NCBI GenBank assembly: GCA_947464185.1
Contig: CANHVY010000021.1
Span: 1-64,000 of the forward strand
Direction of reading: 5' to 3'
Source: Burkholderiales bacterium
GTDB lineage: Bacteria > Pseudomonadota > Gammaproteobacteria > Burkholderiales > Burkholderiaceae_C
Length of the DNA: 64,000 bases
In this document: in pieces, positions 1 to 64,000 of the stretch
How the letters are laid out: each line of letters opens with the position of its first letter
Position numbering within the stretch: position 1 is the stretch's first letter
Made by a program: the position numbers and the translations under genes
The notes under the pieces: generated by a model
The model's database searches: none
Seen by the model: only the letters and a program-made list of their open reading frames with translations
What the model was told of the DNA's origin: nothing

Positions 1-84
1 CAAGTCGGCCTTGGTCAGCGTGGGCGTCTCCAGGGACTGCAAGAGGGCACTGACCGCAGGGACGTTGGGAATCTGGTCGTTCAT
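1..84 (-). CDS. ihfA: Integration host factor subunit alpha, N-terminal fragment
   Basis: Only the first 28 codons are in the window; the gene continues off the left edge. The reverse strand reads MNDQIPNVPAVSALLQSLE and then the start of the conserved LTKADL helix. IHF-alpha is one half of a DNA-bending heterodimer used in recombination, replication and transcription. The roughly 20 residues before the LTKA motif match the extended N-terminus I associate with burkholderial IhfA, which is absent in E. coli. A GGAG Shine-Dalgarno sequence lies 8 nt before the ATG. The gene starts 26 nt after the pheT stop, which is the classic pheT-ihfA order and indicates co-transcription. It is too short for the ORF track. 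Confidence 0.85.
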   Translation of the reverse strand, partial: MNDQIPNVPAVSALLQSLETPTLTKADL

Positions 85-110
85 GTGCAATGCTCCAGGC
101 GGGTGTCCGT

Positions 111-2534
111 TCAGACCCGCAAGCGGGCGCCACAGGCCGCTGCGGCACGTTGCACCGCCGCGGCCACGGTGGCGTCGATACGGGCGTCGATCAGGGTCGT
201 GGCATCGTCCAGAAGTTCGAGCCTGACGGCCAGACTGTGTTCGTCAGCGGTCATGCCGTCCACGGGTTGCGCCGGCTTGTAGATGTCGAACAGAGTGGCC
301 TGGCGCACCAGGCCCTCGGGATCCGACCGCAAGGCCCTCAACAGGGTGTCGTGCGACACATGCTCCCGTACCCACAGGGCCACGTCGCGTTGCGCTGCCT
401 GCTGCCGGGCGACAGGTTCAAACGCAGGCACTGTCCGCATCAGCACGTCGTCCAACGCAAGTTCGAAGAGCATCGGCGCCGAGGGAAGGTCTTGGGCCTG
501 TCGCCACTTGGGGTGGAGTTCACCTACATGGCCCAGCACCCGCCCATTCCATTCCACACGCGCGCACCGTCCGGGATGCATCGCCGGATGCACATCGGCA
601 TGGAAGCTCAGCGCCTGCCCGGCAAGCAGCGCTTGCAGGTCGCCTTTGACGTCGAAGAAGTCGATGGCACGTTCGCGCTCGCCCCATTGCAACTCGTCCA
701 CCGGCCCCCAGGCCAGACCCGCCACACGCGTCGGCTGGTCCACCCCCGCCACCGCTAGAGGCCCATCCTGGACTGAATCGTCACGCCTGAAGACGCGGCC
801 GATCTCGAACACCCGGACCCGGGTCGCCTTGCGCGCGAGGTTCGTCTTGAGCACGCCAACGAGGCTGCCCAGGAGCGAAGAACGCATGACCGCCAGGGGG
901 GCCGCGATGGGGTTCAGCACGCGGATCGGGTCGACGTTGCCCGCCAGTTCCAGCTCCGTGCGCTCTTCGACGAAGCTGAAACTGATGGTCTCGTGATAGC
1001 CCAGGGCGGCCAGCGATCTGCGCAGCGCGTGTGCGGATACCCTCCCTTCGCGCTGCGGACGCGAGATCACCGGCGCGTGCGGAGGGGTCGCGGGCAGGTG
1101 CTGCAGACCGATGACCCGGATGACCTCCTCGATCAGGTCTTCCTCGATGGCCAGATCAAAGCGCCACGCCGGGGGTGTGACCACCAAGGTGTCGCCCTGC
1201 TGCTCGAAGGCCAGCCCCAATCTCTGGAAAACCTGCGCGCACTGCGCAACCGTCAATGGCATGCCCAGCACCTTCGACGCACGCGGTACGCGCAAGGTGA
1301 TGGGTTGACGCTGCGGCAGCGCCAGCGTCTGGTCGTCGATGGGGCCGGCCTCACCACCACAAATCTGCTGGATCAGCGCGGTGATGTGCTCGATGTGCTG
1401 CACCGTGAGCGAGGGATCCACGCCACGCTCGAAGCGGTGTCCGGCGTCGGTGGAGAAGTTGAAACGGCGCGAACGGCCTGCCACCGCCTCGGGCCACCAG
1501 AAGGCGGCCTCGACGTAAACGTTGCGGGTGTCGTCGCTGACGGCCGTGGCGTCCCCGCCCATGATGCCGGCCAACGACTCCACGGCCTGCGTGTCCGCGA
1601 TCACCCCCACCTGCTCGTCCACTTCGATGGTGTTGCCGTTGAGCAGCTTCAAGGTCTCGCCGGGCTGCCCCCAGCGCACCACCAGCTTGTCGTGGATCTT
1701 GTCCAGATCGAAGATGTGGCTGGGCCGTCCGTACTCGAACATCACGTAATTCGAGATGTCCACCAGGGCATTCACCGAGCGCTGGCCGCAACGCGCCAGG
1801 CGGCTCACCATCCAGACGGGCGTCTGGGCGGCCGTGTTCACACCGCGCACGATGCGGCCAGAAAAGCGGCCGCAAAGATCGGCTGCCTTCACCTCCACGG
1901 GCAACTTGTCCTGATGCGTGGGACTCACCGGTGTGAAGGCGGGCGTCTTCAGGGGCGCGCCAGTCAAAGCCGAGACCTCGCGCGCAATCCCGTACACGCT
2001 CAACGCATGCCCCAGGTTGGGCGTGAGCTTCAGCGAGAACAGGGTGTCATCCAACGCCAGAGCCTCACGCACGTCCTGCCCGATGGGCGTGTCGGCGGGC
2101 AGCTCCATCAGGCCGGCATGGTCTTCCGAGAGCTTGAGCTCACGAGCAGAACACAGCATGCCGAAGCTCTCCACCCCACGCAGCTTGCCCACGCCGATCT
2201 TGAAGGGCTTGCCATCCTCTCCGGGGGGCAACTCGGCGCCCATCAGGGCCAGCGGCACGCGGATGCCCGCACGGGCGTTGGGTGCGCCACAGACGATCTG
2301 CAAAGGCCCTTGGGCGGAATGCGGTCCGGCGTCCACCTTGCACACGCGCAGCTTGTCGGCATTGGGGTGCTGCACGGCCTCGAGGATCTCGGCCACGACG
2401 ATGCCGTGGAAGGCAGGGGCGACGGGCTTCAGCTCTTCGACCTCCATGCCCGACATGGTGAGAAGCTCGGCCAAAGCTTGAGTGGTCAACGGCGGATCGC
2501 AGAACTCGCGCAGCCAGGATTCCGGGAATTGCAT
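111..2534 (-). CDS. pheT: Phenylalanine--tRNA ligase beta subunit
   Basis: This is the large subunit of the (alpha-beta)2 phenylalanyl-tRNA synthetase, which charges tRNA-Phe in the cytoplasm. At 807 aa it is full length for the family. It begins with the typical MQFPESWLREFC. An OB-fold tRNA-binding domain follows (about residues 40-150, containing VCKVDAG and VCGAPN), then the B3/B4 editing region and the B5 and catalytic-like core (HRFERGVDPSL). The C-terminal FDX-ACB anticodon-binding domain covers about the last 95 residues (PAFEPVARQQAAQRDVALWV). It lies 76 nt after pheS and 26 nt before ihfA on the same strand, so it is part of the long thrS-to-ihfA operon. Confidence 0.97.
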   Translation of the reverse strand: MQFPESWLREFCDPPLTTQALAELLTMSGMEVEELKPVAPAFHGIVVAEILEAVQHPNADKLRVCKVDAGPHSAQGPLQIVCGAPNARAGIRVPLALMGAELPPGEDGKPFKIGVGKLRGVESFGMLCSARELKLSEDHAGLMELPADTPIGQDVREALALDDTLFSLKLTPNLGHALSVYGIAREVSALTGAPLKTPAFTPVSPTHQDKLPVEVKAADLCGRFSGRIVRGVNTAAQTPVWMVSRLARCGQRSVNALVDISNYVMFEYGRPSHIFDLDKIHDKLVVRWGQPGETLKLLNGNTIEVDEQVGVIADTQAVESLAGIMGGDATAVSDDTRNVYVEAAFWWPEAVAGRSRRFNFSTDAGHRFERGVDPSLTVQHIEHITALIQQICGGEAGPIDDQTLALPQRQPITLRVPRASKVLGMPLTVAQCAQVFQRLGLAFEQQGDTLVVTPPAWRFDLAIEEDLIEEVIRVIGLQHLPATPPHAPVISRPQREGRVSAHALRRSLAALGYHETISFSFVEERTELELAGNVDPIRVLNPIAAPLAVMRSSLLGSLVGVLKTNLARKATRVRVFEIGRVFRRDDSVQDGPLAVAGVDQPTRVAGLAWGPVDELQWGERERAIDFFDVKGDLQALLAGQALSFHADVHPAMHPGRCARVEWNGRVLGHVGELHPKWRQAQDLPSAPMLFELALDDVLMRTVPAFEPVARQQAAQRDVALWVREHVSHDTLLRALRSDPEGLVRQATLFDIYKPAQPVDGMTADEHSLAVRLELLDDATTLIDARIDATVAAAVQRAAAACGARLRV

Positions 2535-2610
2535 CTTGAGGCTCGGAAAGGGTTCGTTCGAGATCAGTGAAGGCGCAAGGCGGTGCTGGTCGAAGCAGAC
2601 TTGCAGCGGC

Positions 2611-3654
2611 TCAGCGGAACTGCGACAGGAAGCGCAGGTCGTTCTCGAAGAAGAGTCGCAAATCGCTGACGCCGTAGCGCAGCATGGTCAGGCGGTCGGG
2701 GCCCATGCCGAAGGCGAAGCCGATGTATCGCTCCGGGTCCAGGCCGTAGTTGCGCACCACGTTCGGGTGCACCTGGCCAGAGCCCGCCAGTTCGAGCCAG
2801 CGGCCTTTCAGCGGGCCGGTGGCGAACATCATGTCGATCTCGGCGCTGGGCTCGGTGAAGGGAAAGTAGCTGGGACGAAACCGTGTCTCGATGCCTTCAT
2901 CCTCGAAGAACCGACGCAGGAAGTCGGTGAAGACGACCTTCAGATCTTTGAAACTGATGTGTTCGCCGATCCACAGTCCCTCGCATTGATGAAACATCGG
3001 CGAGTGCGTGGCATCGCTGTCCACGCGGTAGGTGCGGCCCGGCGCGATCACGCGGATCTCGGGCATCGGGTCCTGGCCGGCATGGGCCGCAGCGTGCATG
3101 CGGGCGTAGCGTACCTGCATGGGGCTGGTGTGTGGGCGCAGGTTGAGCCAGCGCCCGTCAGCGTCCTTCACGTCCACGTAGAAGGTGTCCTGCATCGAAC
3201 GCGCCGGGTGATTCTCCGGGTTGTTCAAGGCCGTGAAGCTCATCCAGTCGGTCTCGATCTCGGGGCCTTCGGCCACGTCAAAACCCATGGAGCCGAAGAT
3301 GGCCTCGATGCGCTCGATCGTGCGGCTGACCGGATGCAGGCTGCCCGGCCCTCTCTGACGGCCGGGCAGCGTGACATCCAGGGCCTGGGCCTTCAACTGC
3401 GCCTGCAGTTCAGCGTCGGCCAAGGCCTCGCGACGGGCCTGCAGAGCCTGCTCGATGCCCATTTTCAATCGGTTGATGTCAGCGCCGCGGGATTTCTTTT
3501 CCTCGGGGCTCAAAGCGCCCAAGCCTTTGAGCAGCTCGGTCACGCGACCGAACTTGCCGAGGAAGCGGGCCTTGGCGTTCTCCAGTTCTGCTGCGGTGGG
3601 TGCAGCATCAAACTCGGAGGCAGCCTGCGCGAGCAGGGGATCGAGATCGTTCAT
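2611..3654 (-). CDS. pheS: Phenylalanine--tRNA ligase alpha subunit
   Basis: This is the catalytic alpha subunit of phenylalanyl-tRNA synthetase, a class II enzyme that forms Phe-AMP and transfers Phe to tRNA-Phe together with PheT. The 347-aa length is normal. An N-terminal coiled-coil arm (about residues 1-90) precedes the class II core. Visible core motifs are [14 protein letters not shown] (motif 1 region), FHQCEGLWI (motif 2 region) and [13 protein letters not shown] (motif 3). The gene follows rplT by about 105 nt. That gap holds a strong hairpin and then an intrinsic terminator (separate entries), so its expression is probably attenuated relative to the upstream ribosomal genes. Confidence 0.97.
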
Positions 3655-3686
3655 CGGATGCGTTGGGGTAAACGACGTCGGAAACG

Positions 3687-3716
3687 AAAAGAGGCCGCCA
3701 CGAGGTGACGGCCTCT
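3687..3716 (-). terminator. Intrinsic terminator/attenuator between rplT and pheS
   Basis: On the minus strand a perfect 8-bp stem, AGAGGCCG/CGGCCTCT, is followed directly by TTTT. Its loop contains CACCTCGTG, which can itself pair and lengthen the helix. It sits 43 nt downstream of the rplT stop and about 30 nt upstream of the pheS ATG. Because both neighbours are read in the same direction, it should act as a partial terminator that lowers pheST relative to rplT. E. coli pheST is also attenuated, through the PheM leader peptide. I see no Phe-rich leader ORF here, so the read-through mechanism is unknown. Confidence 0.75.
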
Positions 3717-3728
3717 GGAATGCTTGCC

Positions 3729-3753
3729 GGCACCAGGGGGCTGCCCCGGTGCC
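3729..3753 (-). promoter_or_regulatory. Second strong hairpin in the rplT-pheS spacer
   Basis: GGCACC pairs with GGTGCC, and an inner GGGG pairs with CCCC around a small loop, with a one-base bulge. The hairpin lies just after the rplT stop and before the terminator hairpin and has no T-run. It could protect the rplT mRNA 3' end, act as a processing site, or compete in folding with the downstream terminator. The role is inferred; only the fold potential is visible. Confidence 0.45.
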
Positions 3754-3759
3754 GCATCA

Positions 3760-4116
3760 TCAAGCCAGTTGAGCCTTCACCTTGTCCACGATGCTGGCAA
3801 AGCCAGCAGGGTCGTTGACAGCCAGATCGGCGAGGACCTTGCGGTCGATGTCGATCTGCGCCTTCTTCAGGCCGGCCATGAACTTGCTGTAGGTGACGCC
3901 CATCGACCGGGAAGCCGCGTTGATACGGGCGATCCACAGTTGACGGAACACCCGCTTGCGGGTGCGGCGGTCACGGTAGGCGTACTGACCGGCCTTCATC
4001 ACCGCCTGCTTGGCGATGCGGAAGACGTTCTTGCGGCGGCCGCGGAAGCCCTTGGCGAGCTTCAGGATCTTCTTGTGGCGGGCGTGTGCGGTGACACCAC
4101 GTTTGACGCGAGGCAT
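3760..4116 (-). CDS. rplT: 50S ribosomal protein L20
   Basis: L20 is needed early in 50S assembly and binds 23S rRNA. The 118-aa length is standard and the basic sequence opens [19 protein letters not shown], followed by the conserved GYRGRR-like GFRGRRKN and [16 protein letters not shown] segments. It follows rpmI by 29 nt. In E. coli L20 represses rpmI-rplT translation by binding the leader mRNA. Whether that operator exists here cannot be decided by eye, although strong hairpins occupy the infC-rpmI spacer. Confidence 0.98.
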
Positions 4117-4145
4117 ATGTGTGCTCCTTGTTCAGTGGTGGTGGA

Positions 4146-4349
4146 TCAGAGACCGGCAAACGGCAGCATCGCTGCCATGTGGCCCATGTTGGTCTCGTGC
4201 ACAGTGGCCGCGCCGCGCAGATGGCGCTTGCGGGTGGTGCTCTTCTTGGTGAGGATGTGGCGCTTGAACGCCTGTCCACGCTTGACGGTACCGCCGGGGC
4301 GGACGCGGAAGCGCTTCTTGGCGCTGCTCTTGGTCTTCATCTTGGGCAT
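4146..4349 (-). CDS. rpmI: 50S ribosomal protein L35
   Basis: This is a small basic 50S protein of 67 aa, the family's usual size. It begins [20 protein letters not shown] and ends in the burkholderial pattern [16 protein letters not shown]. An AGGAG Shine-Dalgarno sequence precedes the ATG. It lies between infC and rplT in the canonical order, and its long upstream spacer carries two hairpins described separately. Confidence 0.97.
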
Positions 4350-4506
4350 GACTGCTCCTGTTGTTGGACACCTTTGCAGGCGACCGCAAACCTCGCGGTG
4401 CTTGTTGGGCCTGCATCGGCTTGTAGTCGGCTCTTTCGTGGGCTTGCACCCGCTCGGGAACCCTCATCATCAGCCCGCCCCGTTTCCGGGAGCCGGCTGT
4501 TTCAGC

Positions 4507-4571
4507 CGTCTGCCGGAAAGCCCGGCAGACGAGTGATCTTCAAAAAAACTCCGGCCTCGAAGGATCCGAGG
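4507..4571 (-). promoter_or_regulatory. infC-rpmI spacer hairpins with T-run
   Basis: Three nucleotides after the infC stop, the minus strand can form a CCTCG/CGAGG stem, or a bulged CTCGG/CCGGAG stem that abuts seven T residues (4542-4548). This is a plausible weak terminator. Ten bases beyond the T-run is a perfect 10-bp hairpin, CGTCTGCCGG/CCGGCAGACG, with a 5-nt loop (4507-4531). Together they make a structured leader of about 224 nt in front of rpmI. This is the place where E. coli has the L20 translational operator and an internal promoter. Function is inferred from position and fold only. Confidence 0.5.
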
Positions 4572-4573
4572 TC

Positions 4574-5122
4574 CTACTTGCGCTTGGGCGCCAGCACCAT
4601 GATCATCTGGCGGCCTTCAAGCTTGGGCATGTGTTCCACGACCGCCACGTCGGCCAGCTCGTCACGGATGCGCTCCAACAGGCGCATGCCGATGTCCTGG
4701 TGCGTGATCTCGCGGCCGCGGAACCGCAGTGTGACCTTGCCCTTGTCGCCGTCATCGGCGATGAAGCGCCGCAGGTTGCGCATCTTGATCTGGTAGTCAC
4801 CCTCGTCGGTGCCCGGACGGAACTTGACTTCCTTGATCTCGATGACCTTTTGCTTGGACTTGGCCTCCGCGGCCTTCTTCTGCTCCTGGTACTTGAACTT
4901 GCCGTAGTCCATGAGGCGACACACCGGAGGGTCTGCCACAGCCGCGATCTCGACCAGATCTACATCGAGCTCACCGGCCATTCGAAGCGCGTCCATCAAG
5001 CTGACGATGCCGAGCGGCTCATTCTCGACACCGTTGAGGCGCACCTGCGGCGCCATGATTTCGCGGTTCAGCCTGTGCTTGCGCTCCGCGTTCGGCACGC
5101 GGCGGTCCATGAAGGTAGCGAT
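4574..5122 (-). CDS. infC: Translation initiation factor IF-3 (AUC start)
   Basis: IF-3 dissociates idle ribosomes and proofreads the initiator tRNA-start codon match. The ORF track begins at an ATG (5110). I place the start four codons upstream at an in-frame ATC (5122-5120). It has a GAGGGG Shine-Dalgarno sequence exactly 8 nt before it, while the ATG would be 20 nt away. This gives (I)[21 protein letters not shown], in line with related proteins. Use of a non-AUG start is the known basis of infC autoregulation (AUU in E. coli). The N-domain ([13 protein letters not shown]), linker, and C-domain ([12 protein letters not shown]) are intact. The C-terminus ends APKRK. Confidence 0.93.
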
Positions 5123-5194
5123 GGTTCAAACCCCTCTGTGCAACCCCTAGGCAATGCGGGGCCGCCTTGAAAATGAATCGGGCGCGACGAGGAC

Positions 5195-7102
5195 TCAGGC
5201 CTTGCGGGCAATGTCACCCAGCAGCTTCGCAGAGAAGTCTTCTAGGGGCATCACGCCCAGGTCAATAGACCCTCGTGCGCGCACCGCAACAGCCCCGCTT
5301 GCCTTCTCCTTGTCACCCACGACCAGGATGTACGGGACCTTTTGCATCGAATGCTCACGGATTTTATAGTTGATTTTCTCGTTTCGAGCATCAACCGACA
5401 CCCTAACTCCTTGTTTTTGCAGCGTTTTCGCCACTTCTCTTGCGTATTCGTGCTGTTGATCGGTGATCGGGCACACCACCGCCTGCTCAGGCGCCAGCCA
5501 GGCTGGCAGCGCTCCGGCGTGCTGTTCGATCAGGATGCCGATGAAACGCTCCAGGCTGCCGACGATGGCACGGTGCAACATCACGGGGTGGCGACGTGAG
5601 CCGTCGTCGGACACGTACTCGGCGTCCAGGCGCTCGGCCATGGAGAAGTCCACCTGGATGGTGCCGCACTGCCACTGCCGGCCGATGGCATCTTTGAGGG
5701 TGTACTCCACCTTGGGGCCGTAGAACGCGCCGTCGCCTTCGGCGATGACGAATTCCACGCCCGAGCGGCGCAGGCTCTCCATCAGCGCATGCTCGGCCTT
5801 GTCCCAGACCTCATCAGACCCGATGCGCGCTGCCGGACGGGTGGCCACCTTGTAGAGGATGTCGGTGAAGCCGAAGTCTGCGTAGACCTTCTGCAGCAGT
5901 GCGGTGTAGGCCACGCACTCGTCCAGGATCATGTCCTCGGTGCAGAAGATGTGGCCGTCGTCCTGCGTGAAGCCGCGTACCCGCATGATGCCGTGCAATC
6001 CGCCCGTGGGCTCGTTGCGGTGGCATTGGCCGAACTCGCCATAGCGCAGCGGCAGGTCGCGGTAGCTCTTGATGCCCTGCTTGAAGATCAGGATGTGGCC
6101 CGGGCAGTTCATCGGCTTCAGGGCGTAGTCGCGCTTCTCGCTCTCGGTCGTGAACATGTTGTCGCGGTACTTGTCCCAGTGGCCCGTCTTTTCCCACAGC
6201 GCCTTGTCCAGGATCTGCGGACCCTTGACCTCCTGGTAGCCGTTGTCACGGTACACCTGGCGCATGTACTGCTCCACGCCCTGCCACACCGTCCAGCCCT
6301 TGGGGTGCCAGAACACCACGCCGGGGGCGTGGTCGTCGATGTGGAAGAAGTCCAGTTCACGGCCGAGCTTGCGGTGGTCGCGCTTCTCGGCCTCCTCCAG
6401 CATGAGGAGGTACTTCTGCAGGTCGTCCTTGGTGGCCCAGGCCGTGCCGTAAATGCGCTGCAGCATCTCGTTGCGGTGGTCGCCGCGCCAGTAGGCGCCG
6501 GCCACCTTCATCAGCTTGAAGTGCTTGAGCTTGCCGGTACTGGGCACGTGCGGGCCGCGGCACAGGTCCTCGAAGCCGCCTTCGCGGTAGAGGGACACGT
6601 CCTGCCCCTCGGGGATGCTGGCGATGATCTCGGCCTTGTAATGCTCGCCCAGGCCTTTGAAGTAGGCCACGGCCTCGTCGCGCGGCAGCACGCGGCGCTC
6701 GACCTTCTCGTCCTTGCGGGCGAGTTCGGTCATGCGCGCCTCGATGGCAGCCAAGTCCTCCGGCGTGAACGGACGCTTGTAGGCGAAGTCGTAATAGAAG
6801 CCGTGCTCGATGACCGGGCCGATGGTGACTTGCGCCTCGGGAAACAGTTGCTTGACGGCGTAGGCCAACAGGTGGGCCGTGGAATGCCGGATCATCTCCA
6901 AGCCGTCGGCATCGCGGTCGGTGACGATGGCCAGGCGGGCATCGGTGTCGATGCGGCGGCTCAGATCGACGGGCTGGCCATCGACCTTGCCACCCAGGGC
7001 GGCCTTGGCCAGGCCGGCACCGATGGAGGCGGCCACCTCGGCCACGGTCACGGGAGCAGGGAATGCACGTTGCGAGCCGTCGGGCAGCGTGATGTTCAGC
7101 AT
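5195..7102 (-). CDS. thrS: Threonine--tRNA ligase
   Basis: This class II synthetase charges tRNA-Thr in the cytoplasm. The 635-aa length is normal. The N-terminal TGS domain begins [14 protein letters not shown]. The second editing domain carries [15 protein letters not shown] and the SXXRGPHVP-like region. The catalytic core shows [22 protein letters not shown] (motif 2) and the C-terminal [13 protein letters not shown] (motif 3), followed by the anticodon-binding domain. A TGGAG Shine-Dalgarno sequence lies 7 nt before the ATG. It is the first gene of the operon reading through infC. Its leader has a Thr-rich mini-ORF and terminator hairpin, suggesting attenuation by charged tRNA-Thr. Confidence 0.98.
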
Positions 7103-7119
7103 GTGAATCTCCAGGCAAC

Positions 7120-7145
7120 AAAAAAGCGCGGTGGGGGCCGCGCTT
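7120..7145 (-). terminator. Intrinsic terminator in the thrS leader
   Basis: The minus strand folds into a perfect 8-bp stem, AAGCGCGG/CCGCGCTT, with a 6-nt loop. It runs directly into six T residues that end 18 nt before the thrS ATG. It cannot serve the plus strand because no T-run follows there. Six bases of its ascending arm (GCGGCC, 7136-7141) are also complementary to an upstream GGCCGC (7175-7180), giving a mutually exclusive antiterminator. It may instead be the late terminator of the patatin gene, whose stop is about 135 nt upstream. Confidence 0.75.
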
Positions 7146-7184
7146 CATGGGTCATTAATTGGGGACGTGATGATGCGGCCGGGG

Positions 7185-7226
7185 TCAGACCTCGGTGAGG
7201 GAGGAGGACGTAGTCCGCGGTGTCAT
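7185..7226 (-). CDS. Putative thrS leader peptide (Thr/Ser-rich)
   Basis: A 13-codon ORF encodes MTPRTTSSSLTEV, with four Thr and three Ser codons. It ends 40 nt before the terminator hairpin upstream of thrS. An in-frame upstream ATG at 7256 would give a 23-residue version starting MARTGKARR with one more Thr. An AAGG lies 11 nt before the shorter start; the longer start has no clear Shine-Dalgarno sequence. Threonine codons are enriched in just the place expected for ribosome-mediated attenuation of a threonyl-tRNA synthetase. This is inference; no translation evidence is visible. Confidence 0.45.
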   Translation of the reverse strand: MTPRTTSSSLTEV

Positions 7227-7272
7227 AACCCGTCGTGCCTTTCCCGTTCTTGCCATCGTTGAAGGTAAAAGC

Positions 7273-7278
7273 ATTGTA
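7273..7278 (-). promoter_or_regulatory. Candidate -10 element for the thrS operon
   Basis: The minus strand reads TACAAT, a good sigma-70 -10 hexamer, preceded by TGAC, which resembles an extended -10. No good -35 is visible at 16-18 nt. It lies at the very end of the upstream patatin gene, so the transcript would have a leader of about 165 nt that includes the mini-ORF and hairpin. The call rests on the hexamer and its position. Confidence 0.4.
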
Positions 7279-7279
7279 G

Positions 7280-8350
7280 TCAGAGCAATGGCAGCGGCTC
7301 GAATGAATCGCGCATCGCCAGACCGGCAAACTCTTCGGCGAGTTGCTGGCTCTGCGCGACGGCCGTGCGCCATACGCGCTGCCGCCCGGCTTCATCGTCG
7401 GCAAAGGTCTTGAAGTCGCTGCGGTCCGGCAGCTTGCCGCCCGGCAGCGTGGCCACCCAATCGGGGCTGGGGCTCAGCAGCACCAGGTTGTCCAGCGCGG
7501 GCGTGGCCCTGTGGCGCGCCTTCCAGGCCTTGTCCAGCCAGCCCGGCACCACCGTGGGCTGGAAGTGCGGATACAGCACCAGACCGTCGTCCATGTCGGC
7601 ATACGGCCAGTGCAGGTGGTAGTCGGTGATGCCGCCATCCCAGTAGGCGCCGCGCGGGCCGCCTGGAATGTCGTGCACCGCCTTGAGCCAGAACGGGATG
7701 GAGCAACTGGCGAGCACGGCCGGTGAGAGATTGCCCGCATTCAGCACCGCTTGCCGGGTGCGGAAGTCTTTCAGCGCCATTGGCAGCGGATCGCGCGGGT
7801 CGCTGAACACCACACGCTCCAGCCAAGCCCCCAGCGCGCGGCGGTGCACCGCGTTGGCAACAAAGGCCCCGGCGTACCCCAGGGGCGTGCGCAGGCGCCC
7901 TTCCCTGCCCAGCACGTGGCGCCCGTGGCTCGTGACCACATGCAGGCGCCGGCGCGGGTGCGACAGGATCTCGCCGGCTCGGGCACCCAGGCGCTCCAGG
8001 ATTTTCTGCCCGAAAGCGCGGCTCACCACCTCGGCCGTGGGTTGTCGCCCGGGCTCGTGGTCGTAAGTCTGGGTGACATAGTCTTCGGCCAGCTGCGCCA
8101 AGGCCGCATCGGCGTCCGGCAGGCAGGCGCAGGCCATGCGCCAGGCGCCGATGGAGGCGCCCACGAGGTGGATGACCTGCGGCGCATCTCTCAGCCACTC
8201 AGCGAACAGAAACCGGTCCAGCGGGTTGAGCACCAGGCCCTTGGGCCCGCCCGCAGCCCCCGGCAGCAGGCGCACGTCCTGCGCGCGCAGGCCTTGCTCA
8301 CGCAGAAGGGCCGCAGCGCGCGGGCCGGCATGCACCTGGAGCGCCTGCAC
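7280..8350 (-). CDS. Patatin-like phospholipase family protein
   Basis: This is a predicted lipid acyl hydrolase of 356 aa. The patatin Ser-Asp dyad is visible: nucleophile elbow GASIG at residues 64-68 (Ser66) and WDGGITDYH near residue 235. An oxyanion-type loop, GAAGGPKGL, lies near residues 31-39. I see no signal peptide or membrane segment, so it is probably cytoplasmic. It lies upstream of thrS on the same strand but is separated from it by thrS's own leader. The next gene upstream is the M20 amidohydrolase, about 96 nt away. The substrate is unknown. Confidence 0.85.
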   Translation of the reverse strand: MQALQVHAGPRAAALLREQGLRAQDVRLLPGAAGGPKGLVLNPLDRFLFAEWLRDAPQVIHLVGASIGAWRMACACLPDADAALAQLAEDYVTQTYDHEPGRQPTAEVVSRAFGQKILERLGARAGEILSHPRRRLHVVTSHGRHVLGREGRLRTPLGYAGAFVANAVHRRALGAWLERVVFSDPRDPLPMALKDFRTRQAVLNAGNLSPAVLASCSIPFWLKAVHDIPGGPRGAYWDGGITDYHLHWPYADMDDGLVLYPHFQPTVVPGWLDKAWKARHRATPALDNLVLLSPSPDWVATLPGGKLPDRSDFKTFADDEAGRQRVWRTAVAQSQQLAEEFAGLAMRDSFEPLPLL

Positions 8351-8446
8351 AGGTTGGGACTTCCCGATCAGATCGCGCCGACCTGCAAGGTCAGCAGCTG
8401 CCAGGCATCACGCGGCGGCGAGCACCGCGCAGTGCGCGCTGGCGGA

Positions 8447-9649
8447 TCACCGCGGCTGCCCCAGCCAGCGCTGGACCAGACGCACCCAGTAGCTGGCGCC
8501 CACAGGGATCAGATCGTCGTTGAAGTCGTAACTGGGGTTGTGCAAGGTGCAGGGGCCTTCCCCATGGCCCATCTCGCGGTGCAGGCCATCACCGTTGCCG
8601 ATGAAGCCGTAAGCCCCCGGCTTGGCCAGCAGCATGTAGGAAAAGTCTTCCGAGGGCATCACCGGCTCCTGCTCGATGGCCAGGTCCGCCCCCACCACCT
8701 CGCGTGCCACCTCAGCAGCAAACTCGGCCTCGCGCACATGGTTGGTGGTGGCCGGCACGCGACGGTTGAACTCGAAGTCGCACTCGGCGCCGAAGGCCGC
8801 GCAGGTGTGGCGGGCAATGGCCTCCATGCGATCGGCCACCAGGTCCATCACCTCGGCGGTGAAGGTGCGCACCGTGCCTTCCATGGTGCAACTGGCAGGG
8901 ATGACGTTGATCGCCTCGCCGGCTTGCAGCAGAGTGACCGAGAGCACGGCGGTGTCCACCGGCTTCTTGTTGCGGCTGACGATGGTCTGGAAGGCCTGGA
9001 TGAGCTGCGCCGCCACGACCACCGGGTCCACCCCGCGGTGCGGCAGGGCAGCATGCGCCCCCACGCCCCGCACCTTGATCTTGAACGTACTGCCGCCGGC
9101 CATCACCGGCCCGGGGCTGAAAGCGATGGCGCCGGCCGGCAGGCCCGGCCAGTTGTGCATGCCGAACACCGCCTCCATGGGGTACTGGTCGAACAAGCCC
9201 TCGGCCACCATCGCCTGCGCGCCGCCCCGGCCTTCTTCAGCCGGCTGGAAGATCAGTACCACGGTGCCGTCGAAATCGCGCGTCTGCGCCAGGTGGCGCC
9301 CGGCGGCCAGCAGCATGGCGGTGTGGCCGTCATGCCCGCAGGCGTGCATGGTGCCGGGGTGCCGGCTGGCGTGCGCAAAGGTGTTGTGCTCCTGCATGGG
9401 CAGGGCGTCCATGTCGGCACGCAGGCCGATGGCACGGCCGCAAGCGCCGCCATCGCGCCCGCGCACGATACCCACCACACCTGTCTGGGCCATGCCGCGG
9501 TGCACCTCGACGCCCCAGGCCTGCAACTGCTCGGCCACCAGATCCGAGGTCATCTTTTCCTCGAACCCGAGCTCCGGGTGGGCATGGATGCGGCGGCGCA
9601 GCGCGGCGATGCCGGCAGCCGCCAGCGTGATGTCGTCAATGAGCTTCAT
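8447..9649 (-). CDS. M20 family amidohydrolase (hippurate/N-acyl amino acid hydrolase type)
   Basis: This is a 400-aa dinuclear metallohydrolase that cleaves amide-linked acyl groups from amino acids. Family hallmarks are RRRIHAHPELGFEE at the N-terminus, RADMDALPM, the metal-binding HACGHDGHTAML, the catalytic FQPAEEGRGGA and a C-terminal SEDFSYML. It has no signal peptide. It is encoded between the patatin gene and the PLP enzyme on the same strand, 33 nt after the latter, so the pair may be co-transcribed. The exact substrate (hippurate, indole-3-acetyl or other N-acyl amino acids) cannot be told from sequence. Confidence 0.9.
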   Translation of the reverse strand: MKLIDDITLAAAGIAALRRRIHAHPELGFEEKMTSDLVAEQLQAWGVEVHRGMAQTGVVGIVRGRDGGACGRAIGLRADMDALPMQEHNTFAHASRHPGTMHACGHDGHTAMLLAAGRHLAQTRDFDGTVVLIFQPAEEGRGGAQAMVAEGLFDQYPMEAVFGMHNWPGLPAGAIAFSPGPVMAGGSTFKIKVRGVGAHAALPHRGVDPVVVAAQLIQAFQTIVSRNKKPVDTAVLSVTLLQAGEAINVIPASCTMEGTVRTFTAEVMDLVADRMEAIARHTCAAFGAECDFEFNRRVPATTNHVREAEFAAEVAREVVGADLAIEQEPVMPSEDFSYMLLAKPGAYGFIGNGDGLHREMGHGEGPCTLHNPSYDFNDDLIPVGASYWVRLVQRWLGQPR

Positions 9650-9682
9650 GGGAACCCTTCTCAGCTTTGCAACAGCGGGGTG

Positions 9683-10846
9683 TCAAGCATGGGCGCGGGC
9701 AAGCGCCTGCTCCAGGTCGGCGATCAGGTCGGCGCAGTCCTCAATGCCCACCGACAGGCGCAGCAGATCCGGCGGGGCGGGCGTGCCCGCGCCCTCGACG
9801 CTGGCGCGGTGTTCGATCAGGCTCTCGGTGCCGCCCAGCGAGGTGGCGCGCTTCCACAATTCCACACTCGCCGCAGTGGCGATGGCAGCAGCTTCTCCAC
9901 CCTTTGCACTGGCCTTGACGCGCAGGGACATCATGCCGCCAAAGCCGCCCTGCATCTGTCGCACCGAAATGGCGTGGCCATGCGCGCCGGGCAAGCCGGG
10001 ATAGAGCACCGCTTCCACCAACGGGTGATTGTTGAAATGCTCAGCAATGCGTTGCGCCGACTGCGAGGCCGCCCGCACGCGCAGGTACAGCGTGCGCATG
10101 CCGCGCAGCAACAGCCAGGCTTCGAACGAGCCCAGCGTGCCGCCGATCTGCGCGCGCACCGTCTTCACGCGTCGCCAGAACTCGCTGTCCTCGCGCGTGA
10201 CCAGCGCACCGGCCACCAGATCGGAATGGCCGTTGAGGTACTTGGTACCGGCGTGCATGACGATGTCCGCGCCCAGTGTCAGCGGGCGTGTGAGCACGGG
10301 CGAGGCCACGGTGGAGTCCACCGCCACCAGGGCGCCTGCGGCGTGCGCGATCTCGGCCGTGGCCGCGATGTCGGTGACGGTCCACAGCGGGTTGGCCGGG
10401 GTCTCGATCCACACCAGCTTGGTGGCCCCCGGTCGCACGGAGGCCTGCACGGCGGCCGGATCGGTCATGTCGATCAGCTCGACGTTCAAACCCCAGCGGG
10501 TGGCGAAGTTCATCAGCCAGTTGCGCAGCGACCAGTACATGACCTTGGGCGCCAGCACATGGTCTCCTGGCGACAGGGCCTGGAACACCGCCGTGGCCGC
10601 GGCCATGCCGGAAGCGAACAGCGCCGCCTGCGCGCCTTCTTCCAATTGCGCCAGCACGGCCTCGGCCTGGTCGAAGGCGGGGTTGTCGGCACGGGCGTAG
10701 ATGCGGCCGGAGCGGTACTGGTTGTCGGGGTCGCGCAGGTAGGTCGACGAGACGTGAATGGCCGGCGTGATGGCGCGGGTCTTGTCATCCACCCAGCCCA
10801 GGGCCTGTGCGGCGATGCTTTCGGGCTTGACGTGGCGAGGGTCCAT
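9683..10846 (-). CDS. PLP-dependent Cys/Met metabolism enzyme (cystathionine gamma-synthase/beta-lyase family)
   Basis: This is a 387-aa fold-type I PLP enzyme of transsulfuration. The PLP lysine is in HAGTKYLNGHSD (Lys202 from the chosen start), and SSTYLR, ASGMAAATAVF and VAVDSTVASPV are typical of the family. The ORF track extends it by about 90 codons to 11113, overlapping the end of tex. I prefer the ATG at 10846 because a GGAG lies 9 nt upstream and the extension is low-complexity. Assignment to beta-lyase or gamma-synthase is not possible by eye; the SLGG...ESLIEH C-terminal motif is shared by both. Confidence 0.9.
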   Translation of the reverse strand: MDPRHVKPESIAAQALGWVDDKTRAITPAIHVSSTYLRDPDNQYRSGRIYARADNPAFDQAEAVLAQLEEGAQAALFASGMAAATAVFQALSPGDHVLAPKVMYWSLRNWLMNFATRWGLNVELIDMTDPAAVQASVRPGATKLVWIETPANPLWTVTDIAATAEIAHAAGALVAVDSTVASPVLTRPLTLGADIVMHAGTKYLNGHSDLVAGALVTREDSEFWRRVKTVRAQIGGTLGSFEAWLLLRGMRTLYLRVRAASQSAQRIAEHFNNHPLVEAVLYPGLPGAHGHAISVRQMQGGFGGMMSLRVKASAKGGEAAAIATAASVELWKRATSLGGTESLIEHRASVEGAGTPAPPDLLRLSVGIEDCADLIADLEQALARAHA

Positions 10847-11087
10847 GTGAAGGGTCTCCAAAGGGATTGAGGGCTTGACACTCAGGTTGCCATGGAAGCG
10901 GGGCAAGGCCGATGCAGTTTGCGGGTGGAGGGTTCCCATCCGCCTTCGTCGATCTGCCAGACGCGGCTCAGGTCGCCCAGCGATTCCGCATTGTTGCCTG
11001 CCGGACGCAACAGCTCCTGGCGGCTCGAATTCCGCTGCACGCAGACATCGGGACTGCGCAAGCAGCCCTGCTGCGCCTTCAGGGGCC

Positions 11088-13532
11088 TCAGCGCCGCCGC
11101 TGCAGCTTGGCAAAGGCTGCGGCCATCGCCCCTTGGCCCTCGGCCACGCCGGCCGCCCCCCCCCGCGGGCCGGGCCGCTCCTGGCGTGCAGCTGGCCGGA
11201 AGCTGTTGTCGCCCGAGCGTGTCGCCCCGCGCGGCGTCACGGCCGCGTCCAGCTTCATGGTGAGCGAGATGCGCTTGCGCGCCAGGTCCACCTCCAGCAC
11301 CTTGACCTTGACCACCTGCCCGGTCTTGACCACCTCGCGCGCATCGTTCACGAACTTGTGACTCAACTGGCTGACATGGATCAGGCCGTCCTGGTGCACC
11401 CCCAGGTCCACGAAGGCGCCGAACTGCGCCACGTTGCTGACCGTGCCCTCCAGCAGCATGCCGGGCTGCAGGTCTTTCAGGTCGGACACGCTGTCGTTGA
11501 AGCGGGCCACCTGAAAGTCCGGGCGCGGGTCGCGGCCGGGCTTTTCCAGTTCGATGAGGATGTCCTTGACGGTGATGGCGCCAAAGCGCTCGTCCGCAAA
11601 GGCCTCAGGCTTGAGCGTGCGCAGCACGTCGGCCTGGCCCATCAGCGCCTGCACGCCCTTGCCCGTGCGCTCCAGCATCTTCTGCACCACCGGGTAGGTC
11701 TCCGGGTGGACACCCGTCATGTCGAGCGGGTTGTCGCCGTCGCGGATGCGCAAGAAGCCTGCGGCCTGCTCGAAGGTGCGCGGCCCCAGGCCCGCCACGT
11801 TCAGCAGCTGCTGGCGGCTGCGGAAGGCGCCGTTCGCATCGCGCCAGCGCACGATGCTGCCGGCCACCGAGGCCGACAGGCCCGACACGCGCGACAGCAG
11901 CGGCACCGAGGCCGTGTTCAGGTCCACCCCCACCGCATTGACGCAATCCTCCACCACAGCGTCCAGCGTGCGCACCAGCGCGCTCTGGTTGACGTCGTGC
12001 TGGTACTGGCCCACGCCAATGCTCTTGGGATCGATCTTCACTAGCTCGGCCAGCGGATCTTGCAGGCGGCGCGCGATGCTGACGGCGCCGCGCAAGCTGA
12101 CATCCAGCTCGGGCAGCTCTTTGCTGGCGTACTCGCTGGCCGAGTAAACCGAGGCACCGGCCTCGCTGACCACGACCTTGTCGAGCCGCGCCTCGGGCGC
12201 CAGATTGCGGATGCGCTGGAGGAGTTCAGCCGCAAGCTTGTCGGTCTCGCGGCTGGCCGTGCCGTTGCCGATGGCGATCAGGTTCACGCCGTGCGTGGCC
12301 ACCAGGCGGCCCAGGGCGTGCAGCGCGCCCTCCCAGTCATTGCGCGGCTCGTGCGGGTAGACGGTGGCTGTGTCCAGCACCTTGCCGGTATCGCTGACCA
12401 CCGCCACCTTCACGCCGGTGCGGATGCCAGGGTCCAGCCCCATGACCACGCGCTTGCCGGCCGGCGCGGCCAGGAGCAGGTCGCGCACGTTGTCGCCGAA
12501 CACCTTGATGGCCACGGCTTCGGCCTCCTCCCGCAGGCGCGCGAACAGGTCGCGCTCCAGACTGAGGGAGAGCTTGACCTTCCAGGTCCAGGCGATGGTC
12601 TTGCGGATCAGGTCGTCGGCACGGCGGGCGGCGTGGCTCCAACCCAGGTGACGGGCAATGCGGCCTTCAGCCAACGAGATTGACGTGGGCGCGGCTCGTG
12701 CGGCCGTCGGTCGAGGCGCTCCTGCCGCACCGGCTGCGACGGTGGGCGTGGTACTCGTCACGCTTGGGCCCGGCTCATCCAGCACCAGCTTGGCATCCAG
12801 CCATTCCTGCGAGCGCCCACGAAACACCGCCAGCGCGCGGTGGCTGGGCACGGTACGGATAGGCTCGGCGTAGTCAAAGTAGTCACGGAACTTGGCCGCG
12901 TCGGCGTGCGTGCCGTCCTTGCCTTCGACGAGCTGGCTCTTGAACAGGCACTCGGCCCAGAGCCATTCCCGCAGCTTGCCGACCAGGGCCGCGTCTTCAG
13001 CCCAACGCTCCGACAGCAGGTCGCGCACGCCGTCCAACACTGCGTAGGCATCGGCAAAGCCGGCTTCGGCCATTGCCACCGCGCCGCCAGGGTAGCCGGC
13101 CACGAAGGCGGCCGCCTCCGCGGATGGGTCCAGCGTGGGGTCGACAAACAGCCGGTCGGCCAGGGGCTCGATGCCCGCCTCGCGGGCGATCATGCCCTTG
13201 GTGCGGCGCCGCGGCTTGTAGGGCAGGTAGAGGTCTTCCAGCTCCTGCTTGGTGGGCGCGGCCTCGATGGCAGCGCGCAATTCGGGCGTGAGCTTGCCCT
13301 GCTCCTCGATGCTCTTGAGCACCACGGCGCGGCGGTCTTCCAGCTCGCGCAGGTAGGCCAGGCGGGCTTCCAGCTCGCGCAACTGGGTGTCGTCCAGGCC
13401 GTCGGTGGCCTCCTTGCGGTACCGGGCGATGAAGGGCACCGTGGCGCCCCCGTCCAGCAGCTCTACGGCTGCGTTCACTTGCGCCGGCCGAACCTTCAGC
13501 TCGGCGGCGATCTGCAACAGGATCTTGTTCAA
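11088..13532 (-). CDS. tex: Tex family transcription accessory/S1 RNA-binding protein
   Basis: This is an 814-aa cytoplasmic nucleic-acid-binding protein of the Tex/YhgF family, linked to transcription and toxin expression. The N-terminal helical region (GATVPFIARYRKEATDGLDD) is followed by the YqgF-like fold (GLDPGIRTGVKVAVV) and helix-hairpin-helix segments (NTASVPLLSRVSGLS). A C-terminal S1 domain covers about residues 650-725 (GTVSNVAQFGAFVDLGVHQDGLIH). A Pro/Ala/Thr-rich stretch near residues 245-280 looks like a lineage-specific linker insertion, and a Gly/Arg-rich tail follows the S1 domain. Confidence 0.95.
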   Translation of the reverse strand: MNKILLQIAAELKVRPAQVNAAVELLDGGATVPFIARYRKEATDGLDDTQLRELEARLAYLRELEDRRAVVLKSIEEQGKLTPELRAAIEAAPTKQELEDLYLPYKPRRRTKGMIAREAGIEPLADRLFVDPTLDPSAEAAAFVAGYPGGAVAMAEAGFADAYAVLDGVRDLLSERWAEDAALVGKLREWLWAECLFKSQLVEGKDGTHADAAKFRDYFDYAEPIRTVPSHRALAVFRGRSQEWLDAKLVLDEPGPSVTSTTPTVAAGAAGAPRPTAARAAPTSISLAEGRIARHLGWSHAARRADDLIRKTIAWTWKVKLSLSLERDLFARLREEAEAVAIKVFGDNVRDLLLAAPAGKRVVMGLDPGIRTGVKVAVVSDTGKVLDTATVYPHEPRNDWEGALHALGRLVATHGVNLIAIGNGTASRETDKLAAELLQRIRNLAPEARLDKVVVSEAGASVYSASEYASKELPELDVSLRGAVSIARRLQDPLAELVKIDPKSIGVGQYQHDVNQSALVRTLDAVVEDCVNAVGVDLNTASVPLLSRVSGLSASVAGSIVRWRDANGAFRSRQQLLNVAGLGPRTFEQAAGFLRIRDGDNPLDMTGVHPETYPVVQKMLERTGKGVQALMGQADVLRTLKPEAFADERFGAITVKDILIELEKPGRDPRPDFQVARFNDSVSDLKDLQPGMLLEGTVSNVAQFGAFVDLGVHQDGLIHVSQLSHKFVNDAREVVKTGQVVKVKVLEVDLARKRISLTMKLDAAVTPRGATRSGDNSFRPAARQERPGPRGGAAGVAEGQGAMAAAFAKLQRRR

Positions 13533-13709
13533 GGGATGTCAGGCCCCTGCGCTCGGCAGGCGGTCATGAGAATTGAAGGAAGGGAGGGCAAAACAAAGCG
13601 GCGCAGTGTAGCCAGGGGGGGTTCTTCCAATCCGGCCGCCAGTGCATTTCGACGGGCAGCCCTTGGTACCCCGCTACACGCTGAACTCGGGCGGCTCGCG
13701 GCTGCGTGT

Positions 13710-14132
13710 TCAGGACGCGGCCAAGGCCTCCAGGAGTCGCCGGGGCGACAGGATGGCCACACCCCCAAAGCTGCCCATGCTCAGCAGGTCGTCATCGCTG
13801 GAGACGAGCGCCTGGGCCCCACCATTGACGGCCAGAGCAAGGAATTTGTCGTCCTTGGGATCGCGACACGCGGTGACGGGGTCGATGTCTGGCACAAGCA
13901 CTGTCATGGCCCGATAGTGCTCAAAGAACGCAACCCTGTGTGCCGGCTCACGGAAAGCGTCCAGTCGAGAGCGAGAAAGCACGACATGCAACTCGTCCAG
14001 CGTTTCTTCAGAGACGATCACGTCGGCCACTTCCCAGGCCAGCGTCAAGGCGAGAGCCGGCGTGGAGCGCGGCTTCAAGACCGCCCCCACCAGCGTGCTG
14101 GTGTCAAACACCAGCCGGCTTACGGAGCTCAT
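13710..14132 (-). CDS. PIN-domain toxin of a type II toxin-antitoxin pair
   Basis: This is a 140-aa predicted Mg2+-dependent RNase. The acidic PIN residues are visible: the first Asp in LVFDTSTLVGA, Glu/Asp in SEETLDELH, Asp in RDPKDDKFLA and the C-terminal SSDDDLL. The family is annotated as a putative TA toxin of PIN type. Its start lies inside the end of the Phd-like antitoxin gene (29-nt overlap), so translation is coupled. It lies downstream of the antitoxin, the usual order. The RNA target is unknown. Confidence 0.85.
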   Translation of the reverse strand: MSSVSRLVFDTSTLVGAVLKPRSTPALALTLAWEVADVIVSEETLDELHVVLSRSRLDAFREPAHRVAFFEHYRAMTVLVPDIDPVTACRDPKDDKFLALAVNGGAQALVSSDDDLLSMGSFGGVAILSPRRLLEALAAS

Positions 14133-14379
14133 GCACGAGAGCGCTGATGTCCTGATCGGTCAGGGACTCCGCGGCATCCACCAAAGGCAATGCACGCAGG
14201 AGTGCTCCCATACGCCGGCCTGCCAAGGCCCTTTGCGCCTCGAGCGCAAGTTCATGGCTCATCAGCGTCACAACGGGGCGGCCATATTGCGTGACAGTCA
14301 CCGGTTCACGCTTGGCAAGGTCCAAAACGGCTCCAAAGTGGTTCTGCACTTCTCGGGAGGGAATGGTCTTCTCAGTCAC
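14104..14379 (-). CDS. Phd/YefM family antitoxin
   Basis: This 91-aa antitoxin has the Phd/YefM DNA-binding N-terminus (SREVQNHFGAVLDLAKREPVTVTQYGRPVVTLMS) and a C-terminal toxin-neutralising tail. It uses a GTG start (14379-14377) with only a weak ribosome site. It overlaps the PIN gene by 29 nt. Such antitoxins usually repress their own operon. A short dyad, GATGgacatCATC, lies in the upstream region, but I would not call it an operator without comparison. Confidence 0.85.
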   Translation of the reverse strand: MTEKTIPSREVQNHFGAVLDLAKREPVTVTQYGRPVVTLMSHELALEAQRALAGRRMGALLRALPLVDAAESLTDQDISALVHELRKPAGV

Positions 14380-14492
14380 TACGAGTTCTCACTTGCGATG
14401 ATGATGTCCATCTTAGCTACAAATCAACTGACGCATCACGGTGCGCGAAGCACTGAGCAACAACCCGATGTCCGCACCTCAGGCTGTCATCG

Positions 14493-15746
14493 TCAGACCG
14501 TTCTCGGTGCATCTGAGGCAAGCGAATTCAACCATTGCACGGCACCCGCACCCGCCCAGCGCCCCGTGGCGAAACAGCCGGTGAGCAGGTAGCCCCCAGT
14601 GGGCGCCTCCCAGTCGAGCATCTCACCGGCGCAGAACACGCCCGGCAGGCGTTGAAGCATCAGATGTTCGTCTACCGCGTGGGCGCCCACGCCGCCAGCG
14701 GAGCTGATGGCTTCGTCGATCGGGCGTGGCGCCCGCAGGGCGATGGGCAAGTGCTTGATGGCGCGGGCGAGCGTGGGGCCGTCCTGCATCTCCTGGCGGG
14801 TGAGCCGCTCGTGCAGCAAACCCATCTTCACACCGTCCAGCCCCAGTCGTGATTTGAGGTGGGTGCTCAAGGAGCGCGTGCCGCGGCCGCGCGTCACTTC
14901 CGCCAGCACCGCTTCGGCCGTGCGCGCGGGCAGCAGGTCCACCCAGCAGGTGGCGGACCCCTCGCGGCGCAGGCGGTCGCGAAGCGCGGCAGACGCCGCA
15001 TAGACCAGGCTGCCCTCCACGCCCGTGGCCGTGACGATGAACTCGCCCAACTGCCGGCGCCGCATGGCCCCCTGCGCCGGGCCTTCCTCCCACTCCAGGG
15101 CTACGGACTTCAGCGGCGCGCCTTCATGCCGGGCGCGGAAGTGCTCGCTCCAACCCACGTCGAACCCGCAGTTGGCGGGCTGGAGCGCCGCCACCTCCAC
15201 GCCCCGCGCCTGCAGCCAGGGCACCCACGCGCCGTCAGACCCCAGGCGCGACCAGCTGGCGCCACCCAGCGCCAGCACCGTGGCCTGGGCAGGCACCGCA
15301 CGCAGGCCTTCGGGGGCCGTGAAGTGCAGGTCGCCTTCAGGGCCCCAGCCCGTCCAGCGGTGGCGCATGTGAAAGCGCACACCCTGCCGGCGCAGCCGCT
15401 GCAGCCAGGCTCTCAGCAAGGGGGCGGCTTTCATCTCCTGCGGAAAGACACGCCCCGAGGTACCGACAAAGGTGGTGATGCCCAATTCCTGCGCCCAGGC
15501 CCGCAAGGCCGCAGGACCGAAGGCCGTCAAGGCCGGCACCAGCCAGGGCTGGGCCTCGCGGTAGCGCGTGTGCAGGAGGTCTTCGGGCTCGGCGTGCGTG
15601 AGATTCAGCCCCCCCTTGCCGGCCAGGAGGAACTTGCGTCCCACCGAGGGCATGGCGTCAAAGACATGCACCTGCACGCCTGCACCGGCCAGGACTTCGG
15701 CGGCCATCAAGCCGGCTGGCCCGGCACCCACCACCACGGCCTGCAT
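14493..15746 (-). CDS. HI0933-type flavoprotein (NAD(P)/FAD-dependent oxidoreductase)
   Basis: This 417-aa FAD-binding protein of the HI0933/BaiN-like superfamily resembles the TIGR03862 subgroup. The Rossmann motif VVGAGPAGLMAAE starts at residue 4. The signature GRKFLLAGKGGLNLTH follows, and the C-terminal FAD contact reads GVFCAGEMLDWEAPTGGYLL. The physiological substrate is not established for this group. It follows the SDR gene by only 9 nt on the same strand, so the two are probably co-transcribed. Confidence 0.88.
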   Translation of the reverse strand: MQAVVVGAGPAGLMAAEVLAGAGVQVHVFDAMPSVGRKFLLAGKGGLNLTHAEPEDLLHTRYREAQPWLVPALTAFGPAALRAWAQELGITTFVGTSGRVFPQEMKAAPLLRAWLQRLRRQGVRFHMRHRWTGWGPEGDLHFTAPEGLRAVPAQATVLALGGASWSRLGSDGAWVPWLQARGVEVAALQPANCGFDVGWSEHFRARHEGAPLKSVALEWEEGPAQGAMRRRQLGEFIVTATGVEGSLVYAASAALRDRLRREGSATCWVDLLPARTAEAVLAEVTRGRGTRSLSTHLKSRLGLDGVKMGLLHERLTRQEMQDGPTLARAIKHLPIALRAPRPIDEAISSAGGVGAHAVDEHLMLQRLPGVFCAGEMLDWEAPTGGYLLTGCFATGRWAGAGAVQWLNSLASDAPRTV

Positions 15747-15755
15747 CAGCGCTGC

Positions 15756-16664
15756 TCAAGCCCCGCGCAAGGCGGCACGCAAATTCGCGCCGATCTCCGG
15801 CCTCACCGCGAACGGGTCGCTCGGGTTGCGCGGCGTCATGATGTCTTCCAGACGCGTCTGCACATGGCCCAGGCTCTTGGGGTGGCTGTAGATGTAGAAG
15901 CGCTGCTGCGCCATGGCCTCGAAGACGAACTGCACCACCTCGGCCGCGGAGACCTTGCCGCTGGTCACCGCCTTGTCGCTCATGGCCTGGGCGATGAGCT
16001 GGCTCTTGGTGGGCCGGCTCTGCGCATCGGCAAAGGCTTCGGGGCGGTTGCGCTCACTGCGGTGGATGCCGGTGGGCACGAAGTAGGGGCACAGCACGTG
16101 GGCATGCACCTGGTCGGTAACGAGGCTCAGGTCCTGATAGAGCGTCTCTGACAAGGACACCACGGCGTGCTTGGTGACGTTGTAGACGCCCATGTTGGGC
16201 GCGTTGAGCAGGCCCGCCATGCTGGCGGTGTTGACGATGTGGCCGCGCCAGGAAGGGTCTGCCTTCGCGGCGGCCAGCATCATGGGCGTGAACACGCGCA
16301 CGCCATGGGCCACACCCATCAGGTTGACGCCGATGACCCACTCCCAATCCTTCAGCGTGTGCTCCCAGATCAGCCCGCCGGCGCCGACGCCGGCGTTGTT
16401 AAAGAGGAAGTTCGGTGCGCCAAAGGCCTGCAGCGTGGCCTGGCCCAGCGCCTCGACCTCGGCAGCCTTGGCGATGTCCAGCCGGTGGGGCAACACGGTC
16501 GCCCCCAGGCCCCGGACCTCGGCCGCAGCGGCCTCCAGCGCATCGGCCTGCACGTCGGCCATGACGATGCGCATGCCCAGCCGGGCCGCCGTGCGACTGG
16601 CCTCCAAGCCGAAGCCCGAGGCGGCGCCGGTGATGACGGCCACGCCGCCTGAGAGTGGGTGCAT
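15756..16664 (-). CDS. SDR family NAD(P)-dependent oxidoreductase
   Basis: This is a classical short-chain dehydrogenase. The cofactor motif TGAASGFGLE is near the N-terminus, NNAG (FNNAGVGAGG) and the catalytic YNVTK are present, and the upstream Ser is in NTASMAG. I chose the ATG at 16664 because GGAG lies 6 nt upstream, giving 302 aa. The ORF track allows 14 more residues. C-terminal residues beyond the SDR fold (RFYIYSHPKSLGHV) are common in a subset acting on alcohol or acyl substrates. Its neighbours are an AidB-like dehydrogenase upstream and the HI0933 flavoprotein downstream. Confidence 0.88.
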   Translation of the reverse strand: MHPLSGGVAVITGAASGFGLEASRTAARLGMRIVMADVQADALEAAAAEVRGLGATVLPHRLDIAKAAEVEALGQATLQAFGAPNFLFNNAGVGAGGLIWEHTLKDWEWVIGVNLMGVAHGVRVFTPMMLAAAKADPSWRGHIVNTASMAGLLNAPNMGVYNVTKHAVVSLSETLYQDLSLVTDQVHAHVLCPYFVPTGIHRSERNRPEAFADAQSRPTKSQLIAQAMSDKAVTSGKVSAAEVVQFVFEAMAQQRFYIYSHPKSLGHVQTRLEDIMTPRNPSDPFAVRPEIGANLRAALRGA

Positions 16665-16760
16665 GAAAGGCTCCATGGAAGATGTCGAGTGTCGCGCCAG
16701 AGACAAGAGAAGACTTTGACGGGAAGGTTCACCGATGATCGGGCAGGCCGCAGTGGTGGC

Positions 16761-18494
16761 TCAACGCCCTTCAACCGGCATCGCGCGGGCGATAAGCGCC
16801 TCCAGCGGCAGGCCTGCGGGCAGCAAGCCAAAGGCATCAGCGGCCGTGGCCAAACGCGAAGCACAGAAAGCCTCGAAGACGAACGAAGGCGCATGACGGC
16901 ACAACTGCGCTGCCTGCAACAGCACGGCGAGATCGCGCGCCAGTTGCCGGGCCTGCACCTCCTCCACGCCCTGCTCCACGGCCAGCAGCACGCGGTCACG
17001 AGCGCGGTCGAAGGATGGGTGGGCGCCGCGTGCAGACGCACATTCGTTCTCCAGGGCTGCGGCCACGTCGTGTCCGCGCAAGGCGCGCATCAGGTCCAGC
17101 GCCATGATGTTGCCTGCGCCTTCCCAGATGGAATTCAGGGGCATTTCGCGGTAGATGCGCGCCATCACGCCCTCGCCCTGCTCTTCCACGTAGCCGTTGC
17201 CGCCCAGGCACTCCATGGCTTCCTGGGCAAAGGCGCTGCCGCGCTTGCAGATCCAGAACTTGGCCACAGGGGTAAGCAGGCGGCGCATCACGGCTTCGTG
17301 GGCGAGGTCGATGGAGGGGGGTAACGCGGCGCCAGTCTGGCCGTTCTCGGTGTGGTCCACCGCGGCCGCCAGGCGCAGCGCCAGTGCCGTGGCGGCCTCG
17401 CTTTCCAGCGCCAGGTCGGCGAGCACAGCCTTCATCAGCGGCTGGTCGATCAAGGGCTTGCCAAAAGCGTGGCGCTGGGCCGTGTGGTGCAAGGCCAGCG
17501 ACAGGGCGTGACGCATCAGCCCCGCGGTGCCCAGGGCGCAGTCCAGGCGCGTCAACGCGCCCATGGCCAGGATCTGCGGCACGCCTCTTCCCACCTCGCC
17601 CACCAGCCAGGCGTGGGTGCCTTCGAACTCCACCTCGGAACTGGCGTTGGCGTGGTTGCCGAGCTTGTGCTTCAGGCGCTGGATGTGCAGCGGGTTGACC
17701 GTGCCATCCGGCCGCCAGCGCGGCAGGAAGAAGCAGCTCAGGCCGCCAACCGAGGCCCCGGTACCCAAGCCTTCGGTCCCCGTCTGCGCCTGAGCCAGAA
17801 CCAGGAAAGCGTCGCACATGGGCGCGGAGAAGAACCATTTGTGCCCGGTCAGCCGGTAACGCTGGCCCCAGGCGTCTTCGCCATCGACCTCGGCCCGGGT
17901 GGTGTTGGCACGCACATCCGAGCCGCCTTGCTTCTCGGTCATGCCCATGCCCATGGTCAGGCCGAGCTTGGCCGGGTGGGGCATGAAGCGGGCGTCGTAG
18001 CGCGGCGCCATCAGACCCGGTCCGAAGGCAGCGTGCAGCGCGGGGTGGGCGCGCAGCGAAGGCGCCACGGCATACGTCATGGACACCGGGCAGAGCACCG
18101 AAGGCTCCAACTCGGTGAACAGCATGAAGGCCGCCGCGCGCTCGATGTGCCCGCCCGGCCCTTCCGCCCAGGGGCTGCCATGCAGGCGCGCAGCGCAGGC
18201 GGCCTCCAGGAGGGCGTGGTACGAGGGGTGGAACTCCACCTGGTCGACGCGGCGACCGAAACGGTCGTGCGTCAACAGGCGCGGGCCCTGGGTGTTGGCC
18301 AGCCGCGCATGCGCCTGCATCTCGGCGCTGCCACAAAGGGCGCCCAAGGACTGAAAGCGCTCCCGGTCGAAGCTGGGATGGTGATGCGCCAGTGCGTCCT
18401 GCAACGGACGGTTGGACGTGAACAGGTTCACGTCCGTAAAGGGCGTGCTCTGGTTGGTGACGGTGTGGGTGGGGGTCATCGCGAGACTCTTCAT
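16761..18494 (-). CDS. AidB-like acyl-CoA dehydrogenase family protein
   Basis: This 577-aa flavoprotein has the AidB/isovaleryl-CoA dehydrogenase architecture. The N-terminus contains NQSTPFTDVNLFTSNRPLQ, which corresponds to AidB's opening. The FAD-binding region includes GMGMTEKQGGSDVRANTT and KWFFSAPMCDAFLVLAQ. The C-terminal half has ALGTAGLMRHAL and CLGGNGYVEE. In E. coli AidB is induced by alkylation damage; in this catabolic neighbourhood a role in acyl-CoA metabolism is equally possible. The start overlaps the elaA stop (ATGA). An alternative ATG lies five codons in (18479), with AAGAG 7 nt upstream. Confidence 0.88.
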   Translation of the reverse strand: MKSLAMTPTHTVTNQSTPFTDVNLFTSNRPLQDALAHHHPSFDRERFQSLGALCGSAEMQAHARLANTQGPRLLTHDRFGRRVDQVEFHPSYHALLEAACAARLHGSPWAEGPGGHIERAAAFMLFTELEPSVLCPVSMTYAVAPSLRAHPALHAAFGPGLMAPRYDARFMPHPAKLGLTMGMGMTEKQGGSDVRANTTRAEVDGEDAWGQRYRLTGHKWFFSAPMCDAFLVLAQAQTGTEGLGTGASVGGLSCFFLPRWRPDGTVNPLHIQRLKHKLGNHANASSEVEFEGTHAWLVGEVGRGVPQILAMGALTRLDCALGTAGLMRHALSLALHHTAQRHAFGKPLIDQPLMKAVLADLALESEAATALALRLAAAVDHTENGQTGAALPPSIDLAHEAVMRRLLTPVAKFWICKRGSAFAQEAMECLGGNGYVEEQGEGVMARIYREMPLNSIWEGAGNIMALDLMRALRGHDVAAALENECASARGAHPSFDRARDRVLLAVEQGVEEVQARQLARDLAVLLQAAQLCRHAPSFVFEAFCASRLATAADAFGLLPAGLPLEALIARAMPVEGR

Positions 18495-19069
18495 GCAGCC
18501 CCGCCGCGTCGCTGGCTGCCGCTGGGTTCGGGTACCCCCCGCAGCGAAGTCAAGGAGGAGGGTCGGGCGCAGCCCGAGCCGGGGGACATGAGCGGAGGGG
18601 GGTGCCCGAATTCAGCGGCCCGCACCATCTCCACATGGGGGATCCCATCCTCCAGGTAGCTTTCGCCCTGGACGACGTATCCAAAGCCACCGTAGAAGTC
18701 AGCCAGATGCGCCTGCGCACTGATACGGTTGGCCTGCCCCGGCCAGGCTTCGTCGATGCGCCTGACGCCCTCAGCCACCAGCAAGCGCCCTGCTCCGGTG
18801 CCTCGCACCTCGGGTGACGTGATCACACGCCCCATGGACGGCTCAGAAAACTTGGCTCCGGGATCCAACACCCGCAGGTAGGCCTGGAGAACCCCGGTCC
18901 CGTCGTGGCCCAGCAAATGCCAGGACTCCCGGTCCAGGCCGTCCGGGTCCAAGTAGGCGCCTTGCTCCACGATGAACACGCGGCAGCGCAGGGCCAGGGC
19001 GTCGTACAGCTCGTCGAGGCTCAGGGCCTCGAAGCGCTTCCAGGTCCAGGACAGCCGCGGTGGCGTCAC
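18491..19069 (-). CDS. elaA: ElaA-type GNAT N-acetyltransferase with unusual C-terminal tail
   Basis: This 192-aa GNAT protein has the ElaA hallmarks: LYDALALRCRVFIVEQ near residues 20-36, MGRVITSPEVRGTGAGRLL for acetyl-CoA binding, and FYGGFGYVVQGESYLEDGIPHVEM. The ElaA fold ends near VRAAE (about residue 152). The following 40 residues (GHPPPLMSPGSGCARPSSL...) are encoded by a palindromic 84-bp element described separately. It starts with GTG (19069), overlapping the stop of the CurA-type gene as GTGA. Its own stop overlaps the aidB-like ATG. The substrate of ElaA proteins is not known. Confidence 0.87.
   Translation of the reverse strand: MTPPRLSWTWKRFEALSLDELYDALALRCRVFIVEQGAYLDPDGLDRESWHLLGHDGTGVLQAYLRVLDPGAKFSEPSMGRVITSPEVRGTGAGRLLVAEGVRRIDEAWPGQANRISAQAHLADFYGGFGYVVQGESYLEDGIPHVEMVRAAEFGHPPPLMSPGSGCARPSSLTSLRGVPEPSGSQRRGGAA
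18527..18610. repeat. Palindromic element with 14-bp inverted arms inside elaA
   Basis: Arms TTCGGGTACCCCCC (18527-18540) and GGGGGGTGCCCGAA (18597-18610) are inverted repeats matching at 13 of 14 positions. Near the centre a second perfect hairpin, TCGGGC-GCA-GCCCGA, lies at 18563-18577. The element is in frame with elaA and encodes most of its non-conserved tail. Its form, nested palindromes at a gene end, resembles small dispersed REP/MITE-like repeats. I have the impression that similar tails occur in related genomes, but no second copy is seen in this window. Confidence 0.55.
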
Positions 19070-20079
19070 ACCAGCTTCACCAACTGCTTGCCGAAGTTGC
19101 GGCCCTTCAGCAGCCCGAGGAAGGCTTCGGGTGCGGCGCCCAAGCTGTCGGCCACGGTCTCGCGGTACTTGAGCTTGCCGGTAGCGACCATGGTGCCCAG
19201 TTCCTTCAAGGCCTGGGGCCAGAGGTTCATGTGCTCGCTCACGATGAAGCCCTGCAGCTTCAGGCGCGACACCAGGATGAGCGAGGGGTTGGCCATCGGA
19301 ATGGGCTCGCCGTTGTAGCCGGCGATCATGCCGCAGAAGGCGATGCGGCCGAAGGCGTTCATGCGCAGCATCACCGCGTCCAGGATCATGCCGCCCACAT
19401 TCTCGAAGTGGCCGTCAATGCCATTCGGCGCGGCCTCCTTCAAGGCCCGCAGCATGGACTTCAGGTCGGGATGCTGCTTGTAGTCGATGCAGGCGTCAAA
19501 ACCCAGCACGTCCGTGACATAGGCGCACTTGTCGGCGCCCCCGGCCAGACCCACCACGCGGCAGCCGCGGGCCTTGGCGAGCTGGCCCACCGCGCCGCCT
19601 ACCGCGCCGCTGGCGGCGTCCACCACCACGGTCTCGCCTTCCTTGGGCGCGATGATCTGCGTCAGGCCCACCCAGGCCGTCACGCCGGGCATGCCCACGG
19701 CGCCCAGGTAGGCCGCCAGAGGGATGTGCGCGGTGTCTACCTTGCGCAGCATGCCCAGTTGCGTCGCGTCCACCACCGAGTACTGCTGCCAGCCGCCCAT
19801 GCCCACCACCCGGTCACCGGGGGCAAAGCCTGGGTGGCGCGAATCCACCACCTCGCCCACGGTCCCACCGATCATCACTGCATCCAGGGGCTGCGGCTGG
19901 GCGTAGCTCTTGCCGTCATTCATGCGGCCGCGCATGTACGGGTCCAGGCTCAGGTAGTGGTGGCGCACCAGCACCTGGCCATCGGCCAGTGCCGGCACGG
20001 GGGTCTCCACCAGGCGGAAGTTGTCGGCGGTGGGCTCGCCCATGGGGCGGGAAGCGAGGACGATCTGTTGGTTCTGCAT
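19066..20079 (-). CDS. NADP-dependent oxidoreductase, CurA/MDR family
   Basis: This 337-aa zinc-independent medium-chain reductase resembles CurA and prostaglandin reductases, which reduce enone or alkenal double bonds with NADPH. Visible signatures are SLDPYMRGRMND near residue 45, GMPGVTAWVGL near residue 128, the nucleotide loop VVDAASGAVGGAVGQLAK and the late GKLKYRETV. It overlaps the downstream elaA start by 4 nt (GTGA) and follows the thioesterase gene by about 43 nt. It fits a chain of acyl-processing genes read in the same direction. Confidence 0.9.
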   Translation of the reverse strand: MQNQQIVLASRPMGEPTADNFRLVETPVPALADGQVLVRHHYLSLDPYMRGRMNDGKSYAQPQPLDAVMIGGTVGEVVDSRHPGFAPGDRVVGMGGWQQYSVVDATQLGMLRKVDTAHIPLAAYLGAVGMPGVTAWVGLTQIIAPKEGETVVVDAASGAVGGAVGQLAKARGCRVVGLAGGADKCAYVTDVLGFDACIDYKQHPDLKSMLRALKEAAPNGIDGHFENVGGMILDAVMLRMNAFGRIAFCGMIAGYNGEPIPMANPSLILVSRLKLQGFIVSEHMNLWPQALKELGTMVATGKLKYRETVADSLGAAPEAFLGLLKGRNFGKQLVKLV

Positions 20080-20122
20080 GGGTTTGTGCCTTGTTGAGGA
20101 AGATCGGGAAAGAGCAGTGGGG

Positions 20123-20584
20123 TCAGTCGGAGGCGTTCAGTCGCTGGATGCGCCGGCCATCGGCCGCAGGCAGGCCGCGCATGGTCTTGAAGGTGCCGGT
20201 GGAATGGCCCACCAGTTCGCCACGGTGGTTCACCACGCTGGCCTCGCAGAAGCTCAGGGAAGCCGTGCGGTGCAGACGGCGGCCCGTGCCCACCAGTCGG
20301 CCTTCGCCCGGGCGCATGAAGCTGGTCTTCATTTCGATGGTCACCACGCCGGGCAACACGTCGCCGCCCGGCTCCAGCGGGCTGCGCGCGGCATGCGCCA
20401 TGGCAATGTCCATCAAGGTCATCAGCAGGCCCCCGTGGGCCACGCCCCAGGAGTTGGTCAGCTCGTCACGCACCTCGATGGCAATCTCACCCAAACCGGG
20501 CTCCACGCGCAGCAACTCAAAACCCAAATGCTCGATGAAGGGAATGCGGACGAGGAAGTCCATGGGCGGCCGGGCTGCGGACAT
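20123..20584 (-). CDS. PaaI family hotdog thioesterase
   Basis: This 153-aa hotdog-fold protein carries the PaaI-type core SWGVAHGGLLMTLMDIAMAHAAR, with the helix bearing the catalytic acidic residue, and VTIEMKTSFMRP. Such enzymes hydrolyse acyl-CoA thioesters, often aromatic or hydroxylated ones, and relieve CoA trapping. The ATG overlaps the upstream SDR stop by one base (TGATG), a sign of translational coupling. MDFLVRIPF, seven codons in, is an alternative start. Confidence 0.87.
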   Translation of the reverse strand: MSAARPPMDFLVRIPFIEHLGFELLRVEPGLGEIAIEVRDELTNSWGVAHGGLLMTLMDIAMAHAARSPLEPGGDVLPGVVTIEMKTSFMRPGEGRLVGTGRRLHRTASLSFCEASVVNHRGELVGHSTGTFKTMRGLPAADGRRIQRLNASD

Positions 20585-21372
20585 CAGCCGTTGTGCACGG
20601 CACTGACGCCGCCGTCCACCGCCAGGATCTGCCCGGTGATGTGCTTGCCGGCGGCGCTGGCGAACAGCAGCACGGCACCCTTGAGGTCGTCATCATCGCC
20701 AATGCGGCGCAGCGGCGACATGGAGGCCAGGTTGTCGGCACCGAACTCGGCCAGGGTGGCACGCGTCATCTTGCTGGGGAAGAAGCCCGGCGCCAGCGCG
20801 TTGACCGTGATGCCGTAAGGCCCCCACTCGCCGGCCAGCGTGCGGGTGAAATTGACGGCCGCACCCTTGCTGGTGCCGTAGGCGATGAACTTCATCTGCA
20901 GCGAACCGGCCAGCCCGGCAATCGAGGCGACGTTGATGATGCGCCCGCTGCGGTTGGGGATCATGCTGGCCTTGGCCACCGCCTGCGCAAACAGGAACAG
21001 GCTGCGCACGTTCAGATTCATCACCTTGTCCCAGGCCTCCAAGGGGTGGTCCTCGGCCGCTGCCCCCCAAGTGGCGCCTGCGTTGTTGATGAGGATGTCG
21101 ATGCGGCCGAAGCGCTCCATCGTCTCGTCCACCACGCGCTGGATCTGCGCGGGGTCGCTGGCGTCGGCGGCGATCCAGCGGGCGTCGATGCCCTTGGCCT
21201 GCAGGTCGGCCACGGCCTCTTCCAGGTCAGCTGCCTTGCGCGAGGTCAGCATGATCTTGGCGCCGGCCTCGCCCAAGGCCTCGGCCATCTGCAGGCCCAA
21301 CCCACGGGAGCCGCCGGTCACCAATGCAAAGCGGCCGCTGAGATCGAAGAGTTGCTGGACGGGAGTGCTCAT
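20584..21372 (-). CDS. SDR family oxidoreductase
   Basis: This is a short-chain dehydrogenase of about 262 aa from the preferred MSTPVQQLFDLSGR start; the track adds seven residues. The cofactor motif is TGGSRGLGLQ, then NNAGATWG, and the catalytic Tyr-Lys pair in YGTSKGA follows Ser in VASIAG. The C-terminus ends ITGQILAVDGGVSAV, typical of FabG-like enzymes. Placed between an acyl-CoA dehydrogenase and a thioesterase, it may oxidise or reduce a hydroxyacyl intermediate, but this is inference. Confidence 0.9.
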   Translation of the reverse strand: MSTPVQQLFDLSGRFALVTGGSRGLGLQMAEALGEAGAKIMLTSRKAADLEEAVADLQAKGIDARWIAADASDPAQIQRVVDETMERFGRIDILINNAGATWGAAAEDHPLEAWDKVMNLNVRSLFLFAQAVAKASMIPNRSGRIINVASIAGLAGSLQMKFIAYGTSKGAAVNFTRTLAGEWGPYGITVNALAPGFFPSKMTRATLAEFGADNLASMSPLRRIGDDDDLKGAVLLFASAAGKHITGQILAVDGGVSAVHNG

Positions 21373-21470
21373 GGGAAGTCCTGCTTCAGGCAAGGGGTGG
21401 AACGGAGGTCACGGACAAGCGTGGCGAGAGTGGGAAGAACTGGCGAGAAAGGAGCAAGGAGGGGCCGGGA

Positions 21471-23438
21471 TCAGAACCAGGCATCGTCCATGGTGCGGCA
21501 GACGGCCTCGCGCTCGGCCACGACTTTCAGCCACGCGTCGATGCGGGGCAATTCATAGGCGAAGTAGTAGCGCAGAGCGGCCAGCTTGCCTTGCGCAAAT
21601 GCGGTGTCGCCAGCTCGTCGGGCAGCCAGCGCCACATCCAGCCAGATCCAGCCCAGCACCACATGGCCGAAGGCCTGCAGATAGGGCGTGGCATTGGCCA
21701 GGGCCTCGGCGGGCACGCCTGTGGCCCAGGCCGACTTGGTGGCCGCACCCAGCTTTTGCAGTGCCGCCGCCAGTTCCGTGGCCTGAACCGCCAGGGCGGC
21801 ATCATGTCCGGCGCGCTCGATGGTGGCGTTCACGCGCGTGGCCAGCAGCTTCAAGCCCGCTCCGCCGTCCATCACCACCTTGCGGCCCAGCAGGTCCAGC
21901 GCCTGGATGCCGTGCGTGCCCTCGTGGATCATGTTCAGGCGGTTGTCGCGCCAGTACTGCTCCACCGGGAAGTCGCGCGTGTAACCGTAGCCACCGTGCA
22001 CCTGGATCGCCAGGGAGTTGGCCTCCAGGCACCACTCGCTGGGCCAGCTCTTGGCAATCGGTGTCAGCACTTCCAGCAGCAGCGCCGCTTCACCTGAGGC
22101 CGTGAGGCCGCTGGGCAGCACCGCGGCTTCATCGCCCGTGTGCTGCTCGTCCACCAGGCGCGCGCAGTACAGCTCCAGCGCCAGCGCCCCTTCGCAGTAA
22201 GCCTTCTGTGCCAGCAGCATGCGCTTGACGTCGGCGTGCTCGATGATGGGCACCTGCGGTTGGGTGGCGTCCTTCACCACCTTGGCGGCTGCGGCTGTGG
22301 AAGGCGCTTGCGCGGAGGCCGCGGCCCCTGCGGATGACAGTTGAGCAGAGGCACCCGCCCCCGCCACAGGTCGCCCTTGCGGGCGCTGGCGCGCATAGGC
22401 CAGCGAGGCCTCGTAGCCCGCCATGCCCAGCATGGCCGCGGCCATGCCGACGCCAATGCGGGCCTCGTTCATCATGTGGAACATGCAACGCAGGCCTTCG
22501 CCCGGGCGACCCGCCAGATAACCCACCGCGCCGGCACCTTGCCCGTCCAAGCCCGCGCCCACCGCTTGGCGCGGGCGGAAGCGCCCTTCGCCGAAGTTCA
22601 GCAGCGTGTTGGTGGTGCCGCGCCAGCCGCACTTGTGGTTCAGGCCGGCCAGCGCCACGTCGTTGCGCTCTCCCGTGAGACGCCCCTGCGCGTCCACCAT
22701 CTTCTTGGGCACGATGAACAGCGAGATGCCCCGCGTGCCCGGCACCAGTTGGCCATCCGGGCCGGGAATCTTGGCGAGCACCAGATGGATGATGTTTTCA
22801 GTGAGCTCGTGCTCGCCGGCGGAGATCCACATCTTGTTGCCGCGCAGGCGGTAGCGCGGGCCCAGCGGGTCGTCTTGCCAGGGCGCTGCAGCATCACCCT
22901 CAGCGCCCTCGTCCGGCACGGCACGCGTGACCACATCCGACAGGCTGGAGCCCGCCTGCGGCTCGCTCAGGCACATGGTGCCCGACCATCGGCCGGAGAA
23001 CTCGTTCAGCGCAAACACCTGCTTCTGCAAGGCCGTGCCGTGGGCCATCAGCAGATTGGCATTGCCCGTGGTGAGCATGCCCGCGCCGATGCTGACCGAG
23101 GCCTTGGCGAAGAAGGCATTGGCAGCGGACTCCACCGTGTAGGGCAGCTGCATGCCGCCGATCTCGGCGTCCTGCGCAGCCGACAGCATCCCGCTGGCAG
23201 CGTAGGCGTTCCACGCATCCTGCGTGGCCGCGGGCAGGATCACCTTTTCGCCGTCGAAGCGCGGCTCGTCGGTGTCCACCAGACGATTGAAGGGCGCGTA
23301 CTTCTCCCGCGCGATGCGCTCGCAGGTGTCCAGCACGGCGTCCACCGTCTCGCGGGAATGGTCAGCGAAGCGTTCGCGCTGGAACAACGACTGCACGCCC
23401 AGCCAATCGTGCAGCAGAAAGTCGACGGTGGATCGCAT
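21471..23438 (-). CDS. Acyl-CoA dehydrogenase with Ala-rich insertion
   Basis: This is a 655-aa FAD enzyme of the long acyl-CoA dehydrogenase class. MCLSEPQAGSSLSDV and NKMWISAGEHEL form the FAD/substrate core, FHMMNEARIGVGMAAAMLG follows, and the C-terminal domain has a GGYGYTRDFPVEQYWRDNR signature. The ORF track extends upstream to 23717 through the thiolase gene in another frame. I start at the ATG of MRSTVDFLLHDWLG, 36 nt after the thiolase stop. Residues about 356-390 are an Ala/Ser-rich stretch (GASAQLSSAGAAASAQAPST) that interrupts a normally compact loop. It acts in beta-oxidation with the adjacent thiolase and FadJ. Confidence 0.92.
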   Translation of the reverse strand: MRSTVDFLLHDWLGVQSLFQRERFADHSRETVDAVLDTCERIAREKYAPFNRLVDTDEPRFDGEKVILPAATQDAWNAYAASGMLSAAQDAEIGGMQLPYTVESAANAFFAKASVSIGAGMLTTGNANLLMAHGTALQKQVFALNEFSGRWSGTMCLSEPQAGSSLSDVVTRAVPDEGAEGDAAAPWQDDPLGPRYRLRGNKMWISAGEHELTENIIHLVLAKIPGPDGQLVPGTRGISLFIVPKKMVDAQGRLTGERNDVALAGLNHKCGWRGTTNTLLNFGEGRFRPRQAVGAGLDGQGAGAVGYLAGRPGEGLRCMFHMMNEARIGVGMAAAMLGMAGYEASLAYARQRPQGRPVAGAGASAQLSSAGAAASAQAPSTAAAAKVVKDATQPQVPIIEHADVKRMLLAQKAYCEGALALELYCARLVDEQHTGDEAAVLPSGLTASGEAALLLEVLTPIAKSWPSEWCLEANSLAIQVHGGYGYTRDFPVEQYWRDNRLNMIHEGTHGIQALDLLGRKVVMDGGAGLKLLATRVNATIERAGHDAALAVQATELAAALQKLGAATKSAWATGVPAEALANATPYLQAFGHVVLGWIWLDVALAARRAGDTAFAQGKLAALRYYFAYELPRIDAWLKVVAEREAVCRTMDDAWF

Positions 23439-23473
23439 GACAGGCCTGGACCTCGCAAGCGCCTCAGGTGGCG

Positions 23474-24649
23474 TCAGAGCACCTCGAACACACCAGCCGC
23501 GCCCATGCCGCCGCCCACGCACATGGTGACGCACACGCGCTTGGCGCCGCGGCGCCGGCCCTCGATCAGGGCGTGGCCGGTCAGGCGCTGGCCGCTCATG
23601 CCGTAGGGGTGGCCCACGGCGATGGCGCCGCCGTTGACATTCAGACGCTCCATGGGGATGCCCAGGCGGTCGGCGCTGTACAGCACCTGCACCGCGAAGG
23701 CCTCGTTCAGCTCCCACAAGTCGATGTCCTCGACCTTCAGGCCCAGGCGGGCCAACACCTTGGGCACCGCGAACACGGGGCCGATGCCCATCTCGTCAGG
23801 CTCGCAACCGGCCACCGCAAACCCGAGGAAGCGGCCCAGGGGCTTCAGGCCCTTCTGTTCGGCGTAGGTCTCGCTGACCACCACGCACGCACCGGCGCCG
23901 TCGCTGAACTGGCTGGCATTGCCAGCGGTGACCACACCGCCCGGCACCGCTGTGCGGATGCCCTGGATGTTCTCGTACGCGGTACCCGGGCGCAGGCCTT
24001 CGTCGGCGCTGATGGTCACCTGCTTGCTGCGCATGCCCATGACCGGGTCGGCCACGCCGGCGGTGACGGTGCAGGCCACGATCTCGTCGCGCGTCAGGCC
24101 CTGCTCGGCGGCGGCGCAGGCTTTCTGCTGGCTCTCGGCGCCGTAGCGGTCTTGCCGCTCCTTGGAGACGCCGTAGCGCTTGGCCACCATCTCGGCGGTC
24201 TGCAGCATGGGCCAGTAGATCTCCGGCTTGTGCTGCTCCAGCCAGGGGTCCTTGAACATGTGCATGTTCATCTCCTGCTGCACGCAGGAAATGCTTTCCA
24301 CACCGCCGGCCACGTAGAGGTCGCCCTCGCCCGCCATCACGCGCTGCGCGGCCATGGCGATGGTCTGCAGGCCGCTGGAGCAGAAGCGGTTGACCGTGGC
24401 CCCGCCCACCGTGATGGGCAGCCCCGCGCGCAGCGCCGCCTGGCGCGCGATGTTCCAGCCGTTGGCCCCTTCCGGGTTGGCGCAGCCCATCAGCACGTCG
24501 TCGATGGCGGCCGGGTCCACCCCGGCGCGCTCGACCGCCGCCTGGATGGCCAGGCCGCCCAGGGTGGCGCCATGGGTCATGTTGAAAGCGCCCTTCCAGC
24601 TCTTGGCCAGAGGTGTGCGGGCGGTGGAGACGATGACGGCTCTTGTCAT
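23474..24649 (-). CDS. Acetyl-CoA C-acyltransferase (thiolase)
   Basis: This 391-aa thiolase cleaves 3-ketoacyl-CoA with CoA, or condenses acetyl-CoA. The nucleophilic Cys90 is in [11 protein letters not shown], His347 in [14 protein letters not shown], and the second Cys377 in [10 protein letters not shown], so all catalytic residues are present. The HPYGMSG variant of the usual HPxGxxG motif marks a FadA-like subgroup. It lies 63 nt after the fadJ-type gene and 36 nt before the acyl-CoA dehydrogenase, forming a complete beta-oxidation operon. Confidence 0.95.
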
Positions 24650-24712
24650 GGCAAGGTCTTTCGAAGTCTGCGGGTGTGTCGGACGCGGGCGGAGTGCTGA
24701 GGACGGGCCACT

Positions 24713-26806
24713 TCAGGTGAAGGACTTGCCTTCGGCCACCAGTCGGGCCAGCAAGGGCGCGGGCTGCCAGAAGCTGGCGTCGTCGTGGGGGTTCTGAGCA
24801 AAGCGCTTCATCGATTGGGCCACGTTGAACAGGCCCTGCTGGTCGGCATAGCACATGGGGCCACCGCGCCACAGCGGGAAGCCGTAGCCCGTGAGGTAGA
24901 CCATGTCGATGTCGCTGGCCTTGCTGGCGATGCCTTCTTCCAGGATCTTGGCCGCCTCGTTCACCAGGGAGTACACCAGGCGCTGCACGATCTCCTCATC
25001 CGAGATCTTGCGCGGCTTGATGCCCAGCGTGTTGCGGTGTTCCTCCACCATCTTCACCACCACGTCAGAGGGCATGGCGTCGCGCTTGCCGGGGGCGTAG
25101 TCGTACCAGCCGGCACCGGTCTTCTGGCCGAAGCGGCCCATCTCGCACAGCAGGTCGGCGGTCTTGCTGTAGCGCAGGTCAGGCTTTTCCACGTAGCGGC
25201 GCTTGCGGATGGCCCAGCCGATGTCGTTGCCCGCCAGGTCGCCCATGCGGAACGGACCCATGGCAAAGCCGAACTTCTCGATGGCGCGGTCCACCTGGGC
25301 GGGCGTGCAGCCCTCCTCCAGGAGGAACCCCGCCTGGCGGCTGTACTGCTCGATCATGCGGTTGCCGATGAAGCCGTCGCACACGCCCGAGACCACCGCG
25401 GTCTTGCGGATCTTCTTGGCCACGCCCATCACGGTGGCCAGCACGTCCTTGGCGGTCTTCTCGCCGCGCACCACCTCCAGCAGCTTCATCACGTTGGCGG
25501 GGCTGAAGAAGTGCATGCCCACCACGTCCTGCGGCCGCTGGGTGAAGGAGGCAATGCGGTTGACGTCCAGGGTGGAGGTGTTGGAGGCCAGGATGGCACC
25601 GGGCTTCATCACGGCGTCGAGTTGCTTGAACACCGCCTCCTTGACACCGATCTCCTCGAACACGGCCTCGATGACCAGATCGGCCTGGGCGATGTCGGCG
25701 TAGCTCAGCGTGGTGGACAGCAGGGCCATGCGCTGCTCGTACTTGTCCGCCTTCAGCTTGCCCTTCTTGACCTGGGCCTCGTAGTTCTTGCGGATCGTGG
25801 CCACGCCGCGGTCCAGCGCTTCCTGCTGGGTTTCCAGGATCGTCACCGGCACGCCAGCGTTGAGGAAGTTCATGCTGATGCCGCCGCCCATGGTGCCGGC
25901 GCCGATCACCGCCACCCGAGCGATGGGACGCACGGGCGTGTCCTCGGGCACGTCCGGGATCTTGCTGGCGGCACGTTCGCCAAAGAAGGCGTGACGCAAA
26001 GCCTTGCACTCGGGCGTGAGCATCAGCGCGAGGAAGATCTCGCGCTCCACGACCATGGCATCGTCGAACTTGCGCTTGACGGCAGCCTCCACCGCGTCCA
26101 CGCACTTCGCGGGCGCCGGGAAGTTCTTGGCCACCGCCTTGGCGGTGTTGCGTGCGAACTGGAAATAGGCGTCGGCATTCGGGTGCTGGCAAGGCAAGTC
26201 CCGCACACGCTTGAGCGGGCGGACATCGGCCACCTCGCGGGCAAAGGCACAGGCGCCGTCCAGCAGATCGCCGTCGATCATGCGGTCGATCAGCAACTGG
26301 CCCGGCAGACCCGCCAGGACTTCACTCTTGACCGGGTCACCGCCCACGATCATGTTCAGCGCGGTCTCCACCCCCAGCACGCGCGGCAGGCGCTGCGTGC
26401 CGCCGGCGCCGGGAACGAGGCCGATCTTCACCTCGGGCAAGGCGATGTTGGTGCCCGGCGCTGCCACGCGGTAATGGCAGCCCAGCGCCAGTTCCAGCCC
26501 GCCACCCATGCACACCGTGTGCAGGGCCGCGATCACCGGCTTGGGCGAGGACTCCATCAGCTTGATCAACGACAGCAGATTGGGCTCTGCCAGGGACTTG
26601 GGCGAACCGAACTCGCGGATGTCGGCGCCGCCCGAGAAGGCCTTGCCGGCACCCGTGATGACGATGGCCTTGACCGCGGCGTCTGCCCAAGCCTGCTCCA
26701 CGCCCGCGGCCACGCCCTGGCGCGTCTCCAGGCCAAGGCCGTTGACGGGAGGGTTGTCCAGCGTGACGATGGCGACATCGCCGCGAACTTCATATCTCGC
26801 ACCCAT
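24713..26806 (-). CDS. fadJ: Bifunctional enoyl-CoA hydratase/3-hydroxyacyl-CoA dehydrogenase
   Basis: This 697-aa multifunctional beta-oxidation protein has an N-terminal crotonase domain (about residues 1-190). The domain shows [23 protein letters not shown] (first catalytic Glu region) and [20 protein letters not shown] (second Glu). From about residue 295 the NAD-binding domain starts [13 protein letters not shown], continues with [15 protein letters not shown] and [17 protein letters not shown], and is followed by two C-terminal HAD domains. It is the first gene of the operon with thiolase and acyl-CoA dehydrogenase. A palindromic operator-like site lies about 57 nt upstream. The symbol follows FadJ/FadB-type architecture; the precise orthology is uncertain. 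Confidence 0.93.
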
Positions 26807-26862
26807 GGGGTCTTCTCCTGGAGGTCAAAGAGGCGTCCTGAAGGACTGTGAAACACAAAATA

Positions 26863-26874
26863 GAACGATCGTTC
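26863..26874. promoter_or_regulatory. Palindrome upstream of the fadJ operon, TetR-type operator candidate
   Basis: GAACGATCGTTC is a perfect 12-bp palindrome within TAGAACGATCGTTCGATTCTA. It lies about 57 nt upstream of the fadJ-type ATG, in an otherwise featureless spacer. Its form matches operators of TetR-family regulators of fatty-acid or branched-chain acyl-CoA catabolism in proteobacteria. No regulator gene is seen nearby, so it would act in trans. Function is inferred from the dyad and its position. Confidence 0.5.
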
Positions 26875-26955
26875 GATTCTAAGGGCAGCGTCGACGCGGC
26901 CCCGTCGCCGCCGGGCCAGGAGCCCGGGCTGCACCCGCAATACCGCGCGTGCGCG

Positions 26956-27651
26956 TCAGACTTCCAGCCACTCCTTGCGCACGGCCGCATCGCGTCGCAG
27001 GTCTTCGGGCGTGCCTTCGAACACGATCTGCCCGTGCCCCATCACCAGGCAGCGGTCGGCAACTTCCAGCGCGATGGTCAGCTTCTGCTCCACCAGCAGG
27101 ACGCCTATGCCGCGCGCCTTCAGCGCCCGCAGGTACTGCGCCACCTGTTCGATGATCTTGGGCGCCAGGCCTTCGGTGGGCTCGTCGATCATGATCAGGT
27201 CAGGGTCCCCCATCAGGGTGCGGCACAGGGTGAGCATCTGCTGCTCGCCGCCAGACAGCACCCCGGCTTCAGTGTGCTGGCGTTCCTTCAGGCGCGGGAA
27301 CAGGGCGTACATGTCGTCGAAGCTCCAGCGCGGCGCCTCGGCCCCGCGCTTTTGCCCCAGCATGAGGTTCTGGTGCACCGTCAAGGTGGGGAAGATGTCG
27401 CGGTTCTCGGGCACGTAGCCGATGCCGGCATGTGCGATCTCGAAGGCCTTGAGGCCCACCAGCTGCCGGCCCCGCCAGTCCACCGACCCTTCGGTGTGCA
27501 CCAGGCCCATGATGGCCTTGACCGTGGTCGAGCGGCCCGAGCCGTTGCGCCCCAACAGCGCGACGATCTCGCCCTCGCCGACGCTGAAACTCACGCCATG
27601 CAGGACATGGCTCTTGCCGTAGTAGGCATGGACGTCACGGAGCGCCAGCAT
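26956..27651 (-). CDS. livF: Branched-chain-type ABC transporter ATP-binding protein (LivF-like)
   Basis: This is a 231-aa ATPase subunit of a hydrophobic amino acid-type (HAAT) importer. The signature LSGGEQQMLTLCRTLM, Walker B LIMIDEPTEGLAP and the switch His-equivalent region (LLVEQKL) are present. Unusually, the Walker A is GRNGSGRST (residues 34-42): Arg40 (codon CGC) replaces the invariant lysine. The LivG partner has a normal Walker A. It ends the livKHMGF run. I infer that ATP binding may persist with altered hydrolysis, or that this is a tolerated clade variant. Confidence 0.93.
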   Translation of the reverse strand: MLALRDVHAYYGKSHVLHGVSFSVGEGEIVALLGRNGSGRSTTVKAIMGLVHTEGSVDWRGRQLVGLKAFEIAHAGIGYVPENRDIFPTLTVHQNLMLGQKRGAEAPRWSFDDMYALFPRLKERQHTEAGVLSGGEQQMLTLCRTLMGDPDLIMIDEPTEGLAPKIIEQVAQYLRALKARGIGVLLVEQKLTIALEVADRCLVMGHGQIVFEGTPEDLRRDAAVRKEWLEV

Positions 27652-27656
27652 GATGG

Positions 27657-28457
27657 TCAGTGCTCCTGGTCAGGCTGCGTCGCCCGGTCAGGGCCTTCGG
27701 CCTCATGGGCTGCCAGCACGGAACCCAGGTAAGCCTCCTGCACGCGCGGGTCGGCACGCACCTTGTCGGGCGTGTCAAAGGCGATCACTTCACCGTACAC
27801 CAGCACGGCGATGCGGTCGGCCAGGCCGAAGACCACGCCCATGTCGTGTTCGACCGTCAGCAGGGTGCGGCCCACCGTCACCTCACGGATCAATTCAACG
27901 AAGCGCGTGGTCTCGGCGCGGCTCATGCCGGCGGTGGGCTCGTCCAGCAGGATCACCTGCGCGCCGCCCGCAATGGTGATGCCGATCTCCAGAGCCCGTT
28001 GCTCGGCGTAGGTCAGGTTCACGGCCAGCACGTCGCGCCGGCGGTCCAGACGGATCATGGCCAGCACCTGCTCTGCGCGCTCGTTGGCGTCACGCAGATT
28101 GCTCAGGAACTTCCAGAAGGCGTAGCGGTAACCCAGGCTCCACAGAACGGCACAACGCAGGTTCTCGAAGACCGACAGGTTGTTGAACAGGTTGCTCACC
28201 TGAAAGCTGCGCGCCAGGCCCAGGCGGTTGATCTCGTAGGGTTTGAGGCCGTCGATCTTGCGCCCGTTGAGCAGGATGTCACCCGACGAGGCACCGATGC
28301 GCCCGCTGATCAGGTTGAACAAGGTGCTCTTGCCCGCACCGTTGGGACCGATGATGGCCACCCGTTCGCCAGGAGCGACCGACAGGCTGGTCCCCCGGAT
28401 GATCTCGGTCTTGCCGAAGCGCTTGTGGACGTTGCGCAGTTCCACCGCCGCCGTCAT
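27657..28457 (-). CDS. livG: Branched-chain-type ABC transporter ATP-binding protein (LivG-like)
   Basis: This 266-aa ATPase subunit pairs with LivF. The Walker A GPNGAGKST (about residues 37-45) is canonical, Walker B is VILLDEPTAGM, and the signature is the variant LTYAEQRALEI typical of LivG. The C-terminal BCA-ABC region reads YGEVIAFDTPDKVRADPRVQEAYLG. I start at the ATG (28457) that overlaps the livM stop as ATGA; the track's 27-codon extension runs inside livM. It is followed by livF after 5 nt. Confidence 0.94.
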   Translation of the reverse strand: MTAAVELRNVHKRFGKTEIIRGTSLSVAPGERVAIIGPNGAGKSTLFNLISGRIGASSGDILLNGRKIDGLKPYEINRLGLARSFQVSNLFNNLSVFENLRCAVLWSLGYRYAFWKFLSNLRDANERAEQVLAMIRLDRRRDVLAVNLTYAEQRALEIGITIAGGAQVILLDEPTAGMSRAETTRFVELIREVTVGRTLLTVEHDMGVVFGLADRIAVLVYGEVIAFDTPDKVRADPRVQEAYLGSVLAAHEAEGPDRATQPDQEH

Positions 28458-29749
28458 GAGGACTCCACACTTCGTTGGGCGGTCTCGATGTCCTGCTGGA
28501 TCGCGGACCATCGCCGGGCGAAGGGGCGTCGCACCCACTCCAGCAAGGCCACGCCGGTGGCCAGCACGGCCCAGGCCACCGCCCAGTGCAGCGCGCTGCG
28601 CACACTCAGCTGCAGGCCCAGGTAGCTCAGATCAGGGCCGGCCGTGTCGTTCAGCTGCAGGTGGTACACCATCTCCACGACGGCGCCAGCGCCCAGCAAC
28701 ACCACGAGCAGCGCAGCGCCCAGGCCGGCGTAGGTGGGCAGCAGTTCGCGCAGCCGGCCGAAGGCGGCCACCCTCAGGTTCATCATGATGAGGCTGGCCA
28801 CGCCACCGGGCGCGTACATCACCATGAGCAGGAAGATCAGGCCGAGGTAGAGCAACCAGGCCTTGGTGATCTCCGACAACAGCACGCCCGCCAGCACCAT
28901 CAACACCGCGCCGATGATCGGCCCGAAGAAGAAAGTGGCACCGCCCAGGAAAGTGAACAGGAGATAGGCACCTGAGCGCGCCGCGCCCACCACCTCGGCC
29001 GTGGCAATCTCGAACTGCAGCGCGTACATGCCACCGGCCACCCCTGCAAAGAAGCCGGCCATGATGAAGGACAGATAGCGCACGCGCTGGGTGCTGTAGC
29101 CGACGAACTCCACGCGCTCGGGGTTGTCGCGCACGGCGTTGAGCATGCGCCCCAGCGGCGTGCGGGTGAAGGCGAACATGGCAGCCGTGCACACAAAGGT
29201 GTACACAGCCAGCAGGTAGTACACCTGAATGGGCGGCCCGAAGGTGATGCCCAGGAAGGGCTTGCCGGCGGTGCGGTTGCCTGACACGCCGCCCTCGCCA
29301 CCGAAGAACTCCGGCACCATCAAGGCCATGGCGAACACCAGTTCGGCAATGCCCAGGGTGATCATGGCAAAGGGCGTGCCGGCCTTGCGGGTGGTGACGA
29401 AGCCCAGCAGGATGGCAAATCCCGCTCCGGCCAAGCCACCCACCAGAGGGATCAGGCTCACTGGCACCGACAGCCAGCCCTGCCCCACTTGGTTGAGTGC
29501 ATGGATGGCCACGAAGGAGGCCAGACCGGTGTAGACCGCATGGCCGAAGCTGAGCATGCCGCCCTGGCCCAGCAGCATGTTGTAGGACAGGCAGGCCACG
29601 ATGGCAATACCGATCTGCGACAGGATGCTCAGGGCCAAACCGCCCGTTACAGCGAAAGGTGCCAACAGGAGCACCAGCGCAAAGCCGCCCCAGATGGTGA
29701 CCCGAACGCGCAATACAGCAGAGGGGTTCGAGGAGGTGGCCACGTTCAT
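28454..29749 (-). CDS. livM: Branched-chain-type ABC transporter permease (LivM-like)
   Basis: This is a 431-aa inner-membrane permease with about ten hydrophobic segments. The core motif SYNMLLGQGGMLSFGHAVYTGL and the EAA-like loop GRMLNAVRDNPERVEFVGYST identify LivM. It is longer than most LivM proteins. The extra part is a C-terminal stretch after the last core helices with two more hydrophobic segments (GLGAALLVVLLGAGAVV and LHWAVAWAVLATGVALL). The track's N-terminal extension to 30328 is a frame read across livH. I use the ATG overlapping the livH stop (ATGA). Confidence 0.93.
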   Translation of the reverse strand: MNVATSSNPSAVLRVRVTIWGGFALVLLLAPFAVTGGLALSILSQIGIAIVACLSYNMLLGQGGMLSFGHAVYTGLASFVAIHALNQVGQGWLSVPVSLIPLVGGLAGAGFAILLGFVTTRKAGTPFAMITLGIAELVFAMALMVPEFFGGEGGVSGNRTAGKPFLGITFGPPIQVYYLLAVYTFVCTAAMFAFTRTPLGRMLNAVRDNPERVEFVGYSTQRVRYLSFIMAGFFAGVAGGMYALQFEIATAEVVGAARSGAYLLFTFLGGATFFFGPIIGAVLMVLAGVLLSEITKAWLLYLGLIFLLMVMYAPGGVASLIMMNLRVAAFGRLRELLPTYAGLGAALLVVLLGAGAVVEMVYHLQLNDTAGPDLSYLGLQLSVRSALHWAVAWAVLATGVALLEWVRRPFARRWSAIQQDIETAQRSVESS

Positions 29750-30780
29750 CCCTCCCGCGTGCCCAGCAACCCTTTGGGCCTGAAGATCAGGATCAGCACC
29801 AGGAACAGGTACGGCAGGATGGGCGCCGCCTGCGCCAGCGTGAGCTTCATCAAGGTGTTGCCTGCCAGGGCCGGGCTCAGCGCCACCCCCAGCGCCGACA
29901 GCGCGGAGGCCAGGGAGTGGTCCAGCGCCACGGCAAAGGTCTGGATGATGCCGATGAGCAGCGACGCCACGAAGGCGCCGGCCAGTGAACCCATGCCCCC
30001 CACGACCACCACCACGAAGATCACGCTGCCGACCGTGGCCGCCATCGCGGGCTCGGTGACGAAGGTGCTGCCGCCGATCACCCCGGCCAGTCCAGCCAAG
30101 GCCGCACCGGCGCCAAAGACCAGCATGAACACACGCGGCACGTTGTGGCCCAGCGCCTCCACCATCTCGGGGTGCGTGAGCGCGCTCTGGATCACCAGGC
30201 CGATGCGGGTGCGGGTCAGCAAGAGCCACAGCGCAAGCAGCATCGCGAGGGCGACGACCATCATGAACCCCCGGGTGGCCGGAAACGGCGAGCAGGCCAC
30301 CCGAACAGCGGCATCGGCCGCCTGGCACAGAGCCGCTGGCGCGGCGCCTGCCACGATGCCCAGGCCGTCCACCGAAGAGTGCACCAGGGTGAACACCGGG
30401 CCGCGCAACACCTCGGGCGGCAGGAACTCCACCGAGGTGCGCCCCCAGACCAGTTGCACGACCTCAAGGATCACGTAGGACAGGCCGAAGGTGATGAGCA
30501 GTTCGGGCACATGGCCGAACTTGTGCACTTTGCGCAGAGCATGCCGCTCGAACAAGGCACCCAGAAGCCCGACCACGATGGGCGCGATCACCAGCGCCGG
30601 CCAGAAGCCCACCACCTTGGTCAGGCTGCTGGCCACGTAGGCCCCCACCATGTAGAAGCTGGCGTGTGCGAAGTTCAGCACCCCCATCATGCTGAAGATG
30701 AGGGTCAGGCCGGAACTGAGCATGAACAGCAGCAAGCCGTAGCTCAGGCCGTTCAGCAGGGAAACGGTGAAGAACTCCAT
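29746..30780 (-). CDS. livH: Branched-chain-type ABC transporter permease (LivH-like)
   Basis: This 344-aa permease subunit has the typical N-terminus LLNGLSYGLLLFMLSSGLTLIFSMMGVLNFAHASFYMVGAY and the loop GLVIQSALTHPEMVEALGHNVPRV, followed by GGMGSLAGAFVASLLIG. A periplasmic or inter-helix insertion of about 30 residues (GAAPAALCQAADAAV...) is present mid-protein. It lies about 80 nt downstream of the binding-protein gene and overlaps livM by 4 nt. Confidence 0.94.
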   Translation of the reverse strand: MEFFTVSLLNGLSYGLLLFMLSSGLTLIFSMMGVLNFAHASFYMVGAYVASSLTKVVGFWPALVIAPIVVGLLGALFERHALRKVHKFGHVPELLITFGLSYVILEVVQLVWGRTSVEFLPPEVLRGPVFTLVHSSVDGLGIVAGAAPAALCQAADAAVRVACSPFPATRGFMMVVALAMLLALWLLLTRTRIGLVIQSALTHPEMVEALGHNVPRVFMLVFGAGAALAGLAGVIGGSTFVTEPAMAATVGSVIFVVVVVGGMGSLAGAFVASLLIGIIQTFAVALDHSLASALSALGVALSPALAGNTLMKLTLAQAAPILPYLFLVLILIFRPKGLLGTREG

Positions 30781-30861
30781 CGCGCGTCATCAGGGGCGGC
30801 ACTCAACCGATCCGCCGGCCGGGCAAGGCCGGGGATGGCCGCGGGTCAGCCGCTCAAAGGC

Positions 30862-32193
30862 TCAAGGGCGCTTCATCTGGCAGCTGGTGGGCGTGCTGGA
30901 GACGTAGTTCGGGAACTCCTTCACGGGCACCAGCGTCATCCCGGTCTTTTCCGGGCTGTAGGGGAACTTGGCATCGGCCTTCTGCCACACCGTCATGTAC
31001 AGCGGCTGCTGCAGCTGGTGGTCCACCTTGCGCATCTCCACCTCGCCATTGAAGGTGTTGAACCTCAAGCCCTCCAGCGCCGCGGCCACCTTCACGGGAT
31101 CGGTGGACTTGGCCTTGGCCATGGCCTGCCCCAAGCTCTCGAAGATGCGATTGACCGAATGCGTGTAGTGGTCATCGTTGTACTTCTGGTTGAATTCCTT
31201 GGTCCAGGCCGCCATCTGACCACCCATGTTGTAGTGGCTGTAACCGATCTGGAACACCCGGCCTGCGCCGCTGGTCCCCAGGGCCGTGGGGGTGCCCGTG
31301 ACCCCGGTGTAGTAGGTGTAGAACTTGCCGTTGTAGCCGCCCTCGTTCGCGGCCTTCACAAGCAGCGACAGGTCAGAACCCCAGTTGCCCGTGATGACGG
31401 TGTCGGCGCCCGAGGCCTTGATCTTCGCGATGTACGGGGCGAAGTCGCGCACCTGCCCCAGGGGGTGCAGGTCTTCTCCCACGATCTGCACGTCCGGCCG
31501 CTTGCGCGCCAGGTTCTCCTTGGCATAGCGCACCACCTGCACGCCGTGAGAGTAGTTCTGGTTCAGCAGGTAGACCTTCTGGATGTCCTTCTGGTCCTTC
31601 ATGAAGGTGGTCATCGCCTCGATCTTCATCGAGGTGTCGGCGTCGAACCGGAAATGCCAGTAGCTGCACTTGCTGTTCGTGAGGTCCGGGTCCACAGCCG
31701 CATCGTTCAGGTAGATGACCTCCTTGCCGGGGTTGCGCTCGTTGTGCTTGTTGATCGCATCAATGAGCGCCAGCGCCACGGAAGAACCGTTGCCCTGGAT
31801 GATGTAGCGGATGCCTTGATCCAGCGCCGACTTCAAGGCGTTCAGGCTCTCAGTGGGGCTCAGCTTGTTGTCAATGAAGCTCACCTCGAACTTCACGCCT
31901 GCCGGATTGATGGCGCTGTACTTCTCAGCGAAGAACTGGTAACTTTTGCTCTGGTTGATGCCCACCGGGCCCAGGAGGCCGGACAGCGGATCGATCCGCA
32001 CCATCTTCACCACCTGCCCGGCCAGCGGCTTGGGTTCTGCCTTCGCGGGCGCGGCCGCGGACTTCGCAGGCGCAGCAGCGGACTTGGCTGCCGGGGCATT
32101 CTGGGCCCAGGCTCCACCAGCCAGGGCCGAGCACAAGGCGGCGGACAACAGGCTGAAGGTACGACGCGAAAAAGAGGCAGCAGGACGGGTCAT
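30862..32193 (-). CDS. ABC transporter substrate-binding protein (HAAT type) with Tat-like signal
   Basis: This 443-aa periplasmic binding protein of the Leu/Ile/Val type I fold (Peripla_BP_6 type) captures the substrate for LivHMGF. I start at MTRPAASFS because GGAG lies 7 nt upstream; the track adds 12 residues. The leader contains SRRTFSLLSAALCSALAGGAWAQ, a twin-arginine-like motif before a hydrophobic stretch and an A-x-A cleavage site. A low-complexity AAAPAKSAAAPAK linker follows. The mature part contains IDPLSGLLGPVGINQSKSYQ and IIQGNGSSVALALIDAI. Genomic context favours a carboxylic acid ligand over an amino acid. Confidence 0.9.
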   Translation of the reverse strand: MTRPAASFSRRTFSLLSAALCSALAGGAWAQNAPAAKSAAAPAKSAAAPAKAEPKPLAGQVVKMVRIDPLSGLLGPVGINQSKSYQFFAEKYSAINPAGVKFEVSFIDNKLSPTESLNALKSALDQGIRYIIQGNGSSVALALIDAINKHNERNPGKEVIYLNDAAVDPDLTNSKCSYWHFRFDADTSMKIEAMTTFMKDQKDIQKVYLLNQNYSHGVQVVRYAKENLARKRPDVQIVGEDLHPLGQVRDFAPYIAKIKASGADTVITGNWGSDLSLLVKAANEGGYNGKFYTYYTGVTGTPTALGTSGAGRVFQIGYSHYNMGGQMAAWTKEFNQKYNDDHYTHSVNRIFESLGQAMAKAKSTDPVKVAAALEGLRFNTFNGEVEMRKVDHQLQQPLYMTVWQKADAKFPYSPEKTGMTLVPVKEFPNYVSSTPTSCQMKRP

Positions 32194-32253
32194 CGGGCGA
32201 CTCCGAAGGGGTAGGTTGAACGTAGCCAACAGCGTAATGCAGGCCAGGCCCGC

Positions 32254-32266
32254 TCCCGATGAGGGA
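32254..32266. promoter_or_regulatory. Inverted repeat upstream of the transporter operon
   Basis: TCCC-GATGA-GGGA lies about 60 nt upstream of the binding-protein start, within a region also containing CTAG repeats (CCTAGTGG, CTACTAG on the minus strand). It is a candidate activator or repressor site for the transporter operon. I cannot name the regulator. Confidence 0.3.
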
Positions 32267-32303
32267 CTTCCACTAGGAGGTAGCAGCTAGTAGGCCCGTA
32301 GGC

Positions 32304-32342
32304 CAGCAGGCACCCCGCGGAATTGCCACAGGGTGCCCCCGC
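32304..32342 (-). terminator. Hairpin downstream of the acyl-CoA ligase gene
   Basis: GGCACCC pairs with GGGTGCC around a loop of about 15 nt just after the ligase stop on the minus strand. No T-run follows, so it is at most a weak or factor-dependent terminator, or a 3'-end stabiliser. It marks a break between the ligase gene and the transporter operon. Confidence 0.3.
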
Positions 32343-33971
<1,629 letters not shown>

Positions 33972-34002
33972 GGGCAACCTCCGAAAGTGGGGCAATGGAA
34001 TC

Positions 34003-34015
34003 GAGAAAGATTCTC
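34003..34015. promoter_or_regulatory. Short dyad in the ligase-msrB divergent spacer
   Basis: GAGAA-AGA-TTCTC is a perfect 5-bp dyad about 32 nt upstream of the CoA-ligase ATG in a 143-bp divergent region. It could bind a regulator of the ligase. Its short arms make chance occurrence likely. Confidence 0.2.
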
Positions 34016-34114
34016 CACGCTTCCGGCTCGCCCCCCGGCACAGACGAGAATCATGGGGTCATCAGTCCATACCAGCGTCAGGCCGCGAGCTGCCTTCGCT
34101 GAGGATACGCCCCC

Positions 34115-34558
34115 ATGAACCTGTTTCGCCGCCCACCCGCCCCGCATGACCATGACGACCCGCGCTACCCCGTGCGCAAGACCGAGCAGCAGTGGCAGGC
34201 GGAACTGAGTCCCATGCAGTACCAGGTGGCGCGCCACGCCGCCACGGAGCGTGCCTTCACGGGCGAGTACTGGGACCATTTCCAGGACGGACGCTACGAT
34301 TGCGTGGGCTGTGGCACGCCGCTGTTCGCCTCCTCCACCAAATTCGATGCTGGCTGCGGCTGGCCCAGCTACTGGGAACCGCTGAACAGCGAAGTCGTTG
34401 AGCGGGTGGTGGACCAAAGCCACGGCATGGTGCGCGTCGAGGTGCGCTGCAACCGCTGCGGCAGCCACCTGGGACACGTCTTTCCCGACGGGCCGGAGCC
34501 CACGGGCGAGCGCTTTTGCATCAATTCCGCAGCCATCGATTTCAAGCCCGCAACTTGA
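34115..34558 (+). CDS. msrB: Peptide-methionine (R)-S-oxide reductase
   Basis: MsrB reduces the R-epimer of methionine sulfoxide in proteins, repairing oxidative damage. The 147-aa length is normal. The catalytic Cys135 is in [10 protein letters not shown]. Zinc ligands are the CxxC pairs Cys63/Cys66 (CVGC) and Cys112/Cys115 (CNRC). The core [12 protein letters not shown] is present. No signal peptide is seen, so it is cytoplasmic. A GAGG lies 10 nt before the ATG. It opens a plus-strand run with yciB, bolA and a parvulin gene. Confidence 0.96.
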
Positions 34559-34612
34559 AAATCCGACGGAACGGCCCAGGATCTTGATCCAGCCGCACAC
34601 CCCCAAGACCCG

Positions 34613-35275
34613 ATGAAACTGCTGTTCGACTTTCTGCCCATCATCCTGTTCTTCGGGACCTTCAAGTACGCCGAGTCAGAGAAGGCCTGGGCAGCCGACT
34701 TTGCCACCCGCCACCTGGGCTTCATGGTCTCGGGCGGCCAGGTGTCGGTGGCTGAAGCTCCCGTGCTGCTGGCCACGGTGGTGGTCATCGTGGCCACGTT
34801 GGCCCAGGTGGTGTGGCTGAAGCTGCGACGCCGCAAGGTGGACGCCATGCTGTGGGTCAGCCTGGCCTTGGTGGTGGTGCTGGGCGGCTTGACCATCTGG
34901 TTCCACAGCGAGACCTTCATCAAATGGAAGCCCAGCGCGCTGTACTGGGCCATGGGCCTGGCCTTCTGGCTCAGCCCGTTGCTGTTCAATCGCAACCTGC
35001 TGAAGGTGCTGCTGGGTGAGCAGCTGGACCTCCCGGGCAAGGTGTGGCACCGCTTGAACTTCGCCTGGATCGCGTTCTTCGGCGTCATGGGATTGCTCAA
35101 CATCTGGGTGGCCTACACCTTCACCACCGCCACCTGGGTGAACTTCAAGCTCTTCGGCGGGCTGGGCCTGATGCTGCTGTTCATGCTGGCCCAGGGCCTG
35201 TGGATCAGCCGATACCTCGAACCCGCGGCTGGCAAGCCAGGCAGCGGAGATGCTTCGCCGGAGGAACGCCGGTGA
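34613..35275 (+). CDS. yciB: Inner membrane septation protein YciB
   Basis: This 220-aa membrane protein has about five to six hydrophobic segments, starting MKLLFDFLPIILFFGTFKY. WLKLRRRKVDAMLW, WFHSETFIKWKPSALYWAMG and the C-terminal FTTATWVNFKLFGG are family signatures. YciB is linked to envelope and septum synthesis. It follows msrB by 54 nt, and its stop overlaps the bolA GTG start, so YciB and BolA are translationally coupled, an order common in betaproteobacteria. Confidence 0.95.
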   Translation: MKLLFDFLPIILFFGTFKYAESEKAWAADFATRHLGFMVSGGQVSVAEAPVLLATVVVIVATLAQVVWLKLRRRKVDAMLWVSLALVVVLGGLTIWFHSETFIKWKPSALYWAMGLAFWLSPLLFNRNLLKVLLGEQLDLPGKVWHRLNFAWIAFFGVMGLLNIWVAYTFTTATWVNFKLFGGLGLMLLFMLAQGLWISRYLEPAAGKPGSGDASPEERR

Positions 35276-35619
35276 CCGCGCCGACGGACTCTGAACAGGA
35301 TCAGGCCGGTCACCCTCAGGCCGGACCGCGGCACGCCGCGCCACCAGGCGAAGCCCTGGCCACCGCACCCAATGCCGCTGCGCTGGAAGAGGTCTTGACC
35401 GCTGCATTCGCTCCCGTCGCCCTGGAGGTGGTGGATGACAGCCACCTGCACGCCGGCCATGCCGGCGCGCGCGAGGGGCGGCACTTCACGGTGCGCATCC
35501 GCAGCACCCGCTTCACCGGTTTGAGCCGGGTGGCCCGCCATCGCCTCGTTTATGATGCCTTGGCAGTCTGGATGCCGCGCGGTATCCACGCACTGGCCAT
35601 CGACGCCCAGGCCCCGTGA
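35272..35619 (+). CDS. bolA: BolA family protein
   Basis: This 115-aa protein has the BolA fold; partners of this family include monothiol glutaredoxins in Fe-S handling and stress morphology control. The core VVDDSHLHAGHAGAREGRHFTVRI and FTGLSRVARHRLVYDAL is clear from about residue 50. The first 45 residues are an acidic/Ala-rich extension. I start at GTG 35272, overlapping the yciB stop as GTGA, with GGAGG 7 nt upstream. The track's longer ORF reads inside yciB. Confidence 0.9.
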   Translation: MTAPTDSEQDQAGHPQAGPRHAAPPGEALATAPNAAALEEVLTAAFAPVALEVVDDSHLHAGHAGAREGRHFTVRIRSTRFTGLSRVARHRLVYDALAVWMPRGIHALAIDAQAP

Positions 35620-35734
35620 ACACTGAGGCGCCGCAGCCCAAGCTGCAGCCCTGTGTGTCGAAAATTCCAAGTTCCTGAGAATGAAACCCACGCCGGCGCG
35701 GCACGATCCGCGCGCGTACACGAAAGTTCGCTCC

Positions 35735-36544
35735 ATGAAGATGAAGACCTCCTCCCTGCGCCAACTCGCTGCTGCAGGATGCCTGGTGCTGATGCTGCCG
35801 CTTGCTGCCCAGGCCCAGAACATCGCCATCGTCAACGGCAAGGCCGTGCCCAAGTCACGCGTGGATGCCCTGATGCAGCAAGTGGCCCGTTCAGGGCAGC
35901 AGTTGCCCCCGGGCTCCGAGCAGCGTATCAAGGACGAAACCGTCTTGCGCGAGATCTTCGCGCAGGAGGCCGAGCGGCGCGGCATCCCGGCCTCGGCTGA
36001 ATACCGCGCGCAACTGGAACTCGCGCGCCAGAGCATCCTGATCCGTGAGATGTTCGACGACTTCCGTAAGAAGAACCCGGCCACCGACACCGAAGCCAAG
36101 GCCGAATACGACAAGTTCAAGGCCCAGGCCAGCGGCACCGAGTACCGTGCCAGCCACATCCTGGTGGAGAAGGAAGACGAGGCCAAGGCCCTGATCGCAC
36201 AGATCAAGGCAGGCGCAAAGTTCGAGGAACTGGCCAAGAAGAGTTCCAAGGACCCCGGTTCTGGCGAGCGCGGCGGCGATCTGGATTTCGCCAAGCCTGA
36301 CGCCTACGTGCCCGAGTTCGGCAAGGCCATGGCGGCGCTGAAGAAGGGCGAGATGACGGATGCACCCGTCAAGAGCCAGTTCGGCTGGCACATCATCCGC
36401 CTGGACGACACGCGCGAGGCGCAGTTCCCGTCCTTCGACGAGGTCAAGGACCAGATCAAGCAGCGCCTGGAGCAGACCAAGCTGCAGGACTTCCAGGAGA
36501 AGCTGCGCAAGTCCGCCAAGACGGACTACAAGTTCAGCCAGTGA
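35735..36544 (+). CDS. Secreted parvulin-type peptidyl-prolyl isomerase
   Basis: This 269-aa periplasmic folding factor has a signal peptide, MKMKTSSLRQLAAAGCLVLMLPLAAQAQ, an N-terminal SurA/PpiD-like helical arm and a parvulin domain at about residues 135-230. That domain shows YRASHILVEKEDEAKALI, AKKSSKDPGSGERGGDLDF, FGKAMAALKKGEMTDAPVKSQFGWHIIRL. The track's ATG at 35681 adds 18 residues before the signal sequence. I prefer 35735. It ends the plus-strand run and is followed by a GCAA-loop terminator. Confidence 0.93.
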   Translation: MKMKTSSLRQLAAAGCLVLMLPLAAQAQNIAIVNGKAVPKSRVDALMQQVARSGQQLPPGSEQRIKDETVLREIFAQEAERRGIPASAEYRAQLELARQSILIREMFDDFRKKNPATDTEAKAEYDKFKAQASGTEYRASHILVEKEDEAKALIAQIKAGAKFEELAKKSSKDPGSGERGGDLDFAKPDAYVPEFGKAMAALKKGEMTDAPVKSQFGWHIIRLDDTREAQFPSFDEVKDQIKQRLEQTKLQDFQEKLRKSAKTDYKFSQ

Positions 36545-36567
36545 GCTGAGCCGCGGTGTTGACCCCG

Positions 36568-36590
36568 GGGCGGCGCAAGCCGCCCTTTTT
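36568..36590 (+). terminator. Intrinsic terminator after the parvulin gene
   Basis: A perfect 7-bp stem GGGCGGC/GCCGCCC closes a GCAA tetraloop and is followed by TTTTT. It begins 24 nt after the stop codon. It is directly followed by three tandem hairpin/T-run repeats (separate entry). Confidence 0.85.
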
Positions 36591-36673
36591 CATTTGCTGC
36601 GGCGCGGGGCGCGCCTTTTCATTTGCTGCGGCACGGGCCGCGCCTTTTCAGTTGCAGTGGCGCGACCCGCCCC
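36587..36673 (+). repeat. Three tandem 29-bp repeats with hairpin and T-run in each
   Basis: Units at 36587-36615, 36616-36644 and 36645-36673 each begin TTTTCATTTGCTGC (third: TTTTCAGTTGCAGT) and end in a GC-rich dyad such as GGCGCG-GGG-CGCGCC. The dyads of the first two units are followed by the next unit's TTTT. The array therefore looks like repeated terminator hairpins, progressively degraded in units two and three. It lies between the convergent parvulin and ybbA genes. Confidence 0.8.
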
Positions 36674-36681
36674 TCGTCATC

Positions 36682-37353
36682 TCAGGTGACCAGGCGTCCG
36701 GCCTCGATGTGCAACTGCCGGTCGCAGCGCGCGGCGATACCGCGGTCGTGCGTGACCAGCACGAGCGTGGTGCCGGCCTCGCGGTTCATGTCGAACATGA
36801 GGCCCATGACACGCTCGCCCGTGGCGAAGTCCAGGCTGCCGGTGGGTTCATCGGCCAGCAGCACGGCAGGCTCCACCACGAAGGCCCGGGCCAGCGCCAC
36901 CCGCTGTTGCTCACCGCCCGAGAGCACACGGGGATAATGCCGAAGCCGCTCGCCCAGCCCCACACGGCCCAGCATTTCGGTGGCCGCGGCCCGCGCACCG
37001 GGCCGACCCAGCAACTCCAGCGGCAGCATCACGTTTTCGAGCGCGGTCAGGTTGGGCAGCAACTGGAAGCTCTGGAACACGAAACCCACGCGCCGGGCTC
37101 GCACCGCGGCACGCGCATCCTCGTCCAGCGCAAACAGGTCTTCGCCGGCCAGCACCACCGTGCCCTCGGTGGGCGTGTCCAGCCCTGCGATCAGCGACAG
37201 CAGCGTGCTCTTGCCAGAACCCGAGGCGCCGACGATGGCAGCCGACTCCCTGGCCTGCAACGAGAAATCGATGTCGTCGAGAATGGTCAAGGTGCCAGAG
37301 GAATCGGTCACCCGTTTGGTGACATGACGCACAGCAATGATGGGATCGGACAT
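36682..37353 (-). CDS. ybbA: ABC transporter ATP-binding protein, YbbA/LolD type
   Basis: This 223-aa ATPase of the MacB/LolD class has Walker A GASGSGKST (residues 42-50), Q-loop FVFQSFQLLPNLTALENVMLPLEL, signature LSGGEQQRVALARAF and Walker B LLADEPTGSLD. It is divergent from the TesA-like esterase, as in E. coli ybbA-tesA. In E. coli the FtsX-like permease YbbP follows ybbA. Here the convergent parvulin gene lies instead, so the permease must be elsewhere or lost. The track's extension to 37869 overlaps tesA and is rejected. Confidence 0.9.
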   Translation of the reverse strand: MSDPIIAVRHVTKRVTDSSGTLTILDDIDFSLQARESAAIVGASGSGKSTLLSLIAGLDTPTEGTVVLAGEDLFALDEDARAAVRARRVGFVFQSFQLLPNLTALENVMLPLELLGRPGARAAATEMLGRVGLGERLRHYPRVLSGGEQQRVALARAFVVEPAVLLADEPTGSLDFATGERVMGLMFDMNREAGTTLVLVTHDRGIAARCDRQLHIEAGRLVT

Positions 37354-37387
37354 GCGAGGGTGTGGAGGGGTCAGGAGCGCGGCTGGA

Positions 37388-38104
37388 GTGCAGACCTGCA
37401 GCCTGCGGCGGCAGTGGCTGCACTGTAGCCTCGCGGCCTGGCTGGCCACCTGCGCGCTGGGGACGTCCGTCCAGGCGCAAGGGACAAGCCCTGGGGGCAC
37501 GCAAGCATCCTCGGGCCCATCGGGCGCCCCCGTGATCCTGGTCGTGGGCGACAGCCTGTCCGCCGAGTATGGCATCGCGCGTGGCCAGGGCTGGGTGGCA
37601 CTGCTGGAGCAGCGCCTGCAGCGCGAAGGCCTGCGCGGGACCGTGGTGAACGCCAGCGTCAGCGGCGACACCACCTCAGGCGGCAAGGCCCGGTTGCCGG
37701 GCTTGCTAACGCGACACCGCCCGGCTGTGGTGGTGATCGAACTCGGCGGCAACGATGCGCTGCGGGGCCTGCCCATGAGCGCCACGCGCCAGAACCTCAC
37801 CGACATGGCCAAGGCCGCACGCTCCGCCGGGGCGCGGGCGCTGATCGCCGGCATGCAGCTGCCCCCCAACTATGGCAAGGCTTATGCGGAAGAGTTCGCC
37901 GCCTCTTTCGCCCAGGTGGCCAAGGCCGAGGGCGCTGCCCTGGTGCCGTTCCTGCTGAAGAACGTGGCCGACGGGCCGGATGCCGACCAGATGTTCCAGC
38001 CCGACCGCATCCACCCCACCGCGCAGGCGCACAGCCGCATCCTGGACAACGTGTGGCCTGCGCTCAAGCCGCTGGTGGTGGCCGCGGGCCGGCCGAGGGG
38101 CTGA
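37388..38104 (+). CDS. tesA: TesA-type arylesterase/acyl-CoA thioesterase I
   Basis: This is a periplasmic SGNH/GDSL hydrolase. Block I is VVGDSLSAEYG with the catalytic Ser, block III is ELGGNDALRG, and block V is DRIHPTAQAH with the Asp-x-x-His dyad. A signal-like leader reads SLRRQWLHCSLAAWLATCALGTSVQAQ. ATG starts at 37337 and 37352 would overlap the divergent ybbA start. I favour the GTG at 37388, with GGAG 10 nt upstream, giving 238 aa. Substrates may be aryl esters or acyl thioesters. Confidence 0.88.
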   Translation: MQTCSLRRQWLHCSLAAWLATCALGTSVQAQGTSPGGTQASSGPSGAPVILVVGDSLSAEYGIARGQGWVALLEQRLQREGLRGTVVNASVSGDTTSGGKARLPGLLTRHRPAVVVIELGGNDALRGLPMSATRQNLTDMAKAARSAGARALIAGMQLPPNYGKAYAEEFAASFAQVAKAEGAALVPFLLKNVADGPDADQMFQPDRIHPTAQAHSRILDNVWPALKPLVVAAGRPRG

Positions 38105-38133
38105 GGATCAGCGGCCGGGGCGGCGTCAGGCTC

Positions 38134-39432
38134 TCACTGCATCTGCGCGCGCTCACGTTCCTGACGCCAGGGGCCGCGCGCCCCTGGCACGTGACGATGG
38201 GCCGGCTCCCACCCGCGTGGCGGATGCGTTGGTCCCACCGGATGCGCCGGCCCCATCGGATGGGGGCGATGACCGATCCAGGGCCGATAAGGCTCACGCG
38301 GCGCCAGGGGCACCCAGGCCACCGGAGGTCTGGACGGGCCGATCACGACGCTCACGCCCACCGACGGGCCGGTGAAGGTGACCAACGCGGGGGCGAAGAC
38401 CGGACGCGCCATCCGCGGCCCGGGCGTCCAGACCCAGCGGTGACCCCAGAGCACCCAGCGCCCATAGTGAAAGGGCGCAAAGCCCCACGGCGCCTGGTCC
38501 ACCCAGGTCCAGCCCCAGCGGGCGTGCCAAACCCAGCGGCCGTGCTTGAACGGGGCCCATCCGGCGCTGACCACCAGCGGCGACCACACCATGCCGAACT
38601 CGGGGTGGCGCTCCCATCGACCGTGACGGTCCAGGTCTTCCGCACCTGTCATTTCCGGCGACACATAGCGCATCGAGGCGCTGCGGTCGTCATGCTGCTC
38701 ATCGGCCCGCACCCATTCAGCAAAGCGGTCTTGCACAGGGGCAGACCAGGTGACCAGCGTGCTCCGCTCACGGCCCTGGGGCGCCAGCTCCACACGCTGC
38801 CCCGTGGCCAGATCAAAGGCCTGATCGACCGTCTGCACCTGCAGTGCACCGCGCCAGGCGGTGGCCCAGGTCACGTCGTCTTCGCGGTCCACGCGGTAGG
38901 CCCCGGCGCGCTCAGGCTGCAGCCGCACCTCGGCCGTCAGCAACTCCAACTCTGCGGCGATCTCGCGTGATCGCACGCGCAGCGCCAGGCTGCCGCGATG
39001 GAGCTGAAAGCTCATCCGCCCCTCGTCCATCCGCACGATCTCGAATTCGGTGCCCGCGCCCAGACGCAACTCGGTGGAGCCCACCCGGACTTCCGCCTGC
39101 GCACCGCGCTCTGTGGACAGACGATCGCCTTCTGTCAGCGCACGGTTGCGCAAGGCCTCGGACCACTGGCCTTGCACGGTGTCGAACAACCACACGCGGC
39201 CCTGGAAGTCAGACAGACGGCCCGCCCGCTGAGGCCCCGCCTGGACGGCGGCCTCCAGCGAAGCGGTCGACACGGAAGAGGCGGTTGACCAGGATGCTCC
39301 CCACGAGCCCGCCGGCGCCGCGTGTGAAGCAGCACCTGAGAGTGCCAACACACCCACGATTCCCCTCCCCATCAGCACGAGGGCTCGCCGCACCGGCCAG
39401 GGCATGCGCGCCAGACAGTTATTCCCGATCAT
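38134..39432 (-). CDS. FecR-domain/DUF6600 secreted protein
   Basis: This is a 432-aa exported protein from the start MIGNNCLARM, which has GGAGGA 6 nt upstream. A signal peptide covers about residues 10-40. A FecR-like beta-rich domain follows (about 70-210: GRVWLFDTVQGQW, GDRLSTERGAQAEVRVG). The Trp-rich DUF6600-like region has repeated units: DLDRHGRWERHPEFGMVW, GWAPFKHGRWVWHARWGWTWVD, PWGFAPFHYGRWVLWGHRWVW. The tail is Pro/His/Arg-rich with GPAHPVGPTHPPRGWEPAHRH. Function is unknown; no sigma or TonB genes flank it, so iron signalling is unlikely. Confidence 0.82.
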   Translation of the reverse strand: MIGNNCLARMPWPVRRALVLMGRGIVGVLALSGAASHAAPAGSWGASWSTASSVSTASLEAAVQAGPQRAGRLSDFQGRVWLFDTVQGQWSEALRNRALTEGDRLSTERGAQAEVRVGSTELRLGAGTEFEIVRMDEGRMSFQLHRGSLALRVRSREIAAELELLTAEVRLQPERAGAYRVDREDDVTWATAWRGALQVQTVDQAFDLATGQRVELAPQGRERSTLVTWSAPVQDRFAEWVRADEQHDDRSASMRYVSPEMTGAEDLDRHGRWERHPEFGMVWSPLVVSAGWAPFKHGRWVWHARWGWTWVDQAPWGFAPFHYGRWVLWGHRWVWTPGPRMARPVFAPALVTFTGPSVGVSVVIGPSRPPVAWVPLAPREPYRPWIGHRPHPMGPAHPVGPTHPPRGWEPAHRHVPGARGPWRQERERAQMQ

Positions 39433-39659
39433 GGTGGATCCTCCAGCGGCACGACCGTGTCGAACTCGAAGCGCTCCCCACGGTGGCGGCATCCTCTAAA
39501 CGTGGCATGGCGTGTCGACGCCGACATTCTGGCGATGGCTGCCATGTAAAGATTGCGTGAACCCGGCCTGCGGGCTTGCGGCCTGAAACATCTCAATGTC
39601 GCTCGGTGCCCGACGCTGTCGGCGCCCCGGCCACAGCAGGCATACTGGTTCGCCTGCGG

Positions 39660-40534
39660 ATGCCCTCCACCCACCCCCCCATTCCTCCCCGCGCGCTGGC
39701 CCTGCTGGCCGTGCTGACCCTGGTATGGGGCACCAACTGGACCTTGTTTCCGCTGGCCGTACAGGAAGTGTCGGTGTGGACCTTCCGCTGCTTTGCGCTG
39801 CTGGTGTCCGGCCTCACCCTGCTGACCGTGGCGCGCCTGCGCGGCCTGTCGCTGCACATTGAACGCCAGGATTGGCCCACCGTGCTGGCCGCGTCGCTGG
39901 CTTACCTGGTGGTGTGGAACATCGCCAGCACCTACGCCGCGGTGATGATCCCCTCGGGGCAAGCCGCCGTGCTGGGCTTCACCATGCCGCTGTGGGCCGC
40001 TGTGATCGCCACCACCTTTCTGAGGGAGCGTCTGACCGGGCGCATGGTGGCCGCACTGACCCTGGGCGGGAGTTGCGTCGCACTGCTGCTCTATGCAGGG
40101 CGCGACGCCTACGCATTGGCGCCGGCGGGCTTTGCGCTGGGCCTGCTGGCCGGTGTGGGCTGGGCCGTGGGCACGCTGATCCTCAAACGCCGCCCGCCGC
40201 GCGCCGCCGCCATGGTGCTCACTGGCTGGCAGTTGCTGATCTCGTCCGTGCCGATCACGCTAAGCGCCTTCGCACTCGGCCAGGGGCCCTGGTTCATGCC
40301 CTCCTGGACCAGCATCGCCGCCATCGCCTACATCACGCTGGTGCCCATGTGCATTGGCAACCTGGCCTGGTTCTCCATCGTCGGCATGCTGCCCGCCCAG
40401 ATCGCAGGACTGTCCACCATCATGGTGCCGATGGTGGCCATGGTGACCGGCGCGGCGGTGCGGGGTGAACCGCTGGGTCCGCTGCAATGGGCCGCCATGG
40501 CCTGCTGTGCGGGCGCCCTGTGGCTGGCCCTGAG

Positions 40535-40559
<25 letters not shown>
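39660..40559 (+). CDS. EamA/DMT family transporter
   Basis: This 299-aa inner-membrane protein has ten predicted hydrophobic segments in two EamA repeats, beginning LALLAVLTLVWGTNWTLFPLAV. Export of metabolites or amino acids is typical for the family, but the substrate cannot be inferred. I start at the ATG of MPSTHPPIPP; the longer ORF lacks membrane features. The final residues (RPQGLRST) and stop codon are encoded by the first unit of a 26-bp tandem repeat. It converges with ligA, with 17 nt between the stops. Confidence 0.88.
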
Positions 40560-42721
<2,162 letters not shown>

Positions 42722-42762
42722 TCAGGTCAGGCCACACACAAGGCACACGGGCATTGCGCCGC

Positions 42763-43875
42763 TCAGCTGAACAGCCGGCGCGCCGCGACAGAGCCCGCCG
42801 CCAGGTCACGCGACTCCAGCGAACGGTACAGCTGCTGAAGTTCCTTGCCGATGGCGTCGAAGGCGTGCAACGTCACCGCCCGCCCCTGATCGTCCACCAG
42901 CAAGGCATCCATCTCGCTTGCAAGGGCCGTGGCCACGCGGTGCCAGGTGGGAAACGGCTCGGCCGCCTCTTCGGTCTGGGCCACGTCCAGGCTGAGCTGC
43001 ACCTCACGCAGGGCGGCGTCCTGTGGGTCGTCGGCCAGCGCGACCTGCGGGTCGAAGGACAGCACCAGCACGGGCGGGTCACCGTCGTGCGCGCCTGGCA
43101 GCACCATGCGCCCCGGCAGCACCCCGGGGATGAAGCCGTGGCGCGACGCGGCCTGCTGCACATAGCCCAGCGACCAGGCCACCGAACGGGCCCGCAGCAG
43201 CAGTCCCAGCTGCGCGTCCAGGGGCTGGGAAAAGGCGTCCAGTTCCCGCGCGCGCGCCACCACCTCCAGCATGTCGGGGAAGTCGGCCATGGCGCCCACG
43301 CCTTGGGCAAAAGCCTCGATCTTCTGCACGAACTCCGAGTACTCGATCTCGTTGAGGGCGCCCGCCCGGTTGGCCAGCTGCACCCCCGCCTGGAACTCCG
43401 AATAGGTCTGCCCATGCACTGGCTGTTCCCAGGCCTGCGTGGCGGCATTCAGGCCTTCCACGTACAGCGGCTTGCTGCCCGCACGCCAACTGGCGGGCAG
43501 GTGCGCCACGGCCAGATCGCCCGTGACGGCGGACTCCAGCGTGAGGATGACAATGGCGTCGATCAGGGCGTCCAGCCGTGCAGCGGGCCGCAGGGACGAC
43601 AGGCGGTTCGAGCCGGGCAGCACCGGGTGCGGATGCGCTGCCACAGCCTCTTCCAGGCGGGGATCCGTCCGCTCTTTTTCACCCTCGGAACGGTCCGCAG
43701 GCGAGCCATCTACGAGCGAGGGCTCCTGTCGACCGCCGGTGCCGGAAGGCGTGTGTGCCTCGCCCGGGGGGGGACCCTGCCGGGGACGTGAACGCCGGGC
43801 CGACCACCACGCCTGCAGCCCCACCCCGCCGAGCACCAGCGCCGCCACGACTGCCAGGGAAACCGTCAGGTCCAT
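42763..43875 (-). CDS. zipA: Cell division protein ZipA homologue
   Basis: This is a 370-aa protein with an N-terminal membrane anchor (MDLTVSLAVVAALVLGGVGLQAWW), a Pro/Glu-rich linker (about residues 30-105) and a C-terminal ZipA FtsZ-binding-like domain (about 225-360). The linker carries RPRQGPPPGEAHTPSGTGG and a later LEEAVAAHPHPVLPG. ZipA tethers FtsZ to the inner membrane. Sequence similarity to E. coli ZipA is low by eye, but position between smc and ligA and the architecture agree. The track's start is seven codons upstream; MDLTV fits the membrane anchor better. Confidence 0.82.
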   Translation of the reverse strand: MDLTVSLAVVAALVLGGVGLQAWWSARRSRPRQGPPPGEAHTPSGTGGRQEPSLVDGSPADRSEGEKERTDPRLEEAVAAHPHPVLPGSNRLSSLRPAARLDALIDAIVILTLESAVTGDLAVAHLPASWRAGSKPLYVEGLNAATQAWEQPVHGQTYSEFQAGVQLANRAGALNEIEYSEFVQKIEAFAQGVGAMADFPDMLEVVARARELDAFSQPLDAQLGLLLRARSVAWSLGYVQQAASRHGFIPGVLPGRMVLPGAHDGDPPVLVLSFDPQVALADDPQDAALREVQLSLDVAQTEEAAEPFPTWHRVATALASEMDALLVDDQGRAVTLHAFDAIGKELQQLYRSLESRDLAAGSVAARRLFS

Positions 43876-43892
43876 CGTCAAATGCCCTCGAA

Positions 43893-46800
43893 TCAAGCGG
43901 CCTGCGCCATGCCCACGGCCGACTCCATGTCCACCGCCACGATGCGCGACACGCCCTGCTCCTGCATGGTCACGCCAATCAACTGCCGCGCCATCTCCAT
44001 GGCGATCTTGTTGTGGCTGATGAACAGGAACTGCGTGGCGCGGCTCATCTCACTGACCAGCTTCGCATAGCGTTCGGTGTTGGCATCATCCAGCGGCGCG
44101 TCCACCTCGTCCAGCAGGCAGAACGGCGCCGGGTTGAGCTGGAAGATGGCAAACACCAGTGCAATGGCCGTCAGCGCCTTCTCGCCGCCTGACAGGAGGT
44201 GGATGGTGGAGTTCTTCTTGCCCGGGGGCTGCGCCATCACCTGCACGCCGGCGTCCAGGATCTCGTCACCCGTCATGACCAGGCGCGCCGTGCCGCCGCC
44301 AAACAGGCTGGGGAACATGCGACCGAAATGCTGGTTGACCTGCTCGAAGGTCTGGCGCAACAGGTCCCGGGTTTCCAGGTCGATCTTGCGGATGGCATCT
44401 TCGAGCGTGCCGATGGCGTCGTTCAGATCGGCATTCTGGGCGTCCAGGAACGTCTTGCGCTCGCGCGAGGCGTTCAACTCGTCCAGGGCCGCCAGGTTCA
44501 CCGCGCCCAGGGCGTTGATCTCACGCTGGATGCGGTCAATCTCTCCCTGCAGGCCCCACAGGCGCACGCCGCCGTCCTCGATGGAACGCGCCAGCGCCTC
44601 CATGTCGACCGCGGCCGCCTGCAGCTGCTCCAGGTACTGGGCGCCACCCAACTGGGCCGCCTGCACTTCCAGCTGCAGCTTGGTGATCTGCTCGCGCAGC
44701 GGCTCCAGGCTGCGCTCGGTCTCCAGGCGTCGCTCGTCGCCCCGGCGCAAGCGGGTCGTGAGGTCGTCGTACTCGCTGCGCACCGCACCCAGTTGCTGCT
44801 CACGCTCCAGTTTCAAAGCCAACGCCGCTTGCAGGCCCGCCTGGGCCGCCACGTCGTTCAACGCGCCCAACTCCATCTCAAGCTGCGTGCCGGTCTGGGT
44901 GCCGCTGTCCATCTGCTGGGCCGCCGTCTCCACCACGCGGTGCAATTCTTCGCGGCGGGCAGCCAAGGCGCGCACCTGGAAGCGGGCCTCCTGGGCCTGG
45001 CGCTCCAGCGAGCGCTGCTGCTCCCGGGCGTCGGTCAGCACGCGTTCGGCATCGATCACGGCTTCTTCAAGCTGGGCATGGCGCTCCTGGGTGTCGGCCA
45101 GGGCCATGTCAAGCTCCTCGAAACGGGCCTCACCCGTGGCGCGACGCTCCTGAAGCTCCTCCAGGCGAGCGTCCACTTCGGCCAGCTCATCATCCAGCTG
45201 GCCACGGCGCGCCTGGGTGGCCTCGGCCTGCTGAGCCAGCCGCATCCAGTCCACCTGCAACTGGTGGGCACGGGACTGCGTCTGGGCAGCCTCGCGGCGC
45301 AGGGTGGTCAGGCGTTGGCTGGCCTCGGTGTAAGCGGCGTCCATTCGCACCAGCGCGGTGCGCGCCTCGTCAGCGATCAATTGCTGCGCGCGCAGTCCGC
45401 GCTCCAGGTTCTCGATCTCCTGGGCGCGTGCCAGCATCCCCGCCTGCTCGGAGTCGGGGGCATAGAAAGTCACGGCGAAAGAGGAGACGGCATGGCCCTC
45501 GCGGGTCATGATGACCTCGCCACGGGTCAGCCGGCCCCGGTCGGCCAGTGCCTGCTCCAGGTGGGGGGCGGTGTACACCCCCTCCAACCAGTCCGACAAC
45601 AAGGCCCGAAGGCTGGCATCGCCCAGGCGCAGCAGATCGGACAGGCGCGGCAGGGTGCGGTGCTCGTCTGCAGCCACCGCAGACGGCGGGCTGTAGAAGG
45701 CCAGCCGGGCCGGCGGCGCGTCCTGGGCGAAGGCGCGCACAGTATCGAGGCGGCCCACCTCCAGCGCGCTCAAGCGTTCGCGCAAAGCCGACTCCAGGGC
45801 CGTTTCCCAGCCGGGCTCGATGTGCACGCGCGTCCACAGGCCTTGAAGGGTGTCCAACCCGTGGCGGGCCAGCCAAGGCTTGAGTTTTCCCTCGGTCTGT
45901 ACCTTTTCCTGCAAGGCGCGCAAGGCCTCCAGGCGCGCGGCCAGGTCGGCCTGGCGCGCCGCTTCCTGGTTGGCTGCCTGCTGCTGCGCACGCCGCTGCT
46001 CGTCCAGATGCGGCACCTCGTCCTGCAGTTGCTGCAAACGGGCCTCGGCCACGGCGTGATGCTGTGAGGCTGCGTCGGCATCGCGCTTCATCTCCTCCAG
46101 CCGGCCCAGGTCCGGCCGTGCCAGCCCCTGACGCTCGCCGGCCAGCTTCTCGCGTCGGAACTGCAGTTGACGGGATTGCTCCTCGATGCTGCGGCTCTCG
46201 GCGGCCAGCACCTGGATCTGTTGCTGCACCTGGCCCGCCGCAGCGCGCTGGGCGTTGGCCACGCTCTGGGCGGTGCGCACCGCATCTTCGAGCGCAGGCA
46301 GACCGTCGGACTGCTCCTGTGCCTGGGCTTCGAGCAGTTCTCCCTGCTCCTGCGCGATCTCCATCTCCGCAGCCATGCCCTCAAGTTCCGTCCTGGCTTC
46401 ATCCTGACGCTGAGCCCACTGCGCCTGCTGGGCGCGCAGGTCGGCCATGCGCTGTTCCACGCGTTGGCGGCTTTCCACCACGTAGCGGATGCGCTCCTCC
46501 AGCCGACTGACCTCCAGCGCAGCGTCGGCCAGCGCACCCTGGGCCAGGTGCAGCCGGTCAGCGGCGGCGTAGTGCTCCTGACGCACTGTCTCCAGCTCGG
46601 CCTCCACATGCCGCAACTCGGCCACACGCGCCTCCAGCGCGGTGGCTGCAGCCGCCGCCGCCTGGCGCACACGGGCCTCCTCACCCGCGGCGTCTCGCTG
46701 CTTCAGAAACCACAACTGGTGCAGCTTCAATGTCCCCTGGTCCTGGAGGCTGCGATAGGTCTGCGCCACCTCGGCCTGCTTCTCCAGCTTGTCCAGGTTG

Positions 46801-47408
46801 GCGTTGAGCTCGCGCAGGATGTCGTCCACGCGCGTGAGGTTCTCGCGCGTGTCCTTCAGCCGGTTCTCGGTCTCGCGCCGACGCTCCTTGTACTTGGAGA
46901 CGCCCGCGGCTTCCTCCAGGAAAAGCCGCAGCTCCTCCGGGCGCGACTCGATGATGCGGCTGATGGTGCCCTGGCCGATGATGGCGTAGGCCCGGGGCCC
47001 CAGACCGGTACCCAGAAAGACGTCCTGCACGTCACGCCGACGCACGGGCTGGCTGTTGATGTAGTAGCTGCTGGTGCCGTCACGGGTGAGCACGCGGCGC
47101 ACGGCGATCTCGCTGAAGCTGTTCCACTGCCCGCCGGCCCGCGCATCGGCGTTGTCGAACACCAGCTCCACGCTGGCGCGGTTGGCCGGCTTGCGCTGGC
47201 CCGAGCCGTTGAAGATGACGTCCTGCATGGACTCACCTCGCAGCTCGCTGGCCTTGCTTTCGCCCAGCACCCAGCGTACGGCGTCCATGATGTTGGACTT
47301 GCCACAGCCGTTAGGCCCCACCACACCCACCAGCTGCCCAGGCAACTGAAACGTGGTGGGTTCGGCAAAGGACTTGAAGCCCGAGAGTTTGATCTGGTTC
47401 AGACGCAT
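43893..47408 (-). CDS. smc: Chromosome segregation protein SMC
   Basis: This 1171-aa condensin ATPase has Walker A GPNGCGKS at residues 31-38 in the N-terminal head. Long coiled coils (about 170-500 and 660-1000) flank a hinge near residues 500-650 (GLWTRVHIEPGWETALESALRERL...). The C-terminal head has signature LLSGGEKALTAIAL and Walker B FCLLDEVDAPLDDAN. It organises and segregates the chromosome. It is the first gene of smc-zipA-ligA; its stop lies 17 nt before the zipA start. It is divergent from queF across a 164-bp spacer. Confidence 0.97.
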   Translation of the reverse strand: MRLNQIKLSGFKSFAEPTTFQLPGQLVGVVGPNGCGKSNIMDAVRWVLGESKASELRGESMQDVIFNGSGQRKPANRASVELVFDNADARAGGQWNSFSEIAVRRVLTRDGTSSYYINSQPVRRRDVQDVFLGTGLGPRAYAIIGQGTISRIIESRPEELRLFLEEAAGVSKYKERRRETENRLKDTRENLTRVDDILRELNANLDKLEKQAEVAQTYRSLQDQGTLKLHQLWFLKQRDAAGEEARVRQAAAAAATALEARVAELRHVEAELETVRQEHYAAADRLHLAQGALADAALEVSRLEERIRYVVESRQRVEQRMADLRAQQAQWAQRQDEARTELEGMAAEMEIAQEQGELLEAQAQEQSDGLPALEDAVRTAQSVANAQRAAAGQVQQQIQVLAAESRSIEEQSRQLQFRREKLAGERQGLARPDLGRLEEMKRDADAASQHHAVAEARLQQLQDEVPHLDEQRRAQQQAANQEAARQADLAARLEALRALQEKVQTEGKLKPWLARHGLDTLQGLWTRVHIEPGWETALESALRERLSALEVGRLDTVRAFAQDAPPARLAFYSPPSAVAADEHRTLPRLSDLLRLGDASLRALLSDWLEGVYTAPHLEQALADRGRLTRGEVIMTREGHAVSSFAVTFYAPDSEQAGMLARAQEIENLERGLRAQQLIADEARTALVRMDAAYTEASQRLTTLRREAAQTQSRAHQLQVDWMRLAQQAEATQARRGQLDDELAEVDARLEELQERRATGEARFEELDMALADTQERHAQLEEAVIDAERVLTDAREQQRSLERQAQEARFQVRALAARREELHRVVETAAQQMDSGTQTGTQLEMELGALNDVAAQAGLQAALALKLEREQQLGAVRSEYDDLTTRLRRGDERRLETERSLEPLREQITKLQLEVQAAQLGGAQYLEQLQAAAVDMEALARSIEDGGVRLWGLQGEIDRIQREINALGAVNLAALDELNASRERKTFLDAQNADLNDAIGTLEDAIRKIDLETRDLLRQTFEQVNQHFGRMFPSLFGGGTARLVMTGDEILDAGVQVMAQPPGKKNSTIHLLSGGEKALTAIALVFAIFQLNPAPFCLLDEVDAPLDDANTERYAKLVSEMSRATQFLFISHNKIAMEMARQLIGVTMQEQGVSRIVAVDMESAVGMAQAA

Positions 47409-47511
47409 GGAAGCTCGGCTGCGAGGCTCGGATCACACCCCGACCGCAATACCTCTAAGCTATTGATTTAATTGACGTTTTATCCCCGAAGTACCCGCGG
47501 AAACCGGGCTG

Positions 47512-47523
47512 GATGATATCATC
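47512..47523. promoter_or_regulatory. Perfect palindrome in the smc-queF divergent spacer
   Basis: GATGATATCATC is a perfect 12-bp palindrome about 50 nt upstream of the queF start. It overlaps a TATCAT that could serve as a queF -10. The rest of the 164-bp spacer is AT-rich for this genome (TATTGATTTAATTGACG), consistent with back-to-back promoters. No regulator is identifiable. Confidence 0.3.
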
Positions 47524-47572
47524 GCACCCCTGTTGAGAAGACCTCGTCGCGCCATCGGCGCGCTTTCACCAC

Positions 47573-48037
47573 ATGCCTACCAGAACACAGCGCGCCAAGC
47601 CTGCCACCCCCCCCAGCGCCCCGAGCCGGCAGCTCGACACCTTCGAGAACCCGGCGCCTGAGCGGGATTACGTCATCCGTTTCGATATCCCGGAGTTCAC
47701 CTGCCTGTGCCCGCTGACCGGGCAGCCAGACTTCGCGCACTTTCTGATCGAGATCGTGGCAGACCGCCACTGCGTGGAGACCAAGAGCCTCAAGCAGTAT
47801 TTCTGGAGCTATCGCAACGAGGGCGCGTTCCACGAGAAGGTGACCAACGCGATCCTGTCGGATCTGGTCAAGGCCCTGGCTCCGCGATTCGTGCGCATCA
47901 GCGCCGACTGGTATGTCAGAGGGGGAATCCGCACTTATGTGACAGCCGAGCACCGCAAGCGCGGCTGGAGGCCGGCGCCACCTGTGCAACTGCCTTCACT
48001 GAGTGGCGAGCCGCCTGCTGGCGGCTTGGCAATGTGA
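47573..48037 (+). CDS. queF: NADPH-dependent 7-cyano-7-deazaguanine (preQ0) reductase
   Basis: QueF reduces preQ0 to preQ1 in queuosine tRNA modification. The 154-aa protein is the short, YkvM-type form. The thioimide-forming Cys46 is in [17 protein letters not shown], and the substrate-binding QueF motif [22 protein letters not shown] is complete. [11 protein letters not shown] follows. The first 20 residues and the final [10 protein letters not shown] tail are non-conserved. No preQ1 riboswitch-like pattern is visible upstream. Confidence 0.95.
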
Positions 48038-48109
48038 CAAAGGCCTCATGCAACGTGAAAAGACGCCCGGTTCACCAATCTCCTTTTTTGTTGCTCGATG
48101 TGGCGTGAC

Positions 48110-49426
48110 ATGACGTCCTGGTTCAACAAGCTTCTCAAGACCGGCAGCTCCGATGCTGCCGATCTCAAGACCAGCGACGGCAGCGCCGGTTCGCAGGCGC
48201 CCTCGAACGCCGGAGGCTCGGAACCGGAGGGTGGCTCCGACCATGTGGTCGAGGCCAGTCTTCAGCGCAGACCGCTTTTGCATCGCAATGGTCAACTTGC
48301 CGGGTTCGAAGTGGCAGCCGTCACAGCGACGGCGGATCCCGCGGAGGGCGCTAGTCCGGCAGCAGTCCTGTTGCGAGGCATGACCAGCAACGCCGTCAAT
48401 GGACGCGTGGCGCTGATCACACTGACGGAGAAAGAGCTCCGCTTGCAAGCGGTGATCGACAGGATTCGGCCGGGCATGATGTTCACCGTGGCAGACGCCG
48501 CAGCGCCCCTGTCAACGCAGTTGCCATGGGTGCAGGACGTGAGAAGCCGTGGCGGGGTACTGGGGACCTTGGCCGTCCCTCGCGCAGGTGCATCGTTCGT
48601 GGTGCTGGACGCTGGCAACGTCACGATCAGCACTTTGCTCAGCCGCGCCCAGGCGTGCAGAGCGGCAGCGCCGGGATGTCAGTTGGTGGCCACGGGGCTG
48701 CGCACGATTGACGACCTGGAAGCTGCGCTATGCGGCCCGTTTGAGATGGCTGCCGGCCTCTTTGACCGGGTAGGAGAGCGGCGCGAATCGGGCACGCTGT
48801 CACCCAACGTCACCAGCTTGTGCCGTCTGCTGAACCGCGCAATGACCGAGCCCGACACACGGGGGTTGGGCCAGGACATTCGGGGTGACATCGACCTGAG
48901 CTACCGGATTTTGCGCCACGCCAACAGTCCGCTGCTCGGACTGCGCCGCAATGTGGATTCGATAGAACAGGCGTTGCAACTGTTGGGCCGGCAGGCCTTG
49001 TTCAGGTTGCTGACCGTGCTGCTGGTGACCCGCTCGGGCAGCCGACCCACGGCCGTCGCCTTGCACGAGTTGGCGCTCACCCGGGCCCACTTTATGGAGG
49101 AACTGGCCGACCAGATATGGGCACCCGCGGCCACGCTCTACACCACCGGCCTGCTGTCACTTCTGGACGTGATGATGCAGATGCCGATGGAGAAGATTCT
49201 GGCGCCGATCGGTCTGACGCAGGAGGCGCGTAACGCCCTGCTCTATCACAGCGGGCCCTGGCATGAGCTGTTGGAACTGGCGCGATGTCTGGAGATGGGC
49301 CAGATCGAGCAGGCTCGCGAACTCGCCCAGCCCACGGGCGGCCTTCCTTTGGCACAAGAGGCCATGGAACGGGCTCGAACATCGGCGGCGGCCATTTCTG
49401 CTGAACTGCGAGGCGTCTGGAAATAG
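48110..49426 (+). CDS. HDOD domain signalling protein with degenerate EAL-like N-terminus
   Basis: This is a 438-aa cytoplasmic protein. The C-terminal half is a clear HDOD domain: CRLLNRAMTEPDTRGLGQDIRGDIDLSYRILRHANSPLLGLRRNVDSIEQALQLLGRQALFRLLTVLLV in segments. The N-terminal half (VVEASLQRRPLLHRNGQLAGFEV, MTSNAVNGRVALITL) resembles the inactive EAL-like part of YuxH-type proteins and lacks the EAL catalytic motif. Such proteins act in c-di-GMP-linked signalling and motility without enzymatic activity. MTSWFNK is preferred over the track start four codons upstream. Confidence 0.82.
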   Translation: MTSWFNKLLKTGSSDAADLKTSDGSAGSQAPSNAGGSEPEGGSDHVVEASLQRRPLLHRNGQLAGFEVAAVTATADPAEGASPAAVLLRGMTSNAVNGRVALITLTEKELRLQAVIDRIRPGMMFTVADAAAPLSTQLPWVQDVRSRGGVLGTLAVPRAGASFVVLDAGNVTISTLLSRAQACRAAAPGCQLVATGLRTIDDLEAALCGPFEMAAGLFDRVGERRESGTLSPNVTSLCRLLNRAMTEPDTRGLGQDIRGDIDLSYRILRHANSPLLGLRRNVDSIEQALQLLGRQALFRLLTVLLVTRSGSRPTAVALHELALTRAHFMEELADQIWAPAATLYTTGLLSLLDVMMQMPMEKILAPIGLTQEARNALLYHSGPWHELLELARCLEMGQIEQARELAQPTGGLPLAQEAMERARTSAAAISAELRGVWK

Positions 49427-49525
49427 GACTGGCGATCCGCGCCCGCGGCCTGCGGGCTTGAGACGAGACAGGCAGCCCCCGCGGAGCGTCGAGACGGTGA
49501 CTTCCCAGCCGGGATAATCGCACCG

Positions 49526-50725
49526 ATGAACCCCCTGTTGCAGCGACTGCACCCCTACCCCTTCGAACGTCTGCGCGAACTCACCCGCGGCATCCAGCCT
49601 GCCGTCGCCCACCGACCCATCAGCCTGGGGATCGGAGAGCCGCGCCACCCCACACCGCGTATGGTGGAACAGGCCTTGTTGGACGCACTTGGAGGGTTGT
49701 CGAGCTACCCCGCCACCGCGGGTGAGCCCACCTTGCGTGAAGCGGTGGCCCGTTGGGTGCAGCGACGCTACAACGTCAATGTCGACCCCCACACGCAGGT
49801 CTTGCCGGTCAACGGTTCACGCGAGGCGCTGTTCGCCCTGGCCCAAACCGTCGTGGATGCCAGCCGGCCGGGCGCCACCGTGGTGTGTCCCAATCCGTTT
49901 TATCAGATCTACGAGGGTGCGGCGCTGCTGGCCGGGGCCCAGACCGCGTTTGCCAACAGCGACCCGGCGCGCAACTTCGCCGTGCGCTGGGACGACATCG
50001 ACGACGCAACCTGGGCCCGGACGCAGCTGCTCTACGTGTGCTCGCCGGGCAACCCCACCGGCGCGGTGATGCCACAGGCAGAGTGGGCGCGTCTGTTCGA
50101 ACTCAGCGATCGCCACGGCTTCGTGATCGCCAGCGACGAGTGCTACTCGGAGATCTACTTCGGCGATGAACCGCCGCTGGGCAGCCTGCAAGCCGCTGCG
50201 GCGCTGGGGCGCAGCGACTTTCGCCGCCTGATCGCCTTCACCAGCCTGTCCAAGCGCAGCAACGTGCCCGGCATGCGCTCCGGCTTCGTGGCCGGGGATG
50301 CCAGCCTGATCAAGCAGTTCCTGCTGTACCGCACCTACCACGGCAGTGCCATGAGCACCGTGGTGCAGCGTGCCAGCATCGCCGCCTGGAACGACGAGGC
50401 CCATGTGGTGGCCAATCGCTCGCTGTACCGCCAGAAGTTCGACCGCGTCACGCCGCTGCTGGCAAGCGTGCTGGACGTACAACTGCCCGACGCTGGCTTC
50501 TACCTCTGGGCGGGCGTGCCCGGCGGGGACGATGTGGCCTACGCGCTGGGATTGCTCGCTCAATACAATGTGGCGGTCTTGCCGGGCTCGCTGCTGGCCC
50601 GCCCGGCCCACGGCCTCAACCCCGGGGCCGGCCGCATCCGGCTCGCCCTGGTGGCGGGCACTGAAGAGTGCGTTGAAGCCGCCGAACGCATCGTCCAATT
50701 CACCAAGGAATACCGTCCATCATGA
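49526..50725 (+). CDS. dapC: Succinyldiaminopimelate transaminase
   Basis: This 399-aa fold-type I aminotransferase of lysine/diaminopimelate synthesis uses glutamate to aminate N-succinyl-2-amino-6-ketopimelate. The PLP Lys243 is in [26 protein letters not shown] and [10 protein letters not shown] are typical, and the start [19 protein letters not shown] is characteristic of betaproteobacterial DapC. Its stop overlaps the dapD ATG (ATGA), which confirms pathway context. Confidence 0.95.
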
Positions 50726-51546
50726 GTACCGCCCAGTTGCAAGCCGTCATTGACACGGCATGGGAATCGCGCGCGCAGATCAATGCCTTGAACGCCCCAG
50801 AGGTCCGCGAGGCGGTGGAAGAGGTGATCTCGAACCTGAACAAGGGTCGCATCCGTGTCGCCGAGCGTCAGGCGGTGGGCCAGTGGCAGGTGAACCAGTG
50901 GGTGAAGAAGGCCGTGTTGCTGAGCTTTCGGCTGAACGACAACCAGATCATGAGGGCCGGTGACCTGGGTTTCTTCGACAAGGTCAAGACGAAGTTCGCC
51001 CACCTGGACGAAGCTCAGATGCGCGAGACCGGCGTTCGTGTCGTGCCTCCTGCAGTGGCGCGCCGTGGCAGCTACATCGCCAAGGGCGTGGTGCTGATGC
51101 CGTCGTACGTCAACATCGGCGCCTATGTCGACGAAGGGACCATGGTCGACACCTGGGCCACCGTGGGCTCATGCGCGCAGATCGGCAAGAACGTGCACCT
51201 GTCCGGCGGCGTGGGCATTGGCGGCGTGCTGGAGCCGCTGCAGGCCAACCCCACCATCATCGAGGACAACTGCTTCATCGGCGCGCGTTCGGAGGTCGTG
51301 GAGGGCGTGATCGTCGAGGAGAACTCGGTCCTCAGCATGGGCGTGTACATCGGCCAGAGCACGAAGATCTACGACCGTGCCACGGGCGAGGTGCATTACG
51401 GCCGGGTGCCTGCGGGCTCGGTGGTGGTCAGCGGCAGCCTGCCCTCTGCCGATGGCAAGTACAGCCTGTACTGCGCGGTGATCGTCAAGAAGGTCGATGC
51501 GCAGACCCGCGCCAAGACCAGCATCAACGAACTGCTGCGTTCCTGA
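50722..51546 (+). CDS. dapD: 2,3,4,5-tetrahydropyridine-2,6-dicarboxylate N-succinyltransferase
   Basis: DapD transfers succinyl from succinyl-CoA to tetrahydrodipicolinate, the step before DapC. It is a 274-aa left-handed beta-helix trimer. N-terminal helices ([24 protein letters not shown]) precede the hexapeptide repeats ([60 protein letters not shown] in segments). Overlap with dapC indicates translational coupling. Confidence 0.97.
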
Positions 51547-51579
51547 CCCCCCCTGACGGCTGCGGCGTCGCCCCGAGCT

Positions 51580-52788
51580 ATGTCCGGCAACATGGAGAAG
51601 GTGCTGCGCCTGATGGTGCAGCGCCAGGCTTCGGACGTGTACTTGTCCAGCGGCGCACCGGTCCAGTTCAAGATCCACGGCACCACGGTGCCGATGTCGG
51701 AACAGCAACTGACTGCCGCACAGGTGCGGGCCTTGATCTCCGAGGTGGTCGCCCCGGAACACCTGACCGAACTCGATGCGTCGGGCGAACTCAACGTGGG
51801 CGTGCAGGTGCAGGGCGACGGACTGTTCAGGTTGTCCGCCTTCCGCCAGAGCGGATCGATCGCGGCGGTGCTGCGCTGCATCCCGAGTGACATTCCCACC
51901 TTGTCGGATCTGGGCCTGCCCGCGACACTGGAGGGCCTGATCCTGGAGCGAAGGGGCCTGGTGCTGATGGTGGGCGCCACGGGCACCGGCAAGAGCACCA
52001 CGCTGGCCGCCATGCTGGAGCACCGAAACAGCAACCTGAGCGGCCACATCCTCACCATCGAGGACCCAGTGGAATTCCAGTTCACCCACAAGAAGTCGGT
52101 GGTCAACCAACGTGAGGTCGGACGTGACACGGCTTCGCTGCACGTGGCGCTGCGCAATGCCCTGCGCCAGGCCCCTGACGTGATCCTGATCGGCGAAATC
52201 CGCGACCGCGAGACGATGTCTGCGGCCTTGTCCTATGCGCTGTCGGGCCACCTGGTGGTGGCCACCCTGCATGCCAACAACAGCTACCACGCGCTGGGCC
52301 GCATCCTGAGCCTGTACCCTGCAGACGCCCGCACGGCGCTGCTGTCGGATATGGCAGCCGGGCTCAAGGCCGTGGTGGCCCAGCGACTGCTGCGCTCGAC
52401 GACCGGTGGGCGCGTTCCGGCGGTGGAAGTCATGATGAACACCAAGTTCGTTGGCGAACTCATCGAGCGCGGTGACTTCAACGGCGTGAGAGACGCCATG
52501 GAGAAGTCAATGACCCCCGGCTCCCAGACCTTCGAGCAAGACCTGGCCCGCATGGTCCGGGCCGGCCAGGTCAGCCGTGACGAGGCCCTGCAGCACGCCG
52601 ACTCCGCCAGCAACCTGATGTGGCGTCTGCAACATGACAGTGCGGCCGCCGCCGGGGCAGCACCGGTGCCCGCCGGGTCTTCCACGAAGGACCGGCCGGA
52701 CACGCCCGCCTTGCGTCCCGGGACTGCTTCGGCGGCACCCTCCACCAGCGGCGCACGGCCACCGCAGTTTCCTGAGCTCAGCGGCTGA
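51580..52788 (+). CDS. pilU: PilT/PilU-family twitching motility ATPase
   Basis: This 402-aa hexameric ATPase of type IV pilus retraction resembles PilU. Walker A GATGTGKST is at residues 132-140, the Asp box is IEDPVEFQF, Walker B is VILIGEIRDRETM, and the His box is ATLHANNSYHAL. The final 50 residues are a Pro/Ala/Ser-rich tail. No pilus genes flank it here. It sits between dapD (34 nt upstream) and prmB. In related genomes I recall dapE in this gap. There is no room for it here. Confidence 0.88.
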   Translation: MSGNMEKVLRLMVQRQASDVYLSSGAPVQFKIHGTTVPMSEQQLTAAQVRALISEVVAPEHLTELDASGELNVGVQVQGDGLFRLSAFRQSGSIAAVLRCIPSDIPTLSDLGLPATLEGLILERRGLVLMVGATGTGKSTTLAAMLEHRNSNLSGHILTIEDPVEFQFTHKKSVVNQREVGRDTASLHVALRNALRQAPDVILIGEIRDRETMSAALSYALSGHLVVATLHANNSYHALGRILSLYPADARTALLSDMAAGLKAVVAQRLLRSTTGGRVPAVEVMMNTKFVGELIERGDFNGVRDAMEKSMTPGSQTFEQDLARMVRAGQVSRDEALQHADSASNLMWRLQHDSAAAAGAAPVPAGSSTKDRPDTPALRPGTASAAPSTSGARPPQFPELSG

Positions 52789-52831
52789 TGCGGAACCCCG
52801 AACGGGTCGCAGGCCGCCCATCACCTGCCAC

Positions 52832-53728
52832 ATGAACGTTCTGGAACTGATCGAGCGCAGCAGCGCCCGCCTGGAGAAGGCGGGCGTTTCGTTTGGGCAC
52901 GGCACCACCAATGCCTTTGACGAGGCCGCCTGGCTGGTGCTGTGGCGTCTGGGGAGGCCCCTGGATGCGCTGGACGACGTGGCCGAGCAACTCCTGAGTG
53001 CCGAGCAGTGCGCCGCCGTGGAAGCGCTGGTGGACCAGCGCATCGCCACCCGCCAACCCGCGGCCTACCTGACAGGTGAAGCCTGGTTGCAGGGCGTGCC
53101 GTTCTTCGTTGATGCACGGACCATCGTGCCGCGCTCCTTGATCGCGGAGGTGCTGTGCGAGGGCACGCTGGATGCTTGGCTGGAGGCAGGGCAGGAGCCC
53201 AGGCCCGAGACCGATGAAGCCCGCGCCCCGCGGGTGCTGGACCTGTGCACCGGCAACGGCAGCCTGGCCGTCCTGGCGGCCCTGTGCTGGCCGCAGGCGC
53301 AGGTGGAGGGCACGGACCTCAGCGCCGAAGCGTTGGCCGTGGCGCAGCGCAACGTGCAGCGCCACGCCTTGGAGGCGCGGGTGACCCTGCGGCAGGGTGA
53401 CGGCCTGGCGGCCGCCCGCGGCCCGTATGACCTGATCTTGTGCAACCCGCCCTACGTCAACCGCGCCTCCATGCAGACCCTGCCCCCCGAATACCGCGCC
53501 GAGCCGGCGCTGGCCCTGGACGGCGGACTCGACGGCATGGACTTCGTCCGCCCACTGCTGGCCCAGGCCGCTGCCCACCTTCGGCCCGGCGGCGTGCTGG
53601 TGCTGGAGATCGGCCACGAGCGGGCTCACTTCGAGGCGGCGTTCCCCACCCTGTCGCCGCTGTGGCTGAGCACCAGCGTCGGTGACGATCAGGTGCTGCT
53701 GCTCACGCGCGAGGACATCGCATCATGA
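52832..53728 (+). CDS. prmB: 50S ribosomal protein L3 N(5)-glutamine methyltransferase
   Basis: PrmB methylates a glutamine in ribosomal protein L3. The 298-aa protein has an N-terminal helical domain (LIERSSARLEKAGVSFGHGTTNAFDEAAWLVLW in segments), the SAM motif VLDLCTGNGSLAV (about residues 135-147) and the catalytic NPPY (205-208) in LILCNPPYVN. MQTLPPEYRAEPALALDGG is specific to the PrmB branch. The start MNVLELIERS is chosen; the track ORF extends into pilU in another frame. Its stop overlaps the ABC-F gene (ATGA). Confidence 0.93.
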   Translation: MNVLELIERSSARLEKAGVSFGHGTTNAFDEAAWLVLWRLGRPLDALDDVAEQLLSAEQCAAVEALVDQRIATRQPAAYLTGEAWLQGVPFFVDARTIVPRSLIAEVLCEGTLDAWLEAGQEPRPETDEARAPRVLDLCTGNGSLAVLAALCWPQAQVEGTDLSAEALAVAQRNVQRHALEARVTLRQGDGLAAARGPYDLILCNPPYVNRASMQTLPPEYRAEPALALDGGLDGMDFVRPLLAQAAAHLRPGGVLVLEIGHERAHFEAAFPTLSPLWLSTSVGDDQVLLLTREDIAS

Positions 53729-55857
53729 TCACCGTACGCGATGTCACGCTGCGGCGCGGCGCGAAGGTGGTGCTGCAGGGCACCACCTTCACGCTGAACC
53801 CGGGCGAGAAGGCCAGCCTGGTGGGCCGCAACGGCGCGGGCAAGTCCAGCCTGTTCTCGCTGCTGACCGGCCGGCTGCATGCGGACGCAGGCGAGGTGGA
53901 GATTCCCCCGCGCTGGCAGGTGGGCGAGGTGGCCCAGCACATGCCGGAAACCGCCGACGGCGCCACCGACTTCGTGCTCGAAGGCGACCTGCCGCTGCAA
54001 CGCGCGCAGGTGGCGCTGCGGGCCGCCGAAGCCGCCGATGACGGCCACGCCATGGCCGAGGCGCACGCCTTGCTGGACGAGGCTGGCGCCTTTGACGCCC
54101 GCTCGCGTGCCCAGGCCTTGCTGCTGGGCCTGGGCTTTCGGACCACCCAGCTCGATGCGCCCGTCAACAGCTTCTCGGGTGGTTGGCGCATGCGGCTGCA
54201 ACTGGCACGCGCGCTGATGTGCCCGGCCGACCTGCTGCTGCTGGACGAGCCCACCAACCACCTCGACCTGGACGCCCTGGTGTGGCTGGAAGCCTGGCTG
54301 CAGCGCTACGCCGGCACGCTGGTGGTCATCAGCCACGACCGGGAGTTCCTGGACGCCGTGACCCGCGTGACACTGCACCTGGACGAGTGCAAGGTCACGC
54401 GCTACGGCGGCAACTACACCGCTTTCGAGAGCATGCGCGCCGAGCGCATGTCGCAGGCCCAGGCGGCGTTCGACAAGCAGCAGGACCGCATCGCCCACCT
54501 GCAGCGCTTCATAGACCGCTTCAAGGCCAAGGCCACCAAGGCCAAGCAGGCGCAGAGCCGTGTCAAGGCGCTAGCGCGGATGGAAAAACTGGCCCCGATG
54601 CTCACGGCCAGCGACTTCGCCTTCGAGTTCCGCGAGCCTGTGAGTCTGCCCAACCCGATGCTGGCGCTGCGCGACGTGGAGTGCGGCTACCGCAGCGCGA
54701 GCGGCGATGGCGCAGAGGCAGCCGGGGGGCAGAAGACCACCGTCATCGTCCGCCACGTCACCCGCACGGTCATGGCCGGTCAGCGCGTCGGCATCCTGGG
54801 GGCCAACGGCCAGGGCAAGTCCACCCTGGTCAAGACCATCGCCCGCGCCCTGCCGGCACTCGGCGGCACCGTCACCGAGGGCAAGGGCCTGGCCGTGGGC
54901 TACTTCGCGCAGCAGGAGATGGACCTGCTGCACGCTGACGACACCCCGCTGCAGCTGATGACGCGCCTGGCCCGCGAGGCCGCGCCGCCGGGCACCGACA
55001 CGCGTGAGCAGGCGCTGCGCAACTACCTCGGGCAGTTCCGCTTCGAAGGCGACATGGTGCAGCAGCCGGTGGGCACCTTGTCGGGCGGAGAGCGCGCCCG
55101 TCTGGTGCTGGCCACCATCGTCTGGCAGCGACCGAACCTGCTGCTGCTGGACGAGCCCACCAACCACCTGGACCTGAACACGCGCGAGGCGCTGTCGATT
55201 GCCCTCAACGAGTTCGAAGGGACGGTGCTGCTGGTCAGCCATGACCGCGCGCTGCTGCGCGAGGTGTGCGACGAGTTCTGGCTGGTCACGCGTGGCGGCG
55301 TCGAGCCCTTCGACGGCGACCTGGACGACTACCAGCGCTGGCTGCTGGAAGTGAGCCGGGCCGTGGCACGCGGGCAGGAGATTCCCAAGCCTGGCGCGGT
55401 GGGGCCCACGGCCGCCACGTCAAGCACAGCGCTTGGCAGCCGCGCCATTACAGCGTCCGCCACAGCACCAGCACGGGAACAGCCCTCAGCGGCAGGTGCC
55501 AGCACTGCGACCAAGACAGGCCCCGGTCGAGCGGCCGGTGGAACGGCAGGTACCGCCACCGGCAGCGACCGTGGCGGCGCGGACGACCGCAAAGCCCGCG
55601 CGCAGGCGCGCCAACGACTGTCCGACACCACGCGCCCCATGCGCAACGAGATCGCGCAGATCGACAAACGCCTGGAGAAGCTGGGGCAGGAGCGCACGGC
55701 CGCCGAGACGGCGCTGTCCACGGGCAGCGCCAGCCCGGCCGCGATTGCCGATCTGGGCCGCAGCCTCAACCACATCGCCGCCGAAACGGCCATGCTGGAG
55801 GAACGCTGGCTGGAGCTGCAGGAGCAGATCGAAGCCTTGCAGGCCCAGGGGCTGTGA
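53725..55857 (+). CDS. ABC-F family ATPase (YheS-like)
   Basis: This 710-aa soluble protein has two ABC domains and no membrane segments, so it is a ribosome-associated ABC-F translation factor. The first Walker A is GRNGAGKSS (34-42), the signature FSGGWRMRLQLARALM, and LLLDEPTNHLDLDAL. The Pro-to-tRNA-interaction linker is basic (KQQDRIAHLQRFIDRFKAKATKAKQAQSRVKAL). The second Walker A GANGQGKST is near residue 370, with LSGGERARLVLAT. A long Ala/Thr/Gly-rich linker leads to a C-terminal coiled coil. It overlaps prmB by 4 nt. Confidence 0.93.
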   Translation: MITVRDVTLRRGAKVVLQGTTFTLNPGEKASLVGRNGAGKSSLFSLLTGRLHADAGEVEIPPRWQVGEVAQHMPETADGATDFVLEGDLPLQRAQVALRAAEAADDGHAMAEAHALLDEAGAFDARSRAQALLLGLGFRTTQLDAPVNSFSGGWRMRLQLARALMCPADLLLLDEPTNHLDLDALVWLEAWLQRYAGTLVVISHDREFLDAVTRVTLHLDECKVTRYGGNYTAFESMRAERMSQAQAAFDKQQDRIAHLQRFIDRFKAKATKAKQAQSRVKALARMEKLAPMLTASDFAFEFREPVSLPNPMLALRDVECGYRSASGDGAEAAGGQKTTVIVRHVTRTVMAGQRVGILGANGQGKSTLVKTIARALPALGGTVTEGKGLAVGYFAQQEMDLLHADDTPLQLMTRLAREAAPPGTDTREQALRNYLGQFRFEGDMVQQPVGTLSGGERARLVLATIVWQRPNLLLLDEPTNHLDLNTREALSIALNEFEGTVLLVSHDRALLREVCDEFWLVTRGGVEPFDGDLDDYQRWLLEVSRAVARGQEIPKPGAVGPTAATSSTALGSRAITASATAPAREQPSAAGASTATKTGPGRAAGGTAGTATGSDRGGADDRKARAQARQRLSDTTRPMRNEIAQIDKRLEKLGQERTAAETALSTGSASPAAIADLGRSLNHIAAETAMLEERWLELQEQIEALQAQGL

Positions 55858-55889
55858 AGCACTCCCGCGCGGGGAGCCCTGAAAAGCTT

Positions 55890-56927
55890 TCAGGAGAAGG
55901 CAGACGCCTGCAGCAATCGCAGCGTCAACTCCACCCGGGCCTGGGCGGGGGTGAGCCCGCCCGCTGAAGGCAACGCATCCGCGCCCCCGGGCACGATGCC
56001 GCCAGCGGCGCATCGGGTGGACCGCAGCACGGGCACACCCTGCGAAACTGCGTGCAGCAAGGCCGCTTCCAGGTCCTGGTGCACCGTACCGTTGCCGGTG
56101 CCGGCCACCACCAGACCCCGAACACCCGCGTTCACCAGCGCCTGCACGGCCCGCGGGCCGGCGCCCGCGTGGCTGGAGACGATCTCGACCCAGGGCCAGG
56201 CTTCGGGGTCCTCGGGCAGTCTCAGGCCCAGGGTCCCCTCGCCTTGCACGGGGCCCGCGCCACCCGCTGTCCCGACAGGTGTTGGCCCCCCAGCGTTCCG
56301 CCCTCTTCCCGGCCAGGGTCGGAAGCCCTGCAGCCGCCCCTCCACCACCTGCGCCAGCGGCCCGGCATCTCCAGCGCCAAAGGCGTCGGTACGGTAGCTG
56401 TGCACCTTGCGCACCTCGGCGCCCGCCCACACCAGCCCAGCCATCACCAGCACCACGCCGCAGGCCCCTGGCGCCGCGGCCACGGTCACCGCATCCAGCA
56501 GGTTCTGCGGGCCATCCGCTTGCAAGGAGGTGGCCGGCCGCATGGCGGCCGTCAGCACCACGGGCTTGGTGTCCAGGGGCGCCCCCACGGTGCGGTGCAG
56601 CAGCCAGGCCGTTTCCTCCAGGGTGTCCGTGCCGTGGGTGATCACCACCCCGCGCACCTCGGGCCGGGCCAGATGGGCCCGCACCCGCGCCACCAGCGCG
56701 GACCAGATCGCAGGGCCCATGTCCTTGCTGTCGAGTTGCGCCACCTGCTCGGCCTCCAGCGGCCAGCGGGCCAGCGCCGGCACGGTATCCACCAGGGCCT
56801 GCACCCCCCGCTGCGCTGAAGCGTAGCCCACGTTGTCGGTGGCACTTGCGGAAGCACCGGCAATGGTGCCCCCCGTGCCCAGCACCACGATCGTGTGCGG
56901 TGCGACGTCATCTCTTTGCTGCATCAA
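55890..56927 (-). CDS. L-asparaginase (asparaginase/glutaminase family)
   Basis: This 345-aa amidohydrolase converts asparagine to aspartate. The first catalytic Thr is in VLGTGGTIAGAS (about residue 18-21), the second in VVITHGTDTLEETAW. VVLTAAMRPATSLQADGPQNL and the C-terminal VVAGTGNGTVHQDL are family motifs. An acidic/Gly-rich insertion (NAGGPTPVGTAGGAGPVQGEG) sits mid-protein. No signal peptide is visible, so it is likely cytoplasmic. It is divergent from lexA across about 105 bp and convergent with the ABC-F gene. Confidence 0.93.
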   Translation of the reverse strand: MMQQRDDVAPHTIVVLGTGGTIAGASASATDNVGYASAQRGVQALVDTVPALARWPLEAEQVAQLDSKDMGPAIWSALVARVRAHLARPEVRGVVITHGTDTLEETAWLLHRTVGAPLDTKPVVLTAAMRPATSLQADGPQNLLDAVTVAAAPGACGVVLVMAGLVWAGAEVRKVHSYRTDAFGAGDAGPLAQVVEGRLQGFRPWPGRGRNAGGPTPVGTAGGAGPVQGEGTLGLRLPEDPEAWPWVEIVSSHAGAGPRAVQALVNAGVRGLVVAGTGNGTVHQDLEAALLHAVSQGVPVLRSTRCAAGGIVPGGADALPSAGGLTPAQARVELTLRLLQASAFS

Positions 56928-56978
56928 GGGCCTTCACGCGTGTGAGTCCGGGCGCCACGGCTTGCCACGCCCGGACAT

Positions 56979-56994
56979 CTGGATGAAAATACAG
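56979..56994. promoter_or_regulatory. LexA box (SOS operator) of lexA
   Basis: CTGGATGAAAATACAG matches the proteobacterial SOS box CTG-N10-CAG, with an AT-rich centre and an intact ACAG half. It lies 39 nt before the lexA ATG and overlaps the likely promoter, indicating autorepression. It also lies about 50 nt upstream of the divergent asparaginase gene, which could come under some SOS influence. Confidence 0.85.
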
Positions 56995-57032
56995 TCACTG
57001 GATGCATCACCAGGACACCTCAGGAGAAGCGC

Positions 57033-57725
57033 ATGCTCGACGACACCCCCAAGCTGACCGACCGCCAGCAGCAGATCCTGGACCTGGTGCAAAGCGCCAT
57101 CGAGCGGACCGGGGCGCCGCCCACCCGGGCGGAAATCGCGGCCGAGCTGGGCTTCAAGTCGGCCAACGCCGCGGAGGAGCACCTGAAGGCGCTGGCCCGC
57201 AAGGGCGTGATCGAGCTGGTGGGGGGCACCTCGCGCGGCATCCGCTTGAAGTCTGACACATTGCGCGCCCTGAACGAGGCCCGCGCCAACCCCTACGGCA
57301 AGCAGTTCTCGCTGCCCCTGCCCGGCTTTGCGCAACTCACGCTGCCCCTGGTGGGCCGCGTGGCCGCTGGCAGCCCCATCCTGGCGCAGGAGCACATCGA
57401 CCAGACCTACGTGGTGGAGGCCACCATGTTCCAGCGCAAGCCCGACTACCTGCTGAAGGTGCGCGGCATGAGCATGCGCGACGCCGGCATCATGGACGGC
57501 GACCTGCTGGCCGTGCAGAAGGCCCGCGAGGCCAAGAACGGGCAGATCGTGGTGGCGCGCCTGGGGGACGAGGTGACGGTCAAGCGCCTGCGCAAGACCC
57601 AGCGCCACATCGAACTCATCCCCGAGAACCCCGACTTCAGCACCATCGTGGTGTCGCCTGACGACAGCAGCTTCGAGCTCGAAGGCGTTGCAGTGGGGTT
57701 GATCCGCAACACGATGCTGATGTGA
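57033..57725 (+). CDS. lexA: LexA repressor
   Basis: This is the SOS master repressor, 230 aa. The winged helix-turn-helix N-domain reads [29 protein letters not shown], with recognition-helix region [15 protein letters not shown]. Autocleavage site Ala112-Gly113 is in GRVAAGSP. The catalytic dyad is Ser147 (GMSMRDAGI) and Lys184 (EVTVKRLRK). The linker is longer than in E. coli, as is usual in betaproteobacteria. RecA-stimulated self-cleavage derepresses target genes. Its own promoter carries a LexA box. Confidence 0.97.
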
Positions 57726-57732
57726 GGCCCGT

Positions 57733-60234
57733 TCAGGGCGCCGGGCTGATGACCAGGGTGCCGCCTGCGGCAGCCTGGGCCCCCTCGATCCACAGCGGCA
57801 CATAGTCGCCGCGCACCCAGGCATCCTTGAAGCTGCGGTAGCCCGTGGCCCAGGGCAGTCCGCTCTGGCCGGTGCTGTGCATCACGCGTGACTGTCGCGG
57901 GTCGGCCAGGTCGTACAGCGCGCGCAGGCTTGGCCCGTGGTCGTTGAGGTAGAGCTCGCCCGTGACAGCGTCAGGGCGCAGGCTCACGCGCGAGACGTTG
58001 ACGGTGTAAGTGTCACCGCCGACAGGCCGACGCAGCTCAAACAGCTGCGCCAGCGCCCGCACGCGGCTGAAAGGTCGATGCTCCGACACGGCCTGGTGCG
58101 CCTGGCCCCAGCGCCAGGCGGCCGGGTCCTGGCCGAATCGAGCCGAGAGCTCGTCCAGTGCCGCAGCCAGTGCGCGCGAAGCGATGTCTTCGCAGGTCTC
58201 CACGGCCGGCGTGCGCTTGTCGTCGCACCACCAGGCGTCGCGCCGCTCCAGGATGCCCTCCACGGCGTCGCGGAACGTGCGGCTGGGAAACACCTTGGCA
58301 AAGGCCTCCTCGCTGCCAAACTCGTCGGCAAGCAGCGCCTTGGTAAGATACCGCACCCAGGCCCAGTGGATCAGGGGGGCGGCCTTTTCGGCCCCCATGG
58401 CGCCGTCCCAGCCCGCGAGCTGCGCCTGCGCCGCGCCGGTCAAGGCGTGGGCAGGCCGCGCGCCCTGCAACCAGGGCAGCAGCTTGACGGCGGCCAATGA
58501 CACCACGTCAGCGTGCATGCGCGCCAGGTCGTCGAGGGAGTGCTTGGGGCGCTGCTCCAGCAGCTGCTCGATGCGCTGCTGGCGCCACGGCGCGGCCCAG
58601 TCGCTGCTGATGTGGTGCGGGTAGTCTGGCGGGTGAATGCGCTGGTTGGCCGTGGCCAGCCAGCCACGCTCGGGGTCGAACTCGCGCGGCGTCTCGTCCA
58701 GCGGCACCCAGCCGGCCCAGTCGTAGCGGGCGTCCCAGCCCGGGGCCGGGGCCAGGCCCTTGAGGTCGTTGTCGGGTCGGCGGACCGGCACCCGCCCCGC
58801 GGCCACAAAGCCGATCCGCCCTGCGCGGTCGGCCACCACCATGTTCTGCATCGGCGCCACCCAGTCTCGGGAGGCCTGCACGAAGGCCTCGACCGAGGTG
58901 GCCCGCATCATCTTGAGCCCGGCGCCCACCGGATCGGTGTCCGGGTCCAGCGCCGTCCAGCGCATGGCCAGCACGAGATCTGGCGAACCGCCCTTGGCAC
59001 CCACCAGGTCTGCCGCGGTGCCGGCGTCGGAGATGACCGGCCCGTGGCGGGTGCTGCGCACCTTCAGGCGCACCGGCTCGCTGCGGCCCTTGACGCGGAT
59101 CTCCTCATCCACTGTGCTGAAAGCCGCCCAGCCGGAGGGCGTCTGGTACTGCGCGGCATCACCCGCCTTCAGGCGCTCCAGGTACAGGTCCTGGACATCC
59201 GGGCCGGTGTTGGTGAAGCCCCAGGCGACGTCAGCGTTCTGACCCAGCACGATGGAGGGCACGCCGGGCATGGTGGCACCGGCAGCCCGCAGCCCCGGAG
59301 CCTCGAGGCGTGCGAAGTACCACAGCGCCGGGGCGCTGAGCTTGAGGTGCGGGTCGTTGGCCAGCAGGGGCGCGCCCGTGGTAGTGCGCTTGCCCGCCAG
59401 CACCCAGTTGTTGGAGCCCACCCCCTCCACGCCCGAAGGTGGCGCCTGCTCGGGCAAGCTCAGCCAGGACTGGGTGGCGCCGGTCGCACCGATCTTCAGT
59501 TCACGGTACAGGGTCGAGACGTCGGCCGTTGCTGCGGGCGGTTCGCCCGGATAAGGCGGCATCAGTTCGTGGACGCGCTGCGCCGGGAAGGTCAAGGCCA
59601 GCCGCATGCGCTGCAACTCGCTGTTCCAGTTGCCGCCCAGATCCCAGGCCATCATGATGGCCCACGCCAGGCTGTCCACCGGCGTCCAGTCCTCGGGCTG
59701 CAGGCCCAGGATCAGGTACTCCGGGGGGCGGGCGCCCAGCGCCTGGCGCAACACGGCATTGATGCCTGCGGCATAAGCCTGCAGCACTTCACGCGACTCG
59801 CCCTGGGTGGCCTCCCACTGGGCCTGTGCGGCACGCCGCACACCCAGCGCGCGCAGAAAGCGGTCGGTCTCCAGCGCCCCTTCGCCGAAGGCCTCGGCCA
59901 GGCGGCCTGAGCCGATGCGGCGGTGGGTTTCGAGCTGCCACAGACGGTCCTGTGCATGCGCCACCCCCAGCCCGAACATCACGTCGCGCACACTGGCGGC
60001 GCGGATCGTCGGGATACCCTGCGCGTCGCGCAGGATGCGGATCTCGCCGCTCGCGCCGGCAAGCTGCAGGGTGCCGTTGGTCGCAGGGGTGGCGCGCCAC
60101 ACGTAGAACCCGGCCGCAGCCGTTATCGCCAGCAGCAGGCCCGTAGCAGCCCACAGCAGACGCGCGCCCCAGACACGCCACACCGGCCGGACGGCTCCCG
60201 TGCGGCCCGCAGCCCGGTCCTGCGCCACGCTCAC
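57733..60234 (-). CDS. Penicillin acylase family protein (Ntn hydrolase)
   Basis: This is an 833-aa precursor. An N-terminal hydrophobic segment (LLWAATGLLLAITAAAGFYVW) anchors or exports it. The alpha chain includes GIPTIRAASVRDVMFGLGVAHAQDRLWQLE. The N-terminal nucleophile Ser274 follows Gly in GVGSNNWVLAGKRT, so self-cleavage would free Ser as the beta-chain N-terminus. NDPHLKLSAPALWYFARL and the TNTGPDVQDLYLE oxyanion region are present. Substrates of the family include penicillins and N-acyl-homoserine lactones; quorum quenching is possible but unproven. It begins 3 nt after the DUF1993 stop. Confidence 0.92.
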   Translation of the reverse strand: MSVAQDRAAGRTGAVRPVWRVWGARLLWAATGLLLAITAAAGFYVWRATPATNGTLQLAGASGEIRILRDAQGIPTIRAASVRDVMFGLGVAHAQDRLWQLETHRRIGSGRLAEAFGEGALETDRFLRALGVRRAAQAQWEATQGESREVLQAYAAGINAVLRQALGARPPEYLILGLQPEDWTPVDSLAWAIMMAWDLGGNWNSELQRMRLALTFPAQRVHELMPPYPGEPPAATADVSTLYRELKIGATGATQSWLSLPEQAPPSGVEGVGSNNWVLAGKRTTTGAPLLANDPHLKLSAPALWYFARLEAPGLRAAGATMPGVPSIVLGQNADVAWGFTNTGPDVQDLYLERLKAGDAAQYQTPSGWAAFSTVDEEIRVKGRSEPVRLKVRSTRHGPVISDAGTAADLVGAKGGSPDLVLAMRWTALDPDTDPVGAGLKMMRATSVEAFVQASRDWVAPMQNMVVADRAGRIGFVAAGRVPVRRPDNDLKGLAPAPGWDARYDWAGWVPLDETPREFDPERGWLATANQRIHPPDYPHHISSDWAAPWRQQRIEQLLEQRPKHSLDDLARMHADVVSLAAVKLLPWLQGARPAHALTGAAQAQLAGWDGAMGAEKAAPLIHWAWVRYLTKALLADEFGSEEAFAKVFPSRTFRDAVEGILERRDAWWCDDKRTPAVETCEDIASRALAAALDELSARFGQDPAAWRWGQAHQAVSEHRPFSRVRALAQLFELRRPVGGDTYTVNVSRVSLRPDAVTGELYLNDHGPSLRALYDLADPRQSRVMHSTGQSGLPWATGYRSFKDAWVRGDYVPLWIEGAQAAAGGTLVISPAP

Positions 60235-60237
60235 GGC

Positions 60238-60744
60238 TCAGGCGCCGAGGTAATCGCCCTTGCCCACCGCCACGCCGGCCTGCCTGAGCAGCGCATACAG
60301 CGTGGTGGCGTGGAAGTAGAAGTTGGGCATGGCGTTGTGCTTCAGGTACTCCTCGCCCTGGTAGCGCAGCACATCGCCATTGCGCTTGACGATCTGGATC
60401 TCGCGCGTCTCGGAGCCATCGATCTGCGCCGGCTCGAACGACGCCACGTAGTCGATGGTCTTGCGGATGCGCGCACGCAGATCGTCCAGCGTGGCCTCGT
60501 CATCGGCCCACTTGGGCAGTTCCTGGCCGGCCAGCCGGGCCATGCAGGCCTTGGCAGCATCGCTGGCGATCTGGATCTGGCGCGCCAGCGGGAGCATGTC
60601 GGGTGCCAAGCGCAGACCCAGGTAGTTGACGGGGTCGAAACCGCGCGCCTGGGCATGGGCCTCGGCCTTGTCCAGCCAGTTCAGCATGTTGTGCAGCAGG
60701 CGCTGGAACACCGGCGCGCTGGCGGAATGCATCGAGATGCTCAT
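60238..60744 (-). CDS. DUF1993 family protein
   Basis: This is a 168-aa protein of a family of unknown function with a DinB-like helical-bundle look. MSISMHSASAPVFQRLLHNMLNWLDKAEAHAQ opens it, LRLAPDMLPLARQIQIASDAAK follows, and the C-terminus has NFYFHATTLYALLRQAGV. No signal peptide is seen. It is 3 nt upstream of the penicillin-acylase gene, so the two are probably one transcript. It is divergent from the hydroxyacid dehydrogenase across 260 bp, which holds GC-rich sequence with a short GGTGGACGG tandem repeat and no recognisable gene. Confidence 0.85.
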   Translation of the reverse strand: MSISMHSASAPVFQRLLHNMLNWLDKAEAHAQARGFDPVNYLGLRLAPDMLPLARQIQIASDAAKACMARLAGQELPKWADDEATLDDLRARIRKTIDYVASFEPAQIDGSETREIQIVKRNGDVLRYQGEEYLKHNAMPNFYFHATTLYALLRQAGVAVGKGDYLGA

Positions 60745-61004
60745 GAGGTCTTCTCCTGGGTGGACGGGGTGGACGGGGTGAACGCCGCGGCGGCCCAGAC
60801 GCAGGCGTCAGTGGCCAGGCAGGGCGCAAGCTTGGGGGTCATCCTACCGTTGCGCCGGGCCGGCGCGGAACGGGGCAGATCCGGGAGCAAAATCCAACCC
60901 CGTCCGCATTCGCGTTCCACATTCCGCATTCCCCTGCCCCTCACCTGGGGCGCAGCCTGGGTCCGGGCCTGGTTCAGGCGCCAGCACCCGTGACCCCGAT
61001 CCCC

Positions 61005-62012
61005 ATGAACGTCATCATCCTCGACGATTACCAAGATGCCGTGCGCAAGCTGCCTTGCGCCGCACTGATGGAACCGCTGCACGCCAAGGTGTTCACCAAC
61101 ACGGTCAAGGGCATCGGCCAGTTGTCCGTGCGCCTGCGCGACGCCGAAGTGCTGGTGCCCATCCGCGAACGCACCCACTTCCCGCGCCAGTTGCTGGAGA
61201 AGCTGCCCAAGTTGAAGCTGATTGCGCAGACCGGCAAGGTCGGCGCCCACATCGACGTGGAAGCCTGCACCAAGCTGGGCATCGCGGTGGCCGAAGGCGT
61301 AGGCTCACCTGTGGCGCCAGCCGAGTTGACCTGGGCCTTGATCATGGCCGCGATGCGACGCCTGCCGCAGTACATCGGCAATCTCAAGCACGGCGCCTGG
61401 CAACAGAGCGGTTTGAAGGCCGCCTCCATGCCGGCCAATTTCGGGGTGGGCATGGTGCTGCGGGGCAAGACGCTGGGCATCTGGGGCAACGGCAAGATTG
61501 GCCAGTTGCTCGCAGGCTACGGCCGTGCCTTTGGCATGAAGGTGGTGATCTGGGGACGCGAAGCGTCGCGCCTGAAGGCGGCGGCCGACGGCTTTGAGGT
61601 CGCGCAGACCCGGGAGGCCTTCTTCGCCGACTGCGACGTGATCTCCGTGCACCTGCGCCTGAACGAAGCCACCCGGCACATCATCACCGCCGAAGACCTG
61701 GCCCGCATGAAGCCCACGGCCCTGTTCGTCAACACCTCGCGTGCGGAACTGCTGGAAGACGGTGCTCTGGTCTCAGCCCTCAACCGCGGCCGCCCAGGCA
61801 TGGCGGCAGTGGACGTCTTCGAGAGCGAGCCAATTCTGCAAGGCCACCCGCTGCTGCGCCTGGAAAACGCCGTGTGCACACCGCACCTGGGATATGTAGA
61901 GCAGGACAGCTACGAGCTGTACTTCCGCGCCGCGTTCGAGAACGTGGTGAACTTCATCCGCAGTGAACCCACGAACATCATCAACCCTGAAGCTTTGAAG
62001 GTGAAGCGTTGA
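61005..62012 (+). CDS. D-isomer-specific 2-hydroxyacid dehydrogenase
   Basis: This 335-aa NAD(P)-dependent oxidoreductase belongs to the D-lactate/phosphoglycerate dehydrogenase family. The nucleotide motif is GIWGNGKIGQLLAGYGRAFGM, the Arg of the catalytic triad lies in VNTSRAELLEDGAL, and the His in CTPHLGYVEQ. The Gln in IAQTGKVGAHIDVEA marks the substrate domain. The start MNVIILDDYQDAV is preferred over the GTG five codons upstream. Substrate is undetermined. It is followed by chromate-transporter genes after about 70 nt. Confidence 0.9.
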   Translation: MNVIILDDYQDAVRKLPCAALMEPLHAKVFTNTVKGIGQLSVRLRDAEVLVPIRERTHFPRQLLEKLPKLKLIAQTGKVGAHIDVEACTKLGIAVAEGVGSPVAPAELTWALIMAAMRRLPQYIGNLKHGAWQQSGLKAASMPANFGVGMVLRGKTLGIWGNGKIGQLLAGYGRAFGMKVVIWGREASRLKAAADGFEVAQTREAFFADCDVISVHLRLNEATRHIITAEDLARMKPTALFVNTSRAELLEDGALVSALNRGRPGMAAVDVFESEPILQGHPLLRLENAVCTPHLGYVEQDSYELYFRAAFENVVNFIRSEPTNIINPEALKVKR

Positions 62013-62081
62013 TGGTGCAGCGCTGAAGCTTTTGCGCTCAAGCGCCGGCGCCGCAGGTCACGCAGTGAAGGTCTTACGCTG

Positions 62082-62681
62082 ATGCACGATGCTGGCAGCG
62101 CTATGCCGCCGTCCCCGGCAACGCAGGCAGGCTCCGTTCCCCAGTCAGCTGCCGAGCTGTTCTTTGCCTTCAACCGCCTGGCCCTGCAGGGGTTCGGGGG
62201 CGTGCTACCGGTCGCGCAACGGGAGTTGGTCGAACGGCGCCGCTGGCTGACCCAGGCGGAATTCGTCGAACTGCTGTCGCTCGGACAGATCTTGCCCGGG
62301 CCGAACATCGTGAACATGGCGCTCATGTACGGCGACCGGCACTTCGGTTGGCGTGGCGCACTGGCGGCCCTGGCGGGGTTGCTGCTGGCGCCATTGACCA
62401 TCGTGCTGGCTCTCACCCTCCTGGTGCGCCAGGCGGGTGGCTCGCCTGAGGTGACCGGAGCCTTGCGAGGCATGGGTGTGGTGGCGGCTGCGCTGATCCT
62501 GTCCACGGCCTGGAAGGTCACCGGCACTTTGAAGTCCAACCGCATGGGCCCGGCATGGTGCGCCTTGCTGGCGCTGGCCACGGTACTTGCCGTGGGCGTG
62601 ATGCGCTGGCCGATGGCCGGTGTGCTGGCTGCCCTGGTGCCGCTGTCCTGGGCCCTGGCCTGGTGGAAGCTGCGACCGTGA
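62082..62681 (+). CDS. Chromate transporter, first half (ChrA family)
   Basis: This is a 199-aa inner-membrane protein with one CHR domain. ELFFAFNRLALQGFGGVLPVAQRELVE, LSLGQILPGPNIVNMALMYGDR and later hydrophobic segments are diagnostic. It pairs with the following gene to make the short-chain two-gene ChrA type. MPPSPATQAG, seven codons in, is an alternative start. Export of chromate is the family role; its natural substrate may be sulfate-like anions. Confidence 0.9.
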   Translation: MHDAGSAMPPSPATQAGSVPQSAAELFFAFNRLALQGFGGVLPVAQRELVERRRWLTQAEFVELLSLGQILPGPNIVNMALMYGDRHFGWRGALAALAGLLLAPLTIVLALTLLVRQAGGSPEVTGALRGMGVVAAALILSTAWKVTGTLKSNRMGPAWCALLALATVLAVGVMRWPMAGVLAALVPLSWALAWWKLRP

Positions 62682-63235
62682 ACGCCCTGTGGTTCGGCAC
62701 GCTGGGCCTGGGTCCAGCCGACTGGTGGGGCCTGTTCTTCCACTTCACGATGCTGTCGCTGCTGGCCGTGGGCGGCGCCATCACCACCGTGCCAGACATG
62801 CACCGTTACGTGGTCGTGCACAAGTCCTGGCTGAGCGACGCCCAGCTCAGCGCCTCGGTGGCGCTGGCCCAGGCCGCGCCGGGGCCGAACGTGCTGTTCG
62901 TGGCGGTCATCGGGTTCAATGTCGCCGGCATGGTGGGCGTGCTGGCCACCCTGGGCGGCAGCCTGGTGCCCTCAGCCGTGCTGGCCATCGCCGCCGGCCG
63001 CTACCGGCGCGACCGCAAGGACAGGCGAGAGGTCCAGGCCTTCACACAAGGGCTGGCGCCGCTGACCATAGGCCTGCTGGTGGCCACCAGCTGGATCCTG
63101 ACCGAGCCCACGCGCCAGGCCTGGACGGCCTGGGTGCTGTTTGCCGGCACGATGATCTGGATGACCCGTACCCGCTTCAGCCCGCTGTGGCCGATTGCGG
63201 TGGGCGCGGGGGCCGGTGTGCTGGGCTGGGTGTGA
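62678..63235 (+). CDS. Chromate transporter, second half (ChrA family)
   Basis: This 185-aa second CHR-domain protein starts at GTG 62678, overlapping the previous stop as GTGA. LFFHFTMLSLLAVGGAITTVPDMHRYVV and SVALAQAAPGPNVLFVAVIGFNVAG correspond to the CHR signature. The track's upstream extension is out of context. Two short chrA genes in tandem are thought to form a heterodimer of opposite topology. Its stop codon abuts the upp stop on the other strand with no spacer. Confidence 0.9.
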   Translation: MNALWFGTLGLGPADWWGLFFHFTMLSLLAVGGAITTVPDMHRYVVVHKSWLSDAQLSASVALAQAAPGPNVLFVAVIGFNVAGMVGVLATLGGSLVPSAVLAIAAGRYRRDRKDRREVQAFTQGLAPLTIGLLVATSWILTEPTRQAWTAWVLFAGTMIWMTRTRFSPLWPIAVGAGAGVLGWV

Positions 63236-63865
63236 TCAGCCCTTGGTGCCAAAGATCTTGTCGCCCGCATCGCCCAGGCCCGGGATGATGTAGCCCACCT
63301 CGTTGAGGTGGCTGTCCACAGCGGCGGTCCAGCAGCGCACGTCGGGATGCGCGGCCTCCAGGGCCCGGATGCCTTCGGGTGCGGCCACCAGCACCAGGGC
63401 CCGCACGTCCTTGCAGCCGCGTTCCTTCAACAGGTCCACGGTGGCGATCATCGAGCCGGCAGTGGCCAGCATGGGGTCCACGATCAGCGCCGTGCGCTCT
63501 TCCAGCCGGCCCACGAAGTTCTCGTAGTAATGGCGCGGCTGCAGGGTGTCGTGGTCGCGGCTCAGGCCCACCACGCTCACCTTGGCGTTGGGCACCATCA
63601 TCAGCACGCCGTCCAGCATGCCCAGGCCGGCGCGCAGGATGGGCACCACCGTGACCTTCTTGCCGGCAATCTGGTCCACCTCCACCGGGCCGCTCCAGCA
63701 GTCGATGCCGTGCTTTTCGAGCGGGAAGTCGGCCGTGGCCTCGTAGGTCAGCAAGGCGGCGAGTTCGCCCGTGATCTCACGGAACTTCTTGGTCGAGATG
63801 TCGGCTTCGCGCAGCAGGCCGACCTTGTGCTTGACCAGGGGATGACGAACGTCGATGACGGGCAT
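63236..63865 (-). CDS. upp: Uracil phosphoribosyltransferase
   Basis: Upp makes UMP from uracil and PRPP in pyrimidine salvage. The 209-aa length is standard. [20 protein letters not shown] opens it, [16 protein letters not shown] follows, the PRPP motif is [13 protein letters not shown], and the uracil-binding C-terminus is [15 protein letters not shown]. It follows rlmB by 36 nt on the same strand. Its stop is adjacent to the convergent chrA stop. Confidence 0.97.
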
Positions 63866-63901
63866 GGGGGTCTCCAGGGGATCCGGCTTGCTGGGGCTTG
63901 A

Positions 63902-64000
63902 TCAGTCAGCGGTGGCCGCGGCCGCCCGGCGCTGGCGCAGCGCCTCGTACAGACACACGGCCGAGGCCACGGACACGTTCAGGCTCTCCACCGCCCCCTG
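63902..64000 (-). CDS. rlmB: 23S rRNA 2'-O-methyltransferase RlmB, C-terminal fragment
   Basis: Only the last 32 codons are in the window; the gene continues to the right. The reverse strand reads GAVESLNVSVASAVCLYEA, which is SpoU (SPOUT) motif 3, the knotted SAM-binding end of the TrmH/RlmB family. It then ends with LRQRRAAAATAD. RlmB methylates G2251 of 23S rRNA. Assignment to RlmB rather than another SpoU enzyme rests on this short stretch, so it is moderately certain. It is too short for the ORF track. Confidence 0.75.
   Translation of the reverse strand, partial: QGAVESLNVSVASAVCLYEALRQRRAAAATAD

Follow-up and report, generated by a model that had tools for sequence, protein, structure and literature searches.

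A widely conserved intrinsic terminator between rplT and pheS in a Burkholderiales operon without a PheM leader

The spacer between rplT and pheS carries, in the 64,000-nucleotide stretch of Burkholderiales DNA analysed here (the window), a real, mostly ordinary and widely conserved intrinsic terminator without the Phe-rich leader peptide PheM. It is proposed, with a probability of roughly 0.65, that this is a partial terminator inside the operon which, together with weak initiation at pheS and pheT, keeps the synthetase far below the ribosomal protein. The terminator would end most thrS-infC-rpmI-rplT transcripts after rplT and let a minority read on into pheS-pheT, with the result that far more L35 and L20 would be made than phenylalanyl-tRNA synthetase; inefficient initiation of translation at pheS and pheT, genes mostly devoid of a Shine-Dalgarno sequence, would shift the ratio in the same direction. 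Read-through would thus be the main source of pheST mRNA, and stoichiometry presumably the selected function. No literature on rplT-pheS read-through in Burkholderiales was found, and the present analysis adds the distribution of the terminator, the missing Shine-Dalgarno sequence of pheS in Burkholderiales and a testable candidate antiterminator strand at the end of rplT.

The genome assembly of the window consists of 169 contigs, and its closest named relatives, judged by the comparison of RplT, are Rubrivivax and Aquincola. The genes form one continuous operon, as the first-pass annotation had said, in the order thrS-infC-rpmI-rplT-pheS-pheT (Table 1), and the hairpin and T-run terminator that it had placed between rplT and pheS are found within the coordinates it gave, hairpin H1 exactly at its 3729-3753 and terminator T at 3716-3690. 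The terminator T possesses a 12-bp stem with 8 GC pairs and the loop CUC, followed by TTTTCGTTTCC; the site as a whole—a GC-rich hairpin with an immediate U-tract (TTTTCGTTT)—has the build of an intrinsic, i.e. Rho-independent, terminator. The distance from H1 to T is 12 nt. The folding energy of the spacer, −52.3 kcal/mol, lies well below the mean of 200 dinucleotide shuffles of the same spacer (−35.2, sd 3.6; z −4.8), none of which folded as low. A simple terminator scan over 9 kb returned 8 sites against 5.3 expected, a count that is not significant; the longest stem among the 8 belongs to the rplT-pheS site.

Table 1 Features of the operon and of the rplT-pheS spacer in the window
Feature	Position	Strand	Basis and remarks
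thrS	7102-5195	minus	operon order thrS-infC-rpmI-rplT-pheS-pheT
infC	5110-4574	minus	operon member
rpmI	4349-4146	minus	operon member
rplT (ribosomal protein L20)	3760..4116	minus	open frame and tblastn match; stop TGA 3762-3760
Candidate antiterminator strand GGTGAAGGCT	3772..3781	minus	last rplT codons (V-K-A); complementary to terminator 5′ arm; function inferred
rplT-pheS spacer	3655-3759 (105 nt)	minus	holds hairpin H1 and terminator T
Hairpin H1	3729..3753	minus	fold; 10 bp, GC-rich, directly 3′ of rplT stop
Intrinsic terminator hairpin T, AGAGGCCGTCACCTCGTGGCGGCCTCT	3690..3716	minus	terminator scan, fold, same place in relatives
Terminator 5′ arm GGCCGTCACC	3704..3713	minus	entropy and parsimony asymmetry; conserved beyond own pairing
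U-tract	3680..3689	minus	sequence; last stem T continues the tract
Stretch between U-tract and pheS start	3655..3679	minus	without promoter-like site and Shine-Dalgarno core
pheS (phenylalanyl-tRNA synthetase alpha subunit)	2611..3654	minus	open frame and tblastn matches; start 3654
pheT (phenylalanyl-tRNA synthetase beta subunit)	111..2534	minus	open frame

Several further features of the operon should be mentioned here in their own right. In the thrS leader, a terminator-like hairpin with a T-run (7146-7123, minus strand) lies about 20 nt before the thrS ATG, and a short frame, ATGACCCATGAAGCG..., starting at about 7156 overlaps the thrS start; the hairpin is a possible premature terminator for the entire operon. 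The frame of infC is open 5′ of its ATG (5110) up to an in-frame ATC (ATC GCT ACC TTC ATG, 5110-5122, minus strand); since genes of IF3 often use an unusual start codon, the annotated start may be wrong. The infC-rpmI spacer (4350-4573, minus strand) is long, 224 nt, and contains several hairpins as well as a terminator-like site with seven T after it (4562-4549); it is a place to look for L20 autoregulation. Concerning L20 itself, an L20-like protein is encoded in 15 phage records (e.g. MT121966, MK672802 and MK672805), representing either host DNA inside prophage records or genuine phage genes.

For the distribution of the terminator, rplT-pheS spacers were gathered from 261 loci covering the genus, named Burkholderiales, other Burkholderiales families, other Gammaproteobacteria and further Proteobacteria. 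A terminator is present in 67 of the 69 genus spacers, in 77/78 spacers of named relatives, in 51/62 of the other, order-level Burkholderiales, in 31/32 of the other Gammaproteobacteria and in 9/15 of the remaining Proteobacteria. It is thus conserved at the same place, as befits a genuine intrinsic terminator, and its recurrence there in most of the approximately 260 related loci rules out chance. The sequence is typical of the clade: GGCCGUCACC...GGCGGCC in the genus, CAAGGGCUAG...CUAGCCCUUG in Comamonadaceae, AAAGGAGGC...GCCUCCUUU in many other families and AUAGGGGAAGAGC...GCUCUUCCCCUAU in a set of gamma loci.

The main reason for reading the terminator as a dose-setting element is its position with respect to translation signals. 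Within the genus, a Shine-Dalgarno core precedes rplT in 54/54 and rpmI in 47/47 distinct upstream regions, pheT in 5/57 and pheS in none of 64 (3655-3674 in the window and its counterparts in relatives). The core is likewise missing before pheS in 62 of the 63 named Burkholderiales; it is found there in all 12 other gamma loci. In the genus and its relatives few pheT regions have the core, whereas those of rplT and rpmI almost always do. The terminator sits exactly where ribosomal-protein genes with strong initiation signals give way to synthetase genes devoid of a Shine-Dalgarno sequence, a missing core being, however, no proof of weak initiation. The arrangement resembles the rplL-rpoB attenuator of E. 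coli, where a partial terminator separates ribosomal-protein genes from those of RNA polymerase. In both cases, a terminator—probably a partial one in the window—stands within one operon between ribosomal-protein genes and a less needed enzyme; the genes are different, and a possible pairing with the end of the preceding coding sequence is an additional feature of the window. Of the two explanations left side by side by the first-pass annotation, stoichiometry is the better supported one, and for the other, a different read-through control, there is now a concrete although unproven candidate.

That candidate concerns the 5′ arm of the terminator, the conservation of which exceeds the need of a plain terminator and is unexplained by a purely constitutive device. 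It may tentatively be supposed that a regulated attenuator without a leader peptide operates on top of the stoichiometric effect, with the end of rplT as its antiterminator strand. The last rplT codons, GGUGAAGGCY, to which the arm GGCCGUCACC is complementary, would pair with it and, enclosing H1, form the antiterminator. A ribosome at the rplT end would cover these codons and allow the terminator to form, whereas a bare rplT end—due to poor translation or to a stall at the last Phe codon (3801-3799)—would favour the antiterminator and transcription of pheST. This codon precedes the pairing strand (3781-3772) by 17 nt, so that a ribosome stalled on it should keep clear of the strand, whereas one that has reached the stop codon would mask it. 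Such ribosome gating is inferred from the geometry; requirements of the protein may account for the retention of the Phe codon, and a single one would make a weak sensor. The first-pass annotation had suggested looking for an alternative pairing with the hairpin at 3729-3753, i.e. H1. In the window a match to H1 can be picked out by eye, but relatives do not share it, and H1 was rejected as the partner because its sequence, unlike that of the terminator arm, is not conserved; it is the structure of H1 that has been kept, as judged from the fold, the alignment and a mean z of −2.3 in 63 genus loci.

The evidence pointing to the switch comes in the first place from the unequal conservation of the two arms. 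In the 64 anchored genus loci, the 5′-arm positions following GUC (A, C, C) exhibit entropies of 0.23, 0.27 and 0.74 bits, and their 3′ counterparts 1.15, 1.54 and 1.72 bits, whereas the rplI terminator of the same genus, used as a control, is symmetric in this respect; the rplS terminators were too irregular to serve as such. On a tree built without the rplT tail, parsimony requires one step at each of positions 2, 4 and 5 of the 5′ side but 9, 5 and 13 steps at their 3′ counterparts. It should be noted that wobble (position 2) and differences in loop size or register (position 5) account for part of the asymmetry. The invariant A stands out most clearly; as the hairpins were read here, it forms a pair in some species but a bulge or a mismatch in others. 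As regards folding, in the RNA ending in the terminator loop the strand of the window is paired with a probability near 1, and the pairing of the rplT end with the 5′ arm reaches a median of 0.98, exceeding 0.5 in 49/51 loci; with the complete terminator, the median falls to 0.07, although 14/51 loci still exceed 0.5. The two folds of the window, −67.8 kcal/mol for the alternative and −69.8 kcal/mol for the terminator, are nearly isoenergetic, with little covariation. Finally, in both lineages in which the codon GTG has changed to GTC (L016; L279 with L257) the UCACC arm is gone, L257 being a genus member with no recognisable GGCC-type terminator in its rplT-pheS spacer, and across the family GGUGA and CACC/UCAC occur together (Fisher p 1e-5, kinship ignored), an association strengthened by the correction by eye of two loci, L018 and L047, that the co-occurrence script had miscalled.

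Against the switch, many other codons of rplT are at least as conserved as GTG, and the synonymous constraint on GTG is not exceptional. An inner helix, tried between the rplT stop region and CAAGC before the terminator, shows no covariation. The native pairing only slightly surpasses the permuted ones in the genus, 9/1000 of which were as good, a signal probably driven by the GTC loci, and in the other defined clades there is no specific signal; the heterogeneous group of the remaining loci scores low but mixes compositions, and was left out of the interpretation. Compared with coding windows of the same locus, the pairing in the window yields p 0.046. Mismatched loci occur in both directions, L052 and L057 keeping CACC without GGUGA, and L259 and L263 having GGUGA without CACC; GTG and UCACC have been lost jointly, but no compensatory change was found. 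Since the covariation is thin, the permutation support weak and the loss joint only, the switch is held to be possible yet rather doubtful. GUCACC was also considered as a general terminator motif: the genome contains AGGCCGTCACC 29 times, and the hairpin-form matches listed at other sites, compared by their inserts, carry different ones. One of the closest known systems is the L20 leader attenuator of Bacillus subtilis (reviewed in PMC10931766), with which the window shares two alternative folds, one of them a terminator, in an infC-rpmI-rplT operon; the B. subtilis leader, however, precedes infC and responds to L20, whereas the element of the window follows rplT.

The pheST genes are essential, and transcription past the terminator must therefore come from something. 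Besides read-through, the source could be a promoter of their own, located, e.g., inside rplT or just upstream of the hairpins, with the terminator marking a full end of the operon. Such an arrangement exists in relatives, since promoter-like sites follow the terminator in several order-level and gamma loci with a long stretch there (9/82 loci). A scan restricted to sigma-70-like sites, however, revealed none, neither near rplT-pheS in the window nor downstream of the terminator in the 67 genus loci, where the median distance from the terminator stem to the pheS ATG is 25 nt, against 35 nt in the window. A strong pheS promoter beyond the hairpin, which the first-pass annotation had named as one finding that would tell against its reading, has thus not emerged, and with respect to sigma-70-like sites, the terminator lacks a separate downstream promoter, as expected of a stoichiometric intra-operon terminator of the rplL-rpoB type. 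Near-complete termination combined with a non-consensus promoter upstream of the terminator, e.g. inside rplT, could still account for the observations at the expense of the stoichiometric reading, but a promoter upstream of the hairpins would itself need read-through of the terminator; an independent pheST promoter is accordingly considered unlikely.

Much less probable still is a small RNA derived from the 3′-UTR, released from the rplT end and using the conserved 5′ arm as its seed: the arm is indeed conserved while H1 and the flanks are not, but a seed would be unusual where the conserved stretch is found, within the terminator stem, and the Rfam covariance models (the Phe leader and other families, the comparison with the L20 leader included) gave no match to the element of the window at the gathering score, those at E up to 5 being at chance level.

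The least credible reading, a PheM-type attenuation with a Phe-rich leader overlooked by the first-pass annotation, can be dismissed. All spacers were scanned for short frames in which 8 codons include 4 or more Phe. Such a frame was found in just 3/69 genus spacers; these three frames are not conserved and owe their Phe codons to the U-tract that follows the terminator hairpin. None was found in the window, the short frames of which have at most 2 Phe per 8 codons, while the same scan recovered PheM in all five enteric loci taken as a positive control and a PheM-like peptide (MPTLFFFSFFFTS) together with a terminator in a locus from another family (L190). The window thus has no Phe-rich short frame before the terminator, nor do the genus spacers share a conserved Phe-rich peptide, in agreement with the absence of such a frame in the original annotation; a frame starting from the TGATG overlap at the rplT stop, an overlap present in 14/70 genus loci, was also considered, and no conserved peptide was seen in it.

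The attenuation of pheST by pheM has been described (PMC5371410), and the first-pass annotation had set the window against it. The contrast holds as far as the missing PheM is concerned, but in the enteric loci (L172, L173, L178, L179 and L183, the spacer of the last matching the annotated E. coli rplT-pheM-pheS region) a terminator also stands directly after rplT, with the PheM frame and its attenuator following. From this order, the terminator of the window corresponds to the rplT-proximal one of enterics, and PheM represents an extra layer of some lineages. The window and the E. coli rplT-pheM-pheST region (the Rfam 'Phe leader') thus share the gene order and the rplT-proximal terminator, whereas the window possesses neither the PheM peptide nor a second attenuator after the rplT terminator, with only 35 nt left between the terminator stem and pheS. 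The window simply has no PheM layer, as is the case for most of the sampled Gammaproteobacteria.

Based on the above results, a terminator after rplT without the PheM layer is the common state in the sampled Gammaproteobacteria. Under the stoichiometric reading preferred here, the synthetase in Burkholderiales may be kept at its low dose by two steps, transcription and the initiation of translation. For the Rubrivivax group, it is a tentative and rather improbable suggestion that the tail of the rplT frame also serves as the antiterminator strand of a pheST switch. If this were true, a ribosomal-protein gene would replace the leader peptide in attenuation, the synthetase would continue to be expressed despite failing translation of the ribosomal-protein gene before it, and other coding genes may conceal comparable switches at their ends.

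Follow-up and report, generated by a model that had tools for sequence, protein, structure and literature searches.

The 5' leader of thrS in the DNA analysed here (a stretch of 64,000 nucleotides, called the window) is very probably, at a rough probability of 0.88, a ribosome-mediated transcription attenuator in which a leader peptide senses the charging of tRNA-Thr. An attenuator of this kind had been proposed in the first-pass annotation on the basis of a TACAAT box, a Thr-rich mini-ORF, a GGCCGC/GCGGCC pair and a terminator with six Ts. All of these elements are found by direct reading where they had been placed, and the comparison with relatives supports the interpretation through the reading frame, the Thr codons and the structures (Table 1).

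Table 1. Elements of the thrS leader and genes of the thrS-pheT cluster in the window.
Feature	Position	Strand	Basis or remark
Candidate -10 box of the thrS promoter, TACAAT	7278-7273	-	Read directly from the sequence
Shine-Dalgarno-like site GGGAAAGG of the leader ORF	7238..7245	-	Alignments; 11 nt from the ATG
Leader peptide ORF MTPRTTSSSLTEV with stop	7226-7185	-	Direct reading; conserved frame, Thr enrichment, stop position
Segment 1, CCGCGGA, within the ORF	7214..7220	-	Proposed to pair with segment 2 in the absence of leader translation; folds pair GCGG with CCGC
Segment 2, GGCCGC, 5' half of the antiterminator	7180-7175	-	Exact complement of 7141-7136; covariation
Segment 3, GCGGCC, 5' arm of the terminator with first loop bases, 3' half of the antiterminator	7141-7136	-	
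Intrinsic terminator with T run, 9 pairs including one G-U	7146-7120	-	Terminator scan and fold; kept in 95 leaders
thrS, threonyl-tRNA synthetase, the putatively regulated gene (ATG at 7102)	5195..7102	-	Pfam tRNA-synt_2b, tRNA_SAD, TGS, HGTP_anticodon
infC	4574-5110	-	Pfam IF3; 3' of thrS
rpmI	4146-4349	-	Between infC and rplT; named from the ORF translation
rplT	3760-4116	-	Pfam L20
pheS	2611-3654	-	Pfam PheS
pheT	111-2534	-	Behind pheS; named from the ORF translation

The leader ORF of the window reads ATG ACA CCG CGG ACT ACG TCC TCC TCC CTC ACC GAG GTC TGA, and 4 of its 13 codons specify Thr (ACA, ACT, ACG and ACC). The tract around the Shine-Dalgarno-like site, (A)AGAGCGAGAAAGGCA, is strongly conserved in the leader alignments. 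Downstream of the ORF, the terminator stem is formed by AAGCGCGG (7145-7138) and CCGCGCTT (7131-7124) and is lengthened by a G-U pair (7146/7123); the first three of the six Ts at 7125-7120 are able to pair within the stem. The antiterminator, a perfect 6 bp in the window and mutually exclusive with the terminator, overlaps the terminator 5' arm, as expected of an attenuator. Farther along the cluster, the interval from rplT to pheS contains a terminator-like hairpin of 12 pairs (3690-3716, minus strand), possibly an internal terminator or a processing site of the thrS-pheT cluster.

In the window taken by itself, the isolated terminator hairpin folds at -14.4 kcal/mol against -5.3 for shuffled sequences (z -5.4), and a simple terminator scan returns 8 matches where 6.1 are expected. 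The duplex of segments 2 and 3 reaches a z of about -2; the 2:3 and 1:2 folds are no better than shuffles (z -0.67 and -0.66), and the fold of the whole leader is uninformative (z -0.74). A 19-nt core occurs once in the window, where 0.02 occurrences are expected with at most 3 mismatches. This core recurs ahead of thrS across the Burkholderiales, and the genome holds a single true copy of the leader, before thrS. Because the competing folds of the window stand near chance (z about -0.7) and generic terminators are common, the case rests on comparison; it is conservation, rather than single-sequence statistics, that lifts the leader above chance.

A search with the ThrS protein yielded 80 Burkholderiales loci, and 79 sequences with upstream DNA, the window included, were compared. 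A leader ORF opening with MTPRT precedes thrS in 50 of the 79, carriers being recognized by the block GGTTATGACACCGCGAACTAC at no more than 6 mismatches in 21; one of the 50 is divergent (L034, which reads ITPRI and has one Thr). These ORFs mostly span 10-17 codons with 2-9 Thr codons, and the block is followed in nearly all 50 by a AAGCGCGG..CCGCGCTTTTTT-type terminator. The ORF is absent from the other 29 close relatives, many of which (about 20) retain a terminator, apparently as a remnant or as part of a different control. In Limnohabitans and similar genomes (L018, L024, L025, L047, L049, L055, L063, L065, L071 and others), the ORF is lost and a perfect terminator is retained. In these genomes the terminator starts only about 15-35 nt 3' of the -10-like box, so thrS transcription would have to pass it.

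A covariance model built from 44 leaders was searched against 300 Burkholderiales genomes. Strong full-length matches, nearly all directly upstream of thrS, are found in further families, including f1, f8, f10, f23, f32, f35, f39, f47 and others (f-numbers are anonymous family codes), with peptides such as MTPRTTTEVFTRR (f8), MTPLTTLERLIR (f23), MTPRTCFFLR (f39), MTPRTLTETFSERR (f32) and MSPRTCFSVRG (f44). The f44 leaders L127 and L129, with the peptides MSPRTCFSVRG and MSARTSWLVTR, have an altered start context, GAAATGTCA, and one or two Thr codons. Two other matches within the order (L123, L126) proved to be terminators behind unrelated genes and were set aside. In a check independent of the model, a ThrS protein search located the gene in 137 of 140 genomes, and the DNA upstream was read at 60 loci, chiefly from the other families. 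ORFs of 9-18 aa containing Arg-Thr stand ahead of a terminator there too: MFRTSTTTQS (f5), MTLRTCTKH (f6), MQLNRTTTTS (f14), MSFRTTTTGTLNLG (f22), MGFRTCMPDSMHRF (f24), MFKRTTTTRISR (f28), MSFRTRMTTDA (f49) and MAVRTTTTHP (f51). The kernel common to these divergent leaders is Arg-Thr, written CGAAC[TG].

The leader is found before thrS in at least 18 of the 51 sampled families of Burkholderiales (f1, 3, 5, 6, 8, 10, 14, 22, 23, 24, 28, 32, 35, 39, 44, 47, 49 and 51), and possibly also in f4, f13 and f20. Outside the order, a second model applied class-wide (369 genomes) and phylum-wide (299 genomes), with strict filtering of these large scans, detected no genuine leader; the matches G594, G528 and G734 are all plain terminators, none upstream of thrS. 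Across the thrS leaders compared, many lineages share the whole combination of Thr codons, frame and stop of the ORF, antiterminator segment and terminator, as the proposal of an attenuator had anticipated; these relatives keep the Thr codons and the competing stems.

In 95 aligned leaders, Thr accounts for 21% of the in-frame codons after codon 5; in the two shifted frames this share drops to 1.4% and 3.4%. Every one of the 95 has Thr at codon 5, and at least 57 have it at codon 6, with synonymous variation among ACG (32), ACA (13) and ACC (12). The in-frame stop is positioned at a median of codon 13 (interquartile 12-13.5), compared with 41 and 37 codons in the other frames. Judged from this in-frame Thr excess and the fixed stop position, selection maintains the frame for a peptide that contains Thr and hardly varies in length. 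The 95 leaders thereby combine a short ORF, codons of the sensed amino acid and a selected frame, as an attenuator of this type requires.

The best-kept core of the leader, unexpectedly, is Arg-Thr, usually in the rare codons CGA-ACU. Arg4 is encoded by CGA in 77 of the 85 leaders that have Arg there, whereas, within the same thrS genes, CGA accounts for only 3.3% of Arg codons. Positions 2 and 5 carry the rarest Thr codons, ACA and ACT, which make up 4.5% and 6.2% of Thr codons in these genes. Eleven divergent leaders, read by eye (f5, f6, f14, f22, f24, f28, f49, f51), also use CGA. Some lineages (f44, f47, f39) have only one or two Thr codons, few for a classical run of control codons. The rare CGA-ACU core may serve decoding speed or RNA structure. 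A rather unlikely extension would place the heart of the attenuator in the rare pair Arg-CGA and Thr-ACU/ACG rather than in a series of Thr codons. The ribosome, slowed by the decoding of CGA, would then be kept waiting directly ahead of a single decisive Thr codon, and a leader with one or two Thr would be a sensitive charging sensor, a single Thr being enough in f44 (MSPRTCFSVRG). With its rare CGA-ACU core, the leader makes it possible to test what minimum of control codons an attenuator requires.

The terminator is present between the ORF and thrS in 95 of 95 leaders, as befits an attenuator; for the close relatives among them, those from the ThrS search, it was a condition of entry. With segment 2 taken as the segment best able to pair with the terminator 5' arm, its start lies at most 15 nt from the stop codon in 94% of the 95 leaders, and in 100% the distance from Thr5 to this start exceeds 15 nt, which is the masking geometry of an attenuator. 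A ribosome at the stop codon would cover segment 2, and one stalled at Thr5 would not.

Covariation of the antiterminator is moderate. The base following CGCGG in the terminator and its segment 2 partner change together: they are paired in 45 of 65 leaders against a permutation mean of 30.6 (A with T in 13/14, C with G in 25/40). In 25 phylogenetic contrasts the own segment 2 partner pairs in 33 of 50 cases, a swapped one in 19 of 50. Over the whole leader set, cognate 2:3 pairings beat swapped ones by permutation, a result that relatedness may inflate. In a swap test between nearest relatives, the own pairing is better in 13 cases and the swapped one in 18, so that no co-evolution is seen among close relatives. 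The 2:3 signal is thus one between clades, the whole-set permutation P values are not claimed as proof, and the grade is set by cognate pairings winning in the whole set but not between nearest relatives. Covariation of the anti-antiterminator is weak: some leaders of the Comamonadaceae type have a strong 1:2 helix (GCGAACT with AGTTCGC), and across leaders the cognate-versus-swapped comparison gives a P of 0.07, the pairing not being general.

The transcription start, termination, stalling and response to threonine are predicted from these sequences as follows. RNA polymerase would start near 7266 and transcribe the 13-codon ORF. When Thr-tRNA is ample, the ribosome would reach the stop codon (7187-7185) and cover segment 2, the terminator would form, and transcription would halt before thrS. 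When Thr-tRNA is short, the ribosome would wait at Thr codons 5/6, leaving segment 2 free for segment 3; this 2:3 pairing would block the terminator, and thrS and the genes behind it would be transcribed. With no translation, segment 1 may pair with segment 2, again favouring termination.

A promoter scan of the window lists no minus-strand promoter at TACAAT, and no good -35 match was found. Of 48 relatives, 30 have a TAAAAT, TACAAT or TAGAAT box at a distance of 45-61 nt upstream of the leader start codon, and in the window's family the leader has its own promoter-like box. The gene upstream of the leader in the window is patatin-like, lies on the same strand as thrS and ends at 7280, and in several ORF-less families the terminator directly follows a tRNA-Val gene; both observations would suit a hairpin that is a mere 3' terminator of the upstream gene, with an incidental mini-ORF. 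Such an origin is very improbable, as 36 close relatives retain the leader without the patatin-like gene (10 leader-bearing relatives have it), there are -10-like boxes in the interval separating the leader from the upstream gene, and the in-frame Thr excess and fixed stop position would be left unexplained. Since the upstream gene differs among leader-bearing relatives, the leader belongs to thrS. A tRNA-Val(GAC) gene, absent from the window and its close relatives, lies immediately upstream of thrS in many Burkholderiales families (L101, L107, L118, L137, L145, L157, L172, L181 and others); with this gene directly upstream, the leader there may be part of a tRNA-thrS transcript.

The thrS gene of E. 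coli is subject to autoregulation at an operator within the leader, where ThrRS binds a tRNA-like element and translation is blocked. Binding of ThrRS to the leader RNA with termination as the output, the ORF again being incidental, could by analogy account for the tract AGAGCGAGAAAGGCA..GGTTATGACACCGCGAACT, which is conserved within near families beyond the needs of the peptide. Hardly any weight is given to this reading: the conserved tract contains the in-frame ORF, its part 5' of Arg-Thr is lost across families (f5, f14, f28 and f51 retain only CGAAC[TG]) whereas the in-frame Thr codons are kept, and in an unsystematic look at the window leader fold no tRNA-Thr-like arm was noticed. The start context GGTTATGA (7223-7230, minus strand), kept in most near families, is complementary to initiator tRNA in the anticodon loop region; the idea that it is kept for extra pairing with this tRNA was rejected, the context being absent in f5, f14, f28, f44 and f51. 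The prominence of Arg4-Thr5 as the best-kept part, together with leaders of one or two Thr, might instead point to a nascent-peptide or general translation sensor, stalled through the Arg-Thr dipeptide or by drugs rather than by tRNA-Thr charging. It is the least probable of the readings, in view of three points: most leaders show an excess of Thr at codons 6-9, with synonymous variation; Leu or Pro takes the place of Arg4 in f23 and in part of f10; and the controlled gene is thrS itself.

Rfam returns for the window no relevant family at gathering or relaxed thresholds (E up to 5), no match to Thr_leader (RF00506) at gathering or at E up to 5, and no T-box at gathering or relaxed thresholds. 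Regulation by charged tRNA-Thr as proposed here shares its parts with the enterobacterial attenuators (the thr leader, pheST/pheA, trp and his): an ORF enriched in codons for the amino acid that is sensed, a stop codon adjoining the antiterminator segment, and an intrinsic terminator before the first gene. It differs from the enterobacterial thr leader in that the synthetase gene thrS would be controlled rather than biosynthesis, the peptide is shorter and Rfam finds no match. The E. coli operator is likewise leader-based control of thrS in a proteobacterium, but an ORF and a terminator take its place here. In the thrS T-box of Bacillota, uncharged tRNA binds the RNA directly and no ORF is involved; there, too, tRNA-Thr charging governs premature termination of thrS, whereas the present leader has an ORF and no T-box match.

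Two further proposed systems place a leader ORF before a synthetase gene. The uORFC-8-2 motif upstream of cysS in Rhodobacterales, for which ribosome-mediated attenuation has been proposed, likewise has a synthetase gene after a uORF with codons of its own amino acid, but it uses Cys codons, occurs in alphaproteobacteria and has no reported sequence in common with the thrS leader (PMC8632094). In Streptomyces lividans, an actinobacterium, a Thr-containing leader peptide, thrL (MKRVRPFLETTPGFVPAR), has likewise been proposed upstream of thrS, but on a leaderless transcript, with two adjacent Thr, a different peptide and no clear Rho-independent terminator (PMC8079986). The literature searched contains no betaproteobacterial thrS leader, in agreement with the earlier statement that none is well described; the 2010 survey of synthetase attenuators (Lopatovskaya et al.), which may list it, lies outside that scope. 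Naville and Gautheret 2010 (PMC2965389) mention no thrS leader peptide in their main text, nor do transcriptome papers on Bordetella, Cupriavidus and Neisseria. Leader-peptide attenuation is an old mechanism; its betaproteobacterial thrS case appears new in the literature searched and well supported by sequence.

The set of leaders yields a ready covariance model. With the leader described here, the E. coli operator and the Bacillota T-box, the number of unrelated leader controls of bacterial thrS would come to at least three. At low levels of charged tRNA-Thr the switch would increase the synthesis of ThrRS, and infC, rpmI, rplT and pheST, judged by their position, would also come under its control, so that many betaproteobacteria would gain a defined regulatory mechanism for an essential synthetase cluster.
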